DNA of 41,339 nt, taken from IMG/VR virus record IMGVR_UViG_3300010293_000010, positions 1-41,339 of that record; one strand, 5' to 3'. Positions 1-41,339 of this stretch are shown here, piece after piece. The first letter of the stretch is position 1. Every line of letters starts with the position of its first letter. The position numbers were made by a program, and so were the translations under genes. The notes beneath the pieces are model-generated. The model had not been told where the DNA came from, did no database searches, and saw only the letters and a program-made list of their open reading frames with translations. The stretch is from a virus.

Positions 1-16
1 TAATATAAAAATGACT

Positions 17-42
17 AAAGAGTGCTTTTAAGCCTCTTTTTT
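17..42 (+). terminator. Rho-independent terminator of the upstream unit
   Basis: AAAGAG (17-22) pairs with CTCTTT (34-39), and GCTT (24-27) pairs with AAGC (30-33) with one bulged T. A short T run follows (40-42). It lies before the first gene, so it probably ends a transcript entering from the left, outside the window. The calculated stability was not determined. Confidence 0.6.
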
Positions 43-43
43 C

Positions 44-56
44 TTGTATATATAAT
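44..56 (+). promoter_or_regulatory. Possible -10 region upstream of the zinc-ribbon gene
   Basis: TTGTATATATAAT contains a perfect TATAAT at 51-56, just after the terminator at 17-42 and 47 bp before the first start codon. No good -35 is present 17 bp upstream, where the terminator stem lies, so this is only a candidate. Confidence 0.35.
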
Positions 57-102
57 AGTAGAAAATAGTTTTAATGAACAGAAAAGTGAAGGTAAGAAAT
101 AG

Positions 103-417
103 ATGAAAAATAAAAATTTTGCTGTAATAAAATGTCCAAAATGTGGTTATGAATATCTGCCCGCAGAGATAATATTTCCAAATTCACTAATTGGAAAACC
201 AAGAGATATTATCAGAGATGAGAATGGTTCAATAGAGTTTTTTAATGGTGACACATTAAATACACATGAGGAATTTGATTGTGAGAATTGTGGTGTTGCA
301 TTTGAAGTTGAAACAACAATGACATTTACAACATCATATGATACAAAAACCGACTTTGATGAAGAATATGAGACAACAATCTATAAGAACAGAATAAAAC
401 TTGAAGAGCCAAAATGA
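103..417 (+). CDS. Small zinc-ribbon protein
   Basis: This is a 104-residue acidic protein. It has two CxxC pairs, CPKC at residues 11-14 and CENC at 60-63, the arrangement of a treble-clef or zinc-ribbon metal site split by a roughly 45-residue insert. The rest is beta-prone and rich in Thr, Glu and Asp. No catalytic motif is visible. GAAGG lies about 10 bp before the ATG. The last codons overlap the helicase start by 4 bp (ATGA), so the two genes are probably translationally coupled. It may be a nucleic-acid-binding or adaptor protein working with the helicase; that is inference only. I do not recognise a named family. Confidence 0.75.
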   Translation: MKNKNFAVIKCPKCGYEYLPAEIIFPNSLIGKPRDIIRDENGSIEFFNGDTLNTHEEFDCENCGVAFEVETTMTFTTSYDTKTDFDEEYETTIYKNRIKLEEPK

Positions 418-2081
418 TAAGAATAAGAGAAGATAAATGTGAGAAGTTACCAGGAATAACGTCTTTATTTCTTTCTTTTTCATATCATAAAGAAATCATC
501 AATTTAATTAAGAATTGTGATGCTTACTTCTTTGATAAGAAATCTTTAGAGTGGGAACTTCCAATCAACAGTCTTTCTTATATAATTGATAATCTTGTTT
601 ACTATGATAATATTGAACTGCATCTCATGTCTGATGAAAAAGATATCTCTGATATTGAGCCTACATTGAGATACAAATTAGACCCATTTGATTATCAAAT
701 GGAAGGTATTAAATTTGGACTGAATAAAGATAGATGGTTGCTTTTAGATGCACCAGGGCTTGGTAAAACAGCACAAATCATACATATAGCAGAAGAGTTG
801 AAAGAAACAAGAGGATTGAAGCACTGTCTGATTATTTGTGGCATTGCATCTCTTAAGACAAATTGGAAGAGTGAGATTGAAAAGCATTCTAATCTGAGTT
901 GCATGATTCTTGGAGAAAGAAAGACTAGAACAGGTTCAGCAGTAATTGACTCTGTTGATAAAAGAGCGGAGCAAATTAAGGAATCTATTGATGAGTTCTT
1001 TATTATTACAAACATTGAAACACTGAGAAGTGATGATGTTTTAAACGCGATTAAAAAAGGAAAGAATGACATTAACATGATTGTTGTTGATGAGATTCAC
1101 AAAGCAAAATCAAATCAAAGTCAACAAGGTAAAAATCTTCTTAAATTAACAAAAGCAAAATATAGAATTGGTGCCACCGGAACTCTTTTATTAAATAATC
1201 CACTAGATGCATATGTTCCTCTAGCATGGATAGGTGAAGAACAATCAACACTAACAACATTTAAACACTTCTACTGTGAATTTTCAGATACTAATCAAGT
1301 GACAGGTGTTAAAAACATGAATATATTAAAGAATCATCTTAACTCATGTTCACTCAGAAGAACTAAAGATTTATTGAATTTGCCACCAAAAACAATTATT
1401 ACTGAGTATGTTGATATGAATGATAAACATAGAAAGTTCTATGATGATGTCAGAAAAGGAATTAAAAGTGAGGTTGACAAGGTAAAACTGACAACACAAT
1501 CAGTTCTTGCCATGATTACAAGATTGAGACAGTCTACAGCATGTCCTAGCATTTTAACATCAAGTGAAGTTACTTCAAGTAAGATTGAGAGGGCCGTAGA
1601 CCTTGCAGAACAGATTATAAGTAATGGTGACAAGGTTGTTATCTTCTCAACTTTTAAAGAGACTGTTAATCAATTAAAAGAATTGCTATCAGAGTTCAAT
1701 CCTGCTATAATGACAGGCGACACAAGAGAAGAAGATGTTGAAGCGGTCAAGACAAAGTTTCAAACAGAATCTTCTTGTAAGGTTTTTATTGGAACCTGGC
1801 AAAAAGCAGGAACAGGAATCACACTGACTGCGGCCAACTATATGATTTTTATTGACACTCCTTGGACATGGGGTGAGTTTGAGCAGAGTCAAGACAGAAT
1901 CTATAGAATTGGAACAAGTAAATCTGTTTTTATATACAATCTAATCTGCAAAGACTCAGTTGATGAGAGAGTAAGAGATATTGTTTATACTAAACAAGCC
2001 ATCAGTGATTATGTTATTGATGATAAGATTGGTCAGCATGGTGTAGATAGACTCAGAAAATATTTAATGGAAGAAATTTAA
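414..2081 (+). CDS. SNF2-type superfamily II DNA helicase/ATPase
   Basis: The protein has 555 residues. A short N-terminal domain (about 1-85) contains KKSLEWELP, reminiscent of the HARP-like domain found before SNF2 motors. The motor has a Q-like motif DPFDYQ (90-95), Walker A DAPGLGKT (112-119), Walker B VDEIHK (about 224), GATGTLLLN (motif III) and QDRIYRIG (motif VI, about residue 493). This motif set is typical of SWI2/SNF2 translocases such as SMARCAL1 and related phage helicases, which remodel or anneal branched DNA at forks. With RecA, SbcCD and RecU in the same window it probably serves fork restart, comparable in role to T4 UvsW. It starts inside the preceding gene's stop (ATGA). 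Confidence 0.9.
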   Translation: MIRIREDKCEKLPGITSLFLSFSYHKEIINLIKNCDAYFFDKKSLEWELPINSLSYIIDNLVYYDNIELHLMSDEKDISDIEPTLRYKLDPFDYQMEGIKFGLNKDRWLLLDAPGLGKTAQIIHIAEELKETRGLKHCLIICGIASLKTNWKSEIEKHSNLSCMILGERKTRTGSAVIDSVDKRAEQIKESIDEFFIITNIETLRSDDVLNAIKKGKNDINMIVVDEIHKAKSNQSQQGKNLLKLTKAKYRIGATGTLLLNNPLDAYVPLAWIGEEQSTLTTFKHFYCEFSDTNQVTGVKNMNILKNHLNSCSLRRTKDLLNLPPKTIITEYVDMNDKHRKFYDDVRKGIKSEVDKVKLTTQSVLAMITRLRQSTACPSILTSSEVTSSKIERAVDLAEQIISNGDKVVIFSTFKETVNQLKELLSEFNPAIMTGDTREEDVEAVKTKFQTESSCKVFIGTWQKAGTGITLTAANYMIFIDTPWTWGEFEQSQDRIYRIGTSKSVFIYNLICKDSVDERVRDIVYTKQAISDYVIDDKIGQHGVDRLRKYLMEEI

Positions 2082-2088
2082 AAATTTG

Positions 2089-2116
2089 TTGTGAACATTA
2101 GAATTAGTTGTATATT
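2089..2116 (+). promoter_or_regulatory. Weak promoter candidate
   Basis: TTGTGA (2089-2094), 16 bp, TATATT (2111-2116). It lies in the 65-bp gap after the helicase and before a 100-residue gene. The match is imperfect, but it is the only candidate in the gap. Confidence 0.35.
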
Positions 2117-2164
2117 ATTGTTGAACTAGAATCTGTTAGTTTTTAAATGAAAGGAGAAATTAAC

Positions 2165-2467
2165 ATGAAAGCAACCTGTATTTGGCAACCACGATATTGG
2201 GACCAAAAAGTTCTCATTAGCAAGATGGATGTGCGAAGAGATAAGTGTTATGTATTTTTCTGCTGTGACAGAAACAAGCCCGATTTATATTCATATGATG
2301 GCTCAAGAGTAATAAGTGAAATCAGAGTAGGAACAAATGGAAAAATTCCTTGCTATGAAGTTCCACTAGATTGGTTACAAAGTGAGGGAGACCTTACACC
2401 AGAACTTATTAAGATTAGAGATGCAGAATACGCTAAATATAAGAAAACTTTTCTCAAGAAGAAGTAG
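2165..2467 (+). CDS. Hypothetical protein, 100 aa
   Basis: The ATG at 2165 is preferred over an in-frame ATG at 2147, because AAAGGAGA at 2150-2157 overlaps that first codon and sits at the right distance (about 8 bp) from 2165. The protein is basic at its C-terminus (ends FLKKK) and has a beta-rich, Trp/Tyr-containing N-terminal half with a CYVFFCC stretch near residues 29-35. No known domain is recognised. A helical tail begins near DLTPELIKIRD. It is a small accessory gene between two promoter candidates and the function is unknown. Confidence 0.65.
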   Translation: MKATCIWQPRYWDQKVLISKMDVRRDKCYVFFCCDRNKPDLYSYDGSRVISEIRVGTNGKIPCYEVPLDWLQSEGDLTPELIKIRDAEYAKYKKTFLKKK

Positions 2468-2515
2468 TTAAAATCAAACACAAAGACAAAATTGTTCAGC
2501 AAGATAAAAAAATTG

Positions 2516-2544
2516 TTGACAATTTTATTTTTTAACTGTATAAT
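2516..2544 (+). promoter_or_regulatory. Consensus sigma-A promoter
   Basis: TTGACA (2516-2521), 17 bp, TATAAT (2539-2544): a perfect match to both hexamers. It sits 35 bp before the GTG start at 2579. AGTGT follows the -10, as at three other promoters in this window. Confidence 0.9.
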
Positions 2545-2578
2545 TAGTGTATATGATAGAATGAAAGGAAGATAAGAT

Positions 2579-2746
2579 GTGTATAAAATTATTAGCATTA
2601 CAAATTATCATCAATTTGATGGAATTGAATTGACACAGAAAGACTTTATTAAACTCATTGAAGTTCTTGAAATGGGAACATTTTACTTTACCGCTGAGGT
2701 TTTACATGACGGAAAAAAGGAAATTCACTCAAATTTATCTAGATGA
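2579..2746 (+). CDS. Small hypothetical protein with a GTG start, 55 aa
   Basis: A 55-codon reading frame runs from GTG at 2579 to TGA at 2744. It starts MYKIISITNYHQ and ends EIHSNLSR. Three things support it: AAAGGAAG at 2564-2571 as a ribosome binding site with about 8 bp spacing, a perfect promoter directly upstream, and the absence of any other gene in this gap. An overlapping ATG at 2577 opens only an 18-codon frame and is not a likely start. The product is small, near neutral and mixed alpha/beta, and I recognise no family. Such promoter-proximal miniproteins are often early host-takeover genes in phages, which is inference here. Confidence 0.6.
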   Translation: MYKIISITNYHQFDGIELTQKDFIKLIEVLEMGTFYFTAEVLHDGKKEIHSNLSR

Positions 2747-2772
2747 GTTTTTTTTGCAAAACCTCATTGTCC

Positions 2773-2801
2773 TTGACAAATGATTGATTTAGTGATATAA
2801 T
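2773..2801 (+). promoter_or_regulatory. Consensus extended -10 sigma-A promoter
   Basis: TTGACA (2773-2778), 17 bp, TATAAT (2796-2801), with TGA just before the -10. It drives the SprT-like gene at 2843. Confidence 0.92.
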
Positions 2802-2822
2802 AGATAGTGTAGAGATATCACT
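2791..2822. promoter_or_regulatory. Inverted repeat over the promoter (operator candidate)
   Basis: AGTGATAT (2791-2798) and ATATCACT (2815-2822) form a perfect 8-bp inverted repeat with a 16-bp spacer. It covers the -10 and the expected transcription start, the position of a repressor operator. Confidence 0.4.
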
Positions 2823-2842
2823 CATGAAAAGGGGTAATTAGA

Positions 2843-3376
2843 ATGACAGACAGAGAAATTAGTCAATATGTTTATCACTTCAATACTAAAGTTGCTGAGA
2901 TTCTTGGAAAGTCTCCAATGAATATTTCTGTTGAATTATCTAAGGCTGTTCGCACTGCTGGAACTTGTTACAAGACATCTTCAACATCAAGAAATGCTGT
3001 TATCAGAATTAGTCGTGTTCTTGCTGGTGTGCGTAGTATTGAAGAAACTAAAAACACTATTGTTCATGAATTGTGTCATGCCTATAATGAAAAAGGTGAT
3101 TGTCATGGAGCAGGTTGGAAGCAAGTTGCTCAAAAAGTAGGCTCTGCCCTTGGGTATAATATTACAAGAACCTACAGACTGTCTAATGAACAAAGACAAG
3201 ATTTAACATCTAAGGTTCAAGTAACAAAGAAACCTATTGGAATCATTGAGGTTCCTGAAATTGGTTATCGTAAGTATATTTACAAGAAGTGTCGTGGATA
3301 TCATGATGAATACAAGGGCTGGTTCTTTCGTAAAGATGGTCAAAGATATAATATTGTGTTCACCAAATTATCCTAA
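2843..3376 (+). CDS. SprT-like zinc metalloprotease domain protein
   Basis: The protein has 177 residues. HELCH at residues 75-79 is an HExxH zinc-metalloprotease motif, followed by a third ligand candidate, His88, in DCHGAGWK. That arrangement is characteristic of the SprT/Spartan family. Members occur in many phages; eukaryotic Spartan degrades DNA-protein crosslinks, so a role clearing proteins from DNA is plausible but inferred. The basic C-terminal third (KYIYKKCRGYH, then an aromatic stretch) could bind DNA. AAAAGGGG precedes the ATG at a suitable distance. It has its own consensus promoter and possible operator, which suggests early expression. Confidence 0.82.
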   Translation: MTDREISQYVYHFNTKVAEILGKSPMNISVELSKAVRTAGTCYKTSSTSRNAVIRISRVLAGVRSIEETKNTIVHELCHAYNEKGDCHGAGWKQVAQKVGSALGYNITRTYRLSNEQRQDLTSKVQVTKKPIGIIEVPEIGYRKYIYKKCRGYHDEYKGWFFRKDGQRYNIVFTKLS

Positions 3377-3409
3377 TGAAAAACATCAATAAAATGAAAG
3401 GTGTTATAC

Positions 3410-4486
3410 ATGAAAATTTCAAGGGAGGAGATGCTAATGCTTGAAGATATTAAAAAATCATACCTACAAAGTGCAAACAACATTTCTGATTGGCAGACTA
3501 TGGACAAAAATCTATTAGCCAATTTATATCTAAAGTATGAGCATAAGGAGCCTGAAAAGAGTTACTACTTCTCTGCTTTAATGCTTAGATATTGGAATAA
3601 TGTCTACAAGTTCTACAAGACATCAAGAAGTGCTAGACTTGAAATAAGTGACTTCACAAGTTGGTTGGCGGAGTCTTTCTTTGTTGCTTTTAAATATCGT
3701 AAATGGACAGACCCTAATAATAAACTATATAATGACCCACAAGGACCAGACAAAGTAATCAATCGCTGTATCTATTCAACTCGCATGAGATACTATCAGT
3801 ATTATAACATGGACAAGCGTAAGATTAACTACATCACAGACTCAATTGACAGACAGATTGAGACATTCGGCCAAACAGCGGAGGTCTATAGTCTTCTAAG
3901 CACAAATGATATTAAAGAAGATGATGACCAATGTTTAGAAGTCATTAACTATCTAATATCAAAAGGTCTTATTTTCAATAGTATTGTTGTTGACATCATT
4001 TGTTATGGTGACACTTTTAGAGGAATAAAAACTATTACAAGAGTTAGTGCTGAAGATGATGATTCAGACAACATTACAACTGAAGATGGAGAAAATGATG
4101 ATGAGAGTCAAGAACTTAATTCTGACAATATTGATGACGAAGACTTTTCAGACTCAGATATTATTGAATCAGATGACTTTGAAAAGAATGACAGTGAAGA
4201 GAACATTGAAGATTTTGAAGAAGAAAAACAAGTAGAAGTCAAGATGACTAAAAAGGTTAGTTATCGTTCTGAGTTTTCTTTGAGAAAATTAATGGCTCAA
4301 ATGAGACAACTTGGAGATGACTATGTGACCTACTTCAGTGAAGCATATCAAGTGGAGTCTTCTGATGTTATTCATGCAATTGAAAAGATAAAGGACCTTG
4401 ATGATAGAAAACAACTATCTAGATTTGTTAATAAGGTTATTTCAAGTTTGTCAAAGAATAAAAAGGTGGTTGATATTTTATGTTAA
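3410..4486 (+). CDS. Possible sigma-like transcription factor with long acidic linker
   Basis: From 3410 the protein has 358 residues. A GTG at 3401 lies inside the AAAGGTG ribosome site and is rejected. A later ATG at 3437 follows a very strong GGGAGGAG and may be the true start (349 aa). Residues 50-140 resemble sigma region 2: paired helices with ALMLRYWNNVYKFY, DFTSWLAESFFVAF, a KW.DP segment, then CIYSTRMRYYQYYNMDKRKI, the layout of T4 gp55-type factors. Residues 215-273 are almost entirely Asp, Glu, Ser and Asn. Residues 285-358 form a helical domain that could play the role of region 4. The sigma assignment is a pattern judgement, not a proven match. It overlaps the next gene by 7 bp. 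Confidence 0.7.
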   Translation: MKISREEMLMLEDIKKSYLQSANNISDWQTMDKNLLANLYLKYEHKEPEKSYYFSALMLRYWNNVYKFYKTSRSARLEISDFTSWLAESFFVAFKYRKWTDPNNKLYNDPQGPDKVINRCIYSTRMRYYQYYNMDKRKINYITDSIDRQIETFGQTAEVYSLLSTNDIKEDDDQCLEVINYLISKGLIFNSIVVDIICYGDTFRGIKTITRVSAEDDDSDNITTEDGENDDESQELNSDNIDDEDFSDSDIIESDDFEKNDSEENIEDFEEEKQVEVKMTKKVSYRSEFSLRKLMAQMRQLGDDYVTYFSEAYQVESSDVIHAIEKIKDLDDRKQLSRFVNKVISSLSKNKKVVDILC

Positions 4487-5226
4487 TTGAACTTCTTAAT
4501 TCAAACAACTATATAAGTTATAACATTAAAACCGCACAAATCTTTGGTTTAAATACAGCGGTATACATGACGGAACTTTTAAGTATCTTTGAAAAGGCAC
4601 GAAACAAAGATAAGTTGATTGATAAGGAATACTTTAAACTTGACCGAAAATATGTGTTCATGAGAACTACTTTGTCTATTGAAGAGCAACTTAGAATAGA
4701 TTCAAAACTTGCTCAGGTAGGCATTCTATTTAAGCATCAAGACAATCCTGACATCATTAAAGTTGATACTAAGATGTATGCTTCAATAATCACAAGTGAA
4801 GATGTTATACTGATTGATGACTTATCAAGAAAACTTGGAGGACTCAATAAAAAAGACCCTAAAGAATCAAAGAGACAGGCTGTTATCACTGCTTTAAAAA
4901 ACTCTATTCAAGTGTCTAATTATGAACTGCTTACAGCCCTCAGAGATTGGGTAGATGCCATCTTTGCAAGTCCTAAAGGAAACTATCTGTCTAATGCGTC
5001 AGTAAAACTGTTTCAAGACACTTTGAATTCTTATACTAAAGGTGACTTAGACCTTGCTCTTAGACTTGTTCAAATAGCAACCATACAAGGTTATCGTGAT
5101 TGTCAGTGGGCAATATCTGTCTATGAAAAAGATAACCAAATTAAAAAATCAATTCAAGATAAACAACCTCGTGTCACTACTCAGAAGAGAGCAACTGCTG
5201 ACACTGTTGGAGACAAAGTTTACTAA
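4480..5226 (+). CDS. Winged-helix protein, probable replication initiator/organizer
   Basis: The protein has 248 residues. The N-terminal part (NIKTAQIFGLNTAVYMTELL, then ...FMRTTLSIEEQL..DSKLAQVGILFKH) reads as a winged helix-turn-helix like that of DnaD/replisome-organizer proteins. The C-terminal part (about 130-230) is helical, followed by a basic tail rich in Gln, Lys and Thr. It sits one gene before the AAA+ helicase loader, and then come helicase and primase, the usual order for a phage initiator. It starts 7 bp inside the preceding frame. A terminator overlaps its stop codon. No DnaD2 YxxxIxxxW motif was confirmed, so the initiator role rests on the fold pattern and on context. Confidence 0.65.
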   Translation: MLIELLNSNNYISYNIKTAQIFGLNTAVYMTELLSIFEKARNKDKLIDKEYFKLDRKYVFMRTTLSIEEQLRIDSKLAQVGILFKHQDNPDIIKVDTKMYASIITSEDVILIDDLSRKLGGLNKKDPKESKRQAVITALKNSIQVSNYELLTALRDWVDAIFASPKGNYLSNASVKLFQDTLNSYTKGDLDLALRLVQIATIQGYRDCQWAISVYEKDNQIKKSIQDKQPRVTTQKRATADTVGDKVY

Positions 5227-5242
5227 AGACTTTGTTTCTTTT
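5210..5242 (+). terminator. Rho-independent terminator
   Basis: GAGACAAAGT (5210-5219) pairs with ACTTTGTTTC (5229-5238), a 10-bp stem with one G-U pair, followed by TTTT. It overlaps the stop codon of the winged-helix gene and is immediately followed by a new promoter at 5244. Confidence 0.75.
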
Positions 5243-5243
5243 G

Positions 5244-5272
5244 TTGACAGATAATTAAAAAAAGTGTATAAT
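5244..5272 (+). promoter_or_regulatory. Consensus sigma-A promoter of the replisome genes
   Basis: TTGACA (5244-5249), 17 bp, TATAAT (5267-5272). It starts directly after the terminator and reads into the 141-residue gene, then loader, helicase and primase. Confidence 0.92.
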
Positions 5273-5304
5273 AGAGTTAGATAAATAACATTGTGAGGTA
5301 TAAA

Positions 5305-5730
5305 ATGTATAGTAAATTATTTCATTCAGAAGTATTTGTTCCAGAATTTGCATTTGAAGATGTTCGTAATATTCAAAAAAATATACAGACAGTTGAACTT
5401 TCAAAACACTTTGAAGAGCAACATGTTGACACATTTGACAAAAAACATTGTCTAGAAAAGACAAAGATTATGTCTGCAATTGACTCATTAAAGAAAAATC
5501 AAGTTGACCCTTTTGAGATTGAACTCAGTAAGGATTACTATAAGTTTGGACCAGGTTGGCATGTAACTAAGTTTGTTGTTAGAGTTCCTTATGACACTTA
5601 TCGTGATGTAACATTTGTCATTGCAACTAGAACTGATTCAACTCATGCGTTTATTAAAACTGCTTGGCTCAATGATAAAAGAGATGTTCATTTAACTCTA
5701 GATAAATCAAAATACAGCACAGACCTATAA
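5305..5730 (+). CDS. Hypothetical protein, 141 aa
   Basis: The ATG at 5305 is chosen because TGAGG at 5294-5298 gives it proper spacing; an in-frame GTG at 5293 overlaps that ribosome site. The first half is helical (DVRNIQKNIQ, EQHVDTFDKKH). The second half is beta-rich: GPGWHVTKFVVRVPY, VTFVIATRTDS, then TAWLNDKRDVHLTLDKSKY. A TAWLN...TLDKSKY ending recurs in small phage proteins; some resemble endoribonuclease-type folds, but I cannot show catalytic residues. It is first in the replisome transcript, directly behind a perfect promoter. The function is unknown. Confidence 0.7.
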   Translation: MYSKLFHSEVFVPEFAFEDVRNIQKNIQTVELSKHFEEQHVDTFDKKHCLEKTKIMSAIDSLKKNQVDPFEIELSKDYYKFGPGWHVTKFVVRVPYDTYRDVTFVIATRTDSTHAFIKTAWLNDKRDVHLTLDKSKYSTDL

Positions 5731-5767
5731 AAATATTGTATAACAAGATAGGTGGAGAGAGAAAATA

Positions 5768-6439
5768 ATGACTGAAAACAAAGAATGTTGGTTAAAAAAT
5801 GAATGTAATCAAAAGGATTGTGGAGACTTCTGCATGAGACTTTTTAAACTTGATTACTTATATAAAGAAGCATTAATTTCGGCTCAACAAAGAAAACATG
5901 TTGCATTGTGTATTGATGCGGACGGCACTGATGAAGATGCTTTCATAAAATTAAAAAACATAGAAAATAACATTGAAGATTTTATTGCACAAGGAAAGAA
6001 TCTATATATTCACTCGACTAACACAGGAAATGGTAAATCAAGTTGGGCACTTCGTTTTGTTCAAACCTATTTCAATAAAATATGGCTCAAATCATCTCTA
6101 AGATGTAAAGCATTGTTTATCAATGTTCCTAGATTTCTACTAGCACTAAAAGAAAACATTTCAGATAGAAGTGATTATGTCGCTCACATCAAAGAAAATA
6201 TGCTAACTGCTGATATTATTATTTGGGATGATATTGCCACAAAACAGACCTCTATATTTGAGTCAGAACATCTTTATAGTATGATTGAGGCTCGAATAGC
6301 AGAAGGCAAATCAAACATCTTTACATCAAACCTCACTGCTCTAGAGATGCATAAATCACTGGGAGATAGGCTTTACTCAAGAATAGTTAATCTCAGTCAG
6401 GACATTGAGTTAAATGGTGCTGACAAGCGTGGAATATAA
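5768..6439 (+). CDS. DnaC/DnaI-like AAA+ helicase loader
   Basis: The protein has 223 residues. Walker A is NTGNGKSS (85-92) and Walker B is ADIIIWDD (148-155); a sensor-like IFTSNL follows near residue 198. The N-terminus has Cys7, Cys13, Cys18 and Cys22, which could form a zinc site like the N-terminal zinc domain of DnaI. The family loads the replicative helicase onto DNA, and the next gene is a DnaB-like helicase, so function and context agree. GGTGGAGAGAG precedes the ATG. A weak TTGTATAAC element (5736-5744) lies upstream, without a good -35. Confidence 0.88.
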   Translation: MTENKECWLKNECNQKDCGDFCMRLFKLDYLYKEALISAQQRKHVALCIDADGTDEDAFIKLKNIENNIEDFIAQGKNLYIHSTNTGNGKSSWALRFVQTYFNKIWLKSSLRCKALFINVPRFLLALKENISDRSDYVAHIKENMLTADIIIWDDIATKQTSIFESEHLYSMIEARIAEGKSNIFTSNLTALEMHKSLGDRLYSRIVNLSQDIELNGADKRGI

Positions 6440-6470
6440 TATTGATTTGTTTGCAGGAAAGGAAATGTAG

Positions 6471-7745
6471 ATGATACAATTACAAGCGTTAAATAGAATA
6501 CTTAAAGAAAAAGACACTTCCTTCATTGTGCTGAACAATCTAAATGAAGATTATTTTTCTGAGTATGTAGATGAGTTTACTTTCATTAAAAATCATCTTA
6601 GCAGATATGGAAATATTCCAGATACAGAATCATTCTTAAATAGATTCTCTGATTTTGAGATTATCAATGTAGAAGAAAAGAACTCATATCTTCTATCAGA
6701 GTTGATTGCAGATAAGAATACTAGAAATCTAGCCACCGTGTTTAATAAGATTAGAACACTGCTCATGGACAGCAAGACAGATGAGGCAATGAATCTATTT
6801 AAAGATTCTTCTTCAACTCTATCCACGGGTGTTGCATTGCAATGTGTAGACATTTTAAAAGACACCTCTCGATATGATGCGTATGTTGAAAGAACAAAAG
6901 ACTTTCAGAAGTTCTACATCAGCACAGGTTTTGATGAACTTGATAAAATTATGGGTGGTTGGGACAGAGAAGAAGAACTTGGAACAATTGTTGCAAGAAC
7001 TAATTATGGTAAAACCTGGATTCTATTAAAGAGTGCTGTTGCATCAGTTCAGCAAGGTCTAAGAGTTGGAATCTACTCAGGTGAAATGAGTGAGAGAAAG
7101 ATTGGATATCGTATTGACACATTGATTGGACATCTTTCAAATGGAAGTCTAACCCATGGAAACATTGCAGTTCAAAATGATTACAAGAAATATATAGATG
7201 AACTACCTAAAAAATATACCGGCTCTCTTAAGGTTCTAACACCCACAATGATTGATGGTCCTGGTGGTGTAAACTCACTTAGAACATTCATTGAAAAAGA
7301 AAAATTAGACATTCTATTTGTTGACCAACACTCATTGCTTGAAGACGATAGAAAAGCAAAGAATCCTGTTGAAAGGGCTGCCAACATATCAAGAGACTTG
7401 AAGAATCTGCAGGTCATGAAGAAGATTCCTATCATTAGTGTGTCTCAGCAAAACAGAACTATAAATGAAACAGGAAAAGTTGACACCACTCAAATTGCTC
7501 AGTCTGACAGAATTGGACAAGACTCAACCTCAATCATATTTCTAGAGAAAAAAGATGATATCATTAAACTAACACTTGTTAAATCTAGAGACAGTGAGAA
7601 TGGTAAAACAATTTCATATAAAGTTGATTTCAATACTGGCATGTTTGTATACATTCCTGAGGCTGAAGATGAGTTGGCATCTAATCACAGTGAAAACTAC
7701 TCTGGAAGATATGATGTTGAGTCCACAGGTAAGGAAGTGTTCTAA
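6471..7745 (+). CDS. dnaB: DnaB-like replicative DNA helicase
   Basis: The protein has 424 residues. An N-terminal helical domain (1-120) is followed by a linker and a RecA-type motor: TGFDELDKIMGGW (152-164), Walker A ARTNYGKTW (175-183), Walker B LFVDQHSLL (282-290), and a VSQQNR motif (about 324) equivalent to DnaB motif H4. The family forms a hexamer that unwinds the fork 5' to 3'. It is shorter than cellular DnaB (about 450-470 residues). AGGAAAGGA precedes the start. It overlaps the primase start by one base (TAATG), and loader, helicase and primase are consecutive. Confidence 0.93.
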   Translation: MIQLQALNRILKEKDTSFIVLNNLNEDYFSEYVDEFTFIKNHLSRYGNIPDTESFLNRFSDFEIINVEEKNSYLLSELIADKNTRNLATVFNKIRTLLMDSKTDEAMNLFKDSSSTLSTGVALQCVDILKDTSRYDAYVERTKDFQKFYISTGFDELDKIMGGWDREEELGTIVARTNYGKTWILLKSAVASVQQGLRVGIYSGEMSERKIGYRIDTLIGHLSNGSLTHGNIAVQNDYKKYIDELPKKYTGSLKVLTPTMIDGPGGVNSLRTFIEKEKLDILFVDQHSLLEDDRKAKNPVERAANISRDLKNLQVMKKIPIISVSQQNRTINETGKVDTTQIAQSDRIGQDSTSIIFLEKKDDIIKLTLVKSRDSENGKTISYKVDFNTGMFVYIPEAEDELASNHSENYSGRYDVESTGKEVF

Positions 7746-8686
7746 TGAATCTAATTATTAACAATCGTCTTATTGATACTCCTATTGTTAAGATTTTAAA
7801 ACAAATTAAATCTGAAATAACAACAGGAAAACTTGCTACATATCATGAAAAGCATGACAATGTAGTTGTAACATGTCCTTTTCATAAAGATGGTAAAGAA
7901 TCGCATCCATCATGTGGAATATATTGTGGAGATGAGCCAACAATTGAATATGGATGGTTCAAATGCTTCACTTGTGGAGAAACTGGTCCATTAACTAAGT
8001 TTGTTGGTGAATGTTTTAATGCAAATCAAGATTTTGGAAAAGAGTGGTTACTTGAAAGATATGGTAACACACTTGTTGAAAGAAAAGCACAACTTCTTCC
8101 AATTGATTTAAAGCGTCATAAAGTTGATTATTTAGATGAGAAGATTCTAGATACACTTCAAAATTATCATCCTTACATGACAAAAAGAAAGTTGTCTAGT
8201 GAGATTATTGAAAGATTCAAGATAAGATATGATACAGAAACAAAATGTATTGTGTTTCCTGTGTGGGATGAAAAAGGCAAACTTTTAATGCTCACAAAAA
8301 GAAGTGTTGAAAATAAGATGTTTCTTATTGATGAGGACAAAGAAAAGCCTGTTTATCTTCTCAACTTCATTAAGAGTCAGAATATAACAAGTGTATACAT
8401 CTGTGAATCACAAATAAACGCACTAACTTTATGGTCATGGGGTTATCCTGCTGTTGCACTATTTGGAACAGGTTCAAAGACTCAATATGAAATACTATCA
8501 AAATCAGGAATAAGAGTTTATAATCTGTGCTTTGATGGTGACACTCCTGGCGATAAGGGAACAGCAAACTTTATAAAACATCTTGAAGATAAGGGTGCAC
8601 TAATAAATGTTATAAAAATTCCAAGAGGAAAAGATGTCAATGACTTAACAAAAGAAGAATTTGATAAATTAGTATTGACAGCCTAG
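7745..8686 (+). CDS. dnaG: DnaG-type DNA primase (zinc-binding plus TOPRIM)
   Basis: The protein has 313 residues, about half a cellular DnaG. The zinc-binding domain has CPFH (44-47) and CFTC (74-77), with Cys57 and Cys61 between. The TOPRIM core has Glu221 (YICESQINALTLW) and FDGDTPGDKG with the DGD acidic triad at 264-266. It makes RNA primers for the lagging strand. There is no C-terminal helicase-interaction domain of cellular type, although the helicase gene is immediately upstream and overlaps by one base. The promoter of the next gene begins inside its last codons. Confidence 0.92.
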   Translation: MNLIINNRLIDTPIVKILKQIKSEITTGKLATYHEKHDNVVVTCPFHKDGKESHPSCGIYCGDEPTIEYGWFKCFTCGETGPLTKFVGECFNANQDFGKEWLLERYGNTLVERKAQLLPIDLKRHKVDYLDEKILDTLQNYHPYMTKRKLSSEIIERFKIRYDTETKCIVFPVWDEKGKLLMLTKRSVENKMFLIDEDKEKPVYLLNFIKSQNITSVYICESQINALTLWSWGYPAVALFGTGSKTQYEILSKSGIRVYNLCFDGDTPGDKGTANFIKHLEDKGALINVIKIPRGKDVNDLTKEEFDKLVLTA

Positions 8687-8703
8687 AAAATAAACTGTAT
8701 AAT
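8675..8703 (+). promoter_or_regulatory. Consensus sigma-A promoter before the SSB gene
   Basis: TTGACA (8675-8680), 17 bp, TATAAT (8698-8703). The -35 hexamer lies in the last codons of the primase gene. This gives the SSB and polymerase genes their own transcription start. Confidence 0.92.
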
Positions 8704-8751
8704 TAAAATGAGAAAAAACTCAAAAAATTTAAAAAGGAGAAATTACAAATT

Positions 8752-9600
8752 ATGGCAAGACTAGATTATTCGACCTATGTTCAAAAAGAATCAAACCAAA
8801 ACTCTGGTGACAAAGATTACAAAGTATCATTCTTTGCTTTGAAGGATGATGGAGATGAAGCAGTTGTTCGATTTGCTTATGACAGTGTGGAAGACTTTCA
8901 CATTGCAACTGTTCATGCAATTGAAGTAGAAGGAAAACAAAAGCGTGTTAGTTGTCTAAGAACTGGAAATGAACCTCTTAGCAAGTGTCCACTATGTGAA
9001 GCAGGAAATCGTGTTTATGATAAGATGTTTGTCAAAATCATTCAATACACAACTGATGCAAGTGGTCATGTTCAATTTCAAGCGAAGATTTGGGAAAGAC
9101 CCGCATACTTCAGTAAAACTCTTGAAAACTATTTCAAAGAGTATGGTCCTTTGGCAGACAGTGTATTCAAGATTAAGCGTCGTGGCAAAAAAGGTGATAC
9201 TAAAACCACTTATGACATTCTTTATGCAAATCCTGCAATTTACAAAGAAAACATCTATGTGAAAAACTTCACTGATTTTGATAACTTTGAAATCAACAAG
9301 TTCTTCTATACTGAGAAGACTGCTGATGAGATGCGTATTTTCTTGACAACAGGAAAATTTCCTGAAAAGCAAAAGACTGCAACATCTACAATTGCACCAG
9401 CAGTTCCTACTCCATCTCAACCAGTCATTACTCAAACTCAAACCGGCGGATATGTTCAACAAACAACCACAGGAGCACCTGTTCAATCTACTGTAACAAC
9501 CACTCCTTATGTGGCTCCAAATCCAGCATCTGCAACTCAATCAACTCAACCAACAGAGTCTGACCCAACCTCACAAAGACCTCGTCGCTATACCTATTAA
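8752..9600 (+). CDS. gp32-like single-stranded DNA-binding protein
   Basis: The protein has 282 residues. His55, Cys68, Cys79 and Cys82 (in CLRTGNEPLSKCPLC) match the His-Cys-Cys-Cys zinc spacing of T4 gp32. An aromatic/basic OB-type core follows (KMFVKIIQYTT, KIWERPAYF, VFKIKRRGKKG). After residue 215 the tail is a low-complexity stretch of Thr, Gln, Pro and Ala that ends RPRRYTY. Unusually, this end is basic and aromatic rather than the acidic tip of most SSBs. It binds ssDNA at the fork and in recombination. AAGGAG is about 12 bp from the ATG, a long spacing, but no closer in-frame start exists. Confidence 0.85.
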   Translation: MARLDYSTYVQKESNQNSGDKDYKVSFFALKDDGDEAVVRFAYDSVEDFHIATVHAIEVEGKQKRVSCLRTGNEPLSKCPLCEAGNRVYDKMFVKIIQYTTDASGHVQFQAKIWERPAYFSKTLENYFKEYGPLADSVFKIKRRGKKGDTKTTYDILYANPAIYKENIYVKNFTDFDNFEINKFFYTEKTADEMRIFLTTGKFPEKQKTATSTIAPAVPTPSQPVITQTQTGGYVQQTTTGAPVQSTVTTTPYVAPNPASATQSTQPTESDPTSQRPRRYTY

Positions 9601-9616
9601 TCAATAGGTGCAAACA

Positions 9617-12130
9617 ATGACAGCATTAGAAAGTCTATGGGGTGCTGAGTTTACTGTAGTCAGCACCCCTGACAAAATAAAGAAAATCATTGATAAGATT
9701 TCAAATCCTAAAGATTTACAGGTTGTGGTTGAGAAACAAATTAAGTCAAAGAAACTGTCTGTTGAAGACAGACTTTCTTTAATTACTGAAAATGTTCTCA
9801 AAATCTTAGGACAATTTAGAGATAATATCATGGTTGTTAAATCAAGACAGCAGTTGACTGATTTTTTCAATCTTGCTATTAAGAACGGTGAGATTGTAAT
9901 TGACACAGAAACTAACAACAGTCTTGACCCTTTAACTTGTCTATTGATGGGACCTTGCTTTTTTACAAAAGGTCATAAGCAAGTATATGTTCCTCTAAAT
10001 CATATCAACTATCAAACAGGTGAAAGACTTTCTTGGCAACTCACTGAGAATGATATCAGAGATGAATTATTGCGTTTAAAAAATGTTAAAATCATCATGC
10101 ATAACGCTAAGTTTGACACTCAAGTCATTAAATGCACCACTGGAGTTGAGTTAGTTGCATATTGGGATACCATGATTGCGGCCAGACTTATTGATGAGAA
10201 TGAACGCTCTGCAGGTCTTAAGAATCAATACATTGATAAAATTGACTCAAATCAAGAGAAGTATGCTATTGACCATCTATTTGAAAATGTGCAATATGCG
10301 TGGGTTGACCCTGATATTTTTGCTCTTTATGCGGCGACTGATGCTTTCATGACAGATGAGTTATATAGATGGCAAAAGAAATTCTTTGAAAACAATTCTG
10401 ACACAGAACATGTTTTAAATCTTCTCATGACACTAGAGAGCCCACTGGTTGAAGTTACTGCTGATATGGAATTGGCTGGAATTGAACTTGACTTATCTTA
10501 CACTGAAAAACTAAGTGTTAAATATCATGAGAAATTGAAGATAGTAAATGAACAAATCAATAAAGAAATTGACAAGTATCGTTCAATCATTGATGCATGG
10601 AAATTATCATCAGAAGGCTCAAAACTTGCAAGTAAACTCACAGAGCCAATTAACTTTGGCAGTCCTACTCAACTCGCTATTCTGCTATATGATGTTCTTA
10701 AAGTAAAATCAGTAGATAAACTAAAATCAAGAGGAACAGGTGAAGAGATTCTAACTCTTATTACAGAACAAAATGATATTCCATTATGTAATCTTATTCT
10801 TGAATATCGTGGACTAACAAAACTGATTGATACTTATGTTGATAAACTTCCTACAATGCTTAACAAAAAAGACAATAGACTTCACTGTTACTTTAATCAG
10901 TTAGGAACAGATACGGGTAGATTTAGTTCAAGTGAACCAAACATGCAGAACATTCCATCTCATAATAGAGAAATTCGCTTGATGTTCAAGGCTCGTGATG
11001 GTTATATGTTTGTAGGTGGAGACTTTTCATCTCAAGAACCAAGACTTACCGCTCACTACTCTCAAGATGAAAACATGCTTAAAGCATATGAAGAAGATAA
11101 AGACTTGTATGCTGTTATTGCTCAGAGTATGTATAACAATAACTATGAAGACAATCTTGAGTTCTATTCCTCAGGAACAAAACTAATCATTGAAGGAAAA
11201 GAAGTAATTACAGGAAAAAAGACACATCAAAACAAGGTAGGTAAAGAGCGTCGTGTTCAAGCAAAATCAGTTCTATTAGGACTACTATATGGTCGTGGTG
11301 CTAAGTCAATTGGCGAACAAATAAACAAGACTGCAAAAGAAGGTCAAGAAATTATTGATAGATTCTACAGGTCATTTCCAAAAGTAAAGAAATGGATTGA
11401 CAGTGTTTATGAACATGTTAAGACAACGGGCTATGTAGAAGACTTCTATGGAAGACGAAGAAGATTGCCTGATATTCTATTACAACCTTATGTTGTAGAA
11501 GTGTTAAATAAAGATAATGGTGAAGTCAATCTTGAAAACTTTAATCCATTCTTAGGCTGTGAGAACAAGAGTGATAATGATAAACTTATCAATGAATATC
11601 TTGCTTTAACAAAAAACATTCGTTCTTACAAAGACTTTGAAGAACTCAGATTGGTTGCTGAGAATGAAGGAATTAAGATTCAAGCAAATACAAACAAGAT
11701 TGCACAGGCAGAAAGACAATCAGTCAACGCTATTGTTCAAGGTGGTGCGGCCACTCTTACTAAGATGGCAATGCTCAACATTCATAGAGACCCTGTATTA
11801 AAAGAACTTGGATTCAAAATGCTTCTTACAGTGCATGATGAATTAATGGGTGAGTGCCCTAAAGAGAATGCTGAAGAGGTTGCTGAAAGACTGTCTAAGG
11901 TCATGGCAGACACTGCAAAACCTTATATGAAAGTTCCAATGAAGTGTGATACCTATATTGTATCTCATTGGTATGCAGATGAAATGACAGCATCTTTACA
12001 AGCAGAATACAAGAAATTAACTGCTAAGATGTCTGATGAGAAAGCATTTAAAGTTCTTTGTGATAATCACACTGAATTAGAGATTGACAGTCTTCGTGGA
12101 GTCATCTATAAATCAGAAATTATAATGTAG
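9617..12130 (+). CDS. polA: Family A DNA polymerase with 3'-5' exonuclease
   Basis: The ATG at 9617 is preferred; a GTG at 9608 overlaps the AGGTG ribosome site. The protein has 837 residues. Exonuclease motifs: IDTETN (ExoI, about 95-100), MHNAKFDTQ (ExoII), YAATDAFMTDEL (ExoIII). Polymerase motifs: GGDFSSQEPR (motif A), RRVQAKSVLLGLLYGRG (O-helix, motif B), LLTVHDELMGE (motif C). There is no 5' nuclease domain. An insertion between motifs B and C (about 620-690) holds a charged segment with NPFLGCENKSDND. It is the replicative polymerase of this phage and is followed by a sliding clamp, which is uncommon for family A enzymes. Confidence 0.95.
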   Translation: MTALESLWGAEFTVVSTPDKIKKIIDKISNPKDLQVVVEKQIKSKKLSVEDRLSLITENVLKILGQFRDNIMVVKSRQQLTDFFNLAIKNGEIVIDTETNNSLDPLTCLLMGPCFFTKGHKQVYVPLNHINYQTGERLSWQLTENDIRDELLRLKNVKIIMHNAKFDTQVIKCTTGVELVAYWDTMIAARLIDENERSAGLKNQYIDKIDSNQEKYAIDHLFENVQYAWVDPDIFALYAATDAFMTDELYRWQKKFFENNSDTEHVLNLLMTLESPLVEVTADMELAGIELDLSYTEKLSVKYHEKLKIVNEQINKEIDKYRSIIDAWKLSSEGSKLASKLTEPINFGSPTQLAILLYDVLKVKSVDKLKSRGTGEEILTLITEQNDIPLCNLILEYRGLTKLIDTYVDKLPTMLNKKDNRLHCYFNQLGTDTGRFSSSEPNMQNIPSHNREIRLMFKARDGYMFVGGDFSSQEPRLTAHYSQDENMLKAYEEDKDLYAVIAQSMYNNNYEDNLEFYSSGTKLIIEGKEVITGKKTHQNKVGKERRVQAKSVLLGLLYGRGAKSIGEQINKTAKEGQEIIDRFYRSFPKVKKWIDSVYEHVKTTGYVEDFYGRRRRLPDILLQPYVVEVLNKDNGEVNLENFNPFLGCENKSDNDKLINEYLALTKNIRSYKDFEELRLVAENEGIKIQANTNKIAQAERQSVNAIVQGGAATLTKMAMLNIHRDPVLKELGFKMLLTVHDELMGECPKENAEEVAERLSKVMADTAKPYMKVPMKCDTYIVSHWYADEMTASLQAEYKKLTAKMSDEKAFKVLCDNHTELEIDSLRGVIYKSEIIM
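12084..12112 (+). promoter_or_regulatory. Second, upstream promoter before dnaN (inside polA)
   Basis: TTGACA (12084-12089), 17 bp, TATAAA (12107-12112), one mismatch from consensus. It lies in the last codons of polA, 47 bp upstream of the perfect promoter at 12131, and may form a tandem pair with it. Confidence 0.45.
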
Positions 12131-12159
12131 TTGACAGATAGAATTAAAAAGTGTATAAT
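12131..12159 (+). promoter_or_regulatory. Consensus sigma-A promoter of dnaN
   Basis: TTGACA (12131-12136) directly follows the polA stop; 17 bp later comes TATAAT (12154-12159). The sequence AGTGTGTAGAGATAACAC (12164-12181) follows and closely resembles the region downstream of the promoter at 2773. Confidence 0.93.
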
Positions 12160-12212
12160 ATAAAGTGTGTAGAGATAACACATAAAAAATAATTATTGAA
12201 AGGAACAAACAA

Positions 12213-13328
12213 ATGATTATAAAAGTAACTCAGTTTCAAGAAGTATGCAAGAAGATTTTAGAGGCAGTTGATTCGTCTGGCGTTGTATTAGTTAGTGAAA
12301 CTCTAGAACTGGAGACAATTAACAAGAAACTTCATCTTAATGTTACAAACAATGAGTATTATGTAACGGTGACTATTGATGTTGATGATGATAGTGAGTT
12401 TCATGCTGTTGTAAATGCGTCACTATTTTTAAATCTCATTTCCAAACTTACTACAGCAGACATGCAAATGACAATCAAAGACAATTCACTTGTCATCAAA
12501 TCAAATGGTAATTACAGAATTCCTTTGATTTTTGAACATGACAAACTTGTTCAGTTGCCAAAGATTAATATTGGTGAAGTCACAAGCAATTTCACTATTT
12601 CAAATGAGATTCTTCAAAGTGTTTTAAAGTTCAACAGTAAAGAACTTCAAAAGAGTGGAATCAAGAAGATTGTTCAAAAAATGTTTTATATTGATGAGAA
12701 AGGTGCAATCACATTTACTAATGGTGCGTGTGTAAACTCTTTCACTCTTCAAAAACCAATCAAACTACTTCTAACTGAGAAGATTGTTAAGTTATTCAAA
12801 CTATTTCTTTCTGATGAAGTTGAGTTTACTCTTGGGGCTGATGTGACATCAAATAACACTATTCAGACAAAGGCTCGTTTCAAAGACAAAGATGTTGAGA
12901 TTACAACCATTCTATCATCAGACAGTTCATTGATTAACAGTGTTCCTGTTGATGCAATTCGTGGTCTTGCTTCTTCACAATTTGCTCGCAGTGTTGTAGT
13001 TGAAAAAAGAGCAGTATTGGATGCAATCAATCGTCTATCATTGTTTGATAAGACAAATGTTGTTACACTTTATACCTATATGAATTTCTCAAGAGAAGGT
13101 CTTGTAATCTATGATACTCGTAGAAATAACTATGAACAAATCTCAACAGTAAGTGCTTATAATTCTGATGAGTCTTATGAGTTTGTTCTTGATACAAATG
13201 ACTTCAGAATCACTCTAGAAACAAATAATGACCAATACATCACTCTTAATTTTGGTAACAAGAGAGCGATTATTATTGACCGTCCTAACATTAAAAACAT
13301 TTTACCAGAATGTATTGTTAGTGCTTAA
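12213..13328 (+). CDS. dnaN: DNA polymerase sliding clamp (beta-clamp type)
   Basis: The protein has 371 residues, the normal length for a bacterial DnaN of three repeated domains. Its first 120 residues follow the family pattern: VTQFQEVCKKILEAV at the start, ELETINKKLHLNVTN, FHAVVNASLFLNLISKL, and MTIKDNSLVIKSNG. No catalytic motif is expected. It should encircle DNA and tether the polymerase, loaded by the three-gene clamp loader at 21108-23808. GAAAGGAAC precedes the ATG. It has its own strong promoter, consistent with a need for many copies. Confidence 0.85.
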   Translation: MIIKVTQFQEVCKKILEAVDSSGVVLVSETLELETINKKLHLNVTNNEYYVTVTIDVDDDSEFHAVVNASLFLNLISKLTTADMQMTIKDNSLVIKSNGNYRIPLIFEHDKLVQLPKINIGEVTSNFTISNEILQSVLKFNSKELQKSGIKKIVQKMFYIDEKGAITFTNGACVNSFTLQKPIKLLLTEKIVKLFKLFLSDEVEFTLGADVTSNNTIQTKARFKDKDVEITTILSSDSSLINSVPVDAIRGLASSQFARSVVVEKRAVLDAINRLSLFDKTNVVTLYTYMNFSREGLVIYDTRRNNYEQISTVSAYNSDESYEFVLDTNDFRITLETNNDQYITLNFGNKRAIIIDRPNIKNILPECIVSA

Positions 13329-13349
13329 TGGTAAAGAAAAGAGGTTCAT

Positions 13350-14600
13350 ATGAGTAAGACACAACCAATTGAAACAAGTCTTGATATCTATTCAACTAAT
13401 CTATTCTCAAATGATGATTACAAGAAAGATATTATTAAGATTTGTGACCTGCACAGAGAGACTACTCCACTGGTATCTAAAGTGCAACTTGATGAGGCAA
13501 CACTAAAAACAAACAACTTCTTTGATTATGACTTCACAGGTGAAATTAAGTTCTATCCTTTTAAGTTAAATGAAATTATTAAGAATCTTGACTTTAAAGT
13601 TCTTGTTATCACAGGGGCTAGTGGGTCTGGTAAATCAACCTTTAGTAAATTCTTTGGTGAAGAAGAAAAAATTGAATGGAATAATTCAAAAGCCATTATC
13701 TCTAACTTTTCATCGTCTGATGAAGCAGTAGAGAAACTTGGTGCTGTTGGACTAAACAGTATTCCAACTTGGTGCAAACCTCGTAGTGTTCTCAGCGTTG
13801 GAGAAGGTTTCCGTGCTGACCTGGCCCGTAGGCTAAAAAGTGGCTGTGTAATTGATGAGTTTACATCTACAGTTGATAGAAATGTTGCTATGTCAACATC
13901 AAAATCAGTTAGTAAATACATCAGAAAAAATAACTTACACAGTTGTGTCTTTGTGTCTTGTCACAAGGATTTCATAGATGTGCTTTGTCCAGACTATGTT
14001 ATCGACCTTGATGATGAAGCACTATATGACACAAGGGGGTTACTTCAGCGAAAATTTGAGTTACAAATCTATGAAAAACAAAACAAACGCGAAATTTGGA
14101 ACATTTTTAAACAACATCACTATTTAAGTGCAGATTTAAATATTGCAAGTAAAATGTTTGTTGCATATCTAAATGATGAGGTTGTCGGAATGTGTGCTAT
14201 ACTTCCACAACCCGGTGTTGCAGGTCTGAAACATCCTGCTTGGAGAGTTCACAGACTTGTTGTTCTTCCAGACTATCAAGGTCTTGGAGTTGCTGTAAAA
14301 TTGCTTGAGTATGTTTGTGACTTGTTTGCAAAGCAAGAAAGAGTTATTTATATTAGAACATCACATGTCAAACTGATTGCTTATATGAGGCACAGCAAAA
14401 GATGGCAAGGTGATGGAGTCTTAGAAAAGTCTCATGCTGACACAGGTGCTTTAAGTGGAAGAAGAGTTCATGAAACAAGATTATCAACTTCATTTAAGTA
14501 TATAGCACCTTGTGAAAATGTTGTCGGCAGACAGTATGATTATTTGACCTTCAAAGACAGAAGCACAGATGATGCTATTGTAAAGCCTAGTTTATTCTAA
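13350..14600 (+). CDS. ABC-type ATPase fused to a GNAT acetyltransferase-like domain
   Basis: The protein has 416 residues in two domains. Residues 80-230: Walker A GASGSGKST (89-97), an ABC-signature-like SVGEGFRADLARRL (149-162), Walker B CVIDEFTSTVD (166-176), and a His-switch-like SCHKDF (203-208). Residues 245-400: a GNAT fold with HHYLS (256-260), VVGMCAILPQPG (278-289), RLVVLPDYQGLGVAVKLL with the acetyl-CoA loop (302-319), and RTSHVKLIAYM (336-346). The HHYLS and PDYQGLG pattern recalls phage Mom-type GNATs that modify adenine in DNA. A DNA-modifying or protective role is therefore possible but unproven; protein or tRNA acetylation are alternatives. It begins 21 bp after dnaN and precedes recU. 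Confidence 0.85.
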   Translation: MSKTQPIETSLDIYSTNLFSNDDYKKDIIKICDLHRETTPLVSKVQLDEATLKTNNFFDYDFTGEIKFYPFKLNEIIKNLDFKVLVITGASGSGKSTFSKFFGEEEKIEWNNSKAIISNFSSSDEAVEKLGAVGLNSIPTWCKPRSVLSVGEGFRADLARRLKSGCVIDEFTSTVDRNVAMSTSKSVSKYIRKNNLHSCVFVSCHKDFIDVLCPDYVIDLDDEALYDTRGLLQRKFELQIYEKQNKREIWNIFKQHHYLSADLNIASKMFVAYLNDEVVGMCAILPQPGVAGLKHPAWRVHRLVVLPDYQGLGVAVKLLEYVCDLFAKQERVIYIRTSHVKLIAYMRHSKRWQGDGVLEKSHADTGALSGRRVHETRLSTSFKYIAPCENVVGRQYDYLTFKDRSTDDAIVKPSLF

Positions 14601-14609
14601 GGAGACAAG

Positions 14610-15083
14610 ATGGCAGTAAATAGAGGAAAACAATTTGAGGCAAAGTTTCGTGAAGATTGGGCTAGGACAGTTCCTGCCTCTTTTCTTCTTCGCCTTCCTG
14701 ACCAAGTTTCAAATTATGCTGGATACTCTTCTAACATCTGTGATTTTATTGGCTATAATTATCCAAATTTATTTTTAATTGAATGTAAAAGCATTCATGG
14801 AAACACTCTTTCATTTACTAATCTTACTCAGTTTGAAAAATTAGTTGATTACAAAGACATTAAAGGTGTATTTCCTGGTGTTATTGTGTGGTGGGTTGAC
14901 CACGACACTGTTGCATGGATATCTGTTACAGAAGTAATGAAGATGAAAAATGATGGAAAAAAGTCAATTAATGTGAAGATGGTAGGAGAAAAAGTGTATG
15001 ATATAGTGACAATACCATCTGTCAAGAAGCGTGTGTTTTTAGACAGTGATTATAGCGTTCTCACAAAGTTAGGAGGAAATTAG
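14610..15083 (+). CDS. recU: RecU-like Holliday junction resolvase
   Basis: The protein has 157 residues. The N-terminal NRGKQFE (4-10) matches the RecU signature. The PD-(D/E)XK nuclease core is visible as Asp45 (CDFIGY) and IECK with Glu58 and Lys60. Lys and Phe/Trp-rich strands follow (GVIVWWVDHDTVAWI). RecU cuts four-way junctions during recombination, and T4-like and Gram-positive phages use such enzymes to debranch DNA before packaging. It lies 9 bp after the ABC-GNAT gene with GGAGAC as ribosome site, and directly abuts the next gene. Confidence 0.82.
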   Translation: MAVNRGKQFEAKFREDWARTVPASFLLRLPDQVSNYAGYSSNICDFIGYNYPNLFLIECKSIHGNTLSFTNLTQFEKLVDYKDIKGVFPGVIVWWVDHDTVAWISVTEVMKMKNDGKKSINVKMVGEKVYDIVTIPSVKKRVFLDSDYSVLTKLGGN

Positions 15084-15677
15084 ATGTCAGGAAATGAAAC
15101 ATTTTTAAAATCAACAGATGTTGAAAAAGTTCAAAAGTTAATGAATGACACTGAGACAAATGTTGATTATTTTAACTCAACTGTCATTCAGGTAGTTAAA
15201 AAATATTCTGAATCACTTGATAATTTAATGAGTGATTTGTATATTGAATGTATCAAAAACAAAAATGCAACTACAGATATTTTAGAGCAGTATTATCTTG
15301 AGTTGAGCAATATGATTTACTTCATGATTGAAAAACTTGAGCAGATAAGTGTTTTTGCAGACATGTCTAAAAGTGCATCTAAAGAAGTTTATTCAAAGAG
15401 TTACTTATCAAATCAAGTAAAAGAATCAGGAACAGGCAAAAACAAGACCACAGTTGCTGAACTTCAAGCACAAGCAGAAATTGACGCTCAATATGAAACG
15501 ATTGTATCAAGCATTTACGACCATGCATATAAGGTTGTTAAAGGCAAGATAGACTCTGGTAAAGATATGATGAATACACTGAGAAAAATTATAACTCACA
15601 GAATGACAGAGGAACAACTATCAATGTATGGCAATGGAAGATTCACTTCAACAAATAGAGAGGTAACAGAGGAATAA
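15084..15677 (+). CDS. Hypothetical helical protein, possible UvsY-like recombination mediator
   Basis: The protein has 197 residues and is nearly all helical. It starts at the base after the RecU stop, with AGGAGG well placed inside the RecU end. It lies two genes before RecA. Residues 100-170 contain KEVYSKSYLSNQVKESG, then TVAELQAQAEI, and finally AYKVVKGKIDSGKDMMNTLRKI. This order resembles the segment of T4 UvsY with a YSG-like turn, a short acidic stretch, and a final helix. UvsY loads the RecA homologue UvsX on SSB-coated DNA. The likeness is one of pattern only and unverified; otherwise the protein is unknown. Confidence 0.7.
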   Translation: MSGNETFLKSTDVEKVQKLMNDTETNVDYFNSTVIQVVKKYSESLDNLMSDLYIECIKNKNATTDILEQYYLELSNMIYFMIEKLEQISVFADMSKSASKEVYSKSYLSNQVKESGTGKNKTTVAELQAQAEIDAQYETIVSSIYDHAYKVVKGKIDSGKDMMNTLRKIITHRMTEEQLSMYGNGRFTSTNREVTEE

Positions 15678-15679
15678 TT

Positions 15680-16063
15680 ATGAGATATGATTTACACTTT
15701 AGTTTTAATAATGAGCAATATAATGGTGCTAATGTAAACACCAAAGACTTTGAATATGTCATTGATGAAGACCTTCAAGACATTATTGAATATCTTTATG
15801 AACAGAGATTTGAAATTAAATATGAGCCTCGTGCATGGTATTTAGAAAATGGTGCAAATGAGTTTGTAAAAGAGATTGAGTATCAATGGTGGCACAATAC
15901 ATTGGATACAATAACTCTATACAAGGACCATTTATTTAAAGATTGGCTCAAAGAAAAATATTATGAACACGCTTTATGTAAAGCATCTATTGAAATTGTA
16001 ACAGAATCATTGAAAGATATAGAAGAGCATTATATAAATCTATGTCTTGAATTTGACAAATAA
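15680..16063 (+). CDS. Hypothetical acidic protein, 127 aa
   Basis: The gene lies between the possible mediator and recA and starts 2 bp after the preceding stop, with GAGAGGTAACAGAGGAA upstream as ribosome site. It is acidic, with an N-terminal beta stretch (YDLHFSFNNEQY), a helix with DLQDIIEYLYEQRF, and a Trp-rich centre (AWYLENG, YQWWHNTLDTITLY). Two clusters of charged helix follow. I recognise no family. The position suggests a recombination accessory protein; this is context only. Confidence 0.65.
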   Translation: MRYDLHFSFNNEQYNGANVNTKDFEYVIDEDLQDIIEYLYEQRFEIKYEPRAWYLENGANEFVKEIEYQWWHNTLDTITLYKDHLFKDWLKEKYYEHALCKASIEIVTESLKDIEEHYINLCLEFDK

Positions 16064-16080
16064 TTTGAAAGGAAAAAATT

Positions 16081-17253
16081 ATGGCTGAACTAACATTATC
16101 TGATGTATTAAAGAAAATTAAAAAGGATTTTGGAGACGGTGTTGTTAAAGTTGGTGTTGAATCACTAGATGTTGATGGCATTCTATCACTAGGTTCTCCT
16201 TCATTTGATTTTTGCATTTATGGAGGTATTCCTGAAGGTCGTATGGTTGAGTTCAGTGGACCGGAATCAAGTGGAAAAACAACAACCGCCTTCTTAACAG
16301 CGGCGTCTTATCAAAGAGAAGAGATTAAGAGAAATTCTGATAAGCCACGAGCAATTGTTTATCTTGACAATGAAGGAACTGCTGACCCAATCTGGGCAAA
16401 GAAAATGGGATATGACATGAGTGCAAATGCAAAAGTGTCAACAATCTTGATTCGTCCAGAGGCACAAAGTGCGGAACAAATCTTTGACATGGCAATCAGT
16501 ATGTTAAAGACAGGTGAGATTGGTCTTCTTGTTTTTGACTCAATTGCGACATTAGTTCCACAACAAATTGCTGAAGAGTCCATGGAAAAGAAACAAATGG
16601 GGGGTGTGGCGGCATCTCTAACTCGATTTGCAAACACAATTGTAGGAGTATTGCGAAAATATAAGGCAACTCTTATTGGAATCAATCAAGTCAGAGAAAA
16701 CGTGAGTGGTTATGGGGACTTCTTGGTTACTCCAGGTGGTCGTGCTTGGAAGCATCAATGCTCAGTTCGTCTCATGTTTAAAAGAGGAGAATTCTTTGAT
16801 GAAGATGGAAATAAACTAACAAAGAATGCTGACTCCCCCGCAGGAAATCTAATTGAAGTTGCAGTTCTTAAAACAAAAGTTTGTAAGTGGGATAGAAAAT
16901 TAGGTTATATGCATCTTAATTATGACAGAGGTGTTGATATTCTTGAGGATACTCTCGATGTTGCAACTCATTTTGGATTCATTGATAATAGTGTTCAAGG
17001 CAGTTATCTCATCTTAGACCCAGATACTGGTGAAGTAATGAAAGATGTTAATGGTAAAGATATTAAAATCAGAGGTAGAAAGAATCTTCGTCCATTCTTT
17101 GATGCAAATCCTGATATTTGGAAGAAACTTTATACCAAGGTCTATGACAAATTAAGAATTAAAGAAGACGCAAACATTGTTGCATTTGAAAAAATGTTAA
17201 ACACAAGTATTGAAGAAAGATTTGGAATTGACCTTCAAAAAGAGGCAGAATAG
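16081..17253 (+). CDS. recA: RecA recombinase
   Basis: The protein has 390 residues. Walker A is GPESSGKTT (60-68), preceded by GGIPEGRMVEF as in RecA. Further RecA features are YLDNEGT (about 98), LLVFDSIATLVP (about 153), the QMGGVAASLTRF loop (L1 region), INQVRENVSGYG and TPGGRAWKH (L2 region and following strand). It forms filaments on ssDNA and carries out strand exchange. It is longer than bacterial RecA, mainly at the C-terminus. It could be called UvsX by phage convention, but the motifs are closer to bacterial RecA. AAAGGAAAAAATT precedes the ATG. Confidence 0.93.
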   Translation: MAELTLSDVLKKIKKDFGDGVVKVGVESLDVDGILSLGSPSFDFCIYGGIPEGRMVEFSGPESSGKTTTAFLTAASYQREEIKRNSDKPRAIVYLDNEGTADPIWAKKMGYDMSANAKVSTILIRPEAQSAEQIFDMAISMLKTGEIGLLVFDSIATLVPQQIAEESMEKKQMGGVAASLTRFANTIVGVLRKYKATLIGINQVRENVSGYGDFLVTPGGRAWKHQCSVRLMFKRGEFFDEDGNKLTKNADSPAGNLIEVAVLKTKVCKWDRKLGYMHLNYDRGVDILEDTLDVATHFGFIDNSVQGSYLILDPDTGEVMKDVNGKDIKIRGRKNLRPFFDANPDIWKKLYTKVYDKLRIKEDANIVAFEKMLNTSIEERFGIDLQKEAE

Positions 17254-17254
17254 A

Positions 17255-17626
17255 ATGAACATTGTTAATAGAATTCTATTTACAAAAGAAAGATTTGGTG
17301 ATGAACTTTACATCAAGGTTGCTCAGCAGGTTAAGATTCTGATTGAAGCAGGAAATCTCTGCACAATCTTTAGTCCTGATGACAACTCTGATGTTGTTAT
17401 CATTGAACATGTGCCAGCAAATCCTTTAAGTCTTCAGCCTTATCCTTACTACTTATTTCCTGATGAGGCGAATTATGTTTCAATTTATATTGCAAAAAAG
17501 AACTTGAAACAATATGAGAGTGAAGCACTTGACCTTGCAAACTCTATTAAAGAAACAGAAGACGAAGTGGATAAAGAATTGTCTGAATCAAAAGACTTAA
17601 AGAGTAGTGGAGGTAACATCAACTAA
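17255..17626 (+). CDS. Hypothetical protein, 123 aa
   Basis: The ATG at 17255 follows the recA stop by one base, with AGAGG at 17241-17245; an upstream in-frame TTG at 17210 lies inside recA and is rejected. The N-terminal half has MNIVNRILFTKERFGDEL and two hydrophobic strands. A Pro/Tyr-rich loop (PANPLSLQPYPYYLF) sits in the middle, and an acidic tail with charged helix (ETEDEVDKELSESKDL) ends the protein. No known motif. It is probably co-translated with recA and with the next gene (TAATG overlap). Confidence 0.65.
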   Translation: MNIVNRILFTKERFGDELYIKVAQQVKILIEAGNLCTIFSPDDNSDVVIIEHVPANPLSLQPYPYYLFPDEANYVSIYIAKKNLKQYESEALDLANSIKETEDEVDKELSESKDLKSSGGNIN

Positions 17627-18375
17627 TGAGAAAACTAAAGTTGAAAATTAAGCGTCTTCTGTGGAAGATTAAAAACATTTTTCACAAATATTCAAAAGAA
17701 GATAAAGAATTAATCAAGAAAAATAAAAAATTGATTAAAGAATTTCCATTTCTTTTAGTAAGAAACAGATTTAGTGGACAAGTTCCTATTGACTATGATT
17801 ACACTTATACTGAGTTAGATTACGACATGCCTACACCATGGAGAGAATCATTTGGAATTGAAATGTGTGAAAAGATTAAGAAGTGTTTATTGAAGGCAGA
17901 TTATCTTGATAAATATGTTATCACACAAATCAAAGAGAAGTATGGAACTCTTCGTTGGTATGATTATGGGGTGCCTAAAGTAATATCAGATGAGTTTTCA
18001 GATATCATTGATTACTATGCAGATAAATCTATGTTAGTGTGTATAGAAACTGGAAAGCCAACTAAATATGTAACAACAGGCTGGATTTCATATATCAGTG
18101 AAGATTGCTTTAAAGAAAAAATTAAAGAGAGACCTAATCTTGGATATTTTGAACTCACATGGTCAGACATTCCTGTTAGAACAACCCATTATCCTTCAGG
18201 AGAAAAAGTTAGAAAAGAATCACAACTTAAAGGTGACATGATGGTTGCTTGGAAAAGATACTCAAAACACAACAATGACCTCAATAAAGAAAATAATAAA
18301 TATAATCTTGAGGACTTAACTGAGTCTAAAGAAACTATTATAAAGACAGGACTGTGGGAAGATGTCAGTAAATAA
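17626..18375 (+). CDS. Conserved phage-type protein of unknown function (QIKEKFG-LRFY family)
   Basis: The protein has 249 residues. A very basic start (first 35 residues, many Lys) precedes the conserved-looking core: RNRFSG (47-51), PWRESFGIEMCEKIK (71-85), QIKEKYGTLRWY (101-112) and VCIETGKPTKY...GWISYISEDC (139-161). This order matches a widespread uncharacterised family in phages and bacteria that carries a CxxC...CxxC zinc ribbon at the end. Here one Cys of each pair has changed (C-IET, ISED-C), so the metal site is probably lost. It overlaps the following nuclease gene by 14 bp. The family link is from memory and not checked. Confidence 0.65.
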   Translation: MRKLKLKIKRLLWKIKNIFHKYSKEDKELIKKNKKLIKEFPFLLVRNRFSGQVPIDYDYTYTELDYDMPTPWRESFGIEMCEKIKKCLLKADYLDKYVITQIKEKYGTLRWYDYGVPKVISDEFSDIIDYYADKSMLVCIETGKPTKYVTTGWISYISEDCFKEKIKERPNLGYFELTWSDIPVRTTHYPSGEKVRKESQLKGDMMVAWKRYSKHNNDLNKENNKYNLEDLTESKETIIKTGLWEDVSK

Positions 18376-18715
18376 AGAGTCAACACGATACTTCTCAGAC
18401 ATTCATGAAAAGTCAGTATGCAAACTATTAAATGCTCAGCAACAGTCAAGTTCTGGAAGTGGTAAGTTTCGTAAGGGTGATGTTGTTCAACATGACGCAT
18501 CACTTCTTATTGAATGTAAAACTGTGTTGAGTGACAAAGACTCTATATCAATTAAGAAGGATTGGATTGAAAAGAACAATCAAGAAAAGTTTTCTCAAAG
18601 ACTTTCAAGTGGTGTCATTGCCTTTAATTTCGGTCCAAATCAGCCTAACTACTTTGTAATTGATTCTAAACTAATGAGATTCTTAGTTGAGAAATTGAGT
18701 GAGGAAAACAAATGA
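18362..18715 (+). CDS. Small PD-(D/E)XK nuclease, resolvase-like
   Basis: The protein has 117 residues. The nuclease core is compact: HEKSVCKLLNAQ (15-26), SSGSGKFRKGD ending with Asp40, and LLIECKT with Glu51 and Lys53. This Asp-(x10)-ExK arrangement, with the Ser/Gly-rich loop before it, is that of small Hjc-like or phage-type Holliday junction endonucleases. It would be the second such enzyme in the window after RecU. It starts within the last codons of the preceding gene and ends in a 4-bp ATGA overlap with the next, so it is embedded in the recA operon. Confidence 0.72.
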   Translation: MSVNKESTRYFSDIHEKSVCKLLNAQQQSSSGSGKFRKGDVVQHDASLLIECKTVLSDKDSISIKKDWIEKNNQEKFSQRLSSGVIAFNFGPNQPNYFVIDSKLMRFLVEKLSEENK

Positions 18716-19104
18716 AAATTATTGACTGGATTAAATCAAAGTTAGCAAGAAAACTTGGAACAGTATATATTCTAAGAGAAGTTGATGAAGAAGGAAACAT
18801 TGCTGATTGTTACTTTAAAAAGAAGAGAAATCTCATCATAGTTTATAGTAACTACATGATGCTAAGACACTCAGAACACTACAAGATGTGGTGCAGTGTT
18901 CATGAATATTCAGAAAATCAATCTTCATGGGGTAAATATTTAGAAGTTGTTAATCCTAAGCACAACTATGTTTTTCTCAGAGGCAAAGTATCTGTGAATG
19001 ATATAAGATATAAATACTTCTCTTATGAGGAAGTTGTGAAGGCAGAGTCTCAAAGAATTCTAGAAGAAATAAAAAACAAACAGAATGAAGAAAATTCTAA
19101 TTGA
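18712..19104 (+). CDS. Hypothetical protein, 130 aa
   Basis: The ATG overlaps the nuclease stop (ATGA). The protein is basic at the start (IDWIKSKLARKLG, a possible amphipathic helix). A beta-rich centre with many aromatic residues follows (VYILREVDEEGNIADCYFKKK, HEYSENQSSWGKYL), then an acidic helix near the end. It is last in this operon; a new promoter starts at 19101, inside its final codons. No domain is recognised. Confidence 0.65.
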   Translation: MKIIDWIKSKLARKLGTVYILREVDEEGNIADCYFKKKRNLIIVYSNYMMLRHSEHYKMWCSVHEYSENQSSWGKYLEVVNPKHNYVFLRGKVSVNDIRYKYFSYEEVVKAESQRILEEIKNKQNEENSN

Positions 19105-19129
19105 CATTCTATGTTTGTTGTGTTATAAT
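19101..19129 (+). promoter_or_regulatory. Consensus extended -10 promoter
   Basis: TTGACA (19101-19106), 17 bp, TATAAT (19124-19129) with TGT before the -10. The first hexamer overlaps the stop of the preceding gene. Confidence 0.9.
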
Positions 19130-19154
19130 AAATACATAAGTAGGAGAAAACACT

Positions 19155-19595
19155 ATGTCACTAATAACAATTGGTCAATTTTTAAAAACCTTAAAACCCA
19201 CTCAATTCATTGAGATTTTTTCTTCAGATGAGAAGAATCACAGCATCATGTGTGGTCTATACAGAGCCCAAGATGTTCCTGCTGAGATACATCATCTTTT
19301 TGTGTCTTATGTTGCATCAGGAACTGATAAAAATATTCAGTATAATCCAAACAATGAGATTGTATCATCTCTTATTTTAATGGATGCCTATGACAAAATT
19401 AAAGATGCAAATGACAACATGAGCAGAGCCCTTGCTCAAAATGATGTTGATAGAGTTAAGAATAAGTTTATTGAAACAGCAACAGAACTTATTGAACTTT
19501 TAATCAATGAATACAAAGTCAATGTAAATGATAATCCATTGATTAAATGCAAGATGAGAAAAATTAGTTCTTATCAAAAGAAACTTAAACCTTAA
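19155..19595 (+). CDS. Hypothetical helical protein, 146 aa
   Basis: The protein starts MSLITIGQFLKTLKPTQF and is mainly helical. A region with AYDKIKDANDNMSRALAQN suggests coiled helix packing. There is a His-rich spot (NHSIMCG, EIHHLFVSY), but no spacing that I could tie to a metal site. It is the only gene between two promoters (19101 and 19599), so it is probably expressed as a small unit with read-through. TAGGAGAAAACACT gives a good ribosome site. The function is unknown. Confidence 0.65.
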   Translation: MSLITIGQFLKTLKPTQFIEIFSSDEKNHSIMCGLYRAQDVPAEIHHLFVSYVASGTDKNIQYNPNNEIVSSLILMDAYDKIKDANDNMSRALAQNDVDRVKNKFIETATELIELLINEYKVNVNDNPLIKCKMRKISSYQKKLKP

Positions 19596-19598
19596 CAC

Positions 19599-19627
19599 TT
19601 GACTTTATTCACAACAAGTGATATAAT
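19599..19627 (+). promoter_or_regulatory. Near-consensus extended -10 promoter
   Basis: TTGACT (19599-19604), 17 bp, TATAAT (19622-19627) preceded by TGA. One mismatch in the -35. Confidence 0.85.
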
Positions 19628-19659
19628 ATGTATAGATAGAAAGAAAAGAGGAAAATACT

Positions 19660-20019
19660 ATGTTAAAAGAAAATGTTAAAAAATATCTAAAGTTGAAAAA
19701 ATTGGCTGATAAGGTCAAGAATAAAATGGATGAATTGAAGCCTTTAATTATCAATGACATGGATGCCCTGAATCAGACCACATTTATCACTGAAGAAGGA
19801 ATCACCGCCAAACTGACTACAAAAGTCACAGTTACATACAATGATGAGCCTGCAATGATAGAATGGCTTGAAAAGAAGAATATGAACTCCTACATCACAA
19901 AGAGTATTAATGCAACACTTCTGAACAAAGAATTGAAGACAAGCACTATGCTTAATGAAGGACTAGGCTCAATGCTCACTAAAAAATCTTCTATTACATT
20001 GTCTGTAGAAGATAAATAA
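19660..20019 (+). CDS. Hypothetical coiled-coil protein, 119 aa
   Basis: The first 35 residues form a Lys/Leu-rich helix (KYLKLKKLADKVKNKMDELK). Beta strands follow: TTFITEEGITAKLTTKVTVTYND, then a helix with AMIEWLEKKNM and a C-terminal strand region. This helix-then-beta-hairpin plan is seen in several small phage proteins of unknown role. GAGGAAAATACT precedes the ATG. It has its own promoter and is followed by the HD gene after 33 bp. Confidence 0.65.
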   Translation: MLKENVKKYLKLKKLADKVKNKMDELKPLIINDMDALNQTTFITEEGITAKLTTKVTVTYNDEPAMIEWLEKKNMNSYITKSINATLLNKELKTSTMLNEGLGSMLTKKSSITLSVEDK

Positions 20020-20052
20020 AATTGTATAACTCACTAGAGAGGAAGTAATAAT

Positions 20053-20724
20053 ATGACAGAACAAATGATTAGAAACAAAGAGCGATATCTTGAACTGATT
20101 TCATCAATCACTGTTCCAGATTCTGATATTCAAGGTCTTATTAGGTGGCTGGAAGTGTCTGACTTTTTCACTGCTCCTGCAACAACTAGATATCATGGAA
20201 GTTATGCTGGTGGATTATGTGCCCACAGTTTGTGTGTATATGAGAATCTTGTTAAACTTTCGGACATGTTTGCATTGATTCCTGAGAAGAAATGGGAAGT
20301 TGATGAAGAAGGAAAATATATTCCTGAGTCTGCCCACGTTGTCATGCAATCAATTTATTCTGAGAATACTTTGAAAATTGTTGCTCTGATGCATGATATT
20401 GGCAAGGCAAATTACTTTACAACATTCATGAGAAATGTCAAGAATGAAGATACAGGCAAATGGGAACAAAGAGAAGAGTTTAAGATTCGTGAAGCCGGTG
20501 AAAGATTTATTTATGGAAATCATGAGCAAAACAGTGAGTTCATTACTCATTCATTCTTTCCTCTATCTGTGGAAGAAAGTAGTGCCATTCTCAATCATCT
20601 TGGTGGAATGGGGGCAGACAGTTCACAAAACATTATTCCAACAATCTACACCAAATACAGCCTTGCACTTCTTCTTCATATGGCCGACTTAGTTGCCTGC
20701 TATATTGATGAAAAAGTTTTCTAA
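20053..20724 (+). CDS. HD-domain phosphohydrolase
   Basis: The protein has 223 residues. HD-superfamily metal ligands are recognisable: His58 (GGLCAHSLCVYE), His114-Asp115 (ALMHDIGKAN), His in YGNHEQNS (about 173), and Asp in HMADL (about 215). The GGL.AHSL...HDIGK layout resembles YhaM-type 3'-5' exonucleases and other HD hydrolases of Bacillota. The substrate cannot be read from sequence; nucleotides, cyclic oligonucleotides or RNA ends are candidates. In a phage, it could support nucleotide supply or blunt a signalling defence, both inferred. AGAGGAAG is the ribosome site. It overlaps the next gene by one base. Confidence 0.8.
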   Translation: MTEQMIRNKERYLELISSITVPDSDIQGLIRWLEVSDFFTAPATTRYHGSYAGGLCAHSLCVYENLVKLSDMFALIPEKKWEVDEEGKYIPESAHVVMQSIYSENTLKIVALMHDIGKANYFTTFMRNVKNEDTGKWEQREEFKIREAGERFIYGNHEQNSEFITHSFFPLSVEESSAILNHLGGMGADSSQNIIPTIYTKYSLALLLHMADLVACYIDEKVF

Positions 20725-21089
20725 TGAATAAGATTGTAAAAGAACAACTGCAAAAAGTTGTTACAGCAAAGATTCCCCCCTTTGATGATAACACAACTTA
20801 TATATCAATAAAGAAGTATGAAGAAGTAAAGATTGTTGAAGGTGAGTATTATTTAATTGAAATAAGTGCGAGTGTTTTAAATCCTACCGCAAACTCATTA
20901 TTAGCATCAAACTGGAATCAAGGAAGTATACCAAAGCACACTCATTACAAATGTGAAGTTATAAGAGTGCTAGGTCAGATGATAAAAATAACTGGTCTAG
21001 CATATAACATCAATACAAACACTGACCTGAATGAGATGTGGTCAGGCTGGGTGCCTCTTGATGGTATAGAGATTATTCAGAAACTATAA
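20724..21089 (+). CDS. Hypothetical beta-rich protein, 121 aa
   Basis: The gene is coupled to the HD gene by TAATG. The protein is mainly beta strand (YYLIEISASVLN, HYKCEVIRVLGQMIKITGLAYN, SGWVPLDGIEII), which looks like a small barrel or SH3-like fold. It has no catalytic motif. It lies directly before the clamp-loader genes. The function is unknown; a nucleic-acid or protein-binding adaptor would suit the fold but is a guess. Confidence 0.65.
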   Translation: MNKIVKEQLQKVVTAKIPPFDDNTTYISIKKYEEVKIVEGEYYLIEISASVLNPTANSLLASNWNQGSIPKHTHYKCEVIRVLGQMIKITGLAYNINTNTDLNEMWSGWVPLDGIEIIQKL

Positions 21090-21107
21090 CATAAGGAGAT
21101 ACAACAC

Positions 21108-22121
21108 ATGAATGAAACATTAGCAGTAAAATATAGACCACAGACTTTCTCAGAAGTTTGCTCACAATTATCAATTAAGAAAATTCTAATGAGACAACTT
21201 GAACTCAAGCAGTTCAAGAATGTTTATCTTTTTAGTGGACCTAGTGGAACAGGTAAAACTACTCTCGCTAGAATTTTTGCTAATGAGATTAATCAATATC
21301 AAGGCTTCCCAATTGAAATTGATGGTGCGTCAAACAATGGTGTTGATAATGTTAAAATGATTATTCAAGGTGCAGTTGAACGCTCTCTTGATTCTACATA
21401 TAAAATCTACATTGTTGATGAGTGTCATATGATTACAACAGCAGGTTGGAATGCATTTTTAAAAGTTCTTGAAGAACCGCCTATGTATACAATCTTTATG
21501 TTTTGCACAACTGATGCTCAAAAGATTCCTGCAACTATTTTAAATAGAGTTCAAAGATTCAATCTAACTAAAGTTAATACTCAAGAGATTAAAGAAAGAC
21601 TTCGTTTTGTCTGTTTAAGAGAGAATTACATTAACTATGAAGAAAGTATTGACTACATCTCTAAAATCAGTTCTGGTGGCATGCGTGATGCTTTGGCAAT
21701 GCTTGACAAGTGTAGTGGATACTCAACTGATATATCAATTCAAAATGTTCTAGAGGCACTTGGTAACTACTCTTATGATTCATTCTTCAAATTGACAAAT
21801 GCAATCATTGATGGTCAAGAACAAATTGTTATCAATCTTATCAATTCATTTTATAATTCAGGAAATGACTTGAAACTGTTTGTAGAACAATATCTAAACT
21901 TCTCCTTAGACCTTGCAAAATACTGTCTATTCAAAGATATGTCTGTGACCATGATACCATTGTCAATGGAAGAAGATTTGAAGTTCTGTGTAGGCATTGA
22001 GAATAATCGTGCTTATTTTAACAACTTAACTGATAAGGTATTAAACATTAAGAATACAATTAAATATGATTCAAATATGAAGACAACCATTGAAATTATG
22101 TTACTTCAACTTTGTAGATAG
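21108..22121 (+). CDS. dnaX: Clamp-loader gamma/tau-type subunit (DnaX-like)
   Basis: The protein has 337 residues. The start LAVKYRPQTFSEVCSQ is the DnaX signature, followed by Walker A SGPSGTGKTT (43-52), EIDGASNNGVD (70-80), Walker B IVDECHM (102-108), AFLKVLEEPP (about 118) and a sensor 2 region near SGGMRDALAMLD. The four-Cys zinc module of bacterial DnaX, normally between Walker A and the EIDAASN motif, is absent: only QYQGFP separates them. There is no tau-like C-terminal extension. It is the motor subunit that opens the clamp encoded at 12213. AAGGAG precedes the start. Confidence 0.93.
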   Translation: MNETLAVKYRPQTFSEVCSQLSIKKILMRQLELKQFKNVYLFSGPSGTGKTTLARIFANEINQYQGFPIEIDGASNNGVDNVKMIIQGAVERSLDSTYKIYIVDECHMITTAGWNAFLKVLEEPPMYTIFMFCTTDAQKIPATILNRVQRFNLTKVNTQEIKERLRFVCLRENYINYEESIDYISKISSGGMRDALAMLDKCSGYSTDISIQNVLEALGNYSYDSFFKLTNAIIDGQEQIVINLINSFYNSGNDLKLFVEQYLNFSLDLAKYCLFKDMSVTMIPLSMEEDLKFCVGIENNRAYFNNLTDKVLNIKNTIKYDSNMKTTIEIMLLQLCR

Positions 22122-22129
22122 AGGTGCAT

Positions 22130-22930
22130 ATGAAAATATTAGGTCAAGAAAAATTATTATCTAAAATCAATTCTTATACATATCAAACATATCCAAAATC
22201 AGTTATTATGCTTGGCGCATCTGGCTCAGGTAAACATTTAATGTCTTCATATATTGCAGACAAATTCAAACTTGAGTTAATAGACATTACAGAACAAATA
22301 TCTCAAGAGTTCATCAACAATATCTCAGCAAGAGTTACTCCATCTCTTTATGTAATTGATGCATCTAAGATTGATGATAGAAAACAAAATATGATTCTAA
22401 AATTTCTAGAGGAGCCTTCTGAATATTCGTTCATTATTATTCTTGCAGAAGACAGAGTTAATTTGTTGCCTACAATCATGAATAGATGCATTATTTTTGA
22501 AATGGAACAATACTCAAGAAGCGTGTTGGAACAGTTTGTAGACATCAATGTTGATAAAGAACTCGCATTGAGTGTTTGCCTGACTCCTGGTCAACTTAAA
22601 GCACTGACAATGATAAATCTATCAGACTTACACACCTTATGCACCAAAATGGTTCAGAAGACTTCTATAGCATCATATCCTAATACACTGTCCATTTCAG
22701 ACAAACTTAACTACAAAGATGAGTTCAATAAGTTTGATGTTGAACTTTTCTTCAATATGCTAACTCATGTCATGTTGAATGAATTTAAAACAACTAATGA
22801 TAAGAAGATTTTAATCTTGTATAATATAACTGTTGAATATGTTAAAAAGATGCGTGACAAAAGACTCAATAGAAAGCATCTTGTTGAGAACTACTTATCA
22901 GCACTTTGGCAAGGAGTGAGAACACAATGA
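22130..22930 (+). CDS. holB: Clamp-loader delta-prime-like subunit
   Basis: The start at 22130 is used; a GTG at 22124 overlaps the GAGG ribosome site. The protein has 266 residues. A P-loop-like ASGSGKHL (about 30-37) is kept, with Lys followed by His, not Ser/Thr. A degenerate Walker B (SLYVIDASKID) and the typical KFLEEPSEYSFIIILAED and LLPTIMNRC segments follow, as in HolB/DnaX paralogues. In the clamp loader, delta-prime contributes the arginine finger to a neighbouring subunit. It follows dnaX directly and overlaps the third loader gene by 4 bp. Confidence 0.82.
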   Translation: MKILGQEKLLSKINSYTYQTYPKSVIMLGASGSGKHLMSSYIADKFKLELIDITEQISQEFINNISARVTPSLYVIDASKIDDRKQNMILKFLEEPSEYSFIIILAEDRVNLLPTIMNRCIIFEMEQYSRSVLEQFVDINVDKELALSVCLTPGQLKALTMINLSDLHTLCTKMVQKTSIASYPNTLSISDKLNYKDEFNKFDVELFFNMLTHVMLNEFKTTNDKKILILYNITVEYVKKMRDKRLNRKHLVENYLSALWQGVRTQ

Positions 22931-23808
22931 ATATTATTGAATTAAAGAAGAACATTGAAGATAAAACTCTTAATGATTCTTTTCTCATTTTAAAATATTC
23001 TGACTTTCCATTTATTGCTAGACAATATGTTGAGGCAATCAGTGAGTTTAAAAAAAAGCCTATTGTGTATGTAGAATCACTTGATGATATCACATCTGAC
23101 ATTTTTGGTGAAGATGATAGTCTGTATGTAATGAATATTGACAAGATTGATAAACAATTTAGGTCTGATTCATTAAACAATAAGATTGTCATATGCAAAT
23201 CAATTGATGTAGATGTTCTTGAAGGTATGAAGCAATATGTAATTGAGATACCAAAACTACAACAATGGCAAATTAGAGCCTACACAGCAAAGAATCTTCC
23301 TGGACTGTCAAATGAAGAGATAAACTGGCTCAGTGATGTTGCTAAAGATATTTACAGACTATCAAATGAAGTTGATAAAATTAAAATATTTAATAAGAAA
23401 GACCAGGGACAAATATTTAGTTTACTTAACAAAGAAGATGCTTATGGTGATTTAAATTCTAGCACTATCTTCAACTTCACAAATGCAATTACAAAGAGAG
23501 ATATTAAGACAGCAAAAAACATCTTAGAAACAATTGAAACAATAGATGTAGAACCCATGGGTGTTGTCTCAATTCTTTACAAGTCATTTAAGAATATTCT
23601 AGATATTCAAATGTCTGCTAATGCAACCGCAGAATCTCTAGGAATGAATCCAAAACAATTTAGTGCAATCAAATATAATCTAGGAAAGTTCACTAACACA
23701 GAACTAATAAAGATATTTGACATGATTACACTTGTTGATTATCAATTAAAGAGTGGCAATCTTCCCAATGACAAGATTATTGACTATCTGTTAATTAATA
23801 TTCTTTGA
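22927..23808 (+). CDS. holA: Clamp-loader delta-like subunit
   Basis: The ATG at 22927 (ATGA overlap with the delta-prime gene) has AAGGAG at 22911-22916. An upstream TTG frame extension to 22906 is rejected. The protein has 293 residues. The N-terminal part (PIVYVESLDDI, DSLYVMNIDKI, NKIVICKSID) is a degenerate AAA+ domain without a P-loop, as in HolA. The C-terminal part (FNFTNAITKRDIKTAKNILETIE, VSILYKSFKNILDIQ, YQLKSGNLPNDKIIDYLL) is the typical delta collar domain. Delta is the clamp-opening wrench. All three genes run in one operon. Confidence 0.82.
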   Translation: MNIIELKKNIEDKTLNDSFLILKYSDFPFIARQYVEAISEFKKKPIVYVESLDDITSDIFGEDDSLYVMNIDKIDKQFRSDSLNNKIVICKSIDVDVLEGMKQYVIEIPKLQQWQIRAYTAKNLPGLSNEEINWLSDVAKDIYRLSNEVDKIKIFNKKDQGQIFSLLNKEDAYGDLNSSTIFNFTNAITKRDIKTAKNILETIETIDVEPMGVVSILYKSFKNILDIQMSANATAESLGMNPKQFSAIKYNLGKFTNTELIKIFDMITLVDYQLKSGNLPNDKIIDYLLINIL

Positions 23809-23838
23809 TTCAAAATATAAAATATAAAGGAGAACAAT

Positions 23839-24378
23839 ATGAGCAGTCAAATTGAAATTAAACTTAAGCACAAAGGACAATCTCATGAAGATGCAATTAC
23901 TTTAATGTGGCTTTCAACAACTCCTACAAGAGAACTGTCAAGAGAAGTTTCTCTTGTTTATAATGGAGGAAAAGGATTGTTTGAAGAACAAGTTAATCAT
24001 GAGGGTATTTCTGATGAGCAACTTGCAAAAGAAAAAGAGTATGGCAATTATGTGATTCTTAGTTCTGAAAAGTTGAATGAAATTATTCACTTCTATGAAC
24101 ATACAATTGAAGAACTTCTAAAAGAACTTGAAGGCAGAAAAAATCAAATTAAGATGTTAAATGAAATGATGCCAAAAGTTGCGTCAGTTGATGTTTATGA
24201 GAAGATGAAAGAAGACATTGAGGAACTTGATAATCATATTGAAGGAATCAATGAGATGATTGATGAATATGAACACATTAAAAACAAATGGGAATATAGT
24301 GTTCGTGGTGTATTTGAAGACAATAAAGATTATTCAAGTCCATTCAGTGAATATGAATTAATCTACTATATGGATTAG
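23839..24378 (+). CDS. Hypothetical coiled-coil protein, 179 aa
   Basis: Residues 75-145 form a long acidic coiled coil: EKLNEIIHFYEHTIEELLKELEG followed by MKEDIEELDNHIEGINEMIDEYEH. The first 70 residues include RELSREVSLVYNGGKG and are probably a small mixed fold; the C-terminal 35 are polar with SVRGVFEDNKDYS. No enzyme motif. GGAGAAC precedes the ATG. The gene lies between the clamp loader and SbcD with no promoter of its own detected. The function is unknown. Confidence 0.65.
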   Translation: MSSQIEIKLKHKGQSHEDAITLMWLSTTPTRELSREVSLVYNGGKGLFEEQVNHEGISDEQLAKEKEYGNYVILSSEKLNEIIHFYEHTIEELLKELEGRKNQIKMLNEMMPKVASVDVYEKMKEDIEELDNHIEGINEMIDEYEHIKNKWEYSVRGVFEDNKDYSSPFSEYELIYYMD

Positions 24379-24386
24379 TGATAACT

Positions 24387-24998
24387 ATGTTAGCCATTAG
24401 AACTAAGGATTGTGTTGTTGAGATTACAACAAAAGATTGTGATGAAGTTGAATCATTTTCTGTCTTAAGAATAGAGGCCAAAGAAGAGTTGAGAAAACTT
24501 CTTGAGGGAACTCAAATTGTTTATATAACTAAACATAATGGAAACAAAGTGTTTACATTTAAAGACATTGAAGAGTTTCATAAAAGATGGACCACACTCG
24601 CACTTTCTCATAAAGATAAGAATCACAGATTCAGAGAGTCTGCGAAATATCTTACCACCATCAAGGGAAAGTATTGTTTGATTAGAGATGTTGCAGGTCA
24701 TACAATCTCACTTGCAACAAGAACTGATAACTGGTCTTATGCAAATGCATTAGGCATTAGTGATAAGTTTGCTGATATGTTTATTAAGAATTATAACAGC
24801 ACAAAGCATCATGGACAAGAAAATACTGCAAAACTTTATTTTGATGATTCATCATATAAGAAGTGGTCACAGTTTATGGACAATAAGTATATGATTGGTC
24901 TACAAGCATATAGACATCAAGTTAAAACAGGTGAAATTAATCCAAGAACAAAAGAAATTCATCTTGTAAATGACAGATATAATGTCAACACAAAGTAA
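24387..24998 (+). CDS. Hypothetical protein, 203 aa
   Basis: The start is uncertain: GTG at 24378 and ATG at 24387 are both near the preceding stop and neither has a strong ribosome site; the ATG is used here. The N-terminal part is beta-rich (LAIRTKDCVVEITTKDCDEVES). A central basic region with several His follows (LSHKDKNHRFRES, DVAGHTISLATRTDNW), then KHHGQENTAKLYFDD. The C-terminus is basic. It could be a DNA-binding accessory of the SbcCD pair, since it lies directly before sbcD, but no family was recognised. Confidence 0.6.
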   Translation: MLAIRTKDCVVEITTKDCDEVESFSVLRIEAKEELRKLLEGTQIVYITKHNGNKVFTFKDIEEFHKRWTTLALSHKDKNHRFRESAKYLTTIKGKYCLIRDVAGHTISLATRTDNWSYANALGISDKFADMFIKNYNSTKHHGQENTAKLYFDDSSYKKWSQFMDNKYMIGLQAYRHQVKTGEINPRTKEIHLVNDRYNVNTK

Positions 24999-25007
24999 GG
25001 AAGAACT

Positions 25008-26093
25008 ATGAAAATACTGGTATATGGTGATGTCCATTGGAGCACCTACTCAAGCATTGTAAGGTCTAGAGGAACAGAATACTCAACAAGACTAGAGAAT
25101 CTAATTAGAAGTGTCAATTGGGCAGAAGAACAGGCAGAAAAAAATAATTGTGATGCTGTAGTTTGTCTAGGAGATTTCTTTGACAGACCTGATTTAAACG
25201 CTGAAGAATTATCAGCGTTGTTAAGAATCAAATGGGCAAAAGGAAGTGTAAAAGAACACTTTTTTATTGTTGGAAATCATGAGTCAACTGTTTCAACTCT
25301 TGAATATAATTCAACAAATGCATTAAACAATGATGGCTTTGTCATCGTAGATAAACCACAAAGATTAATTAGTTATAAAACTGATGTCTTATTTCTTCCT
25401 TATATTCTTGAAGAAAACAGAAAGTCAATTTTAGATTATTGGAATGACACTGAAGAGCCTAACACCTTTGTTACACAAGAAGTTAAGAATAGAATCATCT
25501 TCTCTCATAATGATTTAAAGAATGTTCAGTATGGTGCATACACATCAACAGATGGATTTGATTTGAAAGAAATTGAAGTAAACTCAGATTTATACATCAA
25601 TGGTCATATTCATAATGGAATGTTTCTCAATGATAAAGAATCAATATTAAATCTTGGTATTCTGTCAGGACAAAACTTCGGTGAAGATGCACATAAGCAT
25701 CCACACCTTATTTGTGTTCTTGATACTGAAACTTTACAACTTGATTTCATTGAAAATCCACACGCATTCAACTTCTATAAACTGGAAATTGCTAAAGAGA
25801 GAGATTTACAGTTCTTGACAAGATTAAAAAATAATGCTATAATAACACTAAGATGTGAGGAATCTTTAATTGACAGAGCAAGAGAAGTGATAGCATCTTT
25901 GCCAAGCATAATTGAGCATAGAATCATTTCCTATAAAGATATTAAAGATAGTGTAGATGAAACAGAAGTTAAGCAGAGTTTAAACATCACAGACCATTTG
26001 AGTCAGTTCTATAACTTCATTCTCACAAACATTGACGCATCTGTTGTATCTCCAGAAATTCTAAAGGAAGAATTAAATAAGGTGGTTATGTAA
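25008..26093 (+). CDS. sbcD: SbcD/Mre11-type nuclease subunit (T4 gp47-like)
   Basis: The protein has 361 residues. All calcineurin-like phosphoesterase motifs are visible: GDVH (7-10), GDFFDR (55-60), GNHES (89-93), SHND (about 165) and NGHIHNG (about 198-204). The C-terminal third is the cap and SbcC-binding region. With SbcC it forms the end-processing nuclease that supplies ssDNA for recombination and degrades host DNA in T4. The stop and sbcC start overlap by one base (TAATG). A complete consensus promoter lies inside its coding sequence at 25815. Confidence 0.93.
   Translation: MKILVYGDVHWSTYSSIVRSRGTEYSTRLENLIRSVNWAEEQAEKNNCDAVVCLGDFFDRPDLNAEELSALLRIKWAKGSVKEHFFIVGNHESTVSTLEYNSTNALNNDGFVIVDKPQRLISYKTDVLFLPYILEENRKSILDYWNDTEEPNTFVTQEVKNRIIFSHNDLKNVQYGAYTSTDGFDLKEIEVNSDLYINGHIHNGMFLNDKESILNLGILSGQNFGEDAHKHPHLICVLDTETLQLDFIENPHAFNFYKLEIAKERDLQFLTRLKNNAIITLRCEESLIDRAREVIASLPSIIEHRIISYKDIKDSVDETEVKQSLNITDHLSQFYNFILTNIDASVVSPEILKEELNKVVM
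25815..25843 (+). promoter_or_regulatory. Perfect internal promoter inside sbcD
   Basis: TTGACA (25815-25820), 17 bp, TATAAT (25838-25843) with TGC before the -10: both hexamers and the extended -10 match perfectly. It is inside the sbcD reading frame, 250 bp upstream of sbcC, and would give sbcC and following genes a separate transcript. Confidence 0.65.
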
Positions 26094-27976
26094 TGGCAAA
26101 CATTGTATTTGAAAAAATAAAGATTCATAATTTTCTTAGTTTTGGAGATGCAGAACTAAGTTTTCGCAATAAAGGATATGTTCTTGTATCAGGAATAAAT
26201 AAGAATCCCAAAGATGGCGCACTGAGTAATGGCTCTGGAAAGTCTTCAATATGGAGTGCTATTTCATGGGCACTTACAGGTGAAACAATTCAAGGTCTTA
26301 GCAGTAACATCTGCAACATCAACTTTGTCAATGAAGGCTGTTTTGTTGAATTGACATTTAGAATTGATGAGAATGAGTATAGAATCATCAGATACAAAGA
26401 CTACAATGGTAAAAAAGGTGCAGACCTAAAGATATTTATCAATGGAGAAGACAGGTCAGGTGATGGTGTAAGAAAGTCTGAAGCACTTTTAGAGCAGTAT
26501 ATTCCTGACATGACATCATCTCTAATTGGCAGTGTCATTATTCTAGGTCAAGGACTACCTCATAGATTTACAAATAATACTCCCTTGGGTCGTAAAGAAG
26601 TTCTTGAGAAACTGTCTAAATCTGATTTCATGATTGAAGACATTAAAGCAAGAATTTCTAAGAGAAGTGGAGAACTTGCAACAGTCAAAAGAACACTTGA
26701 AGATGACCTACTTCAAGCAAATACTCAGCAAAAGATGTATACTGAGGAATTGAATAAAGAGAATGCTAAATTATCTGACTACTTGATTATGCCTAATTTT
26801 GATGGTGACATTCTAACTAAGGAGACTCAAATTCACAAAATTGATGAAAATAGTGAACATATAGGAAATGAACTTAGTGCAGAAAATAAAAAGCAGTTAG
26901 AAATTAATGCGTCATTACTAAACACAGTAAATCTTAAATCAAGTGAAATCTCATCATTAAAAGATTCCTACAATACAAATGTTTCTAATGTAAGAGTTAG
27001 TATTACAAAAATAGAATCAGAGCAGGCTCATTTAAGAAATGAGATTTTAAAACTTGACTCTATTAAAGATGTATGTCCAACCTGCGGTCAAAAACTTCCA
27101 CATGTTCATAAGTCTGATACAACTGATATGAAGACAACTCTTGCAAATCTTATTAAGCAACAGGAAGAGGAAAGAGCAAAGGAAAGAGATTTAACAACTG
27201 TCTATAACAGTGCAGTCAATGAGATTAACACAAGATATGCACAAAGTGAGACATCATTAAGAGATACCTTGACAGCAAGTAGAAATAGCATTACAACAAT
27301 TACCAATACAATCAATTCATTAACAAGAGAAAAGAACACTCTTATGTCTGAGATTTTACAACTAAAGAACAATAAGAGTAATTTTGAAGTTAATAAAAAA
27401 CAAATTGAGAATAAAATTAAGTCAATTCAAGAGTCAATAAGTTCTGTCAAGAATAAAATATTGTATATTAATAAAGAGAGTGATATATTGAACTCTCATA
27501 TTATTGCTGTGGACAAAATGAATTCATTAGTCAAGAGAGACTTCAGAGGCTTTTTATTGACACATGTTATTGATTTCATTAATGTTAAAGCAAAGGAATA
27601 TTGCTCTTATGTATTTGAGACCAATGAGATTGAGTTTAAGTTAAATGGAAACAGCATTGATATTTCATACTGTGGAAAAGATTATGAAAACTTAAGTGGT
27701 GGAGAAAAGCAAAAGGTAGACTTAATCATTCAATTCTCAATTAGAGACATGTTGTGTCAATATCTAAACTTCTCAAGTAACATTCTAGTTCTTGATGAGA
27801 TTACAGATAATCTTGATGCAAAAGGATGTGACAAGGTCATCAATCTAATCTCTAACAGACTCACAGATGTTGAAAGTGTATTTATCATCACTCATCACAC
27901 TGAACTGCTTAAAGGTCTATTTGAAGGTGAAATCAATGTAGAAAAAGATGAGAAGGGAGTGAGTAAAATCAAATAA
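26093..27976 (+). CDS. sbcC: SbcC/Rad50-type ATPase subunit (T4 gp46-like)
   Basis: The protein has 627 residues. Walker A NGSGKSS (46-52) and the zinc hook CPTCGQKLP (about 332) flank a long coiled coil rich in Lys, Glu and Asn. The C-terminal ATPase half has the ABC signature LSGGEKQK (about 538) and Walker B LVLDEITDNLDAKG (about 570), then a switch His in TITHH-like FIITHH. It is shorter than bacterial SbcC (about 1000 residues), as phage gp46 proteins are, because the coiled coil is short. It pairs with SbcD upstream. Confidence 0.93.
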   Translation: MANIVFEKIKIHNFLSFGDAELSFRNKGYVLVSGINKNPKDGALSNGSGKSSIWSAISWALTGETIQGLSSNICNINFVNEGCFVELTFRIDENEYRIIRYKDYNGKKGADLKIFINGEDRSGDGVRKSEALLEQYIPDMTSSLIGSVIILGQGLPHRFTNNTPLGRKEVLEKLSKSDFMIEDIKARISKRSGELATVKRTLEDDLLQANTQQKMYTEELNKENAKLSDYLIMPNFDGDILTKETQIHKIDENSEHIGNELSAENKKQLEINASLLNTVNLKSSEISSLKDSYNTNVSNVRVSITKIESEQAHLRNEILKLDSIKDVCPTCGQKLPHVHKSDTTDMKTTLANLIKQQEEERAKERDLTTVYNSAVNEINTRYAQSETSLRDTLTASRNSITTITNTINSLTREKNTLMSEILQLKNNKSNFEVNKKQIENKIKSIQESISSVKNKILYINKESDILNSHIIAVDKMNSLVKRDFRGFLLTHVIDFINVKAKEYCSYVFETNEIEFKLNGNSIDISYCGKDYENLSGGEKQKVDLIIQFSIRDMLCQYLNFSSNILVLDEITDNLDAKGCDKVINLISNRLTDVESVFIITHHTELLKGLFEGEINVEKDEKGVSKIK

Positions 27977-28824
27977 TGGGAATGACATACAAGAAACCAA
28001 ACATGAAGTATACAGATATGTGCATATATTTCGATGCAAATATCTATAAAGCAGATAGAGATGATAACATTCTTTATCAGTATCTGTATCACATTTGTTA
28101 CATGCTGGCCAGTAAGGGAAGATACTTCAAATACTTTGATGATTATGACATCTTTGCACTGTATTCATCATCAAGACTTTATCTTAGATATCCTTCAAAA
28201 GACACATGTGCTGACACACTTCCTGAGAAGAAAATTAAATCAATACTAAACTATACTAAGGCAACCATTTATCCTCTTAAGGTTGATTATCAAAGAGAAA
28301 ACTTTGCTCAGACATATAACTATGCTGATGAAGGTCAAATGGAAAATCTTGTGAATATGACAAAACAATACATTCAAAAAGATTATTCACAAGGACTTGT
28401 AGAGGCAGTATTTGACACACTTAAAATACTTCCAGGAATTATAAGAAATAGAATAAAAGATACACCATATAAAAATGACATATTAGTGAGCAAGAGGTTG
28501 TATATGTCATGTCTTCTTACCTTCATTAATAGCATGACACTAAGCAATGATAAAATTAAAAAAATATCAAGTAAGAGTAACAGTGCTGATAAAGAAGATT
28601 TATATATCAAGAGTCTTCAGAGAGAGCGACAGGATGCTGTGATGACTTGGCATCTTGATGATTCTTTTAAGGACTATGTTAGAATTCTCACTAATAAAAT
28701 AAGAAGAGATATTGAGAATGAGATAACTGACACTCAAAAGTCATTCAGTCTAACTGATTCAGAGTTAGAAGGAATTATGGCAACAGCAATCTCTAATAAA
28801 GATAATTATGAGGAGAACTACTAA
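27976..28824 (+). CDS. Possible sigma-like protein downstream of SbcCD, 282 aa
   Basis: The gene starts in TAATG overlap with sbcC. The protein is helical. Residues 9-110 (KYTDMCIYFDANIYK, LYQYLYHICYMLASK, FDDYDIFALYSSSRLYLRYP, then KIKSILNYTKATIYPL) have the spacing of a sigma region 2 helix set: a core helix, an acidic turn, and a helix with aromatic residues. In T4, gene 55 (late sigma) is close to 46/47, so the position is suggestive. The middle and end are polar helices with no clear region 4 helix-turn-helix. Assignment as sigma is uncertain, and it may be an unrelated phage regulator. Confidence 0.68.
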   Translation: MGMTYKKPNMKYTDMCIYFDANIYKADRDDNILYQYLYHICYMLASKGRYFKYFDDYDIFALYSSSRLYLRYPSKDTCADTLPEKKIKSILNYTKATIYPLKVDYQRENFAQTYNYADEGQMENLVNMTKQYIQKDYSQGLVEAVFDTLKILPGIIRNRIKDTPYKNDILVSKRLYMSCLLTFINSMTLSNDKIKKISSKSNSADKEDLYIKSLQRERQDAVMTWHLDDSFKDYVRILTNKIRRDIENEITDTQKSFSLTDSELEGIMATAISNKDNYEENY

Positions 28825-29192
28825 TGAAGATGGAAGAATTAAATGCATTAAAGGTTAATGATATATACTCACTGATGCTGTTTGCAATTTACAAGATGAA
28901 AGATGTTCCTGAATATGCAACTCTTAGTGAACTATCATATGTTTTAAAGAAAGATAGTCTGCTAAATTTCTTTGAGTATTTTGGTGGAACAACAATCACA
29001 GTTCCAACAATGAGTGAGTTTAAGGTTGTCATTAAAGCATTGATGCTATATCAATATGTTAAACTTGAGAATATTGAGTTCAACAAAGCGGTAAAAATGA
29101 TTGACTTAGAAGAAAATAAACTGAAAGATGTTAAACACTGCTTTTGTGTTATTGGCGACATTCTAGACAAATATGACTTCAAAAGATTTTAA
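28824..29192 (+). CDS. Hypothetical helical protein, 122 aa
   Basis: It starts in TAATG overlap with the preceding gene. It is a helical protein with LFAIYKMKDVPEYATLSEL, a turn FFEYFGGTTITVPTMSEF (about 47-64), and FKVVIKALMLYQYV. The GG.T..VP turn followed by helices faintly resembles Mor/C-type transcription activators, but no helix-turn-helix can be shown. The end overlaps the next gene by about 20 bp. It sits in a block of probable regulators after SbcC. The function is unknown. Confidence 0.65.
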   Translation: MKMEELNALKVNDIYSLMLFAIYKMKDVPEYATLSELSYVLKKDSLLNFFEYFGGTTITVPTMSEFKVVIKALMLYQYVKLENIEFNKAVKMIDLEENKLKDVKHCFCVIGDILDKYDFKRF

Positions 29193-29406
29193 TAATATGT
29201 TCAAAAGAAATTTATTGTATATAGAGAGTGAGATGGATAAAGTTTATCAAACAGATGTTATGGAAAATGCTGTGAGAAGCAAACTAAACAATGCTCTTCA
29301 GAAATACGCTAGTAATCTTGAAGATACCTGCAGATATCTAATCTCAAAGGACCCAAAAGCAGTTTTAAGGCTTTTGAAAGAAGAGGAGGTAAAGCAAGAT
29401 GAGTAA
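29173..29406 (+). CDS. Small helical protein, 77 aa
   Basis: The start may be ATG 29173 (20-bp overlap with the previous gene) or ATG 29197, 4 bp after its stop; neither has a strong ribosome site. The protein is a charged helix with RNLLYIESEMDKVYQ and a Lys/Glu-rich end (RLLKEEEVKQDE). It contains GAGGAGG for the next gene in its last codons. No domain is recognised. Confidence 0.55.
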   Translation: MTSKDFNNMFKRNLLYIESEMDKVYQTDVMENAVRSKLNNALQKYASNLEDTCRYLISKDPKAVLRLLKEEEVKQDE

Positions 29407-29725
29407 TTTAGTGGAAGATATTTCTAAGTTGACAACTATTCCTGATGGCGTGTTAAATAAACTTGTTGAAAAAGCAGTATACTGCATCAGCGATGAAATT
29501 GAAGAATCTATTCTTGAACAAAAAAGATTTGCAGAGATTGACATTGGAATTGGAACAATTTATTTAGAACTTAATTCTGAGAATGTAAGATATAAGTTTA
29601 TACCTAGCAAAGAACTTGAGGTAGCAGTGAAGAATACCATTGTTAATAAGAGAAACTTATTACAAGATACACTTGAAATGACATTAGTCACAAGAATCAC
29701 AAATACATATAAGGAACTATTATAA
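29399..29725 (+). CDS. Divergent HU/IHF-like protein, 108 aa
   Basis: The order follows the HU fold: helices KLTTIPDGVLNKLVEKAV and SDEIEESIL, then the strand DIGIGTIYLEL (48-58) that parallels the HU GFGTFEV segment, a short arm-like piece and FIPSKELEVAVKN (67-79) that parallels IPASK...FK.G. The DNA-wrapping arms look much shorter than in HU and lack the tip Pro, so DNA bending may be lost. About 30 extra residues follow. SPO1 TF1 is a known phage HU. The link is pattern-based. It overlaps the preceding gene by 8 bp. Confidence 0.55.
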   Translation: MSNLVEDISKLTTIPDGVLNKLVEKAVYCISDEIEESILEQKRFAEIDIGIGTIYLELNSENVRYKFIPSKELEVAVKNTIVNKRNLLQDTLEMTLVTRITNTYKELL

Positions 29726-29727
29726 AC

Positions 29728-30252
29728 ATGGGAAAGAAAAAGCATGATATAGTTAAACCAAAGTCACAGATTAATGCTTTATCACTAGATACATCTGCCA
29801 CCAATCTTGTAAATGCAATCATAGCAGAAGAGAATCCTTCTAAGTTAAAGGACTTAACACATCTATTTAAGGTTCACATGGCAAAAAAGAATATCATAAG
29901 ATTGATAAAGTATTATGATATGGTAGACCTGGTAAATAATCAAACTCTACAAAGACTTGAAAATCGTCCAGATGAAATTAGTAATAGAGATTTGCTGACA
30001 TTTATGACAACAATCTTGACTACTATTGAAAAGACAACTGAGACTCTAGGAACACTTGATGACACAACTTCTGGATTGATTATCAATCAGCAAAAGAATG
30101 AGGTTAATATAAATCTAGGTGCAACATCATTAGACAGAGATTCAAAAGAGCGAGTTGTAGATGCAATTAAATCATTAATGTCTTTCATCTCAGAGCCCGG
30201 AGCAAGAGAAGATGTAATTGACATTGAAGATATAAGTAATGAAGAAGACTAA
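29728..30252 (+). CDS. Hypothetical protein, 174 aa
   Basis: A basic start (MGKKKHDIVKPKSQ) leads to a helical body (KLKDLTHLFKVHMAKKNIIRLIKYYDMVD) and a polar segment. The C-terminal third has VNINLGATSLDRDSKERVVDAIKSLMSF and an acidic end (EDVIDIEDISNEED). The basic N-terminus and helices might bind nucleic acid. It starts 2 bp after the HU-like gene with only a distant AAGGAA upstream. I do not recognise a family. It closes the group of likely regulators. Confidence 0.65.
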   Translation: MGKKKHDIVKPKSQINALSLDTSATNLVNAIIAEENPSKLKDLTHLFKVHMAKKNIIRLIKYYDMVDLVNNQTLQRLENRPDEISNRDLLTFMTTILTTIEKTTETLGTLDDTTSGLIINQQKNEVNINLGATSLDRDSKERVVDAIKSLMSFISEPGAREDVIDIEDISNEED

Positions 30253-30272
30253 AAAATAAAAGGAGAAAAATC

Positions 30273-30458
30273 ATGGAAAAAGAAATGAAGCAAGTTGAAC
30301 AAGTTGTTGAAAAGAAAGAAATTACTCAAGCAGATTTTGACCGTGTAGTCAAAGAAAATGCTGATTTAAGACTTCAAATTGACAGTGTTATTAAACGCTA
30401 TAAGAAGTTATCTTTTCTTTACAATGAGGCAATTGAAAAGATTTTATCAGCAGAATAA
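30273..30458 (+). CDS. Small coiled-coil protein, 61 aa
   Basis: The gene starts after AAAAGGAGAAA, a strong ribosome site. The whole protein is one charged helix with regular hydrophobic spacing (EVVEKKEITQADFDRVVKEN, then LRLQIDSVIKRYKKLSFL), so it should form a coiled-coil dimer. It ends 27 bp before the phosphoesterase gene. The short frame, ribosome site and tight packing support a real gene. The function is unknown. Confidence 0.62.
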   Translation: MEKEMKQVEQVVEKKEITQADFDRVVKENADLRLQIDSVIKRYKKLSFLYNEAIEKILSAE

Positions 30459-30485
30459 AAATACAAAGAAATTGGAGAATTTTTA

Positions 30486-31724
30486 ATGACAAAACACGAA
30501 TTTTACGAGTATATTCACTCGTTCAATAAGAAACACGGTGAGTATACTGGGGAGGAAATTTTTGCCATAGGTGTTGCTCACAAGGCTTTATTACACACAG
30601 ACAAAAATTGGAATGAACTAGCAGAAATTCTAGGAATTTCCAAAACGGGAGAAGCCTTAAGAAATTGGATTAAGTATCGTCAGATGGAAAACAACACTCT
30701 GCCAAAAAATCCTAAAATACTTTCTGATAAGACTGTCAATGAAATTGGGTTAGAAGATGTCACTGATACAATTGAGGAAAAAACTCGTGCATTGTATATT
30801 CAACAAACTAAGACAAGAGACACATTAAACTACTATAGAAGAGCAATGAGAGATGAGGCCAGAGTTGATTTATTCAAACAAGGTCTTCTTGATGCAATGA
30901 AGAATCTAGGTGAGTTATCAAATGTTGAATGTCCTAAGAGAACAGACTCAGATATTACTAAAGAGGCAATTCTAATGTTATCTGATATGCACATGGGAGT
31001 TAATTGTAAGAACTTCTACAACACTTACAATCCGGAGATTGCTGTCAAAAGAGTTTCTCATCTTGTAGACAAGGCAATTCAATATTGTCAAAGACATAAG
31101 ATTAACAGACTAACTGTTCTTAACATGGGTGATATGATTCATGGCATCATTCATACAAATGCTAGACTAGAAGTTGGGCTTGCTGTTACAGAACAAATCA
31201 TGAAGGCGGCTGAGATTCTATCTCAAGCACTTAATAGACTTCAAGAATGTGCTCCTGAGGTTGTCTACAGAAGTGTAGTTGATAATCACTCAAGAGCAAT
31301 GGCGAGTAAAGAAGAACATATTGAAAAAGAAAACTTTAATAAAATCATTGATTGGTTCATTGAAGAAAGATTAAAGAGCAGTAAGATTAAGTTCATGCAC
31401 GACAATCTAGATGATGGACTCGGAACATTCAATCTTCTTAATGGAAAGACAGTTGTATTTGCTCACGGACATCAAGATTCAATGAACAATGTATTTCAAA
31501 ACTTTATTGGTGCGACAAATAGATTTATTCACTATGCTCTTTTGTCTCATTATCATGCTGAGAAGATGAAGACATATCAAGGACTGAGAGTGTTCATCAA
31601 TGGCTCAATTGTGGGAACTGAGCAGTATGCTCTCAGCAAACGACTATTTAACAAACCATCACAAAAGATTCTTTTCTTTGAAGATGATGATGTTATTGAT
31701 GTTAGTATTGATTTAGATATTTAA
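30486..31724 (+). CDS. Metallophosphoesterase with N-terminal helix-turn-helix
   Basis: The protein has 412 residues. Residues 40-66 (KNWNELAEILGISKTGEALRNW) read as a helix-turn-helix. The phosphoesterase domain has SDMHMG (166-171), NMGDMIHG (213-220), DNHSR (266-270), AHGHQDS (about 321) and LSHYHAE (about 349), the metal-binding set of the calcineurin-like superfamily. It is separate from the SbcD protein and lacks a Rad50 partner. Similar phage proteins are usually annotated as putative nucleases or DNA-repair exonucleases. A site-guided nuclease or phosphatase is plausible; the substrate is unknown. Confidence 0.85.
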   Translation: MTKHEFYEYIHSFNKKHGEYTGEEIFAIGVAHKALLHTDKNWNELAEILGISKTGEALRNWIKYRQMENNTLPKNPKILSDKTVNEIGLEDVTDTIEEKTRALYIQQTKTRDTLNYYRRAMRDEARVDLFKQGLLDAMKNLGELSNVECPKRTDSDITKEAILMLSDMHMGVNCKNFYNTYNPEIAVKRVSHLVDKAIQYCQRHKINRLTVLNMGDMIHGIIHTNARLEVGLAVTEQIMKAAEILSQALNRLQECAPEVVYRSVVDNHSRAMASKEEHIEKENFNKIIDWFIEERLKSSKIKFMHDNLDDGLGTFNLLNGKTVVFAHGHQDSMNNVFQNFIGATNRFIHYALLSHYHAEKMKTYQGLRVFINGSIVGTEQYALSKRLFNKPSQKILFFEDDDVIDVSIDLDI

Positions 31725-31750
31725 ATGGTCTATTAGAAAGGAATAATAGA

Positions 31751-32656
31751 ATGAACTATAAAACATATCAACACATTGAAAAATTAGGAACAACAGATGT
31801 AGAAGGTATTTTATCTGGAACATGTTACTTATCTTATAAGATTGACGGAACTAATGCCTGTGTCTGGTTGAAAGATGACCAGACATTAGGCTTTGGCTCA
31901 AGAAAAAGAGAACTAAGTGTGTCTGAGGATAATGCAGGCTTTCTAAATACTGTGTCTAGTAAAGATTACACAGATGAATACAATGATGTTTTAAACTATT
32001 TGAAAAGACATTCTAGTCACATCATTTATGGTGAATGGCTAGTTAGACACACTCTTGCTAAATATAATAAAGATGCATGGAGAAAACTCTACGTGTTTGA
32101 CATCTTTGATGCAGACACTGATAGTTATATCAACTATGATGTTTACTCAAAAGAATTTGAAGCAGAATTTAAGAACATTAAATTTATTCCTATTATTGCA
32201 AAACTTGAAAATCCAACTGAAGACATTATTAAGTCATATCTTGATAAAACAGGTGATTGGCTTATTACTGAAGGTCTAGGTGAAGGAATTGTCATCAAGA
32301 ATTATAATTACAGAAATAGATTTGGTCACATCAAATGGGCTAAAGTTCTAACTGAAGACTTTAAGAACTCAAAATCAAGAGTAAGAGAAGAAAACTCAGA
32401 CAACAAAGATAAGAATCTTATTGAATATGAAATCTCTAAGATGATTACAGATGAGCATATTCTCAAAGAGAAATCAAAGATTATTGAACACTATGGTGAC
32501 TGGTCATCAAAATACATTTTTGAACTTTTGAACAGGTCTTTTACTGAGTTCTGGAGAGATAATTGGGAAATCATTCTTAAGAAGTTTCGTAATCCAATCA
32601 TCAATTTTTCAGCACTGAAGAAATTAAGTGATGACAGAGTAAAAGAACTTTTATAA
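31751..32656 (+). CDS. RNA ligase (T4 Rnl2-like nucleotidyltransferase)
   Basis: The protein has 301 residues. Nucleotidyltransferase motifs in order: motif I YKIDGTN with nucleophile Lys30, RKREL (about 51), motif III IYGEWLVRHT (about 96), motif IV GEGIVIKNY (about 181), and motif V IKWAKV (about 197). The C-terminal 80 residues are helical, as in the Rnl2 group. Such ligases seal nicks in RNA, often to repair tRNA cleaved by host defence nucleases; that role is known for T4 Rnl1/Pnkp and only inferred here. No polynucleotide kinase gene is seen nearby. GAAAGGAAT precedes the ATG. Confidence 0.88.
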   Translation: MNYKTYQHIEKLGTTDVEGILSGTCYLSYKIDGTNACVWLKDDQTLGFGSRKRELSVSEDNAGFLNTVSSKDYTDEYNDVLNYLKRHSSHIIYGEWLVRHTLAKYNKDAWRKLYVFDIFDADTDSYINYDVYSKEFEAEFKNIKFIPIIAKLENPTEDIIKSYLDKTGDWLITEGLGEGIVIKNYNYRNRFGHIKWAKVLTEDFKNSKSRVREENSDNKDKNLIEYEISKMITDEHILKEKSKIIEHYGDWSSKYIFELLNRSFTEFWRDNWEIILKKFRNPIINFSALKKLSDDRVKELL

Positions 32657-32678
32657 AACATAAGATAAGGAAGAAAAT

Positions 32679-33032
32679 ATGGCGAAGAAACATGTAATGA
32701 GTTATTATAAACAAATTCAAGATTTATACTTTGAGATGCTTGAGGATGTTAAAGATTTTGATGAAGCACTAAAAGGTGGCTATGTTACTGAAGAGCAGGT
32801 TGAACAATCTCAGATGATGCTTGACAAAACCAAGGACCACTATGAAAGACTTTCGTATATCATTCTTCTTTTAAATCAACCAACAAGAGATAAAAAACTA
32901 AATAGACATAAGAGTCAAAATAAAAAATTGTATAATTACTTTGAGAACACTTCCCAAGACAGAGTTCTCAGTGAGATACAAGATGATTTGAAAAAGTTTA
33001 AAGAATATATAAAGAAGGAAAAAACAAAATGA
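32679..33032 (+). CDS. Hypothetical helical protein, 117 aa
   Basis: The protein begins MAKKHVMSYYKQIQDLYFEML and continues as charged helices (DVKDFDEALKGG, VTEEQVEQSQMMLDKTKDHYE, LSYIILLLNQPTRDKK). A similar Tyr-rich start and Leu-rich helix occur in uncharacterised proteins of large Firmicutes phages. The C-terminus is very basic. It overlaps the next gene by 4 bp (ATGA). The function is unknown. Confidence 0.65.
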   Translation: MAKKHVMSYYKQIQDLYFEMLEDVKDFDEALKGGYVTEEQVEQSQMMLDKTKDHYERLSYIILLLNQPTRDKKLNRHKSQNKKLYNYFENTSQDRVLSEIQDDLKKFKEYIKKEKTK

Positions 33033-33301
33033 GAATTGAAGACTTTGTAAAAGACTTAGGAATTGAAAATGAAGTTGAGTATGATAATGGTGTTGCAACT
33101 GTTATCTTAAAGGACAGTAATGATTACGCAAAGATATACACTATTTTGTCTGACTCTGATTTAGTAGACCTTGAGCCTGAGTCTGTAGTCATTAATCAGA
33201 ATTTAACATCTCTTAAATTAACAAATGAAGATTTTGAATTGACTCTTTCAGCAGACCTAGAGAGAGATATTTATAGGTTAGTGATTGAGGAGGTAATTTA
33301 A
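33029..33301 (+). CDS. Hypothetical acidic protein, 90 aa
   Basis: It starts in ATGA overlap with the preceding gene. It is a small acidic alpha/beta protein: MRIEDFVKDLGIENEVEYDN, VATVILKDSNDYAKIYTIL, then VVINQNLTSLKLTNEDFELTL. The repeated strand pattern suggests a compact beta sheet. GATTGAGGAGG at its end provides the ribosome site for the next gene. The function is unknown. Confidence 0.65.
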   Translation: MRIEDFVKDLGIENEVEYDNGVATVILKDSNDYAKIYTILSDSDLVDLEPESVVINQNLTSLKLTNEDFELTLSADLERDIYRLVIEEVI

Positions 33302-33302
33302 T

Positions 33303-33992
33303 ATGACATATTATGGATTTGAAATATCACAAGACATTCAGAAACTATCTCAGCGTTCTGATGAGATAAATATGAGAACTGATTATACCAAGACCGCTCA
33401 AACAATTCGTGACTTGAAGGACACCATCAGAGCAAACAAGAGTCTTAATATTACATCTTTATCTGCATCACAGATTGAAAGATTTGATAGAGTTTTCTGC
33501 ATCAACTTTAATGGTGATGTGAGAGCATTTATTAATCCTGTTATTACAAAAACTGAAGGATTCAAATTTGTTCGTGAAAAGAGTCCAAGCATTCCTGATA
33601 GAGAGTTTATTGTTCCAAGAAGTGAGGTCATCTATGCTGTTTATCAGAGAGGTGATGGAAGACCGGAATCAAACAAGTTTGAAGGTCTGGCAGCCGAAAT
33701 CTTTCAACAACAAGTTGACATGCTTGATGGTGTGTTAATTTCTGATTTTGGTCTTGAGATTCTTCCTGAGTTTGAATCAGCAACTGATGAAGAGAAGCAA
33801 GAACTACTTAAAGAGTATATGAAGTTCTTAAAGCGTAAATATAAAAAACTCAACAAAGAAATTGAGAATGACCCCGACTTGAAAAAGATTTCAGATGGTG
33901 CTAAATTTATTAATGCAGTCGCAAAAGGAGAGGTTCAATTGGAAAAGTTGAACAATGAACAAAAGACTGAATCTGAAGAACCTAAGAATTAA
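33303..33992 (+). CDS. Peptide-deformylase-like pseudoenzyme
   Basis: The protein has 229 residues. Residues 10-150 follow the peptide deformylase fold in order: a helical start, AFINPVI (75-81), then EKSPSIPDREFIVPR (92-106) in place of EGCLSIP...VPR, VIYAVYQRGDGR (109-120) and GLAAEIFQQQVDMLDGVLISDF (128-149) in place of the QHExDHL..G.LF.D helix. The zinc Cys has become Ser or Pro, and both His ligands and the catalytic Glu are replaced (QQQVDM). The GxGLAAxQ motif is also degenerate (LNITSLSASQ). The fold call is strong, the enzymatic activity surely lost. A charged helical tail of about 75 residues follows. Confidence 0.75.
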   Translation: MTYYGFEISQDIQKLSQRSDEINMRTDYTKTAQTIRDLKDTIRANKSLNITSLSASQIERFDRVFCINFNGDVRAFINPVITKTEGFKFVREKSPSIPDREFIVPRSEVIYAVYQRGDGRPESNKFEGLAAEIFQQQVDMLDGVLISDFGLEILPEFESATDEEKQELLKEYMKFLKRKYKKLNKEIENDPDLKKISDGAKFINAVAKGEVQLEKLNNEQKTESEEPKN

Positions 33993-33994
33993 TA

Positions 33995-34360
33995 ATGAAA
34001 TTTGATTATAGACAGATAAGAAAATTTGAAGCAACAATTGATATCAGCAACATTGGTCAATGTGCCCTTGAAATGACAGACGCTAATGGAATGTATCATT
34101 ATCTAGTTATCAAAACAATCATGGGTGAAACAGTTGTATTTGAACAAGGTCCAGTTTTTCTTGGCCTTAAGTTCGTTGGTAATAACATCTCCTGCACCAT
34201 ATCAAGATTTGAATATAATGAAACGAAGATAAAGAAAATAATCAAAACATTCATTTCTGATAGCCCTAAAGTTAAGGTTGAAGATGTAAGACAACTAACA
34301 ATGAGTGAGGCACTTGATTTATGTGTAGACCTTGTTGAGTGCATGAGAGAGTATATATAA
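33995..34360 (+). CDS. Hypothetical protein, 121 aa
   Basis: The gene starts 2 bp after the deformylase-like gene. The N-terminal 75 residues are beta strands (ATIDISNIGQCALEMTDANG, YHYLVIKTIMGETVVFEQGP, GNNISCTISRFEYNE), and the C-terminus has helices (KIIKTFISDSPK, MSEALDLCVDLVECM). It may form a complex with its neighbour by genomic pairing. No motif or family is recognised. Confidence 0.65.
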   Translation: MKFDYRQIRKFEATIDISNIGQCALEMTDANGMYHYLVIKTIMGETVVFEQGPVFLGLKFVGNNISCTISRFEYNETKIKKIIKTFISDSPKVKVEDVRQLTMSEALDLCVDLVECMREYI

Positions 34361-34382
34361 TTGATTTGGAGGTAAATACACA

Positions 34383-34586
34383 ATGGCAAAAGATGTTCAA
34401 ATAATAAGAGACTTTAGTGGACGAATCGTTGGTTACATTGAAACTGACAGTCAAGGAAACAAAATTGTCAGAGACTTTTATAAAGTCATTCTAGGTAAAT
34501 ATGATAAGAAGAGTAATATCACAAGAGACTTTTATGGAAAAATTCTTGCTAGAGGTGACATATCTTCCAGTCTCATTAAGTTTTAA
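34383..34586 (+). CDS. Small beta-repeat protein (beta-flower-like), 67 aa
   Basis: The protein consists of about three near-repeats: IIRDFSGRIVGYIETD (about 7-22), KIVRDFYKVILGKYDKK (about 28-44) and NITRDFYGKILARGD (about 46-60). The repeating RDF-x-G-x-I-x-G plan is that of short beta-repeat miniproteins related to 4-fold beta flower domains. The function is unknown. TTTGGAGGTAAATACACA is the ribosome site. A terminator follows, so this is the last gene of the unit. Confidence 0.68.
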   Translation: MAKDVQIIRDFSGRIVGYIETDSQGNKIVRDFYKVILGKYDKKSNITRDFYGKILARGDISSSLIKF

Positions 34587-34605
34587 TGAAGAAATGTTAA
34601 AAGTG

Positions 34606-34638
34606 AAATGTGTTATATTAGCACATTTTTTCTTTTTT
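34606..34638 (+). terminator. Rho-independent terminator
   Basis: AAATGTG (34606-34612) pairs with CACATTT (34622-34628), 7 bp with a 9-nt loop, followed by T runs through 34638 broken by one C. It lies 20 bp after the beta-repeat gene and just before the promoter at 34642. Confidence 0.75.
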
Positions 34639-34641
34639 AAC

Positions 34642-34670
34642 TTGACATAAAACAATATTAGTGATATAAT
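34642..34670 (+). promoter_or_regulatory. Consensus extended -10 promoter
   Basis: TTGACA (34642-34647), 17 bp, TATAAT (34665-34670) with TGA before it. AGTGTGAAGATAAACTC (34674-34690) follows, similar to the region after the promoters at 2773 and 12131. Confidence 0.93.
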
Positions 34671-34705
34671 TATAGTGTGAAGATAAACTCTTGGAGGAAA
34701 AATAT

Positions 34706-35536
34706 ATGATGACAAAAGAACAAGTTGCTGAAAGAATTGAAAAGAAGCACAAAGAGATTGAGAAAATCAACAAGCGTATTGTCAAGTGGTCTGTAGGTCT
34801 AACTAAAGAAGAACTTGATATTGCTAAAGAATTTGGAATGATGCATTATGAGCATCCTCTTAAAAAAGAAACAAGAGAAAAGTTTATGATATTCGTTAAA
34901 AATCCAAAAAACCCTGACTCTGAGATTTATGAACTTGCAAATGCATATAGTGACCTAAGAGATGCACAACTCACTCTTGCTAAGTATGAAGTTCAAATGA
35001 CTGAGATTGTAAACTTTGAGAATGAAGACAAGATTGAAGTTCTAGTTGAGTTTTTAAAGCAGTGGCGTGAACATGCTTACAACTGGTATATGACAAATGC
35101 TCAAGAATACTTGAAACTCAGAGCAAATGAAAAACAAGAGTTGGAAAAATATCTACAAGAACAAGAAGAAAAAGCAGGTAAGAAATTTCAATTCAGAGAA
35201 AAATATTATCATGAAAGACAATTTGAAAAAGAATACTACAGAGAAATTAACTCTTTCACAAAAGAATTCACAGGCTATTCTAAGATTGACACTGCCATGT
35301 TGAATAAAGTTCTTGATGATGAAGTTGTTGCTAAATACAAGGACCTTGTTCTTAGAATCACTAATGTTGTTGGTGAGATTCAAGATGTTTCAAATCTTAG
35401 CATTGGAAATAAAAATGGTGAGATTAATGGAACAGTTAAAGGAAGTAAAGGAACAGCAAAGGTTGAAACAATCTCAGCGGGTGGATATCATATTCAAGTA
35501 TTTCATTATCGTGTATTAGTTCACAAGGTTAAATAA
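34706..35536 (+). CDS. Hypothetical coiled-coil protein, 276 aa
   Basis: The ATG at 34706 is chosen because GGAGGAA (34693-34699) is at 6-7 bp; an upstream TTG at 34691 overlaps it. The N-terminal half is a long charged helix (RIEKKHKEIEKINKRIVKW, LTLAKYEVQMTEIV). A Trp/Tyr-rich helix (FLKQWREHAYNWYM) is followed by Lys/Glu/Gln-rich segments (KQELEKYLQEQEEKAGKK), and the end is a beta-rich domain (LSIGNKNGEINGTVKGSKG, GGYHIQVFHYRVLVH). It is the first gene of a new transcript. The function is unknown. Confidence 0.65.
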   Translation: MMTKEQVAERIEKKHKEIEKINKRIVKWSVGLTKEELDIAKEFGMMHYEHPLKKETREKFMIFVKNPKNPDSEIYELANAYSDLRDAQLTLAKYEVQMTEIVNFENEDKIEVLVEFLKQWREHAYNWYMTNAQEYLKLRANEKQELEKYLQEQEEKAGKKFQFREKYYHERQFEKEYYREINSFTKEFTGYSKIDTAMLNKVLDDEVVAKYKDLVLRITNVVGEIQDVSNLSIGNKNGEINGTVKGSKGTAKVETISAGGYHIQVFHYRVLVHKVK

Positions 35537-35537
35537 T

Positions 35538-35762
35538 ATGAGTCAAAGACTTCAAGGAAAAGCATTTCAACAAATGAGACCATCTCTCAAGATGGTCTCT
35601 TGGTGTCAAAGTGAAAATGGTCATATCAGAGCAAATTTCGCTGATAAGAAATCTGGTAAGAAGTATCATCATTGGCTTAATCCAGTTGAACAAGCAAAAT
35701 TTGAATTAGTAAAACAAAACTATAAATATCAATCATATGATAAGAGAGGCACCGTTCAATGA
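35538..35762 (+). CDS. Small basic protein, 74 aa
   Basis: A basic protein (MSQRLQGKAFQQMRPSLKM, then KKSGKKYHHWLNPVEQAKF) with Trp and His in the middle. It could bind nucleic acid, given the charge. It starts 1 bp after the previous stop. It overlaps the next gene by 4 bp (ATGA). The function is unknown. Confidence 0.6.
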   Translation: MSQRLQGKAFQQMRPSLKMVSWCQSENGHIRANFADKKSGKKYHHWLNPVEQAKFELVKQNYKYQSYDKRGTVQ

Positions 35763-36334
35763 AAATTACAGGAATTGTTGGAAGTAGTTACTTATGCTCT
35801 AAGTTTATTAATCATGATGGCACAATTGTTTCTGACCATCCTATTTATGTCTTTAGCACAGATGATGAGAATGTTCAAATTGCCATCATGTTTGCATCTA
35901 AAACAAATCCATTTACAACTTATTATCCTGATGGTAAACCCCTTGGATTTTATGGTTGTAGCACTCATAAGAATGAGATGCCAAGTCTGCGTGTTTTTCA
36001 AGCAGAATTATATTTATTTAAAGCATCTGATGCAAAGTTAAGTGAATATCAGTTCAAGTATCATGCAACTAATGTAGAACTGCTTAAAGCACTGCGAAAT
36101 GCTCTTAAATTCAACGCAATCAAATCTGTGCATAATATTGACGATAAGAACAACAGACCTGACCAGCAAGAGATTTTGAATGAAATGTTTGCGTTTGTTG
36201 ACAGTCGTATCAGTTCACCTAAATACTTTCCTGTTCGTGGAATTGTCAACTGCTCTTATGATGAATTCAAAAAGGCCTCAAACAAAGTTAATATTGAATC
36301 TACAAACAAACAAGTGTGGAAACAAAAATATTAA
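35759..36334 (+). CDS. Hypothetical protein, 191 aa
   Basis: Mixed alpha/beta: the N-terminal half has GIVGSSYLCSKFINHDG, PIYVFSTDDENVQIAIMF and a Gly/Tyr-rich loop (TYYPDGKPLGFYGCSTH). The C-terminal half is helical and basic (ELLKALRNALKFNAIKSVHN) with an aromatic segment (PKYFPVRGIVNCSYDEF). No motif ties it to a known family. It starts in ATGA overlap with the preceding gene and ends 36 bp before topA. The function is unknown. Confidence 0.65.
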   Translation: MKITGIVGSSYLCSKFINHDGTIVSDHPIYVFSTDDENVQIAIMFASKTNPFTTYYPDGKPLGFYGCSTHKNEMPSLRVFQAELYLFKASDAKLSEYQFKYHATNVELLKALRNALKFNAIKSVHNIDDKNNRPDQQEILNEMFAFVDSRISSPKYFPVRGIVNCSYDEFKKASNKVNIESTNKQVWKQKY

Positions 36335-36370
36335 TTGTATATCTAAATAGACAAATGAAGGAGTGATTTT

Positions 36371-38236
36371 ATGGCAATATCAAATGAGCAAAGAACCTTG
36401 ATAATCTGTGAGAGTCCTAACAAGGTTAAAACCATTTCTCAAATACTTAAAGACGCGGGTCATAAGAAGTGTGTTGTTATGGCATCTGTTGGTCATATTT
36501 CAGAGATAAAAAACAGTGGTGTCTATAACATGGGAATTGACCCTGAGAATAAATTTAAAGCAGACTATGTAGTTTCACCTGAAAAGAAAGATGTAGTAGA
36601 TAGACTAAAAGAGCAAGTTGAAGTTTCTGATGTTATATACATTGCATCTGACCCTGATAGAGAGGGTGAAGCAATTGCCTGGAGTCTAAAGAAGTTTCTT
36701 AAGATACCTAATGAGAAATATCAGCGTGTTACTTTTCATGAAATCACTAAGAAGGCTGTATTACAAGCATTTGACAATCCAAGGAAGATTGATGACAATC
36801 TAGTCAGTGCTTCTCAAGCAAGACAAAAACTTGATAAGATAGTTGGTTATAGACTTTCTCCAATCTCTAGAAAACAAGTTGACGCAAGAAGTGTTGGAAG
36901 AGTTCAAAGTGCAGGTCTTAGATTAATTGTTGATAGAGAAGAAGAAATCAACAGATTTGTCATTGAGACTTATTTTGATTTAAACATTCTCTTTTCAAAA
37001 AATGATGTAGTATTTAAAGGAAAATATTTTGGCACTGTTGATAAAGAAGTAAAGAGATTAAATAGTCTTAATGATGTTGAGGCAATTGTAAAAGATTGTA
37101 AGAAGACAAACACATATGCAATTAATAAGATTGAAACAAAAGAGAAACTTAGCAATCCTAAGGCTCCTTTTACTACATCTACATTTCAACAAGAGGTTTC
37201 AAATAAACTTGGCATTGGTGTCAAAGAGGCGATGTCATATGCTCAAAAACTGTTTGAAGGAATTGATGTTAATGGTCAGCATCTTGCTCTCATTACATAT
37301 ATTAGAACAGACAGTGCTGAGTTATCTCCTGATTTTCTTCCTGTGCTTGAAAGTTATGTTAAAGCGGTCTATGGAAAGCAATATTTTGCATCAGTCAGAA
37401 AAGCAAAGAAGTCTGAAAATGCTCAAGAAGGTCATGAAGCGATTCGTCCTGTTGACTTAGACATGACTCCTGAGAGATTGGCAAAACATATTACTGATAA
37501 GAGTCTGCTCAAAGTCTATGACATCATCTATAAAAGAACTATTGCAACAGCAATGGCAAGTTCAATCACAAGTGAGACAACATATACTATCATGAATGAT
37601 AAACATCTTTTTAGTCTAACCTCAAGAGAACTCTTGTTTGATGGATATAAAAAGGTCTATGGCTCATTTGAAGATAAAGAAGATGGAGACACTACAAAAG
37701 AAACATTCACTGTTAATGAAGTTTTAAACAATCCTACTCTTGAAGCACTTGAGAAGAGAACAACTCCTCCAGCAAGATACAAAGAATCAACTTTTATTAA
37801 AGAACTTGAATCAAGAGGAATTGGAAGACCTTCTACATTCGCCAGCACTGTTGAAACTCTGCTTAGTGAGTCTAGAGGTTACTGTGTAGTTAAAGATAAA
37901 TACATTGTTCCAACTGAGAAAGGAATGACTCTATCTAAGTTCTTGGAGAAATCATTTCCAGATATCATTAACATCAACTACACCTCAGAACTTGAAAAAG
38001 ACCTTGATATGATTGCATCAGATAAACTTGATGAGACTAAATTCTTAACCATGTTTTATAAAAAACTTAATGAATCAATAGACAAAGTTGCACCACATGA
38101 AAACATATCTGAGAAAACAGAGAAACGGTGTCCTGAATGTGGAAGTCCTCTTGTTTATAGAACAGGCAAATATGGACCGTTCTTTGGTTGTTCTGGATAT
38201 CCAAACTGTAAACATGTTGAAAAGGTGGTCAAATAA
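36371..38236 (+). CDS. topA: DNA topoisomerase I (type IA)
   Basis: The protein has 621 residues. The TOPRIM domain has Glu14 (IICESPNK) and SDPDREGEAIAW (93-104). The catalytic region TYIRTDSAEL has the nucleophile Tyr310, and HEAIRPVD follows. GIGRPSTFASTVETL is another type IA signature near 480-494. A single C-terminal zinc finger has CPEC...GCSGYPNC (about 588-614). Type IA topoisomerases relax negatively supercoiled DNA and decatenate single-strand intermediates. The protein is shorter than bacterial TopA (about 700-860) because it has fewer C-terminal zinc domains. AAGGAGTGATTTT precedes the ATG. Confidence 0.95.
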   Translation: MAISNEQRTLIICESPNKVKTISQILKDAGHKKCVVMASVGHISEIKNSGVYNMGIDPENKFKADYVVSPEKKDVVDRLKEQVEVSDVIYIASDPDREGEAIAWSLKKFLKIPNEKYQRVTFHEITKKAVLQAFDNPRKIDDNLVSASQARQKLDKIVGYRLSPISRKQVDARSVGRVQSAGLRLIVDREEEINRFVIETYFDLNILFSKNDVVFKGKYFGTVDKEVKRLNSLNDVEAIVKDCKKTNTYAINKIETKEKLSNPKAPFTTSTFQQEVSNKLGIGVKEAMSYAQKLFEGIDVNGQHLALITYIRTDSAELSPDFLPVLESYVKAVYGKQYFASVRKAKKSENAQEGHEAIRPVDLDMTPERLAKHITDKSLLKVYDIIYKRTIATAMASSITSETTYTIMNDKHLFSLTSRELLFDGYKKVYGSFEDKEDGDTTKETFTVNEVLNNPTLEALEKRTTPPARYKESTFIKELESRGIGRPSTFASTVETLLSESRGYCVVKDKYIVPTEKGMTLSKFLEKSFPDIININYTSELEKDLDMIASDKLDETKFLTMFYKKLNESIDKVAPHENISEKTEKRCPECGSPLVYRTGKYGPFFGCSGYPNCKHVEKVVK

Positions 38237-39153
38237 TGAGTGATTCATTTAGTTATTCTAGACTTGAGGTATATAATAAGTGTCCATTCAAATACAAACT
38301 CACTTATGTTGACGGTCATAAAATAGAAGTAGACACTGTTGCAACAGAGTTTGGAACACTTGTTCATTACATTGAAGAACAAATTGGACTAGATATAAAG
38401 AGTGGCAAAGAGATTGATTATAATCACTACGCAAATCTTTTTCTGAACATAAACAATGAAAACGCTGTAGGAGTCACTCATCTTAAAAACAAATACTATG
38501 ATGATTGGAATGAACCTAACAAACAAGGACTAACCTATGGAGATAAGGCTCTAATTTATCTAGAGGTGGGTATTTACAGACTTCAAAGATTTCTGAACAA
38601 TAATACTAATGTATCAATCTATGCACTTGAACTTGAATTTGAAGTTACAATTATGAATAGAAAGTTTGGTGGATTCATTGATAGAATATTGTATGACAAA
38701 ATAAATAATAAATATATCATAGAAGATGTTAAGACATATACCAAACTTTTAACTGATAAAGAATTGAAGTCGTCTCTTCAGATGCATATATATACACATG
38801 CTCTTAGAAATATCATTGGAGATAGTCCAACTATTGAATGTCAATATAATCTTCCTCTTTGTGACAAAATACAGAGAAGTATTATTGACATAAATATTGT
38901 ATCTGAAGGTCTTCAAGATGTATTCAATGGAGTAGACAAAAAGATATTTCCTCCTGTTCAAACTCCACTTTGTCATTGGTGCGTGTTCAGCAATACTTAT
39001 CCAAATCAGCCTGCAGAAGCAAAGAATCTATGTCCATACTTCTGTAAATGGACCAGAGATAATAAGACAATGAATGTTGAAAACTATTGGCAAGGTGATG
39101 AAAGACATCAAGTTATTCTTGAGAGATTTATTAAGAAAGAAAATAACAAATAG
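38236..39153 (+). CDS. Cas4/RecB-like PD-(D/E)XK nuclease with Fe-S-type cysteines
   Basis: The protein has 305 residues and overlaps topA by one base (TAATG). The start SYSRLEVYNKCPFKYKL (6-22) with Cys16 is the Cas4/AddB-type entry, followed by FGTLVHYIEEQ (39-49). The nuclease core is GGFIDRI (with Asp) and IIEDVKTY (Glu/Asp-x-Lys). C-terminal LCHWC and then NLCPYFC complete a Cys set like the 4Fe-4S cluster of Cas4 and AddB nucleases. It probably trims DNA ends in recombination. No CRISPR array or other cas gene is present, so a CRISPR role is not supported. Confidence 0.87.
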   Translation: MSDSFSYSRLEVYNKCPFKYKLTYVDGHKIEVDTVATEFGTLVHYIEEQIGLDIKSGKEIDYNHYANLFLNINNENAVGVTHLKNKYYDDWNEPNKQGLTYGDKALIYLEVGIYRLQRFLNNNTNVSIYALELEFEVTIMNRKFGGFIDRILYDKINNKYIIEDVKTYTKLLTDKELKSSLQMHIYTHALRNIIGDSPTIECQYNLPLCDKIQRSIIDINIVSEGLQDVFNGVDKKIFPPVQTPLCHWCVFSNTYPNQPAEAKNLCPYFCKWTRDNKTMNVENYWQGDERHQVILERFIKKENNK

Positions 39154-39156
39154 TTG

Positions 39157-39185
39157 TTGTAATTTTAAAGATAAAGTGATATAAT
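39157..39185 (+). promoter_or_regulatory. Promoter with extended -10
   Basis: TTGTAA (39157-39162), 17 bp, TATAAT (39180-39185) with TGA before it. It starts right after the nuclease stop codon. Two mismatches in the -35. Confidence 0.75.
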
Positions 39186-39222
39186 ATAAGTAAGAAGTAA
39201 AAATAGAAAAGAGGACACTAAT

Positions 39223-39489
39223 ATGAAAATCATTAAGCCTGAAACAAACAATGGAAATGAAAAGCGAACATTAGTATATGATGAAATGAGCAAAAAGTAT
39301 TTTATTGTTAGCAGTATCAACAATGCTTTTGGTAATGAGACATATATCTTTGAAAGTGATTCTGACGGAAACATCACAAATTGGAGTGAAGTGTGGGGAA
39401 CAAGACCAAGTAAACACTCTAGAGTTGTTGATATGTTAGTAAGTGGTGAAATCAGTTATCTTGACCTTGACATTTCTGATGAAGAGTAA
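39223..39489 (+). CDS. Hypothetical small protein, 88 aa
   Basis: A beta-rich N-terminus (NNGNEKRTLVYDEMSKKYFIV, ETYIFESDSDGNITNW) and an acidic end (GEISYLDLDISDEE). It lies between two promoters (39157 and 39467), so it may be expressed as a short unit. AAAAGAGGACACTAAT supplies the ribosome site. The last codons contain the -35 box of the next promoter. The function is unknown. Confidence 0.65.
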   Translation: MKIIKPETNNGNEKRTLVYDEMSKKYFIVSSINNAFGNETYIFESDSDGNITNWSEVWGTRPSKHSRVVDMLVSGEISYLDLDISDEE

Positions 39490-39495
39490 TATAAT
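39467..39495 (+). promoter_or_regulatory. Consensus promoter overlapping a gene end
   Basis: TTGACA (39467-39472) lies in the last codons of the preceding gene; 17 bp later comes TATAAT (39490-39495). Both hexamers are perfect. It serves the 106-residue gene at 39525. Confidence 0.88.
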
Positions 39496-39524
39496 ATAAT
39501 CAAAGTAGTAAGGAGAATAAGAAC

Positions 39525-39845
39525 ATGCCAAAAAATTTAAACTATCGTAATTTCAGTTTCATTGAAAAAGTTGGAAAATATAAAGGATATGCTGACTGTC
39601 TTTTGCAGGCTTCTAAAAACATTGGAGTAAAAAACGCAAGAGTTTACTTCAATGATGAAGACCCGGGCTATCAAGGTGTTGAAGACCTTCATCTTGAAGG
39701 AGTCTTTGAGGGAAGAAAGGTATACTTTTATTTAAGACAATCCTATGGCTCTTGTTCTTACTGTGATTGGTTACAAAGTTCAGGAGATGAAGAAGTTATT
39801 CAAGAGTATGAAAAACAATTAATGAACACATTTGATATTTACTAG
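39525..39845 (+). CDS. Hypothetical protein with a GSCSYCDWL motif, 106 aa
   Basis: The notable segment is YFYLRQSYGSCSYCDWLQSS (about 69-88), a CxxC flanked by Tyr and Trp. A similar GSCSGCDW-type motif occurs in uncharacterised small phage proteins (recalled, not checked). The rest has ARVYFNDEDPGYQGVEDLHLEG (a conserved-looking acidic loop) and a helical end. AAGGAGAATAAGAAC gives a good ribosome site. The motif may bind metal with a partner or be a redox pair. The function is unknown. Confidence 0.68.
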   Translation: MPKNLNYRNFSFIEKVGKYKGYADCLLQASKNIGVKNARVYFNDEDPGYQGVEDLHLEGVFEGRKVYFYLRQSYGSCSYCDWLQSSGDEEVIQEYEKQLMNTFDIY

Positions 39846-39846
39846 A

Positions 39847-39862
39847 TTCTGTAATTACAGAA
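39847..39862. repeat. Perfect 16-bp palindrome
   Basis: TTCTGTAATTACAGAA is a perfect inverted repeat between two genes, just before the AAAGG ribosome site of the next gene. There is no T tail, so it does not look like a terminator. It could be a dimeric repressor's operator or an RNA hairpin that masks the ribosome site. Confidence 0.6.
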
Positions 39863-39877
39863 AGGATTGTGATAAAC

Positions 39878-40255
39878 ATGTCAAGATTTCAAAGAGAAAT
39901 TAGTGGACAACTAGGAGACTTCTGGAAGAAAAATGCTGAAGATGAAGTTATTAAGGCTGTAAAACTTGCAAATGAAGATTCTATAGTTGAGACTGATGGT
40001 GCTATTAAATGGAAGAAAAGTGGCAACTATATTCCAGATGACTTCTGTGAAAAACTTGAGTATGCAGGATATGATTTTGATAGACAAGCAACAAGCAATA
40101 AACGTGATGCTCAGGTTGCAGATTTTATCAAAAACTATAAAGAACAAAAATCTGACTTCTCTGATGAGGAAAAGAATGAACTAGATGCTAATCATGAGTC
40201 AGGAACTACAATTGTGAATATGCTTACAGGAAATAAGTATATTACTAAAAAATAA
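39878..40255 (+). CDS. Hypothetical protein, 125 aa
   Basis: The ATG at 39878 is used; the in-frame GTG at 39869 is too close to AAAGG (39861-39865). The protein begins SRFQREISGQLGDFWKKNAE and has GAIKWKKSGNYIPDD, then EYAGYDFDRQATSNKRDAQV and a helical acidic part. This layout resembles a family of small proteins in Bacillota phages, from memory only. A palindrome lies directly upstream of the ribosome site. The function is unknown. Confidence 0.65.
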   Translation: MSRFQREISGQLGDFWKKNAEDEVIKAVKLANEDSIVETDGAIKWKKSGNYIPDDFCEKLEYAGYDFDRQATSNKRDAQVADFIKNYKEQKSDFSDEEKNELDANHESGTTIVNMLTGNKYITKK

Positions 40256-40266
40256 GGAGAAACAAC

Positions 40267-41339: not shown

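Follow-up and report, generated by a model that had tools for sequence, protein, structure and literature searches.

The window, by which we mean the whole 41,339-nucleotide stretch of viral DNA analyzed here, carries at 33303-33992 a gene whose product folds like peptide deformylase (PDF), the bacterial protein-trimming enzyme (EC 3.5.1.88). This gene stands in a cassette of five genes, which in the window overlap or stand 1 to 22 bases apart. Active-site residues were numbered by alignment on the enterobacterial (Salmonella) PDF. The features of the locus are:

28824..29192, + strand: conserved neighbour, used as an independent bait for the core-gene test
32679..33032, + strand: cassette gene, 117 aa; overlaps the next gene by 4 bases; at most 7.5 kb from the PDF-like gene and on the same strand in 31 of 33 loci
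33029..33301, + strand: cassette gene, 90 aa; ends 1 base before the PDF-like gene; 29 of 33 loci
33303..33992, + strand: putative PDF-fold pseudoenzyme gene, 229 aa, coordinates including the stop codon (ORF, PF01327, AlphaFold, VIA-align)
33456..33473, + strand: degenerate motif I, SLSASQ (canonical GLAAxQ); Q57, equivalent to Gln50, kept and Gly45 lost (alignment)
33576..33590, + strand: degenerate motif II, EKSPS (canonical EGCLS); metal-ligand Cys90 replaced by Ser94 (alignment)
33705..33722, + strand: degenerate motif III, QQQVDM (canonical QHExDH); His132 replaced by Gln, Glu133 by Gln and His136 by Met (alignment)
33756..33989, + strand: added C-terminal tail with helices 162-189 and 191-207; last 14 residues of low confidence (AlphaFold model)
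33995..34360, + strand: cassette gene, 121 aa; begins 2 bases after the PDF-like gene; 27 of 33 loci; model pLDDT 81.6
34383..34586, + strand: cassette gene, 67 aa, with RDFYGKILG-type repeats; 23 of 33 loci

Fold and active site of the window protein

Another contig record of this virus, L001, contains an identical copy of the 33303-33992 ORF. The encoded protein matched the Pfam family PF01327 (Pep_deformylase) over residues 14-148 with an E-value of 8.6e-20 and 71.3 bits (cut-off: 22.8 bits), and pairwise HMMER alignment matched it to solved PDB deformylases at the sequence level. Its AlphaFold model, calculated with 26 aligned relatives as input, had a mean pLDDT of 88.5 and a pTM of 0.80, and the strong structural matches of this model in the PDB were deformylases (VIA-align Z about 22.8, rmsd 1.9 to 2.4 Å, about 147 aligned residues). 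The Pfam match, the PDB sequence matches and the predicted model with its structural matches make the fold assignment secure, and we conclude that the window protein is a true PDF homologue. A chance resemblance was ruled out by the Pfam E-value and the structural Z. A sequencing error or frameshift artefact was also rejected, because the ORF is intact, the second record is the same and the nearest relatives lack Cys90 and His136 as well.

Canonical PDFs such as that of E. coli have the same fold as the window protein from about residue 3 to residue 155 (Z about 22.7, rmsd 1.9 Å) and are clearly homologous to it in sequence; the window protein differs from them by its lost metal ligands and general base, by the added helical tail and by its failure to reach the cut-off of the NCBIfam PDF equivalog TIGR00079 (46.1 bits; cut-off: 103.95 bits). 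The canonical relative L038 passed this cut-off with 105.3 bits.

The metal of PDF is bound by a Cys and two His residues (PMC5591237). In motif I, the enterobacterial GIGLAATQ corresponds to ITSLSASQ in the window protein, with Gly45 gone and Gln50 retained. In motif II, EGCLS has become EKSPS, whereby Gly89, Cys90 and Leu91 are gone and Glu88 and Ser92 retained; in motif III, QHEMDH has become QQQVDM, with loss of His132, Glu133 and His136 and retention of Gln131 and Asp135. The original prediction had proposed a deformylase fold, the joint loss of the Cys, both His ligands and the general-base Glu, and a long charged helical tail. Indeed, the structure prediction and structure search returned PDFs, the alignment placed Ser, Gln, Met and Gln at the four lost positions, and the model confidently predicted two helices in the tail of about 78 residues, the final 14 of which have a pLDDT under 50. 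The further claim that every catalytic feature is changed holds for the ligands and the base but not for Gln50 (Q57 in the window protein), the oxyanion residue that stabilizes the reaction intermediate. Since the Cys, both His and the Glu are absent, a catalytic metal and water activation in the known PDF way are impossible for this protein, and we infer that it is enzymatically inactive, judging by its sequence.

Graded loss of catalytic residues in a phage family

Three search rounds in viral contigs, a neighbour-led scan and a profile search of the resulting contigs yielded a family of 38 distinct sequences, all of them with the PDF domain (38/38). Some members (L015:7947-8609, L087 and L109) have an open frame only if TAG codes for an amino acid, taken here as Gln, and represent stop-codon recoding inside this phage group. 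The bacterial genome collection contained only two members, on contigs that binning had assigned to rumen Acholeplasmatales and Bacillales; these are probably phage contigs, since the first has internal TAG codons. In a tree built without the motif columns, with ten canonical PDFs and no type 3 reference sequences, the family formed one clade with a support of 99. Among PDB structures, the family profile matched the PDF of Synechococcus phage S-SSM7 (3uwa) best. The window protein grouped with L049 and L035 (support 95), which both lack Cys90, Glu133 and His136; its identity was 52% to L049, 45% to L035 and 44% to L038.

All ten canonical PDFs kept each of the five catalytic residues (Gln50, Cys90, His132, Glu133 and His136). 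In the phage family, two members (L038 and L085) retained all five and 36 of the 38 had lost at least one, and whole canonical motifs (GLAAPQ, EGCLS and QHELDH) were present only in L038. Other members kept the Cys and HExxH, with Gln50 replaced by Ala or Gly (L041, L042, L046, L050, L057, L087 and L096), several of these being at 36-42% identity. Still others were changed only at Glu133, to His in L036 and L043, Cys in L052 and Gln in L097, and a large clade had DQxxQ or similar instead of HExxH. Metal binding or catalysis may therefore remain relevant to the lineages of the nine members, out of 38, in which the metal ligands and Glu133 are retained. Parsimony required at least four changes for the metal set, at least six for Glu133 and at least eight for Cys90, the exact number of losses being uncertain because many inner forks of the tree are weakly supported; in our reading of the tree, the counts would rise if a catalytic residue, once lost, could not be regained.

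The mean entropy of the five catalytic columns was 1.64 bits versus a domain mean of 1.67 bits, compared with 0.00 bits in canonical PDFs. New invariants have replaced the old ones: K39, R63, F65, F69, F76, R106 and Y114 in the domain, as well as G150, Y172, F202 and G209 towards or in the tail, are nearly invariant in the family, and so is P79. A loss of the ligands in all homologues, which the original prediction would have taken as support, applies to the nearest clade, which lacks Cys90, Glu133 and His136, but not to the canonical L038 or to L085 with its five catalytic residues. Homologues that keep the Cys and both His do exist, and they reveal a gradual, repeated decay. We conclude that erasure of the active site is graded across the family, not uniform.

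To assess selection, we calculated pairwise NG86 dN/dS values, with dS being saturated in most family pairs. The ratio was 0.21 for L020/L090, both inactive and with unsaturated dS, and 0.04 to 0.19 in the other computable pairs, where the values are rough at a dS of about 1 or more; the other inactive pairs, with high dS, gave 0.05-0.11. Since the catalytic columns are as variable as the average while dN/dS is 0.04-0.21, catalysis was shed repeatedly, whereas the fold, the tail and the place of the gene persisted.

Each of 16 phage records contained exactly one PF01327 gene (16/16), and no second, active PDF was found in these records, most of which are incomplete. Used as a bait, gene 28824 recovered 16 further contigs, 14 of which carry a family member; the remaining two end 1.3 to 3.2 kb past 28824, before the usual position of the PDF-like gene, and all evaluable contigs were thus positive (14/14). 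No family member was found in Bacillus phage SP-15, Listeria phage LIS04 and Streptococcus phage vB_SagM-GXN1, more distant myoviruses that share SbcC, SbcD and gene 28824 with the group. We conclude that the PDF-like gene is a core gene of this group of large gut and rumen phages.

The conserved cassette and the added tail

The genes 32679, 33029, PDF-like, 33995 and 34383 stay together in two gene orders and in both halves of the family. This adjacency survives rearrangement and therefore suggests a joint function; it does not prove a complex, and conservation of the cassette can reflect shared regulation instead. The small protein encoded at 34383-34586, with its RDFxGKILG-type repeats, is 47-60% identical across loci of distant phages. 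PHROGs and Pfam gave no reliable match for the cassette partners, and neither a virion gene nor a ribosome-related gene was recognized in the cassette. The model of the 33995 protein repeatedly matched WGR DNA-break-binding domains with Z 4-5 (top: 6.2), which is below trust level, and no sequence profile backs this resemblance. In a distance-matrix analysis of coevolution with the PDF-like gene, the cassette genes scored only slightly higher (partial rho 0.31-0.40) than most other neighbours (0.13-0.29), and o27976, which lies outside the cassette, was higher under lighter control.

In phages from the window's half of the family, the gap that separates the PDF-like gene from the 33995 homologue is a hot spot for insertions (L036, L043, L052, L067 and L083; in L062 the insertion follows the PDF-like gene). 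The cargo is varied and includes tail-fibre-like and OB-fold-like genes; the window phage has none there. At L009:9600-11744 (also L067:16723-18867), a radical SAM/SPASM-like gene followed by a gene for a Cys-rich repeat protein occupies this gap, a possible phage-borne modified-peptide pair. Upstream of the cassette, the window has an RNA ligase gene at 31751-32656 (PF09414, E-value 2.7e-19), between a metallophosphoesterase gene and the cassette; no other compared locus has one at this place. Elsewhere in the window (12213-13328 and 21108-23808) we noted a bacterial-type sliding clamp with a weak PF00712 match and three consecutive clamp-loader-like genes, and at 13350-14600 a protein of 416 aa that, read by eye, seems to join an ABC-type ATPase to a C-terminal half resembling GNAT acetyltransferases.

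The added tail was present in all family members not cut by a contig end. Its residues Y172, I187, F202 and G209 are nearly invariant across the family, the canonical member L038 included. Since L038 also has the tail, the tail is older than, or independent of, the catalytic loss. In the window's half of the family the tails are mostly acidic (typically -9 to -20; -2 in the window protein), whereas those of clade B (L018-L034 and others) have basic ends, mostly +9 to +12 over the last 40 residues.

Relation to known deformylases and possible function

The phage PDFs studied so far (Vp16, Synechococcus phage S-SSM7 and the marine type 4 enzymes) are phage-encoded proteins with the PDF fold, as here. 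Most of them are reported to keep the three motifs and to have a short C-terminus, and two that were tested are active in vivo (PMC5591237); the window protein departs from this type by its degenerate motifs and its long tail. Substitutions in the catalytic motifs and weak or no activity are known from type 3 PDFs, which include those of archaea and trypanosomatids and the accessory PDF of S. aureus and S. pneumoniae (PMC5591237, PMC12690207), and many accessory bacterial PDFs depart from the motifs (PMC12690207). The window protein shares such substitutions with type 3 PDFs, a likeness at the level of the motifs. However, type 3 PDFs are cellular and in bacteria stand beside an active PDF. 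The gene described here is instead the one PDF copy of its phage and belongs to a fixed cassette, and its family has the tail in common and grades from canonical sites to fully erased ones. The protein A0A8S5MKA8 ('Polypeptide deformylase', Siphoviridae sp. ctrpg19, BFVD), 38% identical from end to end, tail included (TM 0.87/0.94), is very likely a family member already public in UniProt under the enzyme name, annotated by similarity. Our literature search, which covered only a minority of subscription journals, found no paper on dead phage deformylases or on a phage-wide family of tail-bearing, cassette-bound PDFs that lost the active site repeatedly. Inactive PDFs are already known in cells (type 3); what appears new by this search is a phage family with repeated loss of the active site.

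The role other than deformylation that had been suggested for the window protein is supported by purifying selection, core status and the conserved cassette. Because the gene remains under selection in relatives whose active sites are mostly damaged, the protein probably now serves for binding and not for catalysis. There is about an even chance, in our judgement, that the PDF-fold pseudoenzyme is a binding subunit without catalysis, its most likely partners being the cassette proteins. An ancestral phage would have captured an active PDF, and a tail-bearing version became a fixed core gene in this large-phage group, a step visible in the synteny, the core presence and the tail of canonical and dead members. 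Catalysis then disappeared by routes that differ between lineages, with the fold, the tail and the place in the five-gene cassette remaining under the purifying selection that we detected. In the window protein, the family-specific PDF core and the helical tail would hold partner proteins, most plausibly the adjacent co-encoded cassette proteins, to which the gene order points, and deformylation would be supplied by the host PDF. More tentatively, and at somewhat less than even odds, the cassette may encode a conserved five-gene machine across large phages, in which a former deformylase, now serving purely for binding, is the central scaffold; its intermediates range from the intact enzyme to full erasure.

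The main rival to the binding of cassette partners is docking of the dead PDF at the ribosomal exit tunnel, where it might block or delay the host PDF, methionine aminopeptidase or other factors, or protect phage nascent chains. This idea is natural because the E. coli PDF sits beside the exit tunnel and docks there through its C-terminal helix (PMC5591237); the added helices of the family are at that same C-terminal end, and the basic ends of the clade B tails would fit it. The acidic tails in the window's half weigh somewhat against it, although the two halves of the family might differ here; the conserved tail residues are hydrophobic or Gly and not basic, and the cassette lacks a recognized ribosome-related gene. 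We consider ribosome docking unlikely on this balance. For a role in particle assembly, the other site of action proposed in the original prediction, the cassette offers no recognized virion gene.

An enzyme with changed or residual chemistry, for example metal-independent hydrolysis or an active site reassembled around other residues, would be consistent with the retention of Gln50, Glu88, Ser92, Gln131 and Asp135 in the window protein and with Cys66, which is frequent in the family and missing from the canonical L038. Nevertheless, the dead members share no full polar set in the old pocket, the columns of Cys90, Glu133 and His136 vary freely, and neither Gly45 nor Gly89, both without variation among canonical PDFs, is retained, which makes this explanation improbable. 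Different lineages have lost different catalytic residues, as would be expected of a decaying, now functionless leftover of a once useful auxiliary deformylase, but the reading frames are open throughout, dN/dS is well below 1, tail and cassette are conserved, and the gene is present in all evaluable contigs and in single copy in all records, so that mere decay is very improbable. Least probable of all is an active PDF with non-canonical ligands. Motif departures alone are no proof of inactivity, as no PDF with strictly classical motifs is present in 24.5% of reference bacterial genomes (PMC12690207). In the window protein, however, the three metal ligands and the general base are all gone; its nearest clade keeps only one or two of them, and its own score of 46 bits falls short of the equivalog cut-off of 104 bits.

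PDF genes in phages are commonly interpreted as encoding active enzymes that accelerate protein maturation. The family described here keeps the gene under selection while it has discarded the enzyme several times over, which cautions against annotating such phage genes as deformylases and points to a conserved function beyond deformylation in large gut and rumen phages. The graded series should be useful for studying the change from enzyme to pseudoenzyme. If the scaffold reading is true, the conversion of an enzyme to a scaffold would be traceable residue by residue through living intermediates.
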